Below the pieces are notes generated by a model. It worked only from the letters and a program-made list of their open reading frames with translations, searched no databases and was not told the DNA's origin. The position numbers were made by a program, and so were the translations under genes. A DNA stretch of 64,000 nucleotides from the NCBI GenBank assembly GCA_963678705.1, contig OY783214.1, forward strand, positions 13,454,001 to 13,518,000, read 5' to 3'. This stretch comes from Panorpa germanica (taxonomy: Eukaryota; Arthropoda; Insecta; Mecoptera; Panorpidae). Shown here one piece after another: positions 1-64,000 of this stretch (the stretch's first letter is position 1; the number at the start of each line of letters is the position of its first letter).

Positions 1-395
1 ATTTGATTTCACATGTAAGGGAAATGTCAATGATATGAACTACAAATGGCAAAATCACTTCACCTAGCCTCACTACCACACCAGTATTGAAAGAACTTTC
101 AAATAAACCATTAAAGAGTAACAGAGACAGATATATCATTGTTTCTTTTTCTATGATATTCTGGTGAAATAAATATGGAATTTTATCTCTACTAAAATAA
201 ATATTGTCAAATGTAAAAGAAGCAACTATAATTCCATTTAATTGTATAGTGCTGGAAAGAGAAAGAAAATTCTTATGAATAAATTCTGATAATTTTTTTT
301 CATAGGTGACAACTTTCTGAAATCTGAATGAAATTAATTGATTTTTTTACTGGAACTTCATCTAGCTATGCCACTTCACCCAAACGTTTATTGGG
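1..395. repeat. Possible diverged MITE end (CCCAGTAAACA family)
   Basis: The stretch ends in a sequence close to the right end of the repeats at 10704-10940 and 15583-15836: a 'cacttcaccc' box followed by 'cgtttattggg' at about 385-395. Near the left edge there is a 'ctacaaatggc' box that is also found inside those copies. The rest has drifted, and the left end would lie at or beyond the window edge. It may be an old copy of the same family or a chance match. Confidence 0.25.
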
Positions 396-2277
396 ATATT
401 ACTTTACTTACACAAGACAGAAACCATGGATGTTAATTTACATTTATGTAATATTTTAATTAAAAACGTTTTATGTTATTATTTGATAGCTATTCTAAAA
501 GGCCTTAATTCTGAAAAAGGACTTCTTAAGATATCATAATCGTTAAAAAGGTATTCTTAAGAAATTCTATGATTATCTTCGTTCTATCACTGACGTCATC
601 CTACTTCGTGTCCAGTATTAAGTTTATGAGTACGCCATCACATTAAAAATTAAATTGTTATAAATGCCAATCCCAGAAATAAATGTCCAGCGAGTGAACT
701 CAAAGACACAGCAGTCAGCGTCAAGCATAAATGCTCTCGTCAACTGTGGCGTCTGAATAATATTATAAAATATTGAATAAGAATATTGTTATATTGAAAA
801 CCATTAAAACAATACAGCCAACAATTAAAAATTTAAATTATTTTGATACTGACACAGTAAGCAAGAGCATTGATGTGTGTCGCCAGATGTATAAAGAATC
901 ATACACTGATTAGGCAGCGGTGTTGTTTCCCATATACTTAGATTTTAGTAGGTCGTCGGTGATAGGACCCAGCTTTTAAATAAAATAGATATTAGAAAAA
1001 ATTAAATTTTTCAAAATAATAAAACTAATTTATAATTTGTTTGATTATATAGTTCACAACACCGCCCCCTCCCCCTTTTGCATTGCCTTAATCTGGCGAA
1101 CATGCGAGTGTTTTTATAATATATTTAATATACTGACGTTCTAATTAAACTTACATTTAACGGTATGATTTAATCTCTAAAGAATGGTAACAAAGTTTTC
1201 ATTTCATTCATAATTTCATAAAATTACCATTTGTATGACGTTGAGAGTGAAGGATTTACATTAAAGCAACCCGAAAAAATATTCCTAGTAAACCTTACCT
1301 AAAATTTTCAAATGTTTGCTAAAGATATCTAAGATTCGTAATTGGATGTTTCTGCAATGTACAAATAATCTTAGGATTGCAAACATATTGCTTGACTTGT
1401 GTATAACCATCAACCACATTCGAAAATATTGGGACAATATCTTATTTTCATTTTTAATACTGCTATTTACATTGCCAGTTTTTCCCGTAAATCATTCGAA
1501 GAAAAGTTACACCTCGTTTATTTCAATCATTCGTTTCACCTGCATTCTTTTTACTATTATTTGAAGCAAGTTTTTAAGAGGAGAATCAAAGATTTACTTG
1601 CAAATACTTTTGAACATTTCATATAATTAATAATTTGTCTTTGTGAACAAATAAATATTTCAAAACAATGTACAGTATAAAATACATGTCTCGGGTAAAA
1701 ACTGGCAGCAAAAAGTTGTGAAGAACCTATTTGATGCTGGACCAAGCAAGTCTGAGTGTCAATTCAAAAATTTGTTACTTCTACAGTACTCGTACTACGT
1801 ATAAAAAATATAATCACAAAATTTTATATTTACATTAACGTTAAATTTATTTTCGAGGCAATATAAATATGATTGCAATTTAACTGCAGCAATAGAACTG
1901 TGTGTCAAGAACTTTACAACCATTCTGTACAAATATATTATGATGATCATGTTTTTTTCTAAATAATCAATAGAAATATTTCATAACTCATCTAATATGG
2001 TCACTAACAAGTTCATTATAAATTAATTACTTTGTTTGTACAGACCAATCAAAGTCTGTATCTAATTACTAATGAACTGTTAATGATATATTAAAATGGG
2101 TTATCGAACCAGATTTGTTTCCAACTGAAGTTGTTTTATTTTTAAAACCAAATCATTTTACAAAAATATAAAATATCACTAGAAAAAAAAAATAATATCA
2201 CATGGATTTTAATTAAAATTGAATTTTATTACAACTAGGTTATTGCTAAGGATGGTTCAAATTCATGCGTGATGTAT
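396..2277. other. Intergenic AT-rich DNA with one SINE-like fragment
   Basis: No host exon is recognised. The open frames around 1316-1745 overlap each other on both strands, show no family motif and are AT-composition shadows. The only structured piece is the tRNA-like fragment at 671-755. A C-run follows 'caacaccg' near 1060 and pairs weakly with 'cggtgttgt' near 920, but I could not define an element from it. Confidence 0.5.
671..755 (-). repeat. tRNA-derived SINE-like fragment, copy 1
   Basis: On the minus strand a box-A-like segment ('cgccacagttg') is followed about 40 bases later by a degenerate box-B-like segment ('gagttcactcg') and then a 'cagaa..ttat' type tail. The same order recurs at 25344-25420, 33497-33562 and 50555-50616, with the shared 'agagcatttatgcttgacg' middle in several of them. 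This fits heads of a tRNA-derived SINE family. The copies are too diverged to be functional tRNAs, and the retrotransposon partner is unknown. Confidence 0.4.
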
Positions 2278-2507
2278 TATAGTCCAAATTACGAGAGTTG
2301 GGAGGCAACTCATACTTAAAAGAGGTTATAAGAGCCGCATAAATCTATGATACGTATAATGATATCTATAATGAATTTTATCTTATTCGTTCCTATATAC
2401 TTTATAGAAAAATAAGTGAGTCAGTGCTGTTTCGTTGTATCAGCAGTTTATACAGCACAAATGTTTTAAGTATGAGTCGCCACCGAACTCTCGTAATTTG
2501 GACTATA
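2278..2507. mobile_element. MITE family A, copy 1 (about 230 bp)
   Basis: The ends form terminal inverted repeats of roughly 44 bp. The left end reads 'tatagtccaaattacgagag' and the right end is its near-perfect reverse complement, with the 'ggtggcgactcatactta' box continuing inwards on both sides. There is no coding capacity. TA at both borders is compatible with a Tc1/mariner-type target duplication but does not prove it. Copies 2 and 3 lie at 45192-45414 and 47951-48168. Confidence 0.8.
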
Positions 2508-2526
2508 GTTAAGTTATCAGATAAGC

Positions 2527-3610
2527 CAGCGGTTCTCAAAATGTTCCCCAGGGGGCGCAATGAAGACTCAGGGGGGGCCCAAAGCTTGGTTGAAAAATGA
2601 ATTAAATTTACTTACAAAATAATAAAGCAAACTTTTTATTTTTAAAATTACAACAAGTGTATAATTTTTAGTCAACGTCGTAAGAGTGCAGAACATTTAA
2701 TTTTAAATTATCAGAAAATACAGAAAAAAGATGCAAACCTTCTGCAATGGACTGAAAAGGTGAAAAGCTTTGTAATGAAGCTAAGTTTGTACGAGTGCGG
2801 TCTGAAAAGTGACAATTTGGAGCTATTTCCTAATCTTAAAATTATGATTGAAGAAATGGATCTCAAAACTATTCCAACCAATGCAAAGAAATGCTTTCTT
2901 AATCACTTAGAAATCCTCAAATCTCGTTTTAAAAAATATTTTAATGAGAACTTGGATGGTTTGGCATGGATTCAAAACCCGTTCAAACCATCAGTCGGTG
3001 AGTGCTCCCTTATCATGAAGGAAAAAGAAAACCTCATTGACCTCCAAGGTGACACTGGGCTTGAAATGAAGTTTAAAGAATCTTCTCTCACATGCTTCTG
3101 GATTGGTGTATAAAAGGAACATCCAATTTTGAGTAAAAGGGCTTTGAAAATACTCACTTCATTCGCCACCACTTATTCTTGTGAAACTGAGTTTTCTGCT
3201 CTAACTGCCATGAAGAGTAAATATCGCTCAAGACTGGATGTGACCAAGGAACTCAGAGTAGCGTTATCAGAACTGACACTGCGTTTCAAGAAACTATGCG
3301 CAGAAAAAAACAAGCACATCCTTCACACTGAAGCTCTTTTTATTATTATTGCTTAACAATTATGTACTATAGTAGCTAAAATAATTGAATAAATTGTAAC
3401 TCTTTGTATAGAATTTGTTGTTTGATTACGATTAAACCTATTGGCCCATTAGAGTATGCATATAATGTGCAAAACTTAACTAAACAAAAATTGACTGTAA
3501 AATGTTAAATGTGACTCTCTTATAATATATAGTACGCTTACATGTAGGGGGGCCCGGCTTACAGCTGGATTATGCAGGGGGGCTCGAAGTAAAAAGTTTG
3601 AGAACTGCTG
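2527..3610 (+). mobile_element. hAT DNA transposon, internally decayed (1,084 bp)
   Basis: The element starts 'cagcggttctcaaa' and ends with the matching inverted form 'tttgagaactgctg'. It is flanked by an exact 8-bp direct duplication, 'agataagc', at 2519-2526 and 3611-3618, as hAT elements make. Subterminal G/C runs ('aggggggccc') occur on both sides. Inside is a remnant of the transposase C-terminal half. The element is far shorter than an autonomous hAT and has lost the N-terminal BED finger and much of the catalytic domain. Confidence 0.92.
2727..3356 (+). pseudogene. hAT transposase C-terminal remnant (ZBED/FAM200-like)
   Basis: One reading frame runs through this interval and is broken by a single in-frame TAA at 3111-3113. 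Before the stop it encodes an amphipathic stretch ('CGLKSDNLELFPNL') typical of domesticated hAT-5/ZBED5-like transposases. After the stop comes the hAT dimerisation signature 'LTSFATTYSCETEFSALT' followed by 'KYRSRLDV'. The normal family protein is several hundred residues longer at the N terminus, so this is a truncated and stopped pseudogene inside the hAT element. Assignment rests on motif recognition, not on a search. Confidence 0.85.
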
Positions 3611-3618
3611 AGATAAGC

Positions 3619-5751
3619 AATAGGTCCTTGGTTGACTTGATTTAAAGTTTCAAAGCGAAGTGGAATTTTTTAGGAATTTTCCATGAAGTGCTATACTTTA
3701 CAGTGATATAACTCAGTATCTGTTAGACCTACAAGAAAATGTGATATGTAAAAGTTGTAGTAAATTGTGTCCTCTATAAGACTGATAATAACTAGTTTTA
3801 CCGTAGAACTGAGTAGTAAAGAGATAGATGCACCTAAACCTCAATTTACAAGGTAAATAGAAATCGTGTAAAAAAATATGGTAAAATTAGGAACGTGTTA
3901 AATAACCATAAAAAACCATAAGGTTAAAACCGTGCAAAAACAAATTATGAAAACCTATAATATATAAATTCTACAAAAGAGGAAATACACATCTTTGACC
4001 AAAAGCACATACATGAAAAATTATAATTCCTATTAGATATAAAATGTTTATTTTGACGAATTTGTAAGCGCTCACGTTTATTACCAACTTACGTGTCGAC
4101 TGGTGTTGACAACAAATAAAACCTAAACCTAAACAAATATCCCAAAATAAACATAATTTAATTAACAAAATTTAGTACAGGCGCTGTATTCCTTAATATT
4201 AAATTTATTTATAAATAAAAGAAAATATACAAACGTTTTTAGAACGAATGTCTTTTTAAATTAACTCAATAAGATTGTACCTCCTCAAACACTCGGATCT
4301 ATTAATAACTCCGAAACGAATTCGGCAAACAAAACATGAATGAACCCTACCCTACTTCTATGTAGATTTTTGGCTTCTTTGGTTTAGAGCATGTAGCAGT
4401 AAAATTGCACAATATACAAGTCTAACCAACATGTGACCTGCAAACATGCGCTGCTTATGTTCAGCATATATCATGTATGTAAATGCTTTTGCCTGTAAAG
4501 CTATACTATATCTCTGAGGACGAACGTTGTAGTAATTCTATTGATTTTTGTATTAAAAGATTCAGTATTACGTCGACTTCAACGGAAGAAGACAATAACA
4601 CCTATGCTTTATCACTTCTGGACGTATTCCAGTCTAAGCTGTCATAATTTTTTACATATTTTTTGGAAATATATGCATAGTAACTTATGCAACTCAAATT
4701 TTCATTTAGAATAAGTGATTAAATTATTCTTAAACCCTCAAAAATAATTTCAAATTTACCCTGCTGTATTTAAGTCCTAATTTGGTATTTTTTTAAACGG
4801 AATATTTTATGGGAAAAACACAAAAATTAACTTCGATTGTGTCGAATTATGATAGATTACACCGCTACAAACAGAGAGCAAAAATATTCTGACTGAATAC
4901 AATTGACTTTTGTAAACAAATGTGTTTGAATAGCATTGACTTTAGCAGTCAAATTGCAAGTAGATAACATTGTTGGCAGGTAATTATGATTAGATACAAT
5001 AGATTTTGTGAGAGGGAGTTTAAAATAAAGGTAATTTCAATTATTTTTATATATAGCTTATGTTGACAGGCAATTCTGACTGGATGTAATTGATTTTCGC
5101 GGGTAATTGTGACTAGAAATAATTGATTTTGATTAAAGGCGGGTTTGAGGATGATTAAACCTCCCATAATACCGGTCTAGGAACCAAACCTAAAGCTGCA
5201 CCAACGCGTAAACACTGTAAGCCACTGTGAATATAAATAAAACAATAAATTTATAATAATTCCAACAAGAAAACACATTTTACTTGTAGACTCCAATTGA
5301 CCTACTTTAAGTCTATTTTAGTATAAAATTTCTTTTTAATTTTTTTAAGTAATTATTTCAGAATAGTCGTCAAACATTCTTAAAATATTTAACAAGAAGC
5401 CATTGCCAAGAAAAACCATAAGACAATTTAATGTATGTATGTACGTACATGTGAAAGACGCCACATGCACCTCAAACAGTTGTATCATTCATCTATAAAT
5501 AAATTAGCAAAATAGCTTAATTATTTTAATTATTGTTCGTGAATAGACTTGTTTATACTCGTAACTTGGAAATATGAATAGAGAAGACACAATAACAGAG
5601 CAGCCTAATATTAAATTAATTTTGCTCGGAAAATATGACCTTAATAACTGAAATCGAAGTAATACATTATTCGTATATTAGTATATTAGTTTACATAAAA
5701 TAATTAATATTTCTATCACATGATCGAAACACTTGATTTGAAATACTCTAA
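3619..5751. other. Intergenic DNA with a degenerate tandem motif
   Basis: No exon is recognised. Between about 4890 and 5130 a motif resembling 'gactagatacaattgatttt' recurs about five times at irregular spacing (near 4891, 4952, 4988, 5078 and 5111). One copy in the opposite orientation lies near 20260-20295. The rest is AT-rich DNA without recognisable elements. Confidence 0.45.
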
Positions 5752-6070
5752 TCTTAATATATATAAATTACGTGTCACATGTTTATCCGAGTTTGTCCGC
5801 GATGGACTCCTAAACTACTTAACCGATTTTAATCAAATTTGTACACCGTGTGCAGTTTGATCCAACTTGAAAGATAGGATAGCTTACATCTCAATTTATG
5901 ATTGCAAAATTATCTTATTGTCTATTAATTATCTGTATATGACATATGACATCTGGCGACGATGATGGCGACATCTGTTGACTAGATTGAGTAAATATTC
6001 AATAGATGGCGCTATGTAATGTAATATGACAAAAACGTTAGGCACAGCAACGCGTGGCCGGGACAGCTAG
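5752..6070 (+). mobile_element. Non-autonomous Helitron, copy 1 (319 bp)
   Basis: The element begins with TC after an A and ends with CTAG before a T, the expected A|TC...CTRR|T arrangement of Helitrons. Just upstream of the CTAG the better-preserved copy at 33579-33930 shows a 'GCCAC...GTGGC' stem with an 8-base loop, the typical 3' hairpin. The interior shares the 'gatggactcctaaactactt' and 'aatagatggcgctatgtaat' boxes with that copy. It has no inverted termini and no target duplication, again as for Helitrons. Confidence 0.8.
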
Positions 6071-7822
6071 TACCTTATATATCCTCATTTGAGTTGTTTT
6101 ATATAATTCCTTTTATTTTTAATAATAATTTTGAACTTTCCTGTCGGACACTGTATTTGAAGTAGTTGTTTAATGGAATTGTATTATTTAATCTTTTATT
6201 AATTATCATCAATCTATTTTATTGATATATTCCGTGTTAAACAGTTCATTATAGAACAACAGAAACTTTGTGTCAGTTCAGATACAAGTTAATAGATGTC
6301 ACCACCTCTGCCATCAAACACATGTGTAAACGTTAAATTTCATGCGAGTTGTTATTCGTGCTTTGCTTGTACAGCGTAGTAATTAAATAATAATTACCGC
6401 ATTGTTGTAAATATTAATTCAAATGTTAACTACTTTAAATATGTGTTCATATAACAAGTAATAATAATAAAATTTCGGTAATCGAATGTATCTGTGGTAG
6501 ACAAAGTGAGGGTCTTATAATTATAATTATATTCTAATTTTTTTTAGATATTTCATCGATGGTTTTACAAGAATTGTAATTGTAAGGTAAACGCATCGAA
6601 TAGTCTTATATAATAGTGTCTATATAGTCTAGTATTCATGTTGGCATCAACTGCCATTACGTTCTGCAGTTATTGATCAATGTACTATTTTTCTCAATTG
6701 ATGGTTTCATAAGTTTTACAGGATATCAGAAGATGTTATAATATGTTAGGGTTGTTTAATTAAAACCTCACAATCAATTGAACAAGAATATATTTATTAA
6801 TAATCAATACGAATAAAATATGTAGTCAAATCAACCATCCCAGTTACTTGCCGGTGAAATGTAAAGTGTTGGAATGGTCTGAATATTTCAACTAGGTTTC
6901 AAAAGAAAAGAAAAGTTTAGCTCAATCTATCGGATCATGACCATTGTTCGCAAAACTCAGGAATAGGGCCCCAGGTTCTAACCTTCTCTAATAATTGTTT
7001 CTCTAATAAAGAGTGCTAAGTGGTATTTTTGTTCCGGCCCTGAAAGTAAATGCACAGAAAAAGATTAGGGAATAATTTTGCATTAATAAGGTCACTGTTT
7101 GAATGAAAACTTAACGCATCTATGCTTTGCCTAAAATCTTGTCAATGATATTAGTGTCTTCCTCTCCAATAAATAAATAAAAATATAAATAATGTTTCTG
7201 TTATGGGGCCTTATCGTATGGTTGACCATCAATGCATAATGCATATACATTTACTCATATTATGATATGACAAGAGATATAAAATAAAGTTCAGTTCACA
7301 TTTAAACAAATATAGAATCGAGTACCACGTGATATATAAATAAGTATCAAATATATCGTGACCTTGCGACATTTATAGAGCAAGAGATTAGGGCCATGAG
7401 CCATCTGGCCAGCATCCAAAGTCAGGGTAATTGTTACTATACAAAAATATGGACCAATTTCAACAAAATTATCTCATTTCATATTGCATCAATTTTATAT
7501 TTTAAATAAACGATTACAATTAAAGAGTTTGGGTTCTTCATTTAGTCGCAGTGTTTACTTTACTCGAATTGTATCTAGATTCTTTTTAGTGCATTGGAGC
7601 ATTGGAGTCCATATGCAGGGCCACACAGGCCATTTTTCTGCGTTGGTTATCGAAATTGACTCTGGAATAGGTTCGATGACTTTCTCTGTATTCAAAGGGA
7701 TGCAATTGTTTAAGCAATGGACAATTATTATTTTTTTGTTTAATTTCTTACGACCACCTGCTATGTTGGCAGTTTTTTGTGTCTATTTATAATTAAACTA
7801 AACACTGATTGTTTTTATATTA
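6071..7822. other. Intergenic DNA, no gene recognised
   Basis: AT-rich sequence without a supportable exon. The open frame at 7484-7792 has no family motif, no splice context and no coding bias I can see. Positions 6929-6974 match, in reverse orientation, a segment at 44332-44385. Confidence 0.45.
6929..6974 (-). repeat. Shared repeat end, copy 1 (partner at 44332-44385)
   Basis: Read on the minus strand this begins 'ctggggccctattcctgag' and continues through 'ttgcgaacaatggtca'. The plus strand at 44332-44385 carries nearly the same 50 bases, starting 'caggggccatattcctgag'. The CAGGGGCC start resembles a hAT-type terminus, but I could not find a matching second terminus or target duplication at either place. 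Confidence 0.5.
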
Positions 7823-7830
7823 TTTGTGGT

Positions 7831-8101
7831 CAGGGGGGGCCTTAGCCCCCCTTATATTGAAAGTTTTATAAAAGATAACAAGCACAAAAACGACAAATAT
7901 TAATGATGATAAACTAAGGCACATGAATGCCTTAAAAGAAGACGTAGTGATTCGAGTGGGATTTCTAAAGAACGAGGTGCGAGATTCAAATACATGTATA
8001 GTAATGAATTTTTGTACTTGGGCTGTTGCACGAGAATGCTAGGCCCCTACAAGAGCGAGACCCCGGGCGATTGCTCTGCTTGCCACCCCCTAAGGCCACT
8101 G
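7831..8101. mobile_element. Short non-autonomous hAT-type element (271 bp)
   Basis: It starts CAG with 'ggggggccttag' and ends with 'ccccctaaggccactg', so both ends carry a GCCTTAG box next to CAG/CTG. An exact 8-bp direct duplication 'tttgtggt' flanks it at 7823-7830 and 8102-8109. The left terminus contains a 7-bp hairpin ('ggggggccttagcccccc'), and the right subterminal region is G/C-rich. It has no coding capacity. The 8-bp duplication and the CAG...CTG ends make hAT the best class. Confidence 0.85.
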
Positions 8102-8109
8102 TTTGTGGT

Positions 8110-9445
8110 ATTAATGCATAGGAAGTATCTTCTCCTGATACGACCCTGTATTTGCTATAATAAATATTAGTCTGGTTCAAAATCTAAATGTTTTACTACT
8201 TTTAAAATTCATCCACTGGACAAGATATGGAATTTTAACAAATGTATTAATTTCAGGGCCCCCAGTATCAAACTAATAGGTTTTAAGCAGAATATAAAAT
8301 ATTTGATACATCCAGGATAAAAGAATTACCCGATTTTACTGCAAATAATTTAGATAATTATTAAAAAGGTATTCTTAAGCATAATATTGTGTTATGCTTA
8401 AGAATTTTTTTTACCACAATGCTTTATATTTTTAAATTAAAGTTGCCGTGAATGCCGAAAACATTATGGTCTATAAATTTTGTGTAATTTAAGCAACTTT
8501 CATTTATCGTAAAATAATTAAAATATGTTTACTGTTTGCTTAGGTACCGCATTTTTAGAATTATGATGGGGACCTCCAGGGTGCAACTTTTTCTATAATA
8601 AAATTTCAAATGAATAATTAAATTGTACTGATTTCTTTTTTTGAATAGCAGTTGAATTTACAGTATTTGAGATAATGATGCATTAGCTGAAAAATGCGCC
8701 GTGAATGCTCTAGTCGGCGCGGCGTGACGGTGATGTTCTTGACCGAATTAATGTACAATTATTCAGACCACAATATTCAAATTACGGATACTGGTATACC
8801 TTTTGTAACAAACGTATTTTATCGTTATTAGATAAATAATATTAATATTTTATCTGGTGTTCAATTTATCTCATGAAATTTATATACAATGTTATCAAAA
8901 CATAATAATGTAATAATGAAACATATAAGTTTATTACCAGCTAGGGTGTGTCTACAAGTATAGATGACCTTTGGCCTCGCTGACTAAACGACTAATATAC
9001 ATTTATGTTTAGAAAGGTGCAGAAAATATCATACATTTTAGCCCATATCAAACATGGGCACTTACGAGGCGTGTTCAAAGAGTATCAAAAATAAATCAAC
9101 GTTTTACAATTCTTAAGCAATCCATTTATGAATTAGCAATCCTTTTAAGGATTAAATAGTAATAAGTATCTTTATTTAGACACTCATTTTCACTTAAAAT
9201 TATAATGCATAAAAATGCTGTAAAGTTAAAACCAAACTATAAAATCAAAGCAGACGATCCGATCAAAATTTCAACACTACGAAAGTTTCGCATCGAAAGA
9301 ACCTGATGAACAAGTTATACAAGGACCACGATCGGCGAATATGACTTAGCAGTTGAAATCGCCGTAAAACAATAAAGAATAAAAAATAACTAAAACAAAA
9401 TATAAATTTTGTAGTTAGGAGATGATATGTAATACATCACTCATT
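8110..9445. other. Intergenic DNA with a possible mariner terminus
   Basis: No host exon is seen. At 9063-9090 'tacgaggcgtgttcaaagag' resembles mariner inverted-repeat ends of the kind at 30205-30238, including the TA border, but no matching right end was found downstream. It may be a decayed mariner end. Confidence 0.35.
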
Positions 9446-9708
9446 AATTTCGTAGAATGACACATAGATGCCACCACTATTGACAAATCCATATGATTTT
9501 TAGATAATACCAACTTTCAAATAATGTGTCCAAATTTCATAACATTCCGACCATTAGTTGAGTCCGAATGACATTTGTGAAGCCATTTCTTTGTTTGAAC
9601 ATTAAAAGGAATGCCTTTAAATCAGATTTTTATATTGCTTTAAAAATTAGAAGCGTCACATATAGATTTATCAATAGTGGCGTCATCTCTAGGTCATCCT
9701 ACGAACTT
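9446..9708. mobile_element. MITE with ~45-bp inverted repeats (263 bp)
   Basis: The left end ('aatttcgtagaatgacac' then 'gccaccactattgacaaatc') is matched by the reverse complement of the right end ('aagttcgtaggatgacct' then 'gccactattgataaatc'). The match has several substitutions, so the element is old. No open frame lies within. I could not fix the target duplication, so the superfamily is open. Confidence 0.65.
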
Positions 9709-10703
9709 ATTTACTGATTTGTGACATGAAGATGACTAAATATATACTTTATTCTACACTGTAGAGGTTAACTTTAAGCAAACTGCTGTTCTTGCATAAC
9801 TACCACCTGTCAGCACCAACAATAAGTCAGGTAACTACAATCTATGATTTAAATTAATTGATTGATTATTTCTTACGTGAGTAAATATTAACATAGTTCA
9901 AAGTTGAACACACATACGTAGAGTCCAACGTCTGTGGCCCGTTATATCATCAGCTTATTATAAAACGAAGAAATTGTTAATTAAAAATTCTTTTGTTATT
10001 TAAATTTCATTTATTTAAATCAAAAAATCGATGAATGACTAAACTAACGAAGTGTATAGTAACTGTAAAGGTAAGCGTCCACAGGTTCGCACTATTCGCA
10101 CCTCTGGACCTATTAACAACCTAATTAGATTTTAGAATCTATTGAAATTGAGGACACTCTAAACAGGACAGATTGTAATAATCTCAGGAAATCAAATTAA
10201 ATTAAATTAAAAAGTAGAATACAAAACGCATGACATAATAAATATTTATTGATTAACATAAGTGCGACATAATAAAAATTATCGATATTTTATATATTTT
10301 TAAAAACAACTCAAATACATGATGATTTCTTATTTGTTTTTATTTTTCTTGTTAGTGATGAAATATTTTTATTTTAATCCATAGTTAACCAATCATAAAC
10401 TTGTTGAATTATGTATTTTTTTATAACTTTAACTGACAAATGTCAAGGATCATGCTTTTGACCTTTATGGCCAGTCTGCGTTCCGTATCTCGTTGTCAGA
10501 AGACCACAAACATGAAATATATTTTGAACTTGTCACTAGTAGTGTGTAATGCGTGTTAATGATGAAAAACAAATTGATTAGCTTTGTGCCTGGTTAATTA
10601 GTTATGGATTTATCGTAATTAACTCATTAACCGAAACAAAATACTTGGATTTAAGTAACGCATAACAATTTTACTGTTGATTTATCTAAAATGATTGTTG
10701 GAT
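9709..10703. other. Intergenic DNA, nothing recognised
   Basis: AT-rich sequence on both strands, with no exon-like open frame, no inverted-repeat pair and no copy of the repeat families found elsewhere in the window. Confidence 0.45.
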
Positions 10704-10940
10704 CTCAGAAAACATTTTGGAGTCACTTTGCCATTATATTAAACACGCGTATGATTCTTTTGTCATGAAAGAGTTAATTTACAGTTCAGTTTCTCACAGT
10801 CGTTCAAATGAAGTGTCTATTTTATCGGCTACAAATGGCGAAACCAGTCCACCTGTCGGAATACAAATGAAGACAAAATTGATGCCAAGTATAATTGAAG
10901 TGCAATAGTAATAGAACACTTCACCTAATTGTTTACTGGG
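10704..10940. mobile_element. MITE family C, copy 1 (237 bp)
   Basis: The right end 'tgtttactggg' is the reverse complement of the left end of the better copy at 15583 ('cccagtaaaca'). Here the left end has drifted to 'ctcagaaaaca'. The interior ('tttatcggctacaaatggcg', 'ccacctgtcggaatacaaat') matches copy 2 over its whole length. The 63-codon open frame inside belongs to the repeat and shows no protein family motif. Confidence 0.75.
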
Positions 10941-13900
10941 ATGTCATATAAATTAGTATGTCATAATACAATTCTTGCGTATGGATTTTTAATAGAAGGG
11001 CCGGTCCGAGCGGCATGCGAGAGATCGGACGCATCGAGCACTCATTTTGTAATGTAGTTAAAATATTAGAAAAGACATTAGCAAACATTACGTTACAATA
11101 AATAAGAAAATCGACTGCACATGCTTGTTTACACTCTACCCTTCATGTGTATTGCCATCTCTGTTCGACAACAGCGAGAATTTCGGTATCAACGAATATA
11201 TATAAAATGCGTAAGAAAATGAACACAAAAGAAGTAACCATAGGAAACAAACATTAGACAACTAACTTACCCTATTGACAGGCCTACCTAGGCAGAACAC
11301 GTGACAGGTAAAACGTACCATGTATGTTATAAAACTGTACAGTTATCCCATACATTCACGCACCGGTTTACCAATCCTAAGGTAAACCTGTCAGATAAAC
11401 CTTGCTTTAGAGGTAAAATTAATTTAAAATATATAGAGTGCTTAAAAGCTTTTACAACTTTAAAGAAAACCTGTTGTTTTTCAACAATAAAACAGACTTT
11501 ATACTTTGCAACTAACTTGTTAATCTAATAATAGTAGTTCTGTATAGCAAACAATATTCATTTACATATATTATGTACGTTCTTTAATTTAAGTTTACTT
11601 TTAAATAAGCTACAGCTGAAGAAAGAGAGAAAGGGAGAAGATTGGAACGCATATTTGTATTTCCCTTACGCATAAATTACTAAATTTAATATTTTTAAAC
11701 CTTCACAGCACTTTGTGTTGGTTGACGCTATTTTGCACCCTAATAATATTTCGCCCCTAAGAGGTCTGCGCTCTAGGTGGTCAGTTGCCTAGTTCGTGTA
11801 TAGAAAACACCACCAACTGAGACAGAGCCGTGTCTACGTATGGGTATACCCGGCTAGGGGCCTAGACATTATCAGGGGATATTCTTAGAAGTTTTTACAC
11901 TTTGACACAGCAAACATTATTCAAGAAATATGCAGGATTTTATGTTAAAATACTTGTAATAATGATAGACAACACTTTTAAAATCCAGTAACCATATTTT
12001 TACTATCTCTTAGTATTAGAAGTTTTTAATAATAAAAATGTAAATATTATAATATTATAGAAATCATAATTTTAAGGAAAAAATATTTTTCTTTGAAAAG
12101 TTTGATACATTTTTTGAATCTCCATGCTCTTTGTTTATTTTATATAAATATTTATAAGCATAGTTTAAAACATTTTTCAGGTCTTTAAAAGTTTTTAAGT
12201 CGTGAAACGAGCAAAAGAAAGTTTACTGATTCTAATAAATCAAAATAAATTTAAAGAAAAACCTATAACGAAAAGTACATAAGACCAACAAAATGAATGG
12301 CTTCAATAAAAATAAAATGATAAAGTAAGGGAGAAATCTTTTCGGAAGACAAAATGGTCCATGATTGTTCGCTACGCTTGGCGAGACAATATGTTCAAAT
12401 GAATTTCAGAAAAGAACAATGAATGAACAGAGACGGGACAGAGCTATAATTCTACACATTGACACGGCATTTCCGTGTCGATGATTCAACAAATTGTCTC
12501 CGCGACATTGGACTGGGAATCGTTATTAGTTTCCGGTGTAGAAATGTGATAAGAACACCGAACCGTTAACTAACGAACGTCTCCTGGAATCCTTAAGTCT
12601 AGCGTCAGGATAACAATACAGTCTTAAGGTGGGTATAACGTTTGTTATACATGAATTGTCAATGAATTGTCAATTGCAAATGAAAGCTTAACTTTAAGTT
12701 ACATTTTTACTACAATTTTATTTGCCAATATTAACAAACAAATTAATATCCCAATACTGCAACTCATGACGCATGACCTCAGAGAAAAAGTTACAAAATA
12801 GTGCCTTTAATTATGCTATCAATTTACATTATTATCAAACATTTTGCACTGGGCAGAAGCTAATCATCCTTCAGGACAGAACAAACACGCAAAACGAGAG
12901 GCTCTGATCTTAGCAGCGCTTAGTTGGTAATTTTTTAAACATTTAAAAACACAAAAAATGGCGTCCACTACGCATTGTTTACTATAAGAATACTGGCCTA
13001 TAAAAAGTTATCATATTGTTCCTTGACCTACGGAAATTAAATATGGAAGGAGAGTATAAATAAATTCTCAATTAAACAATTAAACTCAGCATGAAATAAA
13101 AAGAAAAATATAACAGTAAATAAATGAAGAGCATAGCCATGAAACTTGTCACGACTGTTACTTATAATGTAGCGAATGAAAAAATGCCGGGGAACAAAAT
13201 ATAAAATCTTCTTCGAAATACTTATTCAAGATATCGTCTAAGATTGTTTCCACAGGCCTATTGAAAAGCTCTATGGTATAGTGTACTTAAATTATTATGT
13301 TTAGTAATATACAATTGGAGCTAGCAGACACTTCAAATTTTTGTCTATGTAGTTTTCAAATAATGACAGTTTCCTCAAATTAATTATTTGGTTTTGTCAC
13401 TATTTCTTCGACGAAAATAATCATACAATAACTGCTTTCATTACTTGGGACCTGATTTTGCAGTACTTAATCACTAATTTTCATAAAAGAATTCAAGAAT
13501 TAGAAATTTATCATTTATTTAAATGAATAAATAGGAACAATAAAATATTTTCTAAAAGAAAATTCGAGCACTACTTGTAAATAGTCTGGGGTTGAAACGA
13601 CGCCCAACGGCGCCGCCCTATAACCAGAGCACACAGAGCACACGAGCAGTCAGGGGCGAATAACCTCAAGTGACCGAGTTTGGTGGACATATCCTAGCTG
13701 TGAAATAATCATATAACTCCACCCACCCACTTCTGATATGGGTACACCTCACTAGGTCGCGTAACACGCGCAATAATCATTACTCATTCAGAAGATGTAT
13801 CTAAAGTTACGCTGTGTTATTTGTTCCATATAAATAATTCTTCTTTAATCTCTAAACTTTAAATTTATTATAAATATTAATGTTATTTTGTCATGTGAAC

Positions 13901-14174
13901 TTGATTGAAGAGAAATTATTATTTTAATAATTTATGCCCCTGATTAATCTGTGTATGCAACATTAATAACTCGTCAGAGCATGGTACATATACATTATAC
14001 AGTAAAATTTATGACAATAAAATGTAGAATATCATCGAGGCATTGTAAGCGTCAATTACATCTACATACAGTATACATTTTCTATATATTGTCTGTACTT
14101 TACACATAAAAAGGGCCCCTCAAATTTCTGAGTGACCCCTAACTACATCTCAAATATATTTCACTCTCATTGAT
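10941..14174. other. Intergenic DNA with GC-richer islands
   Basis: No host exon is supportable. Three short GC-richer patches stand out: 10998-11040, 11735-11875 (with 'cggctaggggcctag', hAT-like in texture but without paired ends) and 13590-13780. A perfect 7-bp hairpin with a 5-base loop ('gacacggcatttccgtgtc') sits near 12460-12480. The open frame at 11301-11528 has no recognisable family features. Confidence 0.4.
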
Positions 14175-14177
14175 TTG

Positions 14178-14345
14178 AACTTTGATTAACATTATCTCGA
14201 GTCTGAAACGGTCAATCAACTTCAAATTTTCAGGATAATTAGATAGTGATATCCTTTAAATTTATACAAAAATTTAGAACATTCTACCGATGAGGGCATA
14301 GCACAATAACTGCTTTAAGAATGTACACAATTCTTAGATATGAAA
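14178..14345 (+). repeat. Diverged repeat shared with 35299-35415, copy 1
   Basis: Both places share, in the same order, 'acattatctcgagtc', a following 'aacgg', a 'tacaaaaat' box, 'ctacc.atgagg' and 'acgataact'/'acaataact'. The two copies are clearly related but diverged. At the second site the repeat starts exactly where MITE family B ends, so the MITE probably inserted into it. Confidence 0.5.
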
Positions 14346-15582
14346 TTGTGTGATCGCATTTAATAATTTAGAACTCGAACAAATAAACACACAACCGCAA
14401 GTCGCTGCTTCGCAACAAGATATTGTATTTTATAATCTAAATACACATTCGCCGTACCTCCTTGTAGGCACAACACAAATGGAATGTACAACAACTCGCC
14501 TTGACCTTATTAAACTGCCATGTCATGTGATATGTGAAGTATACTGTGTAGGCGCTCCTATTTTGTCTATGTATATCGATTAATTATAAATGATATCAAT
14601 AAAAAAATATTTTAGGAAACTTGTTTATAAATATCTTTCAATGTTATTTATAGATTTAATTTAAAACTGGTGGGAAATTGTTTTATTTTAAAAGTTACTT
14701 ATAAACAGCGTATTTATAATATGGTATAAACATCAAACTGCCGCAAAGTGATCTATTTCGTATCGTATATATCTGAATTATCTTGGATGCATGCATAGTG
14801 CCAATGCTTGCGTTTATTATTTCATTACAGAGCTGACAGGAGAGTATAATAATGAAATCATAAATATAAAAGTAGATGAGAAGTAGAAATCACTTATATC
14901 TAGGTATAATTGTTTCCGAGGTTGTACATCCGCTACTCTAGACACAATACCTTTCTCTTTCTGGTGGTAGTGTGTTTATATAAGTTTGTCTCAAGCGGTA
15001 AGAAGAGAGGGGTCAATTGACCCATATCAGGCACTAATTGGGTTAAATTATCCAACATATTATTAGATAATCAAACAACATTAATATTAATTACAATTCC
15101 ATGTTTAACCTATTATCCTTTGTCAGGTAAAGTTTCTGGCAAGGTTTCCAAGTTCTAAATAACCAAAATAAATTATACTTGTGTTTACCAAGGCGAAAGG
15201 AAAATTGGGTCTGCTCTGTGCCCTCTTCTACCCGCTTCTGTTCACTACAACCAAATAATGATATTCTGGGATGCTGCTTTGATTTATGCGCATAAACTGA
15301 AGGATATGCGATTTATCATAGCGGAACAAATTAGATACTTGTCCAGCTTCCTTATTGATCTTAAGAGAATGTCAAAGTTTTATTAGTTCTAAAACATTGT
15401 GTTTAGAATGTTATTGGGTTGAGAATTTAAATATTGGTTAATAAATGTATTTTAGCGTTTTTTTTTTATTAAATATTCAAAAATGGACGAAGATATATCT
15501 ATTTAAAGTTTGATTTCATGTTTTATTACTTAAAAGTTTTTAACGTCACAAAGTTGGTAAAATGTAATAATATATATTATAA
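14346..15582. other. Intergenic DNA, no gene recognised
   Basis: The frame at 14350-14583 lacks motif and splice support. Positions about 15430-15510 ('ttaataaatgtatttt' then 'attaaatattca') look like a small decayed piece of the left half of MITE family B. Nothing else was recognised. Confidence 0.4.
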
Positions 15583-15836
15583 CCCAGTAAACATTTTGGA
15601 GTCACTTTGACATCATATTGAAGATGCGTCATGATTTTTTTGTCATTGAAGAGTTCATTTATAGTTCAGTTTCTCACATTTTTTCATATAAAATGTCTAC
15701 TTTATCGGCTACAAATGGCGAAATTACTCCACCTGTCGGAATACAAATGAAGATAAAGTTGATGCGAACTATAATTGAAGTGAAATAGTGATAGAAACGT
15801 CACTAAATAGGGCACTTCACCAAATTGTTTACTGGG
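15583..15836. mobile_element. MITE family C, copy 2 (254 bp)
   Basis: It has clean 11-bp terminal inverted repeats, 'cccagtaaaca' on the left and 'tgtttactggg' on the right. The interior is collinear with copy 1 at 10704-10940 but has a small insertion near the right end ('gtcactaaatagggcac'). It is non-coding. The target duplication is not clear, so no superfamily is assigned. Confidence 0.8.
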
Positions 15837-18035
15837 AAGTAACAAAATTTATTTATCGTTGAATATCACGTTATTATATGAAACGTGTTATAGGTTGTTG
15901 CAACAGCTGCTAGCGCTTTGACGTTTGATTTTGCATCACTTTTACACTTCTCTTGTCTAACAGCGATGACTATAATAGGCAAATGATATATATACAAACA
16001 AATAAATTAATTAATTAATGAACATTATTCGCGGCAAAGAAATCAGAATATTGGGATAAATATCTCAAAACACGTTGAATTAAAATAAATGGGTTTTTTT
16101 TTATTTTAAATCCAATTTTTAATTAAAAATTATGACAGCGACATGAATTATTAGAACATTTTGACGTTGACGTAGATGTAGGGACACACTGGCACCCCAG
16201 GATCACGCGCGGTGGTTGTAATTAAAAACACACCCTCTGTGGAGGGATGAGAATTAGTAATTCAATAGCTTCCGGGCGAATAACGCTTTTAATGTAAAAA
16301 TATTTAAGATATAACAAATATAATAATTTTATAAATTATAGCTTCTTTATAATTAACTAATTTAGTGTAATTAGTCGTTATTATATTTTCTCTATGTTCA
16401 GCCAAGTGATAAGAACCCGTCAGCATTAGATATTTTACTGGAGAAATGTATGACAATAAAACTAGTGTATGTAGAAATTAAAAAGTCTAAAATTATACTA
16501 CAAACACTATTTATCTTAAACTTGTACCGTCTTACTAATAAACCTGTTATAAAATTTATATCTGGTATAAAGCCCGTTGTAAGGTGGGTAGTATTTAAGG
16601 GAGGGCTAAGGTTTCAACTTTTCATTTCTTCATTTTTTCATTTTTATTAATTTATTTATGTTAATGTACAACATATTAAGTTTATTGTCTGAAAGTTTAA
16701 AGTCGATTGAAGTAAAACTGTCGGAGATAAAGAGTTATAAGTCTTCACCTCTCTGGTCTGATTTCGTATTATTTTGAAACTTTTAAACGCGTTTTCTCAC
16801 ACTTTCTCTAGCTCAAAATCTACTAGACTCTTTCTTTACATAAATGCTGAGGTAACGCTGCCAAGTTTTTTTTAATTTTTTAATTCTAACGTATTTTAAA
16901 ATACCAAAGTTTCTGATTTTTTTTTTATGAAAAATCGATAGTTTGACTTTGAAGTGCTGTAAAAAATTGAAAAATCAATAAAAAAGAAAAAACTCAACAG
17001 CGTTACCTGCAGAAACTTATCAACTAATGAATTCATTTTCGATTTCAGAAAATTCAGTGATGAATTATGAGTGGCACCGCAATGTTACTTTTTTTGACGT
17101 CTGCGGGGATTCGATGTCAATGCCTCATTTCTTAACTGCGAATTTCCGTATAATAATTTCTTATGAAAATTTAACAAAATATCCTTCAAATGTTATTTAT
17201 CATGAAGTATATATAGAAAGAATTATTTATTGACTGTGTCGTCAAAAAACATTATAGAAAATATGTTTTTTTTATCGTTTTGACGTTAGTAGTAGATAAT
17301 ATGAATATTCACCACCACTCGCTCAATTCACACTTCATATGATTACACATTTACTTGTAGCACAATTGTTATTATCATCACTACGGAACATATTGCTTTC
17401 CGTGGTGGAACTCGTAAGACGGGGTAGGGAAAGGGAAAGGGAGAAAGAATGGCAACAAGACAACACCCATTAAGCATCTTACTATGACTTGCTAAAGCTT
17501 TCAATACAGTGAAGCTAGCTGTAAGGCTGTAAGGCTGGAAGGCTTCAAGGCGTCTCTCTACGGGTGACAACGGTTTCTACACATTTTTGCATAACGTAAA
17601 TTGAAGTCTGAATATGTTTATGTTAGTGTTAGTGTTTTGCATATAGAGTTGGCGTAGATCTTGAAGTACACAAAAGATTCAAAACTTTTTCAAAACGCGT
17701 TTTCTTTTTGTAAAATCTAATATCAATATTGTTTTATTTTAAATATAATTTGCATAGGTATTTCGTATATTACGTTCAGAAAAAAATATAACAAAAAAAC
17801 TGAGAAAATGTTTTTCCACACTAAAGAGTTGTTATATCTGGGATTCCAAAACATCTTGCGTTTTACTGATGAATACGTTTAAAGTATTACTCTAGGGTTT
17901 GTCTCTTTAGTTCTACATAACCGGATGTTTTCGTATCCAAACTACTCTTGGTCTCAATTGATCCGGAGCGGTCCGTACTGTATTATATCATTTCGTTTTC
18001 ACTTCCTCTATCCTTTGCCCATGATCACCTTTTTC
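15837..18035. other. Intergenic DNA, no gene recognised
   Basis: Several short open frames (16450-16650, 17027-17233, 17343-17570 minus) were read. None has a family motif or convincing splice sites. Around 17517-17552 a 'gtaaggct'/'ggaaggct' unit repeats imperfectly four times and produces part of the minus-strand frame. Confidence 0.4.
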
Positions 18036-18157
18036 ATTTGATCTTACCGACTCCAGATGGGAATGAGATTTGTTTATTAAAACAGCAACATGGAGTAAAC
18101 ATTTGTGTTTTTGTTCGTGTTTTATTGAACTGTCTCTCTGGTGTGAAACCGGCATAA
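18036..18157 (+). repeat. Right-half fragment of MITE family D
   Basis: This is collinear with the right half of the element at 56648-57053. It shares 'gatcttaccgactccagatg', the 'aaaacagcaaca' box, 'gttcgtgttttattgaactg' and the terminal 'ctctctggtgtgaaac'. The left inverted repeat was not found upstream, so the copy is 5'-truncated or decayed. Confidence 0.65.
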
Positions 18158-18757
18158 GAACAAGAGAGAGTTGAAGCATTAAAAATCATTTCTTTTGTAT
18201 TATAAACAAAAACGTATACAAAACCAGTACGTTAGAAAGATAAAGAAATACGTTTAACAGAGAAAATAAAATTATAAAAGGGAATACAGTAAAACGTATC
18301 GCGTATTTAAATTGTTGTTCTACTTAGAATAATAACAGCACAGAAGATAAATACAGAGAAAGAAAAAGGACCTTCGCAGAATGACAAAAGGATGTGTGGT
18401 TTACCAGAATTATTTAATACCATGCAAATATAAAGGACACCGGATAATAAGGGTAAAAACCAACAGAACTTGTAAGATAAAAGGTAAATTGTTAGTTAAA
18501 TTAATTATTAGATAAGATTGAGGTCTGTTTACGAAGGCAAAATCCATTTTGTTGATTAAATTTATTTTAATTATTTACTTTAAGAGAGTTTAGTAAATGT
18601 GTGGTTTGGTGGGGCGATGAAAACAAATAGAATAGGGAAAATTTGTTAAAACAGTTTTCCACATGTTGAAGGTCGTATGATAAAGTAGAGAATACACTAT
18701 TACACTTTTAATTCCGGTGTAGCCTTACACTGTTAGCAAAACTGTCACTGTTTTGAT
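18158..18757. other. Intergenic, purine-rich in part
   Basis: Positions 18340-18480 are purine-rich on the plus strand and share a 'gtttaccagaa' box with the purine run at 23575-23790. No exon was recognised. Confidence 0.35.
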
Positions 18758-19200
18758 CCATAGAGATATAAGAATAGAGTACGCGAAGTATACGGCCGCG
18801 TGTAAGAGGAAGCGATAAAGGCAAAGAGAGAGAGAGAGATATAGCCTAGCGAGAGGCCTATCTGTTTCATCTCAGCCAAACAGCTGCTGCTGGCTTGGTT
18901 GATTGACGGTATGGTAGAGGGTAAACAAGCAAGCAGACGCTATAGTTAAAATAAAAATAAAAATATTTGTAATAGTGAGTGTAGCATACAGTAAATTTTA
19001 AAATGAATAAAGATACTGACAGCCCCCCCACTCTGACGCAACATGGCTCTAGTACAGCTATATTTTCGTTAGCGCGGCAGTCAGTTACAGTACTCGGCTC
19101 GAAAGAGACACAGAGGACTTTCGAGGCTATCTCTCTCTTTGCCTTTATCGCAGTATTCAGCCTCTTGCGCACTCTATTCTTATATCTCTATGTTTTTGAC
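18758..19200. repeat. Inverted-repeat element with ~90-bp arms
   Basis: The left arm (18758-18863) carries 'catagagatataagaataga', then 'gcgataaaggcaaagagaga' and 'gatatagcct'. The right arm (19113-19200) carries the reverse complements in mirrored order. The arms flank about 250 bp of spacer. This looks like a decayed foldback or MITE-type element. The (GA)n run at 18823-18840 lies in the left arm. The superfamily is unknown. Confidence 0.6.
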
Positions 19201-19382
19201 CTGTATTTTTCAGTTTTACACTTTCACATATCCGGGTACTGATCCGGGGTCAAGCATCAATATGAAATATTCAGCCTCTTGCGCACTCTATTCTTATATC
19301 TCTATGTTTTTGACCTGTATTTTTCAGTTTTACACTTTCACATATCCGGGTACTGATCCGGGGTCAAGCATCAATATGAAAT
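19155..19382 (+). repeat. Two near-identical 114-bp tandem units
   Basis: The unit starting 'attcagcctcttgcgcact' at 19155 is repeated immediately at 19269 with no difference that I could see, so the duplication is recent or was homogenised. The first unit includes the right arm of the inverted-repeat element at 18758-19200. Because 114 is divisible by three, an open frame runs through both copies and gives a repeated peptide, but nothing else suggests it is coding. Confidence 0.85.
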
Positions 19383-20364
19383 ATATATGAAAAATTATTT
19401 AATCTTGCTTAAAAAGCTTCAAATTCATATCGAAAGAGATTATATAAGAGATATATTAACCTAAAATGTTTTAAGTAAAAGATAAACTTTTTTATATTAA
19501 TTAGACCTTATAACTTCCCTTTTACAATCCAATTCCATATTGATTTACACTATTACTTGTTAGTAACAAGTAATATATAATGTTAACCCTGGTTCATAGA
19601 CAGTGCAGAATAATTTCCCCAAACTCCAATTGCCAATTGAACACATATTTTTCCTAAACCCTGTAAAAATGATTGTACACAGTCTAAATGCTTACGTGGA
19701 AAAGTTACCACGTCAATGATAGCTCTTATCAGCTTTAATATTCTGACGCAAAATAAAAAATTCATTAGAAAATAACAATTATTAAATATTTTCCTGATAA
19801 CGAGATATCACAATGCAGGAAAGTTCCATTCACTAAACTTTTTTATTACAGAAATTCTTCACGTGGAAGTGTTTCACCTATAATTTTTAGTTTATTAAAT
19901 AACTTTTTAATGGATTTTTCCTGGAGCAAAGTTCTCGGTAATTGTTTCATTTCATAACTGTCTCATACATGTCTCTGGTCTTGTCTATGCGGGCATTTCA
20001 CAACGAATCGTATAACTTCCGCTTGCTGTGAGCAAATCGTGTTTAGCACTAGTTACCTAGACCACACGTTTCCGTATTACCTAGCGCTGTAGACGTCTAT
20101 AATCAAGTCATTTGTGACGCCCATTTAATAAAATATACAAAGCACGGCTCAGAAGGTATAGTGGAGTACAGTGATACTCAATATGGGGGCCATTTTGTAC
20201 CTCCCACGGTGTTCTAATCATTTCCTTTGATCGTACCGGACAATAACTTTTTTTCTTTTCGTCTCAGACAAAATCAATTGTATCTAGTCATAATTAAACC
20301 GGATATTTAGGGGCCTATGTTGGGGGAAAATACACTTCTAGTGGAATAATCCGTAAATCATAAC
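19383..20364. other. Intergenic DNA, no gene recognised
   Basis: AT-rich DNA without exon-like features. Near 20260-20295 lies the inverted copy of the 'gactagatacaattgatttt'-like motif found at 4890-5130. Confidence 0.4.
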
Positions 20365-20721
20365 TAATCAATAATACTTAAGTTGGCTGCTATAAAAGAA
20401 ACTCCACTCTCTGACATATTACACTTAGATTTAATAGAATGGTATAAAAAGGGTATGAGGCAAATCCAAAACCAGTGCTTGACGCAAATAAGTAACAAAT
20501 TAATTAAGGAAAATACAAACAAGTAGGAAAGTTATTATCAAAGTAACAGACAATTCGAAAAAGCCATCTTCAGACTAAGAACAGGACATACAAGATTGAC
20601 GTATCAACATCTAATCAGTAAAACAACAGCTCCGCAGTGCAGTATCTGTCAGACGCAAATAACAGTTCATCTTCTACTAATAACCTGTCCACAATATCAA
20701 ACACAAAGAACAAAACACTAA
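20365..20721 (+). pseudogene. LINE ORF2 C-terminal remnant (RNase H-type non-LTR element)
   Basis: One plus-strand frame, broken by an in-frame TAG near 20525, encodes the tail of a non-LTR retrotransposon polyprotein. The diagnostic part is 'FRLRTGHTRLTYQHLI' followed by 'PQCSICQTQITVHLLL' and 'CPQYQTQR', ending at a TAA at 20719-20721. This Cys-x2-Cys...His...Cys pattern after 'LRTGHTRL' is typical of the region downstream of RNase H in I/R1-type insect LINEs. The reverse transcriptase domain is missing, so this is a 5'-truncated dead copy. The clade is inferred from the motif only. Confidence 0.8.
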
Positions 20722-21899
20722 GGACATACTATCAGATAAATAAATACAAAAAAAATTCAAGAAATGCTCTAAATCATTAATAGTATAAATATAATAAACC
20801 AAATTTAATTAAAATAAATTAACTTTAGGTGAATATGAACTTGTTGTTGGAATCGCCTCAAATTCTAAAATAAAACAATTTCAAAAAATAAAATAATTTT
20901 ATTAAACGTCAGCCTATTTCCAATGCTGAGTAGTAGAGCAGCTACCCTGGTTCTGGATTAAAATTGAAGTTGAGATGATATTGCAACAGATGGCCAGAGA
21001 GAAATTTGTCGATAGGAAAAAGGTTGGAAGTGTAGAATTATTTTTATTATTTAGAATTTTTTTTGATTGTTGGATTTATAACAACTATAAAAAAATATAA
21101 CAACGTTAATTAAGCGATAGTTACTTTTGCATTATAACTAATTCTTTTTGATTTATATATAGGTTAAACAATTGCCATATTTTTAATATTGTGTTAAAAG
21201 GTTTGCCACTATATCAGGTGTAACATTTTTATTTAAACATTTATTACTTAATTGAATATGTATCATAACGTATCGAATAATGAATGATATAGACTTTCTA
21301 TTTACCAAATCTAAGTTTCTAATAAATAGATTCCGAAGTAAATAGATCACTTTAATTATATATAATGCATACGAGTATATATAAATAAAGATGTTAAAAT
21401 AGAATATAATATACCCGTAATACTCGCTTTACAGCATTAGCGTTCTCGCACGTGATATCGAACTTTAAAATCATCTACAACGTCGCGACGACCAACAGAA
21501 TACTAACCTAACCTACAATTACATGTGAGATGTAAAGAGAAAATGAAATAATAGTAAAATCCATATAGCAACAGTCGGCAATGTCTGCAACAGCCAGCAC
21601 CGGTCGAACGGTACGGTGAACCAGAATTCAGAAAATACAGAAACAGAAGTTATGAAATATTTTTGCCTACATACATAGATAAATAGATATTGGTTTATTT
21701 ATATAAACACTAAACACAAAGTAAACTAGCATAAATGCCGAAATATTTTAAGTAGGAGCTAATTATATGTATCATGGACTAGTTATGTCTGGAATTGTTC
21801 GTAATTTACTACTTAGGAATTAGGTTATGTACCATAACTGAATTTATATAACACTGCACTGTATATTGACACAGTAGGCTATCATAACCTCAAATATCC
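20722..21899. other. Intergenic DNA, no gene recognised
   Basis: AT-rich sequence following the LINE tail. It may include the element's 3' untranslated region, but no poly(A) end or duplication could be fixed. No exon was recognised. Confidence 0.4.
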
Positions 21900-22529
21900 A
21901 ATGGGCTTGTGTCCTATGTCTTAATTTCTATAAAACTGTACTATATATTTATAAACTGGGTTACTAGAACCTCAAATGATCAATTATTTTTTAATAACTC
22001 CTCATATGTTAAGAGATATTAACAATTAAAAAAGTCATTTTGTCTCTTTTAATTATTAAATGGATTAAACTTTGTACACATTCCAAATGCATGTGACATC
22101 ATAACCGCTACCAACCTTACAGCTCATAAATCTCTGCTTATGTATTTATATATCAAAATATCAAATATTATTTACAGCTATTTCAAGGAACAATAAAATT
22201 TCAATATTATGTCTGCCTTAGAAGGGTTAAATAATATAAAAACTTATTATTCTTTGACTTGACTTTATTATTTGACTGCCAACAGCTACAAAACATTACC
22301 ACAGCACTGACCTATTACTCAACAAATAACTGACGTCAAAATGCATTTCACGTCATACAAATATGGCCGACCATACCTAGCGCTAAAGCTACAATTCAAA
22401 TTTTTAATTGCTATATCCGTCAACATTTAGATATTTAATGAAATAGACACGCCAGTACACATTTATTAACATCAATTTCAATCAACAATTGAAAAATCGA
22501 CTACCAAAAAATGAGGACACAAGCCCATT
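21900..22529 (-). mobile_element. MITE family B, copy 1 (about 630 bp)
   Basis: The termini are inverted repeats, 'aatgggcttgtgtcct' on the left and 'aggacacaagcccatt' on the right. The interior is non-coding and collinear, in reverse orientation, with the copies at 34699, 49054 and 51173. The interior includes a 'gcgctaa.ctacaattcaaa' box and a 'tgaggttctagtaaccca'-type box. With copies at six places in 30 kb this is the most abundant repeat of the window. The target duplication is not obvious, so the superfamily is left open. Confidence 0.85.
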
Positions 22530-23379
22530 GACGTCATTTCCTTCATTACCGTTTGCCTTCCTTTGCTATTACTTTTAAACAAAAGAAGTGCAAAAGAGAT
22601 GCAGAATAAAACGTCACAGTGTTAGCAGCTGTTACGGCAACATATGCAGTTTTCATATAATATCCTGTGCAATACTATTCTGTGGCGTCAAATATGTATC
22701 TCTAAACTAAGCAGCTAATTAAAAATGTGTGTGCATTCATTTTCAAAGTTTCATTTGTATCTAGATACCTATTTTAAAAAATTGTAACTGTAAGTACAGT
22801 TACAATTGGTATAAAGAAATTGTATCTTTATCCATGTAGATGCTACAAAATATGTATTTGTTACAATAGCGGTGCTTTCTGTATGTAAGCTATATACAAA
22901 AATCAATGCCCCAAACTTTATTTTTGTCATCGTTTAAGCCTCTGATTAGTCCCACGCGCCTTCTAATTTACATATCCGCTTTTCAACGACTCTGTATTAA
23001 ATATTAAAGTCAGTATATAGTCGTATTTATGTACGAGAACGAGTACATATTAAAGGGGAACATCTATTACATATAATGTGAATCTACTAGATGCAAAACA
23101 AACCAAACAAACCTATCGCCTTTGCTTTGCCTAACCCTGACCATGGTAATACCGTCTAATTGGATAGACATCAATTCTGTTACGTATGCACAAATACATG
23201 CAAACACATATTGAATATGACGTATTATATATTAGTTAAACCGGGCGCGAGGCGCGCATTTATAAATATAATAATCACATGGATGTTACGTATTCAAAAA
23301 ATATTGTTATTATCTTGTTGTGCAGATATTCTTAACCTATGCTACACGTGTTATACATGACCCACACGAAAATTTAAGG
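22530..23379. other. Intergenic DNA with a perfect palindrome
   Basis: At 22780-22807 'aattgtaactgta' and its exact reverse complement are separated by two bases. Otherwise this is AT-rich sequence without exon-like features. The frame at 23160-23360 has no motif. Confidence 0.45.
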
Positions 23380-23537
23380 TGGTGTTCACTAGCGGTGAGT
23401 TTTGCTTGCATCAAACGCATTGACTTTATTGAATGTTGCAATGCAGAAGTTGTCACAGTAGACCTGTAGCAATTGCTGCATATGTATTCCTTTGTCAATG
23501 CGTTTCATACGAACATAACGGATCTGTGGACGGTTAC
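23380..23537. mobile_element. Short MITE with inverted ends (about 158 bp)
   Basis: The left arm ends in 'aaacgcattgac'. The right arm carries its exact reverse complement 'gtcaatgcgttt' at the mirrored distance, with weaker pairing continuing outwards ('gtgttcactagcgg' against 'gtccacagatccg'). It is non-coding. The borders are approximate. Confidence 0.55.
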
Positions 23538-24118
23538 CTTTTGTGGGAAATGATGTGAATCGATGAAGATCTTACAAAGAGGAAAAGGGAACACGAACAA
23601 AAATTAAAAACAACAAGAGAGAAGGGAAGAGAAGGAAAAAGGTCAGTGTTGTTTACCAGAAAATGTGAATGGAAAGAAAAGAGTAGAGAGAAAGTGAAAA
23701 AAGAAATAAAAAGAAGTTGAAAGGAAGGAGAAGCATGAATAAACGAAAGAAACAGAACAGGAAAAAGAGAAGTAAAAGAGAAGACAATGTTTTGATTATG
23801 TTCTTACTTTTTCATTCAATTAGAAAACAATGGTTTTACTATTTAGGTTAGTTAGCAGTAATGTAAGAAAGAGTCAGAAGATTTTTATTTATATATTGGC
23901 TCTTTTAACAACAGATGTCATTTCAAATCAACAGAAAAACGCAATATTTTCGTGAAAAGTGATAATATTTTTATTTAAATCCAAAGTGCAATATCTGAAG
24001 TTAATAATTTTGTTATTATATTGTTATAACTAGTTTATATAAACTATCTAATAACATTTTTTCTAGATAATTTAATAATGGTAATATTTTTGATGTCAGA
24101 GTATTAACCATTAACCAC
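23538..24118. other. Intergenic DNA with a long polypurine run
   Basis: Positions about 23575-23790 are overwhelmingly A and G on the plus strand, with only scattered pyrimidines. No exon was recognised on either strand. Confidence 0.6.
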
Positions 24119-24524
24119 ACTAGATCAAATGGCTTAGTTCTCTTTAATCTTCTTGTCAGTCCATCCGTTTGCAGCAGGTGAAACGCTTCCACCACGTTGA
24201 CATGGTGTTGGAGACGTTGCCCGTGCTTTCCTGCTATTTTCGAAATTTCTTAAGCTACTGTACTTACTTTGAGATCCCTATGTACATCGCTCTGTTCCTC
24301 AGAACTTTATTTTGGAAAGTCTGAATGCATATGATGTTGCATTTCTTAGTACAGCCCCATAGCTGGATTCCATATGTCCAAACTTGTTTCAATATTTACT
24401 TATACAGCATTATACTTGTTATGCATGGATAATGTGAATTTGCGTCGCATTAGCCAGTACATTTTCTTATATCTTATTCCCAGTTCATCTCTCTTTTTCT
24501 TTACGTGAGCCTTCCAACGAAGTT
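24119..24524 (-). pseudogene. Jockey-like LINE ORF2 C-terminal remnant
   Basis: Read on the minus strand, translation gives 'LRWKAHVKKKRDELGI', 'YKKMYWLMRRKFTLS', then after a frame change 'ILKQVWTYGIQLWGC', and finally 'RRLKRTKPFDLV'. These are the conserved thumb and C-terminal segments of Jockey/CR1-type reverse transcriptases, where 'WTYGIQLWG' is diagnostic. At least two frameshifts and one in-frame stop separate the blocks, so the copy is dead. Only the last third of ORF2 is present, consistent with 5' truncation on insertion. Confidence 0.85.
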
Positions 24525-24649
24525 AATAATGAAACACAATATCTGCCAAATGTCATCACAAAATGACCGTTGCATATTGACAGTTCAAAAATGGCGCGAA
24601 ATTTAAAAGGACACCTCTTGTTGAAGAGCCGTATATTATAGCCAACATA

Positions 24650-24730
24650 CTTTCACACAGGTGAATGCGGTTTTCACGTACCTTTTGCACTTGCTACTTG
24701 CTACTTAACAATTCATCTTTGCTAAAACAA
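24650..24730 (+). repeat. Shared repeat, copy 1 (partner at 47769-47910)
   Basis: 'cacaggtgaatgcgg', 'acgtaccttttgcac', 'tgctacttg' and 'tttgctaaaac' occur in the same order here and at 47769-47910, where the last two boxes are further apart. It is probably an old interspersed repeat of unknown class. Confidence 0.45.
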
Positions 24731-27588
24731 CGTAGGTGTGGAGGCTCTGGTATCTTCCCTACTACCTCTGGCAACACTTTCGTAGTTAACAGTACAGTGT
24801 AGCTACTAATATAGTTAGAAAATTCAGTTACTAGTATGTCACTTTTACTAACAGTTAAATGATAATAGAATTTGATCTACATAACGTTACCAGGTAGTAA
24901 TAAAATAATATCGTGACAAAATATAATGTTACAGAGAATTGAAGCAAAGCTGGTACAAGTTTCATAGCATGCAATGGAACTAGGTATAGATATGGAGTGT
25001 TGTATTCATTACTAACTGAAACAAGTCGATGGCAACGACGCCTGACGTCTAGGAAGGCGACGCCACGCCGGGGCGACGACTTCGAACTCGTTGTTACAGT
25101 CAAACGTATAACCGCATATACGTTGTGTTTAAATTAAATACAGTTATGCTAGTATATAGAATACGTTACATAATTTTGCAACATCGCAAAATGCAGGGTG
25201 TTCAAAAATATTACTCAAAATTAATTTTATAGCGAAATTTATAATTATTTTTGCCGTTATTTTTGTTTTCTATTCAGTCCGTTTTTTTAATAATAAATTT
25301 ATGATTATGTATGTTTCTAATCAATTTAACTTAATAAAACCAAACCCAGAAAACATAATTCTGATGTAGGGGTTGAACCCGAGGACAGCGTAAATACTCT
25401 CGCACACTGTGTCGTCTAGATTTTTATTTTATTTTATTATGAATTATTTTGAAAAAATTCGGGGGCCGGGTAGGTAACTTTGGAGAAAGTTCATATTATG
25501 GATTGTAGAATATTTCGGTATATTATTAATTAAAGAAAATTCAAAATCTCAAAATTTTATTTGGGGGCACGGGGGCGGTTTCTGACAAGGGTAAAAATTG
25601 TGATACAAAGTTGAAATTTTGTATGTGAGCTAACTTTGATACCTATTATTAAAAAAATTTGATAAAAAAAATATATTTTTTTAGTCAGTTTATATGAGAA
25701 ATTATTTGTTTTTATATGTAAAATTTACATAGAACGAGTAAAATAAAATCATACGTACTAAAAAGACGTCGTTTGCGACGGGGGTAAACTCTAGTTATAA
25801 TATAAGGTATTAATTAAATTAAATTGCTGTAGCTACAGACTTAACGCTTGTATATTGAAATAACAGCGGCCTTGCTTTAACTCTATTACGAGTAGTTCTA
25901 TGTCCCCGTGCCGTGATCACTAGTCTGTGTCAATTCTTTTATTTATTTTAATTAAAAAAATAAATAGTACTGAGTCATTGAATTAACAATGAGTTGATTG
26001 TTTTAGTGCAATAACCACACATCGAAAATATAACCTAAAATAATCCTATACAGTGAATCTAGATTATAAAAATTACTGCATGTGTGGCAATGGCGCTGGT
26101 ATCTCAGGTTTCTCTCATAGCGGAACCGACTATGTCGTATTATCATACTTTATCATAGAAGAAATTTTCTATTTGGATGTTTTTCAATACACCACTGTAT
26201 CAAAGAAGTGTGTATTCTATAAAGTCTCATTCCCACTCACTGTTTTGATATTTAATTTGCTGATTTTATCCAATATTCTAATGTAGATTCGTGTTTTAAT
26301 TTTAGTTTAGTTAATTTAGTTGGTGCGCATGCGTCGTTAGTAATATTAATTTTGACAGTTCGACAGTTGGACAAAATTGAATGAGGAATAATTAAAATTG
26401 CTGTTTTTAATAACAATTAGTAATAGAAATTGTTTTTACTTCTTTATTTTTGACAAACTGACATTGAACTTCTTTTAAAAATCAATGCTACTGCATTTTG
26501 ACAGATTTTGGAGGTTAATTTAATATTTTTTTAAAAAATAAATTGAATTAAAAATGGTTCTGTGAATGACTACGCGTATTGCCATGTACTAAACAATTTA
26601 AATTAAATACAAATTACAAAATTAAATTAAAGCAGTGAGTGGGAATGATACTTAAGTCTGTAATTATTTTATCGTTGATACGTATAACAAAAGATCTAGT
26701 AACGAATTTTGGCAGGTGTTGCATGACCGTACGTGAAGGTGGCGCTATACGTGTTGTATTTTTAGTACTAAATGGATATAATAGCTATAACAAGATATAT
26801 CTATTTACTACACTAACGTACGAAAAATATTTTCTTAAGTGTTTAAATAATTATTTAAATCTGGTCATGTATATAACGTGAAAAATATAAACGGAACAAT
26901 AACTTGTAAAGTTGTAGTCCAAACAAATGTTTCCAATGTTTACAATGTCAAAGTATGGGTATTAAATTAAATTTAAAAATATATATCATATAATACAATA
27001 AATTTTTACCTCCATGAGTTTTTATATTTATTTTTGTTTTCTGTTGCAAATTTTGTTTAATTGAACTAGGCTATTTGAGTATTTGGAAATGCTTGCAGGT
27101 TTAATTTGTGTAGGATTAGTTAGTACCAATGAATTGCGACAAATATGGATATGTGTTACTCTATTAAGATAAAAACCCAATCAATGTGTATTATGCTTTG
27201 ACCATATTCAGGCATGTGTTTCTTTTAAGTTGACAGTTACATTTAATGCATACAAATGCAAAATATATTATACACTTTGTAATTGGAATTTTTTAATTGG
27301 CATACATTGTGATTAATCCAATAACTTTATTTTACTTGTACCTTATAATTAACTAAAGCTAACATAGCGAAACTAAGATCACTATTTTGTAACGGTTTAC
27401 AGTCATCCGATTTATATATATACTATTTTAATATATATATAAGGCCTATATTTTCTAAATTAGGCTACTTATGCCCCATCGAAAGTATGCGATTTATTTT
27501 ACTGTTTATTTAAATTCGGCTGATAGTTTTGGGTAAACTTCTATAGCGCAATTTTGATAATAAAGGCCTACAATTGTACAGATCTAGA
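24731..27588. other. Intergenic DNA with one SINE-like fragment
   Basis: Apart from the fragment at 25344-25420, no element or exon was recognised. Positions 25448-25580 contain two G-runs ('gggggccggg', 'gggggcacgggggcgg') that are unusual for the composition around them. The open frames at 26053-26286 and 26639-26881 lack motifs and splice support. Confidence 0.4.
25344..25420 (-). repeat. tRNA-derived SINE-like fragment, copy 2
   Basis: On the minus strand a box-A-like 'gacgacacagtgtgcgag' precedes a near-consensus box B 'gggttcaacccct', followed by the 'cagaattatgttttctggg' tail shared with copies 1 and 4. Of the four fragments this one and copy 4 keep the best box B. There is no acceptor stem or anticodon arm, so it is not a tRNA gene. 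Confidence 0.45.
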
Positions 27589-27780
27589 ATGGAATTGTGT
27601 CCTCATTTTTTATTGGTCGATTTTTAAATTGTTGATTGAAATAGATGTTAATAAATGTATATTGGCGTTTTTATTTTATTAAATATCTAAATGATGATGG
27701 AGATATACTAATTAAAATTTTGAATTGCAGTTTTAGCGCTATAGATGTCAGCCATATTTATGACGTAACATGTCGCAGTA
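27589..27780 (+). mobile_element. MITE family B, partial copy (left half)
   Basis: The left terminus has drifted to 'aatggaattgtgtcct'. It is followed by the family's 'cattttttattggtcgattt', 'aaatagatgttaataaatg' and 'gttttagcgctatagatg' boxes, then similarity stops near 27780. The right half and right terminus are absent. Confidence 0.7.
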
Positions 27781-30204
27781 TTAAGGGATAAGTCAGCTAT
27801 TTTTATAATGTTGTATTTTTTTTAAATATTTATTTATGTTTATCAACTAGATAGTTATTAGCACTAAAAACAATATATACATTTATAAGCATTTGTAATA
27901 CATAATTTAGAATTATATTATATATTTCTGCATACTTTTTTCTTTTACGTTTCTACTTAGTATGCAGTTACAATGAGATGAACTTCCTAAGGAAGTTAAC
28001 TGTCTTTCATTCCATTTACAAAGAGGACCACATAACTTCCGCATTAAACGACTCAAGCACAACGCAGCTGCATTTCAATGACGTCACAACTCATTATAAT
28101 TATTTCTATATAAAACTTTTTCTGCAAAAACAAACAAATAATTTGCAATTCACTACTTTCTGATTTTTGATGAGTGAATGTGACAGACAATCTTTTATTT
28201 TATATCACTTTATAAAAGGCATCTTAATTACTAATTGCTAAGTAAAAGTAAATTAGATTTTATTATTTAAAATTCAGAACAGAATATAAGAAGAATAATT
28301 TTCAAAGGACTTTGTAAATTCGAAAATAATAATATGTAATTAATAAACAGAATGCCTACTAATTATTTTAAGATGTATATTTAATTTTAATTACAGTGTA
28401 TTCATATAAGGTAGAGTATAAGTCTAACATTTTTTATACAAATTCAATTAAAAGAGTCACCCACGGGTCGTAGCTATATAAAGTACGGTACATATTAGTG
28501 CGACTCCAACATGCGACATTCATTTACCCCTACTAAACTCATAAAACTCTACAATGTATAAGATATTTTTTATTATATTCGTTGTTATATCTATCCTTTA
28601 TAGATTAGAACAAAAATATTATTTGTACATGCTTTATGAGACTGAATTTAGAATTAATCTAACTTTTATTAATTAATTCATTACTTTCTTAACTAACATA
28701 CAAAACTGGTTGAATTAATTCGTACGAACTACAAAGGATGTCACTGTATTAAGTACCATATTCCAACAAATATTAAATGTCACATGTTACACTGGCACCT
28801 ATATGGAGGGAACATATCGCTTGTCATAATAAGGCTTGTAACATTTTACTATGAAATTAATGTATCCATATTAAACAATTTACCCCTGAAGAATAGGTAA
28901 CCCACTTAACGAACTAACGAATTATCTCAACGTCAAACCAATTCTCGTTAATCAAGTTAAATTAACGAAAACATATACATTACAAAAGCAGAATATTTAC
29001 TGAATATCCCAGGGATATATGTAACTAATACAATAATCAATTGATTTTATCATCATACGAAGTACCAGTCTCGTGAAAATTGGCTGAGCTAATCATTTTA
29101 TATATATAAGCTTTCTACTTTCTACAATTTTCTTATATCTCCTCTTTTAATTAAATCTTTAAAGCAGCTATAATTAAGAAAACATTCGTCATGTATATAC
29201 CAAAAAAATATGAAATTAGAAATATTTTACGCCTTAAAATAACAAGTTAGGCAAATATAATAACTTGTAATATAATTATTGTCTAGTAACAAGTAAAAAT
29301 ATAAGAAGCGGTGTGAATTTACAAATCAGCATTTAATGGATGTAGAGATCTAGCCTTAAATAATGTCTCAATTCAATTAAATAATTAAAAGAATAAAATT
29401 TAGAGTTACAGCAAAAAACGTACACCGCTACCTTCTAAGTTTTATGATTATAAGAGCATAATCAAACTAATTTTGATAACCAAAAGAAATTGATTCCAAA
29501 AGCATAGCACAAGTATGTTTTTTAAAATATTTCCAAAATCTTTTTAATTTTAAAAGTTAGGTTATAGATATATGTTAAAAGTGAAATTTTGAAGAATTCT
29601 TATAACCTCTACTTCTAATACATACATATCAGTGGCGCACACAGAAATATAGAAAGAGGTGCTGCAGAAATTGCAGTCTGAATGACTAATGGTAGAAAAT
29701 AACTATTATTTTAATCCGATTGTATATGTTACCATAAATATAATATAGAAATCAAAATTTACATGCACCTATTTTTGGAAATTATGCAAGTAAAATACAA
29801 AATAAAAATACAAGAGTTAACACCTAAAATTAAAAGTAAAATATGCAAATCCAGGCGCTAGTAATAAATAATTCAGCTTTAATATTTAATTAAAATTTTA
29901 AAACGATAATCAGGAAAAAATAAGCCTCCCACAGGGATAAGCATTATCAAATTGATAAAATGAAGTCGTTATCATAAATTATATAATAACTCTGTTATCA
30001 AATCGAATATAATACGTCGACAAAATGAGAGACACTTAAATTTTCCTGAATATTAAAATAAAGAATATTTTCGTTTACGCTTACTGTTATTTTATACTCT
30101 CTCTCTCTCTCTATAACAAATAAGGCGCTGCATTTGTTGCACACGCTGTTATTGTAAAGGTAAAAAACTAAGACAGTAATATCGCACATATAAACCTGAA
30201 GTTG
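27781..30204. other. Intergenic DNA, no gene recognised
   Basis: AT-rich, with no exon-like frame. A (CT)n microsatellite lies at 30097-30112 and a small perfect palindrome 'aacttcctaaggaagtt' near 27979. Nothing else was recognised. Confidence 0.4.
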
Positions 30205-30206
30205 TA

Positions 30207-30793
30207 CGAGGCATGTTTTTTAAGTAAGTACCGTTTTGCGTTTCCGCCTTTGTAGCGCTACGGTCGGCATTCCGCGCATGCGCGCTGGTTACCTACATCT
30301 CTTGTCTACGCACTGACGCCATTACAGTCTGATTCTTCATTGTATATGTTGTTTACTGAGTGTTTAAGATGCCTCCGACAATCGTAAGTCTCGCCGATTG
30401 TGAAGTACGGGCTGTTATACGATTTCTTAGTGCTAAAGGCGTAAAACCGATCGATATTCATCGTGAGATCTGTGAAGTTTACGGACAAAACATTATGAGT
30501 GATGGAATGGTAAGGAAATGGGTGAGAGCATTTAAAGATGGCCGCAGCGTCTTCAAGACGATAACGAAGTCAAAACAGTTGTGATACAGTGGTTAACAAG
30601 TCAGGCGGCAGAATTTTATGAGGAGGGTATTCAAAAACTGGTGCCACGTTATGACAAGTGCCTCAATATTCACGGAAATTATGTAGAAAAGTAGATTAAG
30701 GTACAGGCTATCATGTAAAAATAAAATTATTGCGATATCTTTGGACGTCTTTTTTTAATTCCAAAACGGTACCTACTTAAAAAACACGCCACG
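30207..30793 (+). mobile_element. Internally deleted mariner element (587 bp)
   Basis: The ends are ~30-bp inverted repeats ('cgaggcatgttttttaagta' on the left, mirrored by 'tacttaaaaaacacgccacg' on the right) with TA on both outer borders, as expected for mariner. The element retains the transposase start and end but has lost the centre. An intact mariner is about 1.3 kb, so roughly half is missing. Confidence 0.92.
30369..30694 (+). pseudogene. mariner transposase, N and C termini joined by deletion
   Basis: The open frame starting at ATG 30369 encodes the N-terminal helix-turn-helix region ('REICEVYGQNIMSDGMVRKW', then 'RAFKDGRSVF') that binds the inverted repeats, and stops at 30582-30584. 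In another frame, from about 30548 to the TAG at 30692-30694, lies the mariner C terminus: 'QWLTSQAAEFYEEGIQKL' and 'RYDKCLNIHGNYVEK'. The central catalytic DD34D domain is absent and the junction shifts frame, so no active transposase can be made. A truncated DNA-binding peptide of about 71 residues could still be translated if transcribed. Confidence 0.9.
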
Positions 30794-30799
30794 TATTAA

Positions 30800-31600
30800 T
30801 AGTTAAATATTATTAAAATGTTTTGTTAAATAAAGAACTGAGACGGGCAAAGTTTGCTCATGAAATGTGACGGAGAGAATATTACATAAGACATATTTAC
30901 TTGTTAATGAGTTACATCAACACGTGGTTAACAAATTGCCTATCCATTACCCAATAGAAAAGAACTTAATTCTAACAGACCCTATTATAACGAAAAGTTA
31001 TAGTACTAGTGCGATAATCCCAGATCTGCAATAATGCAATTCTGTTTTATTTAGTCTAAGCAGGAGCTAAAGCAAGCCGTTTCATGAACATACCCTACAA
31101 ACAATGTTGACAAGATTCGTATAGGATTCGAACGGATTGAACCGAATCGCATTAGAATCGTATTAGATTCGGACGAGATTTGTTGTAGGGTTTATGTAGC
31201 TATCTAAATAAAGGATATTCATATAGATATAAATAATAACATTTGATACCCAGGTGTAAAGATATTGCAAGCTTTATATATATTTATACAGCAACGGACA
31301 TTTGTACATAACCTCAAAATATGAACAACACCTACTATATAACTCATGACATGTAATTTAATATAGTATACAGTTAAACATTTTATATGTTTTCTTTTAT
31401 CTAATATTTTATGTGCAGGAGCAAGAGAATTGTAAATTTTATGTACTTATACTTTATAAATACAAAAGAATGTTGAACATAACTTCAATGACAAACCATA
31501 CGAACAGCAGATGTAACAGCTTGTAGTTTTAATATATCCTATACTACGGATATCTTTGAATCTGCACAGTTAAAATTTTTTTTATAAAACCCACACATAT
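30800..31600. other. Non-coding DNA with a small foldback
   Basis: At 31093-31190 'ccctacaa' and 'ttgtaggg' bracket about 80 bp made of 'gattcg'-like repeats, which could be a very small MITE. The rest shows no gene. If the exon at 31702-31950 is real, this stretch is its downstream intron. Confidence 0.4.
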
Positions 31601-31701
31601 TTTAAAAAGTGAATCTGAGATTCTTCTCAGTGTATTTATAGTAATCGTAAGAAAATAGTAAGATGTTTGTACTTGTGGTACTAGTATGTTCTGTTTCTAA
31701 C

Positions 31702-31950
31702 CTGCATAAGTGGCAGCGATCCACTTTTCTTGACATCGGCGCAATTGGGGCGACTGGGGTTACTGGGGCTAACGCTCTCGGACGCAGACGCAACCGCTAT
31801 AGATGCAAGGTTTGATTCTCCAGACATCGTTACGTTCGCTGTAACCTCGTTCACTGACTCCACATCATTCAATTTCAAATTTTCATATCCCTGAGTAAGG
31901 ACATTCAAGCCAACACAATTCATCGTGGACTCAGAATCCCATAAATTCAT
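31702..31950 (-). CDS. Candidate first coding exon of an unrecognised gene
   Basis: On the minus strand an ATG at 31950 opens exactly 83 codons to 31702, followed at once by a good donor (CAG|GTTAGA). The peptide starts 'MNLWDSESTMNCVGLNVLTQ' and contains an acidic/valine stretch, then a Ser/Ala-rich part ('ASASESVSPSNPSRPN'), and ends 'KKSGSLPLMQ'. It has no signal peptide and no transmembrane segment, and I recognise no domain. The CpG-rich block at 32215-32480 upstream looks like a promoter and 5' untranslated region for it. Downstream exons were not found in the window, so the next intron would be long. It could also be a chance open frame, but its low-complexity-free start, exact phase and donor argue for a real exon. 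Confidence 0.4.
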
Positions 31951-32214
31951 ATTTTCAAAATACTTCAAAATATACCGATTTTTATAGTTCACAATATCGT
32001 GCTATAACTTTATAAACACATAAAACAAAAAAAAATAGAAGAATTTTTTTCAAATTTTATGTATATCATACATACAGGTTATGTAAATTTTTTAACGACG
32101 GGACACAGAAACAAATAATTTGTAAAATAACACTTTAATACTATTTTACGATGTACATATTGTTTTGTTTTATTGATATTTAAATAATAATAAGTATTAA
32201 TTTTTTGTGAAAAT

Positions 32215-32600
32215 TTAGAAAAGCCAAATATATTTTGTACTACTCGCAAACACACGATCGCCGCACTGGGACGATTCGTATTGTTGGTTGCGGCAGGTCG
32301 TCGGTTGTACGTGGTCGTCAGTGGTCGTTGTTCGTGAAGTTGAGTTGAGTTTAGTTGTTCCTACAATTCTCGTACTATCGTATGCTATATCGTCATGCCA
32401 CTGAACAGTAAAGTTCGACGTCGCGGCCGTCGTAGGCATGCGCACTCCAAAACGGCACCACGCGTCCACGGTACGGCACCACGAGTACCAGCAAAATGCA
32501 TTCGACGGCGAAGAGATGGATGCAGACGCTGCAGATGAAGCGGCAGCGGAGGAACATAAGGAAATCACCACATGCAGAGGGTGTTTCAGAGAATTTTAGC
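32215..32600. promoter_or_regulatory. CpG-rich block, possible promoter region
   Basis: The block is much richer in G, C and CpG ('gttcgacgtcgcggccgtcg') than anything within several kilobases. It lies directly upstream of the candidate minus-strand exon at 31702-31950. On the plus strand it carries a 53-codon frame at 32438-32599 with an acidic 'EEMDADAADEAAAEE' run and a 'CRGC' pair. That frame could be part of a plus-strand exon or chance. A bidirectional promoter is possible. Transcript evidence would decide. Confidence 0.35.
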
Positions 32601-32792
32601 GCAGTGCCTTCAAAACGCCATAGTCCATACACCCAATCTGACCCAATCCTAAATCTCAGCAACCAATTATTCCTAACCATAGTAGGCTGCAATTAATCTT
32701 TAAACTGTCATGTGCTGTCATGATACAAAATGATACAAAATGTAAGTATTATATGTATAAGGTAATATTCTAGCAAATCTTCAGTAATGAAC

Positions 32793-33431
32793 AATGGACT
32801 TGTGTCCTATGTCTTAATTTCTATAAAAGTGTACTATATATTGATAAAGTGGGTTACTAGAACCTCAAATGTTCAATTATTTTTTAATAACTTCCTATAT
32901 GTTAAGAGATATTAACAATTAAAAAAGTCGTTTTGTCTCTTTAATTATTAAAGGGATTCAACGTTGCACACATTCCAAGTGCATGTGACATCACAATCCT
33001 TCTGTAAGGTTACCAACGTTACAGATCCTAAATCTCTCCTATATGTATTTATATATCAATATATCAAATATTATTTACAGCTATTTCAAGGAACAATAAA
33101 ATTTCAATATTATGTCTGCCGTAAGAGGGTTAAATAAAATAAAAACTTATTATTCTTTGACTTGACTTGATTATTTCGACTACCAACAGCTACAAAACAT
33201 TACCACAGCACTGACCTACTCAACAAATAACTGACGCAAACTGACGTTAAAATGCATTTCACGTCATACAAATATGGCCGACCATTTCTAGCGCTAAAAC
33301 TACAATTCAAATTTTTAATTAGATTTTAAATAGATATTTAATAAAATAGACACGCCATACACATTTATTAACATCAATTTCAATCAACAATTGAAAAATC
33401 GACCACTAAAAAATGAGGCCACAAGCCCATT
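32793..33431 (-). mobile_element. MITE family B, copy 2 (about 639 bp)
   Basis: Full-length copy in the same orientation as the one at 21900. Left terminus 'aatggacttgtgtcct' (one change), right terminus 'aggccacaagcccatt' (one change). It lies inverted relative to the copy at 34699-35298, with a Helitron between them. Confidence 0.85.
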
Positions 33432-33496
33432 AGAGCTGCATAATAAATTTTGAGGTTATGAGATTACATAATCAAATTAACTTTGATACCAACAAA

Positions 33497-33562
33497 ACTC
33501 AGAAAATAAAGCGCTGGTCCGGGTGTCTAACGTCAAGCATAAATGCTCTAGACCGCTGTGCC
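33497..33562 (-). repeat. tRNA-derived SINE-like fragment, copy 3
   Basis: Shares 'aacgtcaagcataaatgctc' with copy 1 at 671-755 and the 'ctcagaaaataaagcgctgg' side with the tails of copies 2 and 4. The box B position is degenerate. The fragment ends just before the Helitron at 33579. Confidence 0.4.
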
Positions 33563-33578
33563 CATTTCTATATACCAA

Positions 33579-33930
33579 CTAGCTGTCCCGGCCACGCGTT
33601 GCTGTGGCTAACGTTTTTGTCATATTGCATTACATAGCGCCATCTATTGAATATTTACTCAATCTAGTCAACAGAATATTTACTCAATCTAGTCAACAGA
33701 TGTCGCCATCATCGTCGCCAGATGTCATCGTTTGGAGCTAACAGATAATTAATAGGCAAATAATTTGCAATAAGATAATATTGCAATCATAAATTGAGAT
33801 GTAAGCTATCCTATCTTTCCAGTTGGATCAAACTGCACACGGTGTACAAATTTGATTAAAATCGGTTAAGTAGTTTAGGAGTCCATCGCGGACGAACAAC
33901 GTGACACGTAATTTATATATATTAAGAAGA
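33579..33930 (-). mobile_element. Non-autonomous Helitron, copy 2 (about 350 bp)
   Basis: Reverse-orientation relative of the element at 5752-6070. On the minus strand it runs from A|TCTTCTTAATATA to CTAG|T, with a GCCAC/GTGGC hairpin a few bases before the CTAG. It differs from copy 1 by a direct 25-bp duplication at 33649-33698 (unit starting 'gaatatttactcaatctagt') and by point changes. It has no coding capacity, so mobilisation would have needed a Rep/helicase supplied elsewhere. Confidence 0.8.
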
Positions 33931-34698
33931 TTAAGAAGATAAGATTATAACAATATTCTTCAAGTTTTTCTTCCTATCATACAATGTACCACTCGTGCCA
34001 TTTAGGATTAAGAATTCTCAATAAGTAATGTGTCACGCGCAAGTGGGTTGCGACTTGCGCGGTTTCAACAAATGAACAATTTTAACTACTATTCATTTTA
34101 ATTATAAAATCAGATGATGGTAGAAAGATTTTGAGAGAGAAGATAACAAAATAATGAAACAGAATGAGATGACCTTTATTTTGACTATCCACAGAAATTG
34201 AATAAGTTTAAGGCAGAGCCCACAGATGAGTAACTCCGAGTATGTAACATTGAAATCACATCAATTAGTATTAGGTATTCGGTAGAGAACATATATGTAT
34301 ATGCATTGGCGTCGTAGGTACACCCAAACGGGATACCTGAACCTCTTGATCGCTTTATACTGAATAGAATAGATCTAAAGTTTCGCTCCTCACGGTGAAT
34401 TTTATGCGGACGCCCGTGGATATATGTATTATATATATCTTTGTACGTGCGGCTCTGCCAACCACGCATCTTACAGCATTCTGTGTTAAATAAATATGCA
34501 TGTAACCTTCACCAGATGTGTGTCATAAATTCTGCACATGGCTTTTCTCTAACACACTTTTAAAGACATTTTAAGTAGGTAGGAGAAAATCATACACCAG
34601 TTTTCTTTTGCTTTGCTGTGACTCATTTTGATATGAAATAAATATGAAAGTAAAAATCTGAAAAAAGTAAAAAATACTCTCCACTCCGGAGTGTATTC
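33931..34698. other. Intergenic DNA, no gene recognised
   Basis: A somewhat GC-richer patch lies at 34195-34480 and yields a 94-codon minus-strand frame without any motif. It may be an unidentified repeat. Nothing else was recognised. Confidence 0.35.
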
Positions 34699-35298
34699 AA
34701 TGGGCTTGTGTCCTCATTTTTTAGTGGTCGATTTTTCAATTGTTGATTAAAATTGATGTTAATAAATATGTATTGGCGTGTCTATTTAATAAAATATCTA
34801 AATGTTGACGCAGATATAGCAATTAAAAGTTTGAATTGTAGTTTTATCGCTAGAAATGGTCGGCCATATTTGTATGACGTGAAATGCATTTTATACGTCA
34901 GTTATTTGTTGAGTAGGTCAGTGCTGTGGTAATGTTTTGTAGCTGTTGGTAGTCGAATAATCAAGTCAAATCAAAGAATAATAAGTTTTTATTTTATTTA
35001 ACCCTGCTAAGGCAGACATAATATTGAAATTTTATTGTTCCTTGAAATAGCTGTAAATAATATTTGATATTTTGATATATAAATACATATAGCAGAGATT
35101 TATGAGCTGTAAGGTTGGCAACGGTTGTGATATCACATGCATTTGGAATGTGTACAACATTTACTTTTTTAATTGTTAATATATCTTAACATATAAGGAG
35201 TTATTAAAAAATAATTGAACATTTGAGGTTCTAGTAACCCACTTTATCAATATGTAGTACACTTTTATAGAAATTAAGACATAGGACACAAGCCCATT
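34699..35298 (+). mobile_element. MITE family B, copy 3 (about 600 bp)
   Basis: Both termini are intact, 'aatgggcttgtgtcct' and 'aggacacaagcccatt'. It is collinear with 49054-49692 but lacks about 40 bp around the 'ttaattattaaa' segment in the right half. It is inserted next to, and probably into, the repeat at 35299-35415. Confidence 0.85.
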
Positions 35299-35415
35299 TT
35301 GATTACATTATCTCGAGTCCGTAACGGAAAATCGACTTATAGTTGTACAAAAATATGTCACTCTACCAATGAGGCTTGTGGTACGATAACTATCTTAAAA
35401 AACTAACACAATTTA
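35299..35415 (+). repeat. Diverged repeat shared with 14178-14345, copy 2
   Basis: The similarity to 14178-14345 begins right after the MITE terminus with 'ttgattacattatctcgagt' and fades near 35415. See copy 1 for the shared boxes. Confidence 0.5.
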
Positions 35416-37060
35416 AATGTAAAATTTAGAAATTCATAGATGAGGAAGTGCGGGGCACCTCTTTATTTTATCCGACAATATTAAATACCGTAATTTTATA
35501 TAACTGAAATAACAGTGCAACACTAAGTGGAAATTGATTTAAATGCGTGCTGAAACCATCAAGCAGTCGGTAACTGTAATTAAATACAAAAAATAATTGA
35601 AATAAATTCACAATTGAACGTTACGCTTTCACTCATTTATAGGTTTTTTTTATATAAGAGTGAGGGCGTGAGAAAGAGTCATTTATAAATAGAATACTAG
35701 TGCTATAGGTTAATCTATTGTTGTTCAATAACATGTTATAACCCGATTTACGCAAATTATGACAAATACTTTCAAATCTATTATGTGACCTATTATTACA
35801 ATCTATAAAAGATTCCACAGTATTGCCGTACCTTAGTAAATAACATGTTATATTAGTTGCATAACATATAAAGTGTAAGGCGCATAATGTTGTTCAATTT
35901 CATTTATCCTAGCTTACAACCTTTATGTTTTCAATTTATGTCTTAGTCGAAACACCTGTAAGTAGTATCCGACGTTTGAGAATGTACTCTTATGCATCTA
36001 TTTTATACTATGTTATATAACAGAGAAGAGAGTATACTTTTCTATGCCCTTATAGTAGAGATAGCTGGAATGAAATGCCATCTTTGTTATACAAAAGATT
36101 GTAAAAAAGATGCATGAAAGCACTAGTAAATCATTATTATTACTTACAGCTGACTCGTGTAACACATAAAGTTTTATAATTAATATTTATATCGTGATAT
36201 CGAAAGATGGTTAAGAATTAAGTAGCAAAACAGAAAACCAAATTTTAAATAGCAGTATACATTCAATCTCCTTTTAAATATTTAAAAAATTGGAACTGTT
36301 GTATTTATATATTAACCTATATTTTAATCAAAAATGAAAAAGAAATACTCTTAAACAATGAGATCGCAAGTACATTGAATTTAAAAATCCCTCTTTATTT
36401 TACTTTAATATATCTACTTGCCGATAGATGGTGTTTCTCAATCGGTCAAGACCTGCAAATGTTCTTTTAAAAGTTTTTTAAGAACCAGCCTTTTACTATC
36501 TGTACCAAGAGCCAAAGAAAATGACCTCCAAAATGAGATAGAAGGTTGCATAAAAAGGCATTTTGTAATTTTCGTATTATTTCTTAAAGGGTAAATTTTA
36601 CATATTTTTTAATTTAAAGTTCATGACTTCTTAGCGTTAGTGATATGTTTTTTAAAACAAAACAAACACAAACAAAGATAAAGTTAAAAAATATATTTGG
36701 GAAGAATGAGCCGGAATGAATATGCAGGAGATTTTTTAAAAAGTTTTAAATCTCATTAAGTGTATTAGTCAATATGGAATTTCATATAAATGATAATCAA
36801 AATACAGAGTAATAAACAGAAAATACCAAAATATACTATATTTATTCACTGAATAAATATATATAATATATTATTTAAAAATATACAAAAACATGTCAAA
36901 TTCTAATAACAATAATAGCATATTTTTACAATGTACAGTGAGATTATTAAAATATAAATGCGTGCGTCATATTTTGTAAAAACATGTCGTTTCCCCATAT
37001 CGTAAACATATTTTACAAAATTAAATAACAATATAAATTTTGTTGTAATATTTATAAACC
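35416..37060. other. Intergenic DNA downstream of BCKDHB
   Basis: No exon is recognised. The part next to 37061 should contain the 3' untranslated region and poly(A) site of the minus-strand BCKDHB gene. AT-rich candidates on the minus strand occur within the first 250 bases, but I cannot choose one. Confidence 0.4.
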
Positions 37061-38914
37061 TCAGTATTTGACAATTTGTTCTACAGCATCCAAGCATCGC
37101 CATTTGTCCGGTAAATAGAAAGGTTCGTAGACATGGGGAAATGGAGTATCATGTCCAGTTACTCTTCTGACTGGAGCCTCCAAATGCAAGAAACATTCAT
37201 CCTAAATATAAAAACAATACCATATTAGAAAAAATGTAATGAATATGTTAAATTAAAAAATATGTCTCCTTGTTTGGTTTATTATTTCTGATAGACTGTA
37301 TCGCAGATCCTTATTTCATACTGTTTTAAGTGGCCGTTAACTTCTGACAATTTTTCGAGGTCTGTATTTTCTAAATTAGGTTTGCTCAAAGAGAAGAAAA
37401 CGCATAATTTAAAAACCAAAGAATATTAACCTGAATTGTAGCTGCGAGTTCGGCTCCGAAACCTCCTGTAAGTGGAGCTTCGTGTGCTATTATAACTCTT
37501 CCTGTTTTTTTAACAGACTGAAACATTATAAAAAAATGTTATCATTAATCAGTCAATTGTTATATTGTCTTCTTAATAAGAAACTCCAACATACATTACA
37601 AACAGTTTCCCTATCCCAAGGAAGTATTGATCTTAAATCTATAACCTCTGCAGATATATTAAATTGTTTCTTTGCCATTTCTGCTACTTCTAAAAGTACA
37701 TGAACCTGTGTTCCCCAAGCGATAAGAGTTACATTGTCGCCTGAAATACATTAATTATTATTACAATATTATAAAAAAAGTATTACATTAATTATTATTA
37801 CAATATATAAAATAAAGCCTCTGTACAAACCAGTTTTTAATATTTCTGCTTTTCCTAGGGGAATAGTAAAATCATTAACTGGAACTTCTTCTGCAGCCGC
37901 ACGATACAAAGTTTTAGGTTCTAACATTAAGCAGGGATCTTTATCTCGTATACAGGCTAGCAGAAGACCTTTAGCCATGTTAGGTCCTCGAGGCACAACA
38001 ACCTTTAGAACAAAAATTACCGGTTACATTTTCTAAATATTATGTCAAATTTTAGTTATATAAATCTTGAAGCTTTTCACTATTACAAAGGCTACCTTAA
38101 GTCCTGGTGTATGCGCAAAATAAGCTTCCGGACTTTGTGAATGGTATAGGGCACCATGACCAACTGCACCACATGGAGCTCGAACTGTTAAACCACCACA
38201 ATCAAAAACACCACCACTTCGATATCTACACTTGGCAGCTTCATTGACTAGCTTTAAAAATAAATTATTAAGAAATTAGAGAATATAATTATAGAACACT
38301 AGAATCTAGAATTTACAGTTATTAATAGGTAAATAGTTATTTTAATTGCTTATGCTAATAATACTACGGTAGAAAAGCAACCTGGTCGAAAGCTGGAAAT
38401 ATGTAATCAGCAAACTGTATTTCAGCAATAGCTGTGGCACCAACATTAGCAAGACCAATTGCAAAACCAGCAATTCCTTGCTCACAGAGAGGTGTATTGA
38501 ATACTCTATCCTTTCCATATTTATCCTACAAATGAAACCATTATATTAACTCCGATACATCAACTTTTCAAAATAAGAATTCATTTGTTACATACTTGAA
38601 GGCCTACAGTACATCTAAATACTCCTCCAAAGCCGACATCCTCTCCAAAAATGCAAGCTGAAGGGTCTTTTTTTAAAGCTATATCTAAGGCATTATTTAT
38701 AGCTTGAAACATATTTAGCTTAGTAGTCTCTCCTAGAAACAATAATGTAAGTTTAATAAGGTAGGCATAATATTCAAAGGATTTCAAACTTACCTTCTAC
38801 AGGAGGTTTCTGATCAGGTACATATGTAAAATGTGAACTCTGCCTGGATCCATTGAAGAGGAGTTTTGAAACATTTAGGTTAGCTCCAGAAATAAGTTTG
38901 CTTCTTAAATACAT
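37061..38914 (-). CDS. BCKDHB: Branched-chain keto acid dehydrogenase E1 beta subunit
   Basis: Beta subunit of the thiamine-diphosphate-dependent decarboxylase (E1) of the mitochondrial branched-chain alpha-keto acid dehydrogenase complex, acting in Leu/Ile/Val breakdown. Eight minus-strand coding exons join in frame with GT-AG introns: 38914-38794, 38732-38596, 38525-38382, 38251-38096, 38002-37831, 37740-37595, 37517-37431 and 37201-37061. They give 367 codons, slightly shorter than the ~390 of the human protein, with the shortfall mostly in the N-terminal mitochondrial leader. Recognisable segments are '[14 protein letters not shown]' (pyrimidine-binding domain, about residues 69-82), '[17 protein letters not shown]' (about 170-186), '[11 protein letters not shown]', '[12 protein letters not shown]' and the C-terminal '[15 protein letters not shown]', which separate it from pyruvate dehydrogenase beta. 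The first ATG opens a basic, hydroxyl-rich leader. It is head to head with the tetraspan gene at 40091. Confidence 0.97.
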
Positions 38915-40090
38915 TTTCTTATTCTATTTTGCTTACTCAATGACTAGTAGCAAATAGTAAATTTGTGAATAACAAAATTTGTTTTATCTTTTGGTTTCGT
39001 AACAAATTTATTATTGCGTAAGACCACGTAACACAGAAACCTTTATATATGTAAAAGTTTCTTACATATTATTCTATGTTCATAAAAGAATCATTTACAT
39101 ATTATCTTTAAATTAAAATAGATTAAATTATCTTTTAACTTATTTAATATGTATCATTTGAAATATTTATTATTCAAGGTTATATCTAGATTTAGGTTAT
39201 GTTGTTATCTGGTCAATCGTATTGTCAAAAGATTTTTTTTAAGTTCAGCAGAGAGCGTGGCTATGATGAAAATAACTCTTTCTAGGATGCAAACCAAATT
39301 GCCAAGGACTCAAATCTTTGCTTAATAAATAAATAAATATTCTTATAAATATAATAAAATGTAATTTAATTATAATAATGTATTGTATAAATGTATTTTA
39401 TAACAAAATAAGTAATAAATATAATAATGTAATTGATTCCGTAGTCAACAAATTTAAAGATTTGAGTAGAGTGCTCTCCAATCAGTACTGGATGGTTTTA
39501 TACAATCAGTGTGCAAATGTGCCCACACATACGAGGTTATATTCTTTATTTGCTTTTAATAAATATTGATTCTTATAAAATATCAAACAATTTAACTAAA
39601 GGCTCTTCAAAAGAATTTCTATTCTGTTCCAACTACAGGAATTCCACCTCTACAGATGTCAATGTTCTTTAAAATGTTTCTATTACATAGTTAGTTATAA
39701 AAACGATTAATTAATAGTTCATAATTAATAATATCAATTAATTATTTGAAGCCAAGAAGCAAATGATCGGTAGATGGTGTTTATAAAAATTAAACTCGGT
39801 TAAATATTGACTTCGGTAAGCCGAGCGAGCTCGACGAAGATGTGGCCAATGCTCGAAGAACTTCGTTTACTTCAGTCAACTTCAGTCAACAAGTTGCAAG
39901 TAGTATTCGTAGTATTCAACTTTCGAACAGGTGTGCTAGTGATCAATACAATTATTGTAAATAATTGTTAAACTAATAATAATTCACGACATGTCCATTG
40001 TGACACAATAATATCGTGAAAATACCATCAAACATTAGTTTACAGTGAATATTATTATAAATAAAATAGTGTAGTGTTAATTTTGATAAA
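38915..40090. promoter_or_regulatory. Shared upstream region of two divergent genes
   Basis: About 1.18 kb separates the start codons of BCKDHB (minus) and the tetraspan gene (plus), so both promoters should lie here. Near the plus-strand gene 'cttcagtcaacttcagtcaa' (about 39869-39889) repeats TCAGT, the arthropod initiator motif, about 200 bases before the ATG. No TATA box is convincing. The small open frames in this interval (39378-39569, 39973-40179 minus) have no support as genes. Confidence 0.45.
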
Positions 40091-43000
40091 ATGCCTTGTT
40101 CTGCGGTTACCTTGTCTTTGGCAACGATTTGTGCCGTGATTGCAGTGGCTTTGATGGCTATAGCATTTACAACAGACAACTGGCTTTATATTGAAGTAAA
40201 ACGTTCAAATATACAGGTAAATTTTTATTTACAATTATTTTATTGTATAATTAAAGGAAATGCATTAACTCGTACAATAATGCGCGTCCCAGAAAAGAAA
40301 TACTTGTTTAAGGTGTGTACAGTGACTTGAAAGATCAAATAGAAAACTTTCGTAAGACATAATTAACTTTCGTGTTTGGAATGTGTACGCCGATATATTA
40401 AATATTATTTTTAATTAACAAACAATACCATAACCATTCACTATATTTATTACAACTTTAAAATGTTTATTCGTCTTATTATTTTATACAAAATAAAATT
40501 ATTTACAAACAAAGCTAATTTTGCAATAATTAACTAATTAATAGCTCCTTTAATAATTTGTTGAAATGAATACAATGTCATTTACGTAGAATTTTCGAAA
40601 TATGTTTTCGTTCTTCCACTATTTTTCGATTGTGGTTTCTAATATATTTCTAAGAATCCTGCAAAAGGAAAAAAATCAGAAATTGTTGACTTCATCGGCT
40701 GCTTCGTCATGTGTGAATTTTTAATGCATTAAATCATGCTTATCTTTACATATGCTTCAATATAATAACATGCTTGCCTTCTACAATGCGACTCTTCAAA
40801 TATACCGTTGTATTTTTACCAGATATTATTTTTGTACCGTTTGTGGACTTTTGCTGCAGGCTATAATATAATTGTTTCGTTAATGAAAACACTAAGATTT
40901 AAGAGAATATACGCATTTTTTTCCAAGAAATATAGTTAAGAAGATAGTTAAGAAGATTTTAATGCTTATTTGGACATCAAACCTGCCCTAGCTTGTGGAA
41001 TCATAATTACTTTTTTAGATCAAATGTTATTAGTTATTATTACGGACATCTTTGGAATTGGAAATAATTTTAGTTAATATATTCTTAGTTAAAATCACAT
41101 TAATTAATTCATAACGAATTCAATAAGATTTTTGTTTCCTATATCAAATCAGATAGTATCTTTGACTGCATATTACTAACTCGAGCCATTGGCGCATTGT
41201 ATTGTTATTATTTATATTCACAAATACTATAGTATTTGAAGCAGTGCCGCAAAACCTTTTCGAGGTAACATAACACTTATGATTATAATCACAAGAAAAA
41301 CATACAAAAATTTTATTGAAAATTATTGATATTGATAGAGCTAGCTTCAGGAACACTTTTCATTTAATAGTTTTGCTCGTATAGTGTTTCGTTTCGTTCA
41401 ATTTCAAATATTAGCGTTTTTTTGAGATCATCATTCCCCACATCTCGTTAGCTGGTCACTTGACGTCTTCGGCAGACTACGCAAACCTTTCTTTGCTTTG
41501 GTTAGCGAGTTCCTTGACCCCATGGGGCTCTGTGCATGCGCTTGTGATGTTCGTACTCACATATCTACGTGTATGTTACCTTCTCATTGCCACACTATTT
41601 GAATAAATTAACAAAGTGTCTCCATACTTTATTTGCTGCTCACTAAACCAGATATTTTAAGCTAAGAAACTGTTAATAATTACTTATGCTGTGAGGTGTT
41701 TTATTCGGCGCGGCGTATTGATTATTTGAATCTCTTGAGGAATAATATTGAGTTTAAATGTAATTTTTTTAAATCTCTAATCATTTTAGTTGTTACAATA
41801 TCAATAAAATACAAGTAATTTATTATGATAATTTTTTGCAGCTTAGTTAATTTTAACTCTATAAGTAATTTAATGTGTTTTGTTATCAACATTTAATTTG
41901 AATGTTTACAGTTTTAATTTTGTTTTGTAGAAAAACATACTATAATGAATAATTATAATGATAATAAATTATAGGAAACGAATTAAGTACCTTTTAAATA
42001 ATTAAAAATGAAACTGTAATAAAATTATGAATTGTTATATTTTTTATACGATTTTGACTTAATATTCTATAACTGTATTATTTTTTTTTTCAATTTTAAA
42101 ATGATGTAATAATAATTTGATATATTTTAAATTGTTTAGATTATATAATTTAGTTGAAATAACAGTTATTTTAAAAGTAATTAATTGCTCCATTGGTAAC
42201 TTGCTCTTGCATATTCGATTTATTATTTACACCAAAACCCCGCTAAACATGGTTACGTATATGTAACGTTTATTTAACATAAAATAGTTTCTTTTACAAA
42301 TATTTTTAAAATTAATAAGATTACATAAGAAAAAGTATTTTTCGACACACATTTATGTTTTCTGACGGTAACAATGCTTACTATATTTTATATATGATTA
42401 TGATATAATTTAATATGAACATATAATGACAATGTAACAGAATCATGTTAAATTTCGTTTAATAATAAAACGTAACGTTAGGTAAAAAATATCTTTTTAC
42501 CAGTATACCAGTCCATCTAAGAATTTAGGCCCAACAATATATTTATTAAAAGAAAATAATTTCCGATTTCAAATAGAAACCTGTGAATTTCATGTCTCGA
42601 ACTGTACACCTTCAAAAGACATTGAACCTGTCACCTTCTAGCCAGTATTTATCACGTACTGTTTGTAGAAAACGAAAAATAAATAAAATCATTTAAACGC
42701 AGTAATTTGTGAAGAAAGTGTGAATCATAAATACCTGGTTGTTGTCGATATCGATAGAACCACCTGTGATTTTATCTTTTACTCATTGTCAGTGTTTTGT
42801 AGTAAGTTATAAATTTGTGAATGTCCTACTACAAAGGGTGGGATCACACTAAGGAAAAAACTGTCTTTAGAGAAGTTATAAAATTATCTTTTCTTTCTGC
42901 AAGAACAATAATATTAATTTTTTTGATTAATAAGAATTCATAATTTTTACCTGAAAATTCAGAGGTTTATATTTTCTGCGTTATGAATCCTGTTTCTTTC

Positions 43001-46000
43001 TTCTACCATCTTATCTCAAAGCAAATAAGGAAACAGGTTTTAACTTCCATCAACATCATCATCATCATCATCAGGTTTCTTGTCCTACTGGCCGGCAATA
43101 TCTCCGATGTTAGCACTCTCTTTTAGTGATTGAGGTCGAATGGAATATCTGTTTTTCTTTTTTAGTTTTTATTAAATCATAATATTTATTAAAATAATGT
43201 ACAATATTATTACAAATTTTTAATTAAAATATTTTGAAATTATATTTATTTGAATTAATTAACCGTGACTTATATATAAGTATAACAAACTTAACCTGTA
43301 GTTAGTTCCACTTAATTTTAAAATTAATTTAATATCATTATAGTATATTCATTATAAGAGTATATTAGTCGGGTAATAGCCTATCCAATTTATTGAATTG
43401 CGTATTTTTCTTTTCTTTTATGTGCCTATGAAATTTCATTAAAAATTAGGCACATATCTTTTTGAACTGTTTTCAAAATTAAAAAATTAACGAAGATATA
43501 GTTATTTAAAAATGACTAAATTCACAGAAAAAAATTACTAATTCCCATAAATCTTTAAATCTTTCTCTGTTTTGTTTAACGATTTTATTTCGATGTACCT
43601 TTAAATTACACTTTTAAATAGTTTTTCAAAATGACACCATATTTATTATATTAGCAAATAACTTAATTTTAAAGTATTGAAAAACTAAGAAATAATTTAA
43701 TTATCTTTTGGTTTTTATTAATGTCTGAACAGAAATTAGTAATTAAACATAATAACACTACTTCAAATATAGCGCTGGTTCATGAATAGAACTCAAAAGC
43801 GTATAATAACCTGACTCAGTTTGCTTAAAATGTTTACAATGTTATTATTTGGTATTATTCTCAGGACAGCTTCTGCAATGCACGCAGCTGATCTTTCACT
43901 TCAAGCTGGATTTCAGATTTCAGTCCTACCATACTTTCTGTGTTCTTTCTTAGCGTTGTTGCCATGTTTCGACTAACTAAAATAAATGACTTTAAACGTT
44001 CGTCATCTACTTTCTTGACCTTGTGTCTTGGAATGTTTTTAAACATCGGTATCTTCAACACTCACACATAGAACTCTTGTTGGTGTTGGTGTACACCAGG
44101 TGCAGGACGGTCAAACATTAAATTGGCATCGTTTTGTCCATAATATATATTATGCTGATGCGACTGTAGATGTTCAAATTAGAAAGTTCCACTTGTTACT
44201 ATTCATGTTAATTCTATTATTATGACATTCTTTACTTATTGAAGGTTTTCTATTAAATAAATATTAATCAGGTGTACGTATACAAAATGATGCGGAATTC
44301 AAAAAATGGGCTTGCAAACTACTCTTTATGATCAGGGGCCATATTCCTGAGTGTTGCGAACAATGGTCGTGATCGAACAGATATGATTTATATGAGTGAA
44401 ACATTTTACGAATCACTATAAATATGAGTATGTCCGATTTCTTTGGTTTATATTGCTTTTAGAGAAGTAAGATTCAGAGTTATCTACCACCAATCTCTTC
44501 ACCTTGAATGTGACCATTCCACCCCTGACAAGGGTCTACGAATTGGAACACTTCCAAAACTTAATTATTATTGATCAGTTTCTCACTTTTAATAAAATTT
44601 CCACATTCTTTCTTTAATAATTATCTTACAGAAAGATTTTAAAAATTGTGATTGTTTTATGCTCAACTAATAGTAGTAATTGATGAACTTACATTGAATT
44701 GTCTTTGAAACTGTAACAGTTTTATAGACTTTCTTATTTAATTCACGGTTGAATTTCATCTAATTTCTGTATAATACTGTCTCCAGATAAACTATTAAAA
44801 GCATGGGCGTCCGTAGTAAATTTTCCAATTGGACACGTCAATAATAGTTTCTTGGTGGAATCTGAGCCATGCAGTTATATTTTAATGCCTCAAGAATATT
44901 ATAAATGTCATCCATATTCAATCAAAATTTGTATGTTTGTATAATCCGTCCTAACCATTGTAAATTTGTATCTATCCACAGTATAAGGTTGCGTGTTTCA
45001 ATCAATTTTACGATTATACTTTGTGGAAATTTTTGAGTCAATTTTATATGAAACAAGTGCGTTGTCGATGCCAACGGACGCTACACAGCAGAACATGGCA
45101 GTGGAATCTGTGTCAGTTAACAGTCTTGTAATGATATATACAAACAATTTACTTTTTTACTAATTACATGCTGCGAACATGTTTTAATAACTATAGTCAA
45201 AATCACGATAGTTCGGCGGTGATTTATACGGGAAGAGGTTATAAGAGCGGTATAAATCTATAATACGATAATGAATTTTAGCTTATTCGTTTCTATATAC
45301 ATTATAGAACAATAAGTGAGTCAGTGCTTTTTAGTTATATCGGCAGTTTATATATTGTTTATACAACTTATTTTAAGTATGAGTCGCCACCGAACTCTCG
45401 TAATTAGAACTATATAATTGTGTTTAATTGCGTGGTCAGATGGCCTCCATTTAAATATTTTTGTTATTCGACAAGTACTTCATTATATTATTATGTTTTA
45501 GGTCTAACTTTATAGCCAACTTTATATTAATTATATCGTTTTCTTCTTTCACATAATTATAAAATCCGCGCATGCTATTGTAAAATTGACAACCTATTTC
45601 CTTCGTCCGATCATTGAATTGACATTAGGGAAACTATTCTGTCCACATTTGCATTGTGGGTAAATAATATTCGTATAGTTTTATTAGACATGAGTTCAGA
45701 TCAACCTGCAAAAAGTTTCAGCCATTTTTCTTCGATACTACGGGACTGAGTAGTGAAATACGGTGACAGTCCCGTATATACGAGATAACTATATTCAATA
45801 AGATAGCAACTCAATCGTTACATAAAAAACCATTTTATTTTACTATCCGAATAAACACAAAACATGAATATTGCATTAAATAAATATAACAGGTTACTTA
45901 ATCAAATCCTAGTACTATTTAATATAAAAAGTTCTCAATTTCATCTGATATCAATATTTTGTGATCCATTACCTTTTCTATACCTTCTGTAATTCTAAAC

Positions 46001-49000
46001 ATATTTTACGGAAAGGGTAAATTTTTATGATAAACAAATCTTAAATACACGTAACTGTGTTTTGAAGATTATTATTCGAATATAAATCCATCATTTTCGA
46101 AATATCATACTTTTTGTTCATAATTTCATAAATTCTATTTGCTATACATATAATTATTTTAGAGCTATTTGTGCGTGAAATTTCAACGATCATTGCTATA
46201 GAATCTCAGTCTACTATTATTTTAAATATACACCAGCGTACGTGCCCAAGAAACTCGAACGAATTCGTAGTGTGACGATTAAATCTAAATCATTTATTAA
46301 ATAAATAATTACGTAGTTTAAATTAAAATATAAAAGTAATTAGTAAGTTGTTCAATTAAATCTAAATCTTACGAGTAATAATAACTATGATTAAAATCAT
46401 CACAAGCTGGTGGTCACAAGATTGGTGCAAGGCGTGCAGTCTTCAGTGCCAACCGCACGAGGTATGGTTTGTTGTACTCGTCACGCTTTCGTGATTTTAA
46501 TACTTAGTACTTTGTATGATTTGATTTGCGTTAAAAATACAGGTGCGTTGTTTTATTAAAATTCTACAATCATTTACCTCCAAGAATAGAATTGAATGTA
46601 ATCACTAATCAGTTATAGAATATAAATCTAAATCTACTGTTACACACTGTCATGTATATTTTACATAAAATTTTATTAACAATTACGTAAAATATATTTT
46701 GTATTTACTTTACCTATTTTACAAAAGGTTTATATAGGCCTCAGATTTAGTCTAGCACCCAGTAAGTAAGAACTAGTAAGAACAGTAAGAAAATAACTAC
46801 TTCTCTCTTTCGATCAGTTCACCTCTCTCAAGACTAACGTACTTAGTTTCTTCACGGCACTGACTAATTTAAAAAAACCATGGTTATAGTATATAACCTA
46901 GTAGTCTATTTTCAAACTAAATAAAAACAAGTTTAGATGTGAGAGGATAATTAAATTTCCAATATTTAGTTAACAAATATGTGTTTCTTATATGATTTTT
47001 CTTTACATAAAGTCACCCTGTAGTACATACAAAACTACATACAAAAATGTCTTATGTTTTAAAAATGTTTATTTTGTTATTAACAAATTTTATTTAAATA
47101 ATTATTTTGTTTAAAGCGTGAAATAACAAAAATTTCATCAAAGGAAGTGTGTTATAATCATTAAATATATAATTAATTTAGTCTTATTATATGAAATCTA
47201 ACTTTCCATTTAAAATATTTGTGATACTACATTTCCATAATATTAAAAATAAAAGTAATTTTAAAACTAGATTATAATCAGTTAAATTTGTAATTCCAAT
47301 TTAAAAATGTACATATATATTGATAATTAAATAGTATTTTTTAATAGCAGAGTACGGTTTCGGCCTTGTCAACTATTTCATTATTTAATAAACTACTTCA
47401 ATTGTTATGAAAATAATAAAAATATGCATCAACGTTAAAATATTGAAAGTTATTTATAAATAACTGTTAGACAATTGAATTGTGTACTATTTATTGTATA
47501 TTTTGAAATTAAAGTAAAATAAACAAATATAAAACTGTTTATTTATATATTCTTTTTCAAATATTAAATATTCGACGGAAGTATAGCTATTTAACATTTA
47601 TATAAAGAGGAACTTTTCTTTTAGAACCTTACTTTTTTTTTACCTTACCGTACTTTTAGTATCGTAGTTTATCTAATTTTTAGCGGAAGTTAGTGTCCCC
47701 GAGAGAAGAACAATAATAAATGGTGGTTTTTATATTCTGTAAAACATATTTAAAAACCAAGCATCATTTTTTCACGTAGGTGAGTGAGGTGATTACGTAC
47801 CTTTTGCACCTGCTACTTGTAAAATAACCCCGCTTTCAAGCTAGCAAGTACGTTCTTTACTACATATTGCACTATTACTTTACAAAATTTCAGTTTTGCT
47901 AAAACGAATCATTTTACATTTTCAAATATATTTTACGTGTAAAAAACAAATATAGTCAAAATCACGATAGATCGGCGGTGACTTATACTTAAAAGAGGTT
48001 ATAAGAGCGGTATAAATTTATAATACGATAATGAATTTTGTCTTATTCGTTTCTATATACATTATAGAAAAATAAATGAGTCAGTGCTTTTTAGTTATAT
48101 CAGCAGTTTATACCCCACAACTTGTTTTAAATATGAGTCACCGCCGAACTCTCGTAACTTCAACCATAGGTGTATTTTCTGAAAAAAATAGTTAAGAATA
48201 GAAGTATATTATTTGTGTATACATCTAAAAAAATGACCATGATTGACCGTCTCGATAATGTAGTCTTAATCTAACATCTAAATCATTCGACTTGTACTTT
48301 CCCGACGCAGCAAAACTTTTAAACCATATTGTAGCCCGACAACGTCTTTAACTACGGTAAATGATTTCTTTTAGATAAATTCTGAACTAGTTAGATAAAT
48401 GAACATTTTATATTATTATGGAGTAAAAACTTTCTTTTCATCTAATTAGAAACAACTAAGGCTGTAACATTGTAACATTCGTTTATATAAATTGATACAT
48501 TTCTCTTTTAAAATTTGATTGAATGTGAATATTAAATTTACTAATTTATTGAATATTTATTTCATGGGAATGCTGGGAATTTGAATTATATTTCGTTCAG
48601 GTTTAAATTGAGACATTCACTTTTTGAACAAAGATTTATTGTGTGGTATATCTGTATATTTTCATGTATTTAGTAGTAAGCAAATGTTTGCGGGACAAAA
48701 AAAAATTAGAGATGTGAAAGGTTCTATGTGATTTTATTTTATTTAAACAGTTTTTAACGGATGTTTACTCAACAACCTTTTCTGATGGGATATGGGAAAA
48801 ATTAAATTGTTGTTAACTTTCAGTTTAAATAGTATTTAGTTATAGTCTAATAAATATAACGCAAGAGTACCATTTTATACTGGAAACTGTAATTCTTTTC
48901 CGAAATCTTGAACACAGGTCTGGTAATGGCGGAACGATCTTGACGTCGTTGATGACACACTCCGCTTGCGGCGCTGTAAACAAAGTCACAAAACTATCTG

Positions 49001-52000
49001 TTAAAAGTGACAGAAATACAAAAGAGTGCGAACAGAAAACAAAGTTTAAATAAAATGGGCTTGTGTCCTCATTTTTTAGTGGTCGATTTTTCAATTGTTG
49101 ATTGAAATTGATGTTAATAAATGTGTATTGGCGTGTCTATTTTATTAAATATCTAAATATTGACGGAGATATAGCAATTAAAAATTTGAATTGTAGTTTT
49201 AGCGCTAGAAATGGTCACCCATATTTGTATGACATGAAATGCATTTTAACGTCAGTTATTTGTTGAGTAGGTCAGTGTTGTGGTAATGTTTTGTAGCTGT
49301 TGGTACTCAAACAATCCAGTCAAGTCAAAGAATATTAAGTTTTTACTTTATTTAACCCTGTTAAGGCAGACATAATATTGAAATTTTATTGTTCCTTGAA
49401 ATAACTGTAAATAATATTTGATATTTTGATATATAAATATATATAGCAGAGATTTATGATCTGTAAGGTTGGTAACCTTACACAAGGATTGTGATGTCAC
49501 ATGCATTTGGAGTTTGTACATCGTTGAATCCCTTTAATAATTAAAGAGACAAAATGACTTTTTTAATTGTTAATATCTCCTAACATATAAGGAGTTATTA
49601 AAAAATAATTGAACATTTGAGGTTCTAGTAACCCACTTTATCAATATATAGTACACTTTTATAGAAATTAAGACATAGGACACAAGCCCATTCCTTGACA
49701 TTTATGAATAAAAATGTAAAGAACTTTACTACATAAATAGTAAAAATATCTTTGTTTGACACTAACACTTTTACTAAAAGTTAGGTTAGAAATCGCAAGT
49801 ACGTTCACATGCAAACCGGAACCAGAACGGACGCGATCCTGATCCGATACGACCAAACTTTGAACCGTCTCTTTGCCAGATTATGTATATACTTATCTTT
49901 CTAAGCAAGGTTACAATGTTGAACATATTACCTTGTCACATTATTTAAAACTATATGGGCAAATTCCTTTTTGTGTTTGTCATGGGACAAATTGGTATAT
50001 GTATGTTATTAATTATATACTTATGAGTACACGTTTCACGTGATGACTCCAGGCTGATATGTCATCTGATTTTATACCAAATATAATCAATATATTTATA
50101 AGGCGTTGGTTATACTTTTGAGATCTCGATGGTAACACTATACAACTGCCAGTTGTTAAAATTGGTATTATAGTAACTAAAGAAAAATACGTTTCAAAAT
50201 ATATTTATGCCTTTAGATTCAAATGCAAAGGAGATATATAAATGCGTAACGTATCTAGATACAGTACAAGATTACCTTGTAGATACTATAATTAAAAGAA
50301 TTCATCGATTTTTATATTCGATGAAAGTAGAGTTGTGTCTTTAGTTTGCTTCGTGAATGTGAAAATGAATAGAAAATTGGAAAGTGTTAAATTAAAAATA
50401 CCATCATTATAATATCTGTTTTACACGTTTATATATTTTTTAAATAAATTTATTTAAGGTCGGTTCTATCACCTCCTACTATGATGGAAGTTTTTGTGAC
50501 CTCATATATGTGAACTACCACTAATAAGTTATGATTATATATGTACAAAATTGCAAAAAATATAATTCTGGTTCGGGAATCGAACTTAAAGACGCAACAG
50601 CCCACTGTGTCGTCTTCTACAAGTTTATGTTTTTAATTTTCTTTAAATAAAGTTAATAAGTTCAATAAATATTGATTTGTTTATGATATCTTACTGTTAT
50701 CAATATGCTATCTTATTATTAAAATATTATTTTCATTTGATATTGTTGGAGATACCGGAATTAAAACCAGTTATAAAATAAAGGCCAAATTCTTAACAAC
50801 ATATGCATATCATTAAAAGAACAGATTATCTCATCAGTCAAGCATCGAAAAGTTCAATGATACTCTTGAATCTGAAATATTTTGTTTAAAGATACAAGAC
50901 GATGTTAGTTTTATATTTTATAGAAGGGGTCTCCAAACTTTTAGAATCTGCGGGTCACATAGTGGTATTAAAATCCGGATTCACAAAGAAAAATTATGTA
51001 ATTAATATAAACTGCAAATGTAGTTAAATTACTTTTATATCTACCTATTATCTTAGCCTCTTGTCAAGAGGATAGATTTTTTGTTTACAAAGTTTACGGT
51101 CAGACCTTTTGGAGGGCATTAGCCCTTAAAAGAAATATTTATTAAAAGAATATCAAATAACCCTGTACTTCACGATTTTTCAATTGTTGATTGAAATTGA
51201 TGTTAATAAATGTGTATGGCGTGTCTATTTTATTAAATATCTAAATATTGACGGAGATATAGCAATTAAAAGTTTTAATTGTAGTTTTAGCGCTAGAAAT
51301 GGTCGGCCATATTTGTATGACGTGAAATGCATTTTAACGTCAGTTATTTGTTGAGTAGGTCAGTGCTGTGGTAATGTTCTGTAGCTGTTGGTAGTCAAAT
51401 AGTCAAGTCAAATCAAAGAATAATAAGTTTTTATTTTATTTAACCCTGCTAAGGCAGACATAGTATTGGAATTTTATTGTTCCTTCAAGTAGCTGTAAAT
51501 AATATTTGATATTTTGATATATACATACATATAGCAGAGATTTATGATCTGTAAGGTTGGTAGCCTTACACAAGGATTGTGATGTCACATGCACTTGGAA
51601 TGTGTACAACGTTGAATCCCTTTAATAATTAAATGGAAAAAATGACTTTTTTAATTGTTAATATCTCCTAACATATAAGGAGTTATTAAAAAATAATTGA
51701 ACATTTGAGGTTCTAGTAACCCACTTTATCAATATATAGTACACTTTTATAGAAATTAAGACATAAGACACAAGCCCGTTTACTGTTGAAGAAAGAATAA
51801 ATTTAACAGATTATAAATAAAATTTGTTTCAGTAGTGTAAGTGCATTGATTTGTGGATTCTTTACTTACTTTTTCTGATATATTCTTTTTTAGGTTTGTG
51901 TTCTATTCTAGTGTACAGTCAGCAGTCTCCTTTTCATATCTTTTTGTAGATACATTTGGGAGGAAGAATGAGAAGGAAGGAATTAATAATATGAATTCTT

Positions 52001-55000
52001 TTGAGTAATACTTTCCTAGTACAAATAATTTTACTTCTTAAAGAAGTGTTTATTTTTACATCATTTTGTTTAATTTTTGTATTTCATAAAACGAAATATG
52101 GTAGGAATAGTTTATTTTCCTTATCCTCTTTTTTTTAAAAAGATAATTAAATTTATATACGGAACATGTGAAAGTTTATGTATCTACTTAAAAACCATAC
52201 ATATTTAAAGTTAATAACATAATAAAAAAGTATTTTTAAATTTATTGTTAATTACAATTTCTTTAAATCGATAAAATTTCTCTATTCATGTATTCCTGTG
52301 TTTTACTGATTCATTGGTTTTCTCTTAGGATCTTATTTTAACTTGCAGTTCCCAATTTATAGTGTAGGGTAAGCTGAATGTGAATTTCTCTCTTTTTTAA
52401 GGGTCTTTTCGAATGAAATAAATTTTAATATATGCTTAGCGTTTTTATTTTTTTAAATATCCAAAAGTTGACGTAGCTATATCGATAATATTTTTCTTTT
52501 CCACAACCTTTGTAATATAATACTTCATGGAATACACAACTCAGCTGTTAGTAGTAAATGATGGTCTCTGTTATATTTAATCAAATAATTAAACGAGGTG
52601 TTTACTAAATAATACTAGCATTATAACTTGAAAACAACTGAAATTCTTAATGTAATATTTTCAAACAATTTTGTTTTCGATATAATAATGTATTCGTATT
52701 AATATTTATAATGAGTCACATGGCTGAGTTTACAGTCGTTCAGCGTAGAGTGGATATATTTAAATAAATCATTATTACTAATTCAGTGGTGTCGTAAGGA
52801 ACAGGGACGCACTAAGAGATTCTTAGTTAAATGGTTATTAAAGGCGTTTTCTATATATAATATAAGTAACTATAATATGTGACAAGGAGGGAAGGACGTG
52901 ACGTCACATTCTATCTAAATTCGAGTTGCAAAGAAAAGAAAAAAGAAGGCTAGAAGGAAAATATTTTTATTCAGAAATGTGACGTCACTATAGTGGTGGT
53001 TTAATTTGTGTCACTAACAATAAACTAACTTATCCGAAAATAAAGAAAACAATGCAAAAACGAGGGTAACATTTACTAGTCAATTCAGCTTTATTGTTGC
53101 ACCATGAGAGTGTAACATTACTCACAATCACGACCAATGTCTATTGCTGTCGAAAACTGTGTGCCATGAAAATGGTTCCCGTAATTTCTGGATAGAAAAA
53201 TTCGTCATTGTGTAGGAGTATTCCGATTCGGCACTGATTGTACCTTACACAACGCTCTAGGTCTTACGTTCGGGAACACCTTGGCAACCTTCAGCCCGCA
53301 ATTGTATTACCATGGAATGCAGACTAACTAGCTCCGCCTACTTCGTCATATATATCAGTATTCGTTCATTTAAAAAAATAACCGCATGTGTTCAACGTGC
53401 GCTTGACTAACTGTAATCTCGAATAAAATAAAACTAATTTACCTAAGAATACGAAGCTTGGTCTCTCTTGATGACGTATGCAGTGTGCGGTAAATCCGAT
53501 GGCTATCTGTACTGCATACGAGTTTTAATATAATTCTAAGTGTTAAAACACTGATCAACTCGTTTAGGTCCAGTTGATGCTGTGTGGTTTTCTGGTAATT
53601 GCCTTGTGTTTGGAATTAGGGCAAAAGAATTACCACCAGCTTATCTGAAAGTAATCCATAACGGAAATCTAGAAACTCTTATGCTATTTTTTTTTTGTTT
53701 CAAAGTGTAGCGTTATGTTACATATACATTTTGCGGTAATATTTATCGTTTAGATAGGGTTTATTGTTTATAATATTTTTTATGAAATACAGGGTGTGTC
53801 GCAATTAATGGTCACGTTTCATGACACTTAAATTTTATATGATTAATAATTATTTACAGTAGCTTAGTATTTCAAGGATAAATGGCGAAAGATCGTCGTC
53901 ATATTTCTAATCGCATTGTTGTTCATTATTTGTATAACTTTACTTGTTTTAACTAATTATCTCAACTATTTAATAACATGTATAATAAAAACATACGTTT
54001 GTCATCAAGGACGTACGCAAAAAAGGAACAAAAGTTTTCTTTCTTCTCTTTGACTTACACTAAGTAAATTGAAATTTGGTTTTTTGAAGATGTTTCAAAA
54101 CTTTACTTGAAATTCAAATTCAAACGAATCTAAATTTGTCCTGTATAAAAAATAGAAGTATCACAAATTTCATTCTATCCTATGCAAATTTATCTTAGAT
54201 TTCATTCGGTTCAGTGTAAGTCTGCTATAGTCCAGTATAAATTTGGAATATTAGTTTCGAGTCCCCCATTTGAAGTAGTCCCATACTATTGTCCACTTCC
54301 TCATAGGATAACACTTTAGTCTGAGTTGTGAACAATATCTGATATTTTAAAAATGTATATTATATATTCTAACAAAATTACCTATCATCTCAAATTTTAT
54401 TTCTTTTTTAAATAGTAGCAATATTATAGTAGTAAAGTAGTTAATACGCATTATTTATTATTCTTTTTTCCTTTCAGAGCTATGCTGGAAATACCAACGA
54501 TGCAGAACATCTTTTAGAAAACATGAATCAAAAATATTACTACTACACTAGAACCAAGGGACTTTTCAGAATTTGTTATCCAAAAGAGCGACCACCTACC
54601 GGTAAGCATTCGTCGACTTATCGTTACAGTGAGAATTATTAGCTTATACATTTTTTACGTCGAAATAAGTTGTATTTTTAGTTTTAAATTCTGTAATTGT
54701 AAATTATACTGTATGTTGATAAAATTGCCTATTACAATTTTTACGATTTTTTAATTAGGCACAATAAAAAAGAAGATATTTGCAAATGAGATTTAATAAT
54801 TTGAAATAACTGTATCTTCTTAAAAATCAATTTTTTTAAAACAAAATCATGTCAATTCAAAAAAATTGCTGACATACAATGTGATTATCAAAAGAGTAAT
54901 AGTTATTTGCATAAACAATTTGTTATACATATTTGGCCAGCTCCGAATACTGAAAATATTTTGAAATAAACTCAAATCCTTTTACAAAATATTTTACTGT

Positions 55001-58000
55001 ATTGCTCCTGGTCCGTTATTCACATACTGAACATAAAAATGTTAATCGTAGCCGCGGACGTGAGCATAATAATAAAAGAGGCTCTAAAGTCAAAGCAAAT
55101 AAGGAACAAAAATGTTGATACATTCCTTTTTTGCTAGTAGCAAGAAAATATACGTCAGACACCACTTCCGGTGGGTAATTAGAGCAAAAGTATAAATATA
55201 AATAATTATTCATATTATATAGTATTTAATGCATAGACATACCTAGTGCTCCCGGGGTTTGCAGAGCCCTAATAATTTTGAACTTGTAATAAGGAGCACG
55301 TTGGTCGGATATAGTCTATATCCGACAAACGTGCTGCTGGAATTTTTTATATAAATATACGTTTTCTAACATTAGTTAAAAATATTAGATAAAAAATATT
55401 ACACTAAATAATACATGAAATTATGCTTTGTGTTAGAGAATTAACTTTTTTGTTAGGGAAGGGCGTTGCTCAAATTACTGAACCAAATGAAATCAAACAA
55501 AAAGAGAAAAAGGTCTCACCGACCAAGAAGTTATATAGTTGGAAGAAACGAATGAATAAATATGATAAATCACGAAATATAATAGGATAATATGTACAGG
55601 TAAAAAAATATGTAAGGAGGATAATTTGCGTTGGAAAGGACACAGCACATAACGTCTACTTTTCAAAGTAAGACGGTTGCCCACTCTATATTTAGTACTT
55701 GCTCTGATCCATACAAAACAAAAACAGGCGATGAACATCGTAACACTATGTTCTGGCTTAACAAGTCAGTGATATGTATCACGAAGTGATCCCAGAAGTG
55801 GCTGTTATGTTGAAACTTATATAAAAAGTGGAAATCAATATAAATATTCATATAATTAAGTAGATACAATGATAAATAAATTCGATTACATTACAGGCTT
55901 TAATGTGATCTAGATATGTCAAAAACATGGCTAACAATTAAGCGACAAAACGAAATTCAAATTAAAAATATCTCCATCAATTTTTGTATATTTAATAAAA
56001 CAAAAACGCCAATAGCATGTTATTATTATTATTAGCATATAATTCAATAATAAAGTTAAAAAGACCACCATTAAAATTAGTTCACAACCCAATTACTATA
56101 TTTTCTTACTTTTACTAAAAGAATTATTATTTTCTTAATTAGTAGTTGTTTGCTACAGTAATTATACATAGTAACATAATTCTACATATATGTCATATTC
56201 TATAATTCTACATTTTATTCATAAAATAAAAAAACGCACATATCACAGTATGTGCTGTATGTTGGTGTAGTACAATATGAGCATGTACTTGTACAAGATG
56301 TAATTGCACGCTATTGTGCGGAGCCCTGACTCCGAGAATGAGGCCAGACCACGATTTCCCAGCGATGCACATTTTATGTATTCTTTTAAAAACATATATT
56401 ATATACACCTTTTCTTTTAGTATAAAAAAATTGATAAACTATAATTAACATCACTATACTGTGTCAGAGTGTATGACCTTTTTCTTTGTACTATCATTAT
56501 GCATTCTAACATTAAAAGTTTGTTATGATTCTCGCGGAGAAACCGGATTTATCCTAAGGTTATCTATAGGTCTCACCAGGTCGCAACTAAAACTTGTACA
56601 ATTCGGTATATACAGAGTGAAACAAACATAGGTCTGGAATATAATGCCAGTTTCACACCAGAGAGATAGTATTGAAAACAGTTTCGTTGTCTAAAAACAA
56701 AACAAAATGATGTTTCGTTTTATTTTAAAATAGTTTTTTAATAGTTTTTCGAAAACAGGCTGTTCACACTGAACAGACTGGTTTTGTTTATAATGTTTTT
56801 CTGTGTGTTCCATAAAAATTATAAACATGATAAACAACAACTGACAAGCGCAAATGTTCACAAAAAACAAAACTGCGTGTTCAAACCTAGTGACTAAAAA
56901 ACAACAACAAACGTGTCGATCTTACCGACTCCAGATGAGAATGTGTTTTGGTTACTAAAACAGCAACAAAAATGTTTTAAGAGCCGTCTCTTTGGTGTAA
57001 ACATTGATGTTTTTGTTCGTGTTTTATTGAACTGTCTCTCTGGTGTGAAACTGATAACTTATACACTCTTCACGTTCTACACCACCGCTGCCCGATATTT
57101 TAGAGGTAGAGATGTTGTCACTGTAGGTATGTAACTGCCCCTACATAATCTATCCCTTGCGCTTCTTCTCTTCCACGCCCTATTCAATAAAGGCAATGCG
57201 CTTGATACGATCAATATGGACCTGCGAACGTTTACATTAATGCAACGAACTATGGTACAACGAACTTTCAGCAAATTACGCATTTATCTAATATTATCAA
57301 CAACCATTTGAATAAAAAGATGTGGGTACTCTAACCTTCCATATAAATTTTATCACATTGTATACTGTGTTCTATATTTTAATACATTAAGGTTAAATTT
57401 AAAATACATTTTATTTACATTGTTCTCTCTAATTTGTTTAATTGTTTGTGTTAATTACAAGTAAATAAAGCACAACAATCTCCCATGTCAACATACCGCA
57501 CGACACGGTACCTCGTATTGTAACGCAATGTACAATCCGTTCTCTAGGTCTAACAATATTCTAATCTGCATACTTGATGTATCCGCATCCGGTCCATTTT
57601 GTTTGGTAACCTATTAAGCCACATTGTTTGTGTTTTTAAAGCCAGCATCAATGGCAACAGCAATGATAATAGTGATGTCGATCTCAATTTAATTTGCAGT
57701 GTAATATAGAGTAACTTGCTCTAACTGTTTTAAATATTTATAATTAGATATTGTACTATTTCTTTGTACAAGTATATACAGTATATATACATTATAACGT
57801 TAACCGTTATTTGAAATGAGAACGTGTTAATTATTCAAAATATTTGATGCAGTAATTAAATATTATTTAAATTAATGACGCTATTAATAATACAATTGAT
57901 TTAGAATAATGACAAATAACGATAATGGGGTTGTGAACATTGATATATGTAGGTGACGGTTAGGACCTCAGATGTCCGATGGTTTGGCCAACTTAAAATA

Positions 58001-61000
58001 CAGAAATAAACAAATAATTTTGTTGTAAATACATTTACAATAGTCAGTGTGCTGCGCTTATTTGTCTAAACATGAGTTGCAATTTGATGATTCTCTAGTC
58101 TCCCATACGACTAGCCTAGCATTAGTACGTAACATTTACAACAAGCAATAAAGAAACTAGAAAGTGTAGGTTAACATCTAATGACTTTAAATTGTACGAT
58201 TTCCATTTGATTAAAATTGTTTAGCGTACATGTGAAGAGGTAATTGAATGATTAATAAGAATTGAAATTGTTGTTATGTAAGCTATAAAATAATACGTTA
58301 CGTTTACACAATTAAATTGAATTGTACGAATACATTCTGCTTTGATTCTATAGAAAATGTTATTAACAAAGCGAATATAATATAATTATTTAATATCGTC
58401 TAAAAATAGTAGATAAGAAAGTTCATTTAGCTATACGGCGATTTTAATTGTGATGTAATTTGTTGCAGTTCAAACCTATCTGTCCCCTGTCGAAACTCAC
58501 TGTATGAACATCGATTATTACATCCCTGATGCACACGACGTTCTCCGCGACTTTAAGGAAGACGCCATGGCTCGCCTCCACATGGGACGAGCTACTATTG
58601 CACTGTTCATAGTTGCATTTGCAACGGTATTTGCTGCATTCTGGACTGGCGTCGCAGGTTGTTGGAAACGAAGCCCCGGCAATATCACCGCGACTGCTAT
58701 TTTAATGTTATTTGCCTGTATGTCTCTTTACCAAATAATATGAATTTTTATGTAAGAATGTTTCAAGAAAGAATATATTTTTAGGTTTACTAAGTGCTGG
58801 TGCTATGGGGCTTTGGCATGGAGTTGAATACTACGAAAAGGAGAAATCAGTTGGAGAGGAATATTATCAACAATGGAGTGATGTAAGTAACACTACAGGT
58901 TTACAAATAGTCTTGGAAGGACTTGAGTAATTTAAATAGTAATGCATACTTTTGTATTCATAAAAGGTAATTTTCATTGCATAAAATTGTTTTGTAAAAC
59001 AATTCTATCTAGAATTCGGGGTCAATTCCTAAATCAGCGCTATACTATTCTTGATTTGGTTATTATAATGAAAATAATTTCGATATTTAATTAGTAACTT
59101 ATAAGGCAACGATATGGTGGAAATATAAAATATAAAAAAAAGCAGAAGGGCCTGCGCTATACTGGAAATATAATAAGAGCACGCAGTAGAGATAAAATTA
59201 TACAAAACAAACTTTAGCGGTTTTTTTTAACATGTTATATCAATTTTTTGACAAAATGATAAAGGTAAGTCTGTTTATGATCGTTACCCTGTAAACTAAG
59301 ATGTATCATTTAGGTAAATATTACATAAACTTGCTTAGCAGAATGTGATTTTTTTGTTTAAATTACTTATTTAGATATTTTGCAATTTTTATTAAAGTTC
59401 TAAATTGCAAATCGGAAAAAACCCCATAGTCTAAATTTTATATTTTCCCTACCATCACTTTTTTTCATATATACAGGATGTTGAAAATGAGAAAATAAAT
59501 AGAGAAACAAGAGGATGGAGTAGGTATTTAATTTTGTTATAAATACATACAGCCTATAGAACTAATTGGAATATTTGTCCTGAGCAGAATCCTGTTCGCA
59601 GAGTTCGAATACTGTTGTTATGTTAATCATTTTCTCGACTTATATCTTATGATTTAAATCTAACTTAAATAATATTATTTATAATTATATTTCGAATGCT
59701 GTAACTTTAAGTTCACTGCAGATTTTACGTTCGAACACATCAATTTGGTATAGCTGGAGCTACGGTTTAGCATGGCTCTCTTGCGCAGCATGTTTTACAT
59801 CCAGTATATTATTGATGTTTGGAGCTCGTTGTTTATCTGTCGAGCGTGAAGCAGAACGTCCAACAAACCTTCAATATGTTTTACCAGGTAAAGAAAATAT
59901 CATCTATAAATCATCTAACAATATCTTTTATTTCTATTTCATATTCGCCTGCTTTTGCAACTTGCGCATCTTTAACAATATATACTACACATATGGGGCT
60001 ATCTATTGGGGGGCTATGATTCACTAGGTTTTACGTGATAATACTCGAATAATGTACGACTGGTCCTACGTTGTTGCTTGGGTGGGAGTTGGGAGCTCCC
60101 TCGTATCCGCGGTTCTTCTGTCAGGGGCTGCGGTCTGTCTACGTGGAGAACGGGAACGTGAAGATGCGTTCAACTTGCAGTACCTTATGCCTGGTAATTT
60201 ATTTCTTAATGGAAGTTTTATTGGCTTTAACGATTATTCGCTTCAGCATTCACCAGACTTTTTTTATTAATAATTATTATAAACATTTCTCTATTGGTTC
60301 ATAACATTTTCTAATAAATAAATTTATTAATAAAAAGTAACAAACTTAATGAAAGAGTGAATAGTACCCGAAGCCAAATATTACTAAAAACTTTACTAAT
60401 TTATATATGTTCAAAAAGAATATGTATCAAAATAACTTATTAGTTGTCAACTAATAGAAAAATAAGAATTGTACATATATAAATAATACTTGAAAAGCAT
60501 GTTACCTAAACCCAAAGAATCATATCATAAATATTAATTTTCAATGACATATTTAACAGTAGCTCCTATAGATTTATTGTGGCGTCTTTTATTGTTGTAG
60601 AAAATATATGTACATATATAAATATATGTAATACGAATTATTTAAGTTCTTCGTAACAAATGTTAGTAATTGAAAGTATTTTTTATTCAATTATGAAATT
60701 AAACTCACTTTTGCTCTATAGCATTAGGTGAATTTGTTCTTCTCTGTATATAATATATTTTGTTTATATCTTGTAAATATATTCGTATAATTTTTAAAAA
60801 TATTGTAAATAATTGTTGTAATAAATAACATTTAATGTCCAGTTTATGAACCGCTACTTCATAATTACAAAAATTATATAATTTAACCATTTATTTTAAT
60901 TAATTTGAATGAAATACTTTAAATGAATAATTCAAATGTTGAAACTTTAGAAATGGTACTACAATCAAAAATAAATTTACTAAAAACAATTAAGAATCTA

Positions 61001-61174
61001 TATATTGTTATTAATTTTTATGTTTGTGTTTGTAATATTATGTATAATTATTTTGCAGTGTACCCCCAGAAACAAGCTCAGTACGCCTACGCTAGTTACC
61101 CACCGCCCCAAGCAGCATACACTGGACCTTATTACCACGGCTCACAATATGGCCCATATAATGGCAACTATTAG
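40091..61174 (+). CDS. Claudin/PMP22/TARP-like four-helix membrane protein
   Basis: Six coding exons: 40091-40216, 54478-54601, 58469-58717, 58785-58882, then either 59722-59887 or 60028-60193, then 61059-61174, giving about 292 residues. Helix 1 is in exon 1 ('SLATICAVIAVALMAIAF'). Next comes a long first extracellular loop with the family's W...GL-x3-C...C pattern ('TDNWLY', 'KGLFRIC', 'VETHC'). Helix 2 ('ALFIVAFATVFAAFW') and helix 3 ('AILMLFACLLSAGAMGLW') follow, and helix 4 lies in exon 5. The cytoplasmic tail is Tyr/Pro/Gln-rich ('YASYPPPQAAYTGPYYHG'). This layout fits the claudin/PMP22/calcium-channel-gamma superfamily. I cannot say whether it serves junctions, channels or receptors. 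Intron 1 is about 14.3 kb. The TAG at 61172-61174 is followed by AATAAA at 61229 and 61736. Confidence 0.9.
43861..44061 (-). other. Small open frame inside intron 1, unrecognised
   Basis: On the minus strand a frame of about 65 codons ends in a TAG/TGA-bounded interval. Its peptide is helical and charged ('HKVKKVDDERLKSFILVSRN', 'KSEIQLEVKDQLRALQKLS'). The DD-x-L-x-F/L spacing faintly recalls the C-terminal BESS motif of MADF-type proteins, some of which derive from transposons. A TGA lies just upstream and the first real ATG is internal. It may be the tail of a decayed transposon-encoded or retroposed gene, or chance. Confidence 0.2.
44332..44385 (+). repeat. Shared repeat end, copy 2 (partner at 6929-6974)
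   Basis: It begins 'caggggccatattcctgag' and continues 'tgttgcgaacaatggtcg'. See copy 1 for the match and the reasons the class is uncertain. Confidence 0.5.
45192..45414. mobile_element. MITE family A, copy 2 (about 223 bp)
   Basis: The left end 'tatagtcaaaatcacgatag' and the right end 'cgaactctcgtaattagaac' are inverted relatives of the termini at 2278 and 2507. The interior shares 'agaggttataagagcggtat' and 'aataagtgagtcagtgcttt'. It lies within intron 1 of the tetraspan gene. Confidence 0.8.
47769..47910 (+). repeat. Shared repeat, copy 2 (partner at 24650-24730)
   Basis: It contains 'cacgtaggtgagtgaggt', 'acgtaccttttgcacctgct' and, about 80 bases later, 'cagttttgctaaaacg'. An extra stretch separates the last box from the others compared with copy 1. 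Confidence 0.45.
47951..48168. mobile_element. MITE family A, copy 3 (about 218 bp)
   Basis: Closest to copy 2 in its interior ('agaggttataagagcggtat'), with the left end 'tatagtcaaaatcacgatag' identical to that copy. The right end ('actctcgtaacttcaaccat') has drifted. It is inside intron 1. Confidence 0.8.
49054..49692 (+). mobile_element. MITE family B, copy 4 (about 639 bp)
   Basis: Full-length, with termini 'aatgggcttgtgtcct' and 'aggacacaagcccatt'. It serves well as the reference copy for the family because both ends and all interior boxes are present. It is inside intron 1 of the tetraspan gene, in the plus orientation. Confidence 0.87.
50555..50616 (-). repeat. tRNA-derived SINE-like fragment, copy 4
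   Basis: On the minus strand 'gacgacacagtgggctgttg' is followed by a strong box B, 'agttcgattcccgaacc', and 'agaattatatt'. It lacks the 'agcatttatgc' segment that copies 1-3 carry between the two boxes, so it is either a shorter subfamily or a deletion. Confidence 0.45.
51173..51780 (+). mobile_element. MITE family B, copy 5, left end truncated (608 bp)
   Basis: The family's first ~30 bases are missing and similarity begins at 'gatttttcaattgttgattg'. From there it is collinear with copy 4 to the right terminus, which reads 'agacacaagcccgtt' with two changes. It is in intron 1. Confidence 0.82.
52899..52987. promoter_or_regulatory. Two CRE-type TGACGTCA palindromes
   Basis: Perfect TGACGTCA sites lie at 52899-52906 and 52980-52987. 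They sit within a larger inverted pair ('gtgacgtcacatt' and 'aatgtgacgtcac') separated by about 60 bases of purine-rich DNA. TGACGTCA is the consensus for CREB/ATF-type bZIP dimers. Position in intron 1, about 1.5 kb before exon 2, allows an enhancer role, but the paired layout may equally be the ends of a small inverted-repeat element. Confidence 0.35.
55295..55335. repeat. Near-perfect 19-bp-arm palindrome
   Basis: Arms 'agcacgttggtcggatata' and 'tatatccgacaaacgtgct' pair with a single mismatch around a 3-base loop. It lies in intron 2 of the tetraspan gene, about 0.7 kb after exon 2. The loop is too short for a microRNA precursor. It could extrude as a cruciform. Confidence 0.85.
56648..57053. 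mobile_element. MITE family D (406 bp)
   Basis: Terminal inverted repeats: 'cagtttcacaccagagagat' on the left, mirrored by 'ctgtctctctggtgtgaaac' plus TG on the right. CAG...CTG ends recall hAT elements, but the flanking 8 bases do not match, so the class is open. The interior contains a 'gttcacactgaacagactg' box. A right-half fragment lies at 18036-18157. Confidence 0.75.
59722..59887 (+). CDS. Tetraspan exon 5a (alternative helix 4)
   Basis: An exon of 166 bp between 'cactgcag' and G|GTAAAG, entered in phase 0 and left in phase 1. It encodes 55 residues from 'ILRSNTSIWYSWSYGLAW' through helix 4 to 'NLQYVLP'. It has an N-T-S glycosylation sequon in the predicted second extracellular loop. 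It is a homologue of exon 5b, with about 26 of 55 residues identical and no gaps. Splicing both 5a and 5b together would shift the frame of exon 6, so only one can be used per mRNA. Confidence 0.85.
60028..60193 (+). CDS. Tetraspan exon 5b (alternative helix 4)
   Basis: An exon of 166 bp between 'ttcactag' and G|GTAATT, in the same phases as 5a and separated from it by a 140-bp intron. It encodes 'VLRDNTRIMYDWSYVVAW', a different helix 4 ('GSSLVSAVLLSGAAV') and 'FNLQYLMP'. The sequon of 5a is lost (N-T-R), and helix 4 lacks the Cys pair of 5a. Conserved W, Y, 'FNLQY'/'TNLQY' and Glu/Arg positions and the intact splice sites argue that it is functional and not a decayed duplicate. Confidence 0.85.
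60194..61058 (+). other. Last intron of the tetraspan gene
   Basis: 865 bp of AT-rich DNA between exon 5b and the final exon, ending in 'ttattttgcag'. I looked for a third version of exon 5 and found none. Open frames here run through the intron into exon 6 and are not separate genes. Confidence 0.7.
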
Positions 61175-62775
61175 GGCATACATCAAATCGTATTCAAGTT
61201 TAAGTAAAGTCTAAAAAAGAGTCTTCCAAATAAATTACTTGCTTGGAATATATATTTTTCTTTAACGTTTAGAGGAACATGAAATACATAGAACAAAATA
61301 TTAAAGAAAATTTCGTGACTTTAGTACATTATTTAGTTGTTGATTTAATTATCAATTGCATACATTATTGTGTAAATGCAATATTTAATATATTTACTTA
61401 TTACAGTTACGTTGTATTCGTACTTGTGTTGTTTTTCTTACATTACTAAAGTTTGACTGACAGTCTTAAATACCAAAGATCTGTATTATTTAATTCTGAG
61501 ATATGCATTTGGTAATTAAATTGAAATTGAATCAATAATAATTGTACTACAGCACGATTTGATACTTCAAATAATTTCTAAACAATTATTTAGATTAATA
61601 CATAAATTCTGCGATATATTTAAATGCGAAGGTGTAATATTTCAATATTTTCAGTGGGACATATCAAACTATTTTTATAGTTATTCTAGGAGGTGCTTTT
61701 GTTTTGAATATTTTGTAGAAAATACAAAATCTTAAAATAAAATTGAAAGTCTGTTATTTTATTTCATGTAAATATATGCAAAAATAATTATATTTTTTAG
61801 AGTAGTTTGGAGTAGTTAATAAAATATTATTATTAGTTATGACTATTATGAAATGAACTATAGTTTGTAAATTTGGAATACGTATTTTGCGATTTGATTA
61901 CAAACTCTTTCATGAGAATTTTGTTTAGTTAATACTTAAATGAATTTAAATACTTAAAAATTCATTTAAAATAATTTTCACCTAAATAAGATCCATTTAA
62001 GTAAAAGTATTTTAAGAAGTAATATAATATTTACTCATTTTGTTCTTACGACTCTTTCCTTTTACATTAATTATTAACAAAGCAAATTAAACATGTTATC
62101 AAAACTAAAACATCTTTACAACAAAGATTTTTTATAACTTCTATAAATATTTTTTTCATTTTTATTTAAGAACTAATAGTATTTAAAATATTACAGTTGT
62201 ACTGTAAGATTAATTATTTATATTTTAATGTTTATAACACTTAAGTAAAATTATAAGATGTGCAAATTTGTATAATGAGTGTTTTTATTTATTAGTCATG
62301 TCTTTATTCAGATACATTAAAATAGTTATAAATAAATAATGCAATCATTATATAAAATTGTTCACTAGATTTATCAATAGTAGGTTATTATTTTATACAT
62401 TTATACTAAGGATAATATAGAAACAATAAAACAAAGTCAAAATATAATTAAAGTTTTTATTTTTAGATGTAATAGAAATTATATTATAGATGTAATTAAA
62501 TTTATTTGTATTTTAAAATTTATATTTTCGCGGTAAGAATATGCTTCTACCAACCTAAGATTATCATATGTCAGATTATTTTATTTATTCGGCTTTGCAA
62601 ACTACTTCATGTGGCAGAAAGTTAACACTGAGTTCCACTGAGTCCTGAGTAATGAAATTGTGCTGTGGCAGTGATGTCGTTTTTAAGTTAAAAGTAATTA
62701 TTGAATCATTTACAAAGGATTTCTTAGGTTTTATATAATTTCTAGTCGGTAAATTAATTAAAAAATAACACAAAA
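61175..62775 (+). other. 3' region of the tetraspan gene and HAPSTR1 upstream
   Basis: The first part should be the tetraspan 3' untranslated region: AATAAA at 61229-61234 and at 61736-61741, the latter followed by a T/G-rich stretch. The last ~200 bases before 62776 are less AT-rich and are the likely promoter and 5' untranslated region of the HAPSTR1-like gene. The minus-strand frame at 62585-62890 overlaps exon 1 of that gene and is a shadow. Confidence 0.5.
61736..61741 (+). terminator. Candidate polyadenylation signal of the tetraspan gene
   Basis: AATAAA followed within 20 bases by 'gtctgttattttatttcatg', a T/G-rich downstream element. An earlier AATAAA at 61229, 55 bases after the stop codon, is an alternative that would give a very short 3' untranslated region. 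Confidence 0.35.
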
Positions 62776-64000
62776 ATGCAAACTGACGCCGATGATACAT
62801 GGTTAACAAATTGGGAACAACAATGCATTGATGCTGTCGAACATGAACCAGACTATGAAAAACATCTGACTGCAGAAAAAGACTCAACACACAGTTCTTC
62901 TTGGGCTGTCTTTCAAGATTCAGCTACTTCAATAGCACAACTTTACAGAGGTAGGTAGTGCCCCAAAATATATTTAGACCTTCATATGGCCTTTTATTTC
63001 TTCAAGGACGCCGACATTTTGTCTGTATATTGATCAGCTGTTTGGGTGTGCTGCTTCTGTTGTGATTCTTATTTGAAAATATTTTCTTTTTCTTTGCAGA
63101 CCGCCATTCTGGAGATGCGGGGGCTCTTTGGTTATCTTTCCAGACAGCAGCGGGGACAGTAACAACACTTTATAAAGGCATGACATTACATATTAGTCAT
63201 TATTTATTTGTAGTATGTATTTCACAATAGTGTAATGAAATACTATTCAAGAAATCCGCAGTTTTATATTGTATGAAATTCAATATAAACAACTTCTTTA
63301 AAGTTTGATAATATATAAACGCTTTTATAATATGTGCCCTAGTTAATTTTGTTAATGTAACGATCTCCTTTAGGTTAGAGTTAGAGAACGTAAAAAAACA
63401 GTTTTATTAATGCACATTGAACTAAAACCTTTTTCTTAACAATATTATGAAGATTATTTTTTAAGTTTTTGCATACTGTTAATATATACAGATGTTTTCT
63501 TGGTTATAATATGCGATGTACTTATCTATGTTAAATTGATTACTTACTTGCTATGCATATAGATATGTAATGAATTGTTTTTAAGCTTAATCGTAATAAA
63601 CACAGTATTTTATTTGTAATAGATTCTGAAATTAATAACATAAGACTATTAGTTTATTCCATATCTATAATATATTATTATGTATTTACTCTTCAAATAG
63701 TTAGTATAATTACTAATTAGTGCCTTGCAACTCACAGTTTGTTTTTGTTTTCAAAAGAAAGTTTTGATCTTGAATGAGTTAGAAGTAACGAACTTTTTAT
63801 TGAGTTTGTAATAATTGAAATATTGATATTTATAGAATCTTGTGAAGGTATGAGAAGGACAAATGAATTAGCCTTGCAGTGTGGTTATCAAAGGCGAACT
63901 AAAGACATAATTAGTTGGGCAAGAAAAAAACGACGCTCAATACGTCGGGAGGATCTCCTGGCATATTTAGCTGGAAAACCACCACCTCCTAGAGCAGCTA
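62776..64000 (+). CDS. HAPSTR1: HAPSTR1/C16orf72 family protein (3'-partial)
   Basis: Homologue of HAPSTR1 (C16orf72, UPF0472), a small nuclear stress-response protein known in mammals to partner the ubiquitin ligase HUWE1. Exons 62776-62950, 63100-63177 and 63836 to the window end join in frame. The visible 139 residues contain the family's two related blocks, 'WAVFQDSATSIAQLYRDR' and 'WLSFQTAAGTVTTLYKES', then 'LQCGYQRRTKDIISWARKKR' and 'SIRREDLLAYLAGKPPPPRA', where the human protein has very similar basic and proline-rich segments. The N terminus ('TWLTNWEQQCID') also fits. Intron 1 is GT-AG and 149 bp. Intron 2 must begin with GC (AAAG|GCATGA) to keep the reading frame. The gene continues beyond the window. 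Confidence 0.93.

Follow-up and report, generated by a model that had tools for sequence, protein, structure and literature searches.

The question raised by this locus is whether two adjacent exons near the end of a claudin-like gene, 5a and 5b, are used one at a time, so that a single gene would yield two membrane proteins. An earlier note had suggested, from the DNA letters, that their splicing is probably mutually exclusive. The window, by which we mean the whole stretch of 64,000 nucleotides analyzed (C11:13454001-13518000), belongs to a genome of 464 Mb in 249 contigs.

The gene and its claudin-like family

The coding part of the gene spans about 40091-61174, or 21 kb, and its exons join in frame (Table 1). 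With 5a alone or with 5b alone, the predicted protein is 292 residues long. The claudin-like character claimed for it is borne out by the PF13903 (Claudin_2) profile, which matches the form with 5a at E 3.8e-34 and the form with 5b at E 1.5e-35 (bit scores of 118.6 and 123.2, where the cut-off is 29.1), the queries being the 249-residue forms without exon 1. Hydropathy gives four hydrophobic segments in both full isoforms. Read by eye, loop 1 has the pattern DNW ... GLFRIC ... THC, in which F replaces the second W of the claudin loop 1 consensus as printed in the relevant part of PMC5521874, W-G/NLW-C-C. A comparison of the 5b form without exon 1 to solved structures returned two matches up to E 10, the best at 1.1; both are oxidoreductases and were deemed chance.

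The start of the gene is less firmly placed. The interval 40091-40216 is probably the first coding exon, being the sole candidate, under the filters used, in a scan of 200-54477 for a Met and a hydrophobic helix (mean above 1.9) with a phase-0 donor, and being overlapped by an independent PF13903 match that begins at the profile's first position. This match (profile positions 1-73 at 40136-40408, E 0.005) is below the cut-off when taken alone, and it runs through three stops past exon 1. In-frame ATGs lie at 40091 and 40154.

Table 1. Coordinates of the coding exons and of the intron between 5a and 5b, as positions in the window
Feature	Position	Strand	Description
Exon 1, coding part (probable)	40091..40216	+	start Met, helix 1, start of loop 1 (MPCSAVTLSLATICAVIAVALMAIAFTTDNWLYIEVKRSNIQ)
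Exon 2	54478..54601	+	loop 1, GLFRIC (claudin W-GLW-C-C-like); AG/GT, open frame, inside PF13903 match
Exon 3	58469..58717	+	remainder of loop 1, helix 2, start of helix 3; PF13903 match
Exon 4	58785..58882	+	remainder of helix 3, most of loop 2; in PF13903-matching protein
Exon 5a	59722..59887	+	variant a: end of loop 2, helix 4, start of tail
Intron 5a-5b	59888..60027	+	140 nt; G runs at 59995 and 60008, both at most 33 nt from the 5b acceptor
Exon 5b	60028..60193	+	variant b: end of loop 2, helix 4, start of tail
Exon 6, coding part	61059..61174	+	common cytoplasmic tail, Y/P/G-rich, ends NGNY-stop

Several further features were observed in the window. Intron 2 holds a MITE-like element of about 420 bp at 56640-57062, with 18-nt terminal inverted repeats (AGTTTCACACCAGAGAGA at 56649 and TCTCTCTGGTGTGAAACT at 57035). 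All 40 scored candidates in its own genome, of 2871, match this element, at 83-88% identity besides the element itself, and it probably belongs to a high-copy family. The same intron has a palindrome, GTCGGATATAGTCTATATCCGAC, seen by eye at 55304-55326. The start of the next gene lies on the plus strand at 62776-64000 (MQTDADDTWLTNWEQQCIDAVEHEPDYEKHL..., by eye), and we take this gene to resemble the C16orf72/HAPSTR1 family. A search of both strands of the window (1-64000) with Rfam gave no match at the gathering threshold.

Resemblance, age and probable exclusivity of exons 5a and 5b

The basic description of the pair given in the earlier note stands. Both exons are 166 nt long, enter in phase 0, leave in phase 1 and are flanked by AG/GT sites, and the claimed ungapped identity of about 47% corresponds to 26 of 55 residues with no gap. 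The BLASTP alignment of the pair covers all 55 residues, with 26 identities and 34 positives at E 1e-18. Their BLOSUM62 score is 135, compared with a mean of -51, a standard deviation of 15 and a maximum of 35 over 100,000 shuffles; at z = 12 the resemblance is therefore far above chance. This amounts to 46-48% of what the exons score against themselves (295 and 283). The published prediction defaults for mutually exclusive exons, as they appear in the part of PMC3923563 used here, are 15% for score and a length difference of 20 residues; the pair score exceeds these defaults, which supports the mutually exclusive reading. The motif W-S-Y before helix 4 is kept in both exons. Of four paralogue segments aligned from the same genome, three have W-S-F or W-S-Y at the matching site and one has neither. 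An ungapped, full-length scan of both strands at 40000-62000 found no third copy of the exon (runner-up score 12 vs 135), and the 472-base 5a-5b stretch, searched as DNA against its own genome, matched only itself.

The pattern of substitution between 5a and 5b bears on their age, protein-level selection being judged here from the pair itself alone. Synonymous differences (31.9 over 39.0 sites, pS 0.82) are saturated and nonsynonymous differences (52.1 over 126.0 sites, pN 0.41) are not; dN is 0.61 by NG86, and dS is not computable. Because synonymous change is saturated while nonsynonymous change is not, both copies appear to be old and to have been kept as protein, and an old duplication with both copies retained as protein is most likely. 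Different codons are used at 16 of the 26 identical residues. Matches at codon positions 1, 2 and 3 number 26, 33 and 22 of 55, compared with codon-shuffled means of 13.7, 14.0 and 13.9, and values as high were reached in 0, 0 and 53 of 5000 shuffles. The slight excess at third positions was counted against mutually exclusive use of the pair.

These figures weigh on the possibility that only one exon is in use now, the other being a relic or spliced at noise level, which we consider improbable. The G-rich stretch before 5b and the composition of its acceptor, with pyrimidines at 7 of 17 positions from -20 to -4, could be taken as signs of a poorly used exon, but this is weak since the acceptor of exon 4 has 6 of 17. 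For the same reason a weak 5b acceptor was set aside as an explanation, exon 4 having no alternative here. Against single-exon use, neither exon contains a stop and both have kept their splice sites despite the values of pS and pN given above, whereas an unused copy of such age should have decayed, and the 5a and 5b forms each score well with the family profile.

The earlier note had argued that using both exons would shift the reading frame, and this argument holds and proves stronger than was claimed. The joined exons read ...VLPGFT-stop, with a TGA at 60036-60038, the fourth codon past the join, and the product ends after 257 residues. Skipping both exons gives a 250-residue product with a frame-shifted tail and loses helix 4. 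Of the four possible combinations, the two one-exon products alone read exon 6 in frame and retain helix 4. Exclusivity is thus enforced at least at the level of the product, double inclusion meeting a stop and double skipping losing helix 4. Some exons that satisfy the prediction criteria are in fact constitutive tandem exons, according to the portion of PMC3923563 cited here. In this gene, two constitutive tandem exons are very unlikely, because of the stop on joint inclusion and the loss on joint skipping; only the one-exon products are full claudins.

The same two truncated products could be the point of the arrangement, with joint inclusion or joint skipping as a regulated means of lowering protein output, either in addition to the making of two proteins or in its place. 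The early ends at 257 and 250 residues, the latter frame-shifted and without helix 4, would suit such a switch. However, a poison exon has no need to preserve a helix and a family motif along 55 codons, as both exons do, and we hold this possibility to be very improbable. Least probable of all is a third C-terminus made by 5a with the following intron retained: the 5a frame indeed meets no stop from 59722 until a TAG at the intron's 3' end, the intron itself being open for 46 codons, but 45 open codons would arise by chance with probability 0.106 by the intron's own composition (0.013 by that of the flanking introns), and the 140-nt intron has neither AATAAA nor ATTAAA.

Mutually exclusive splicing of 5a and 5b is the best explanation of the pair, and we hold it with high confidence, judging from the sequence; the proposal of the earlier note is supported by the one-exon-only frame and by the selection pattern that remains after synonymous saturation. 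An old tandem duplication of the fifth coding exon would have produced the homologous, equal-length and phase-matched 5a and 5b, and each productive mRNA would carry one or the other. The two resulting proteins, each of 292 residues, would be distinguished by the final part of loop 2, by helix 4 and by the juxtamembrane tail. Both exons would be in use, and the choice between them might be regulated by tissue or stage.

What the proposed swap changes and how the choice might be made

The earlier note had the choice of exon altering helix 4 and the second extracellular loop. This holds for helix 4 and for the end of loop 2, but most of that loop is encoded by the shared exon 4. According to hydropathy windows, exon 5 contributes 15-18 residues of the end of loop 2, then helix 4 and 18-21 residues of the tail, so the swapped segment also includes the start of the cytoplasmic tail. 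Both isoforms have in common helices 1-3, loop 1, the greater part of loop 2 and, at the C-terminal end, 38 residues.

A contrast in cysteines had also been drawn, with two near helix 4 in 5a and none in 5b. Reading the translations directly, we find three Cys in 5a (exon positions 21, 24 and 37) and one in 5b (position 37). Cys 21 and Cys 24 are therefore absent from 5b as claimed, but 5b does have a Cys, which 5a shares. The two that only 5a has fall within the predicted helix rather than the loop, and the shared Cys 37 is at the cytoplasmic end of the helix. The sequon difference is as described, N-T-S in 5a vs N-T-R in 5b. The 5a sequon begins at exon position 5 and the hydrophobic core at exon position 16, about 11 residues on. 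Glycosylation fails below a certain distance between sequon and helix, and 11 residues is near that distance. With so short a spacing, glycosylation of the 5a sequon is doubtful, and we treat it as uncertain.

The exchange might tune side-by-side assembly in the membrane rather than selectivity through loop 1. We put forward, tentatively and as somewhat less than an even prospect, an old regulated switch by which helix 4 and the last part of loop 2 are exchanged and loop 1 stays constant, the two forms packing differently with their neighbors, perhaps according to the barrier of each tissue.

Pairing of RNA across the introns, which the earlier note had raised in connection with the pair, is not supported as a selector of 5a or 5b. 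In focused duplexes of the splice-site regions, 41 or more of 200 shuffles did equally well for each of ten site-target pairs, and a fold of the whole 901-nt region gave z = -0.53, with 7 of 20 shuffles as good. At coarse scale, the 140-nt intron and the downstream intron beat 23 of 24 shuffles; the other five of the six region pairs were unremarkable. A scan for inverted repeats yielded 63 pairs in 2.8 kb. Among the pairs listed is one with 17-nt arms that are 82% complementary, 60015-60031 and 60508-60524, of which one arm lies across the 5b acceptor; we discounted this pairing because 41 of 200 shuffles were as good for the 5b acceptor vs the downstream intron.

Nor does the length of the 140-nt intron by itself force exclusion. 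An intron of this length should be spliceable, so steric exclusion by a short intron is not required. U12-type sites are not suggested by the donors, which read by eye as GTAAAG, GTAATT and GTAAGT. Within this intron, which is otherwise AT-rich, a near-tandem GGGGCTAT / GGGGGGCTAT occurs at 59995-60017, shortly 5' of the 5b acceptor.

Two G runs of at least 4 lie within 33 nt upstream of the 5b acceptor, as was noticed after the fact; the plus strand of the 64-kb window has 46 such runs, or about 0.03 per 40 nt. Splicing proteins that bind G runs are a known class. They are candidates for regulators of 5b, and we regard them as a lead.

Relatives and known systems

A protein search for paralogues in the same genome gave five matches, all of them the gene's own exons. 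The PF13903 profile reached further, with 14 matches: four in the window gene, seven on C9 at 16.557-16.570 Mb, two on C6 at 9.79 and 9.83 Mb and a weak one on C4 (E 9.6). As a control, the same profile matched in one of 14 genomes, that of E. coli, below the cut-off. The matches on C9 appear as a tandem cluster of three Claudin_2 genes on the minus strand (C9:16556500-16572499). Sinuous, Megatrachea and Kune-kune are septate-junction claudins of Drosophila, as stated in the part of PMC4582180 drawn on here, and the three C9 genes may correspond to them. The window gene is a separate member, distinct from this cluster.

Four of the paralogue matches (C9:16561239-16561574, C9:16568949-16569119, C9:16557732-16557956 and C6:9786033-9786404) have their helix-4 region in one open frame with no stop. 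The intron that precedes helix 4 may thus be special to the window gene, as far as these matches indicate. Scans of two non-insect collections with exon 3 found no orthologue, which was counted against the mutually exclusive reading. In viral contigs there were no relatives among 42 pattern matches; in genome contigs, one of 196 was considered, a cyanobacterial contig whose match is broken by an in-frame stop and which has no convincing second exon, and it was put down to chance.

The kind of arrangement is already known, and the claudin-like gene adds one more tandem exon pair that is probably mutually exclusive. In the sections of PMC9741552 that bear on them, tandem duplicated exon substitutions are given for 154 D. 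melanogaster genes (1.1%), with plasma-membrane proteins enriched, and the present pair resembles these in consisting of adjacent homologous exons with probable alternative use. The words claudin, tight junction, septate, CLDN and PMP22 are absent from the main text of that paper, as is the word claudin from the main texts of PMC3923563 and PMC3303723. No title or abstract on mutually exclusive exons in an insect claudin was found in the open-access literature, an absence that is weak.

If transcripts confirm the two forms, the gene would offer a natural experiment on the role of helix 4 in a claudin-like protein, the forms being identical elsewhere. The portion of PMC4582180 consulted notes a lack of evidence for tissue-distinct paracellular permeability in invertebrates, and suggests that insect claudins act in cis only. 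This cis-only view could be tested directly with a splice switch limited to helix 4 and the parts flanking it. Otherwise the pair is a point of annotation, in that a gene model with both exons would be wrong, or one with a single exon incomplete.

Among known systems, exons ME-18a and ME-18b of arthropod N-Cadherin are alike in that an exon pair covers the transmembrane segment of an insect adhesion protein. As set out in the passages of PMC2655722 on this pair, these exons encode 68-70 residues, are mutually exclusive and are conserved in usage; all eight predicted N-Cadherin mRNAs were detected in Drosophila. The 18a and 18b forms show graded homophilic interactions in a cell line, yet the authors observed no difference between them in localization in neurons, and the pair is absent from Apis (PMC2655722). 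The case warns that a helix swap need not show a visible effect. Unlike the product of the window gene, N-Cadherin is a single-pass cadherin of unrelated sequence (PMC2655722).

Closer in family is mammalian claudin-10, in which, on the account in the cited part of PMC5521874, one claudin gene likewise gives two proteins through a switched segment, claudin-10a and claudin-10b, and the forms differ in ion selectivity. In claudin-10, however, the switched part is helix 1 with loop 1 (73 residues, encoded by exon 1b in the b form; PMC5521874), whereas the window gene would switch helix 4 along with the last part of loop 2 and the first part of the tail through internal tandem exons, at the opposite end of the protein.
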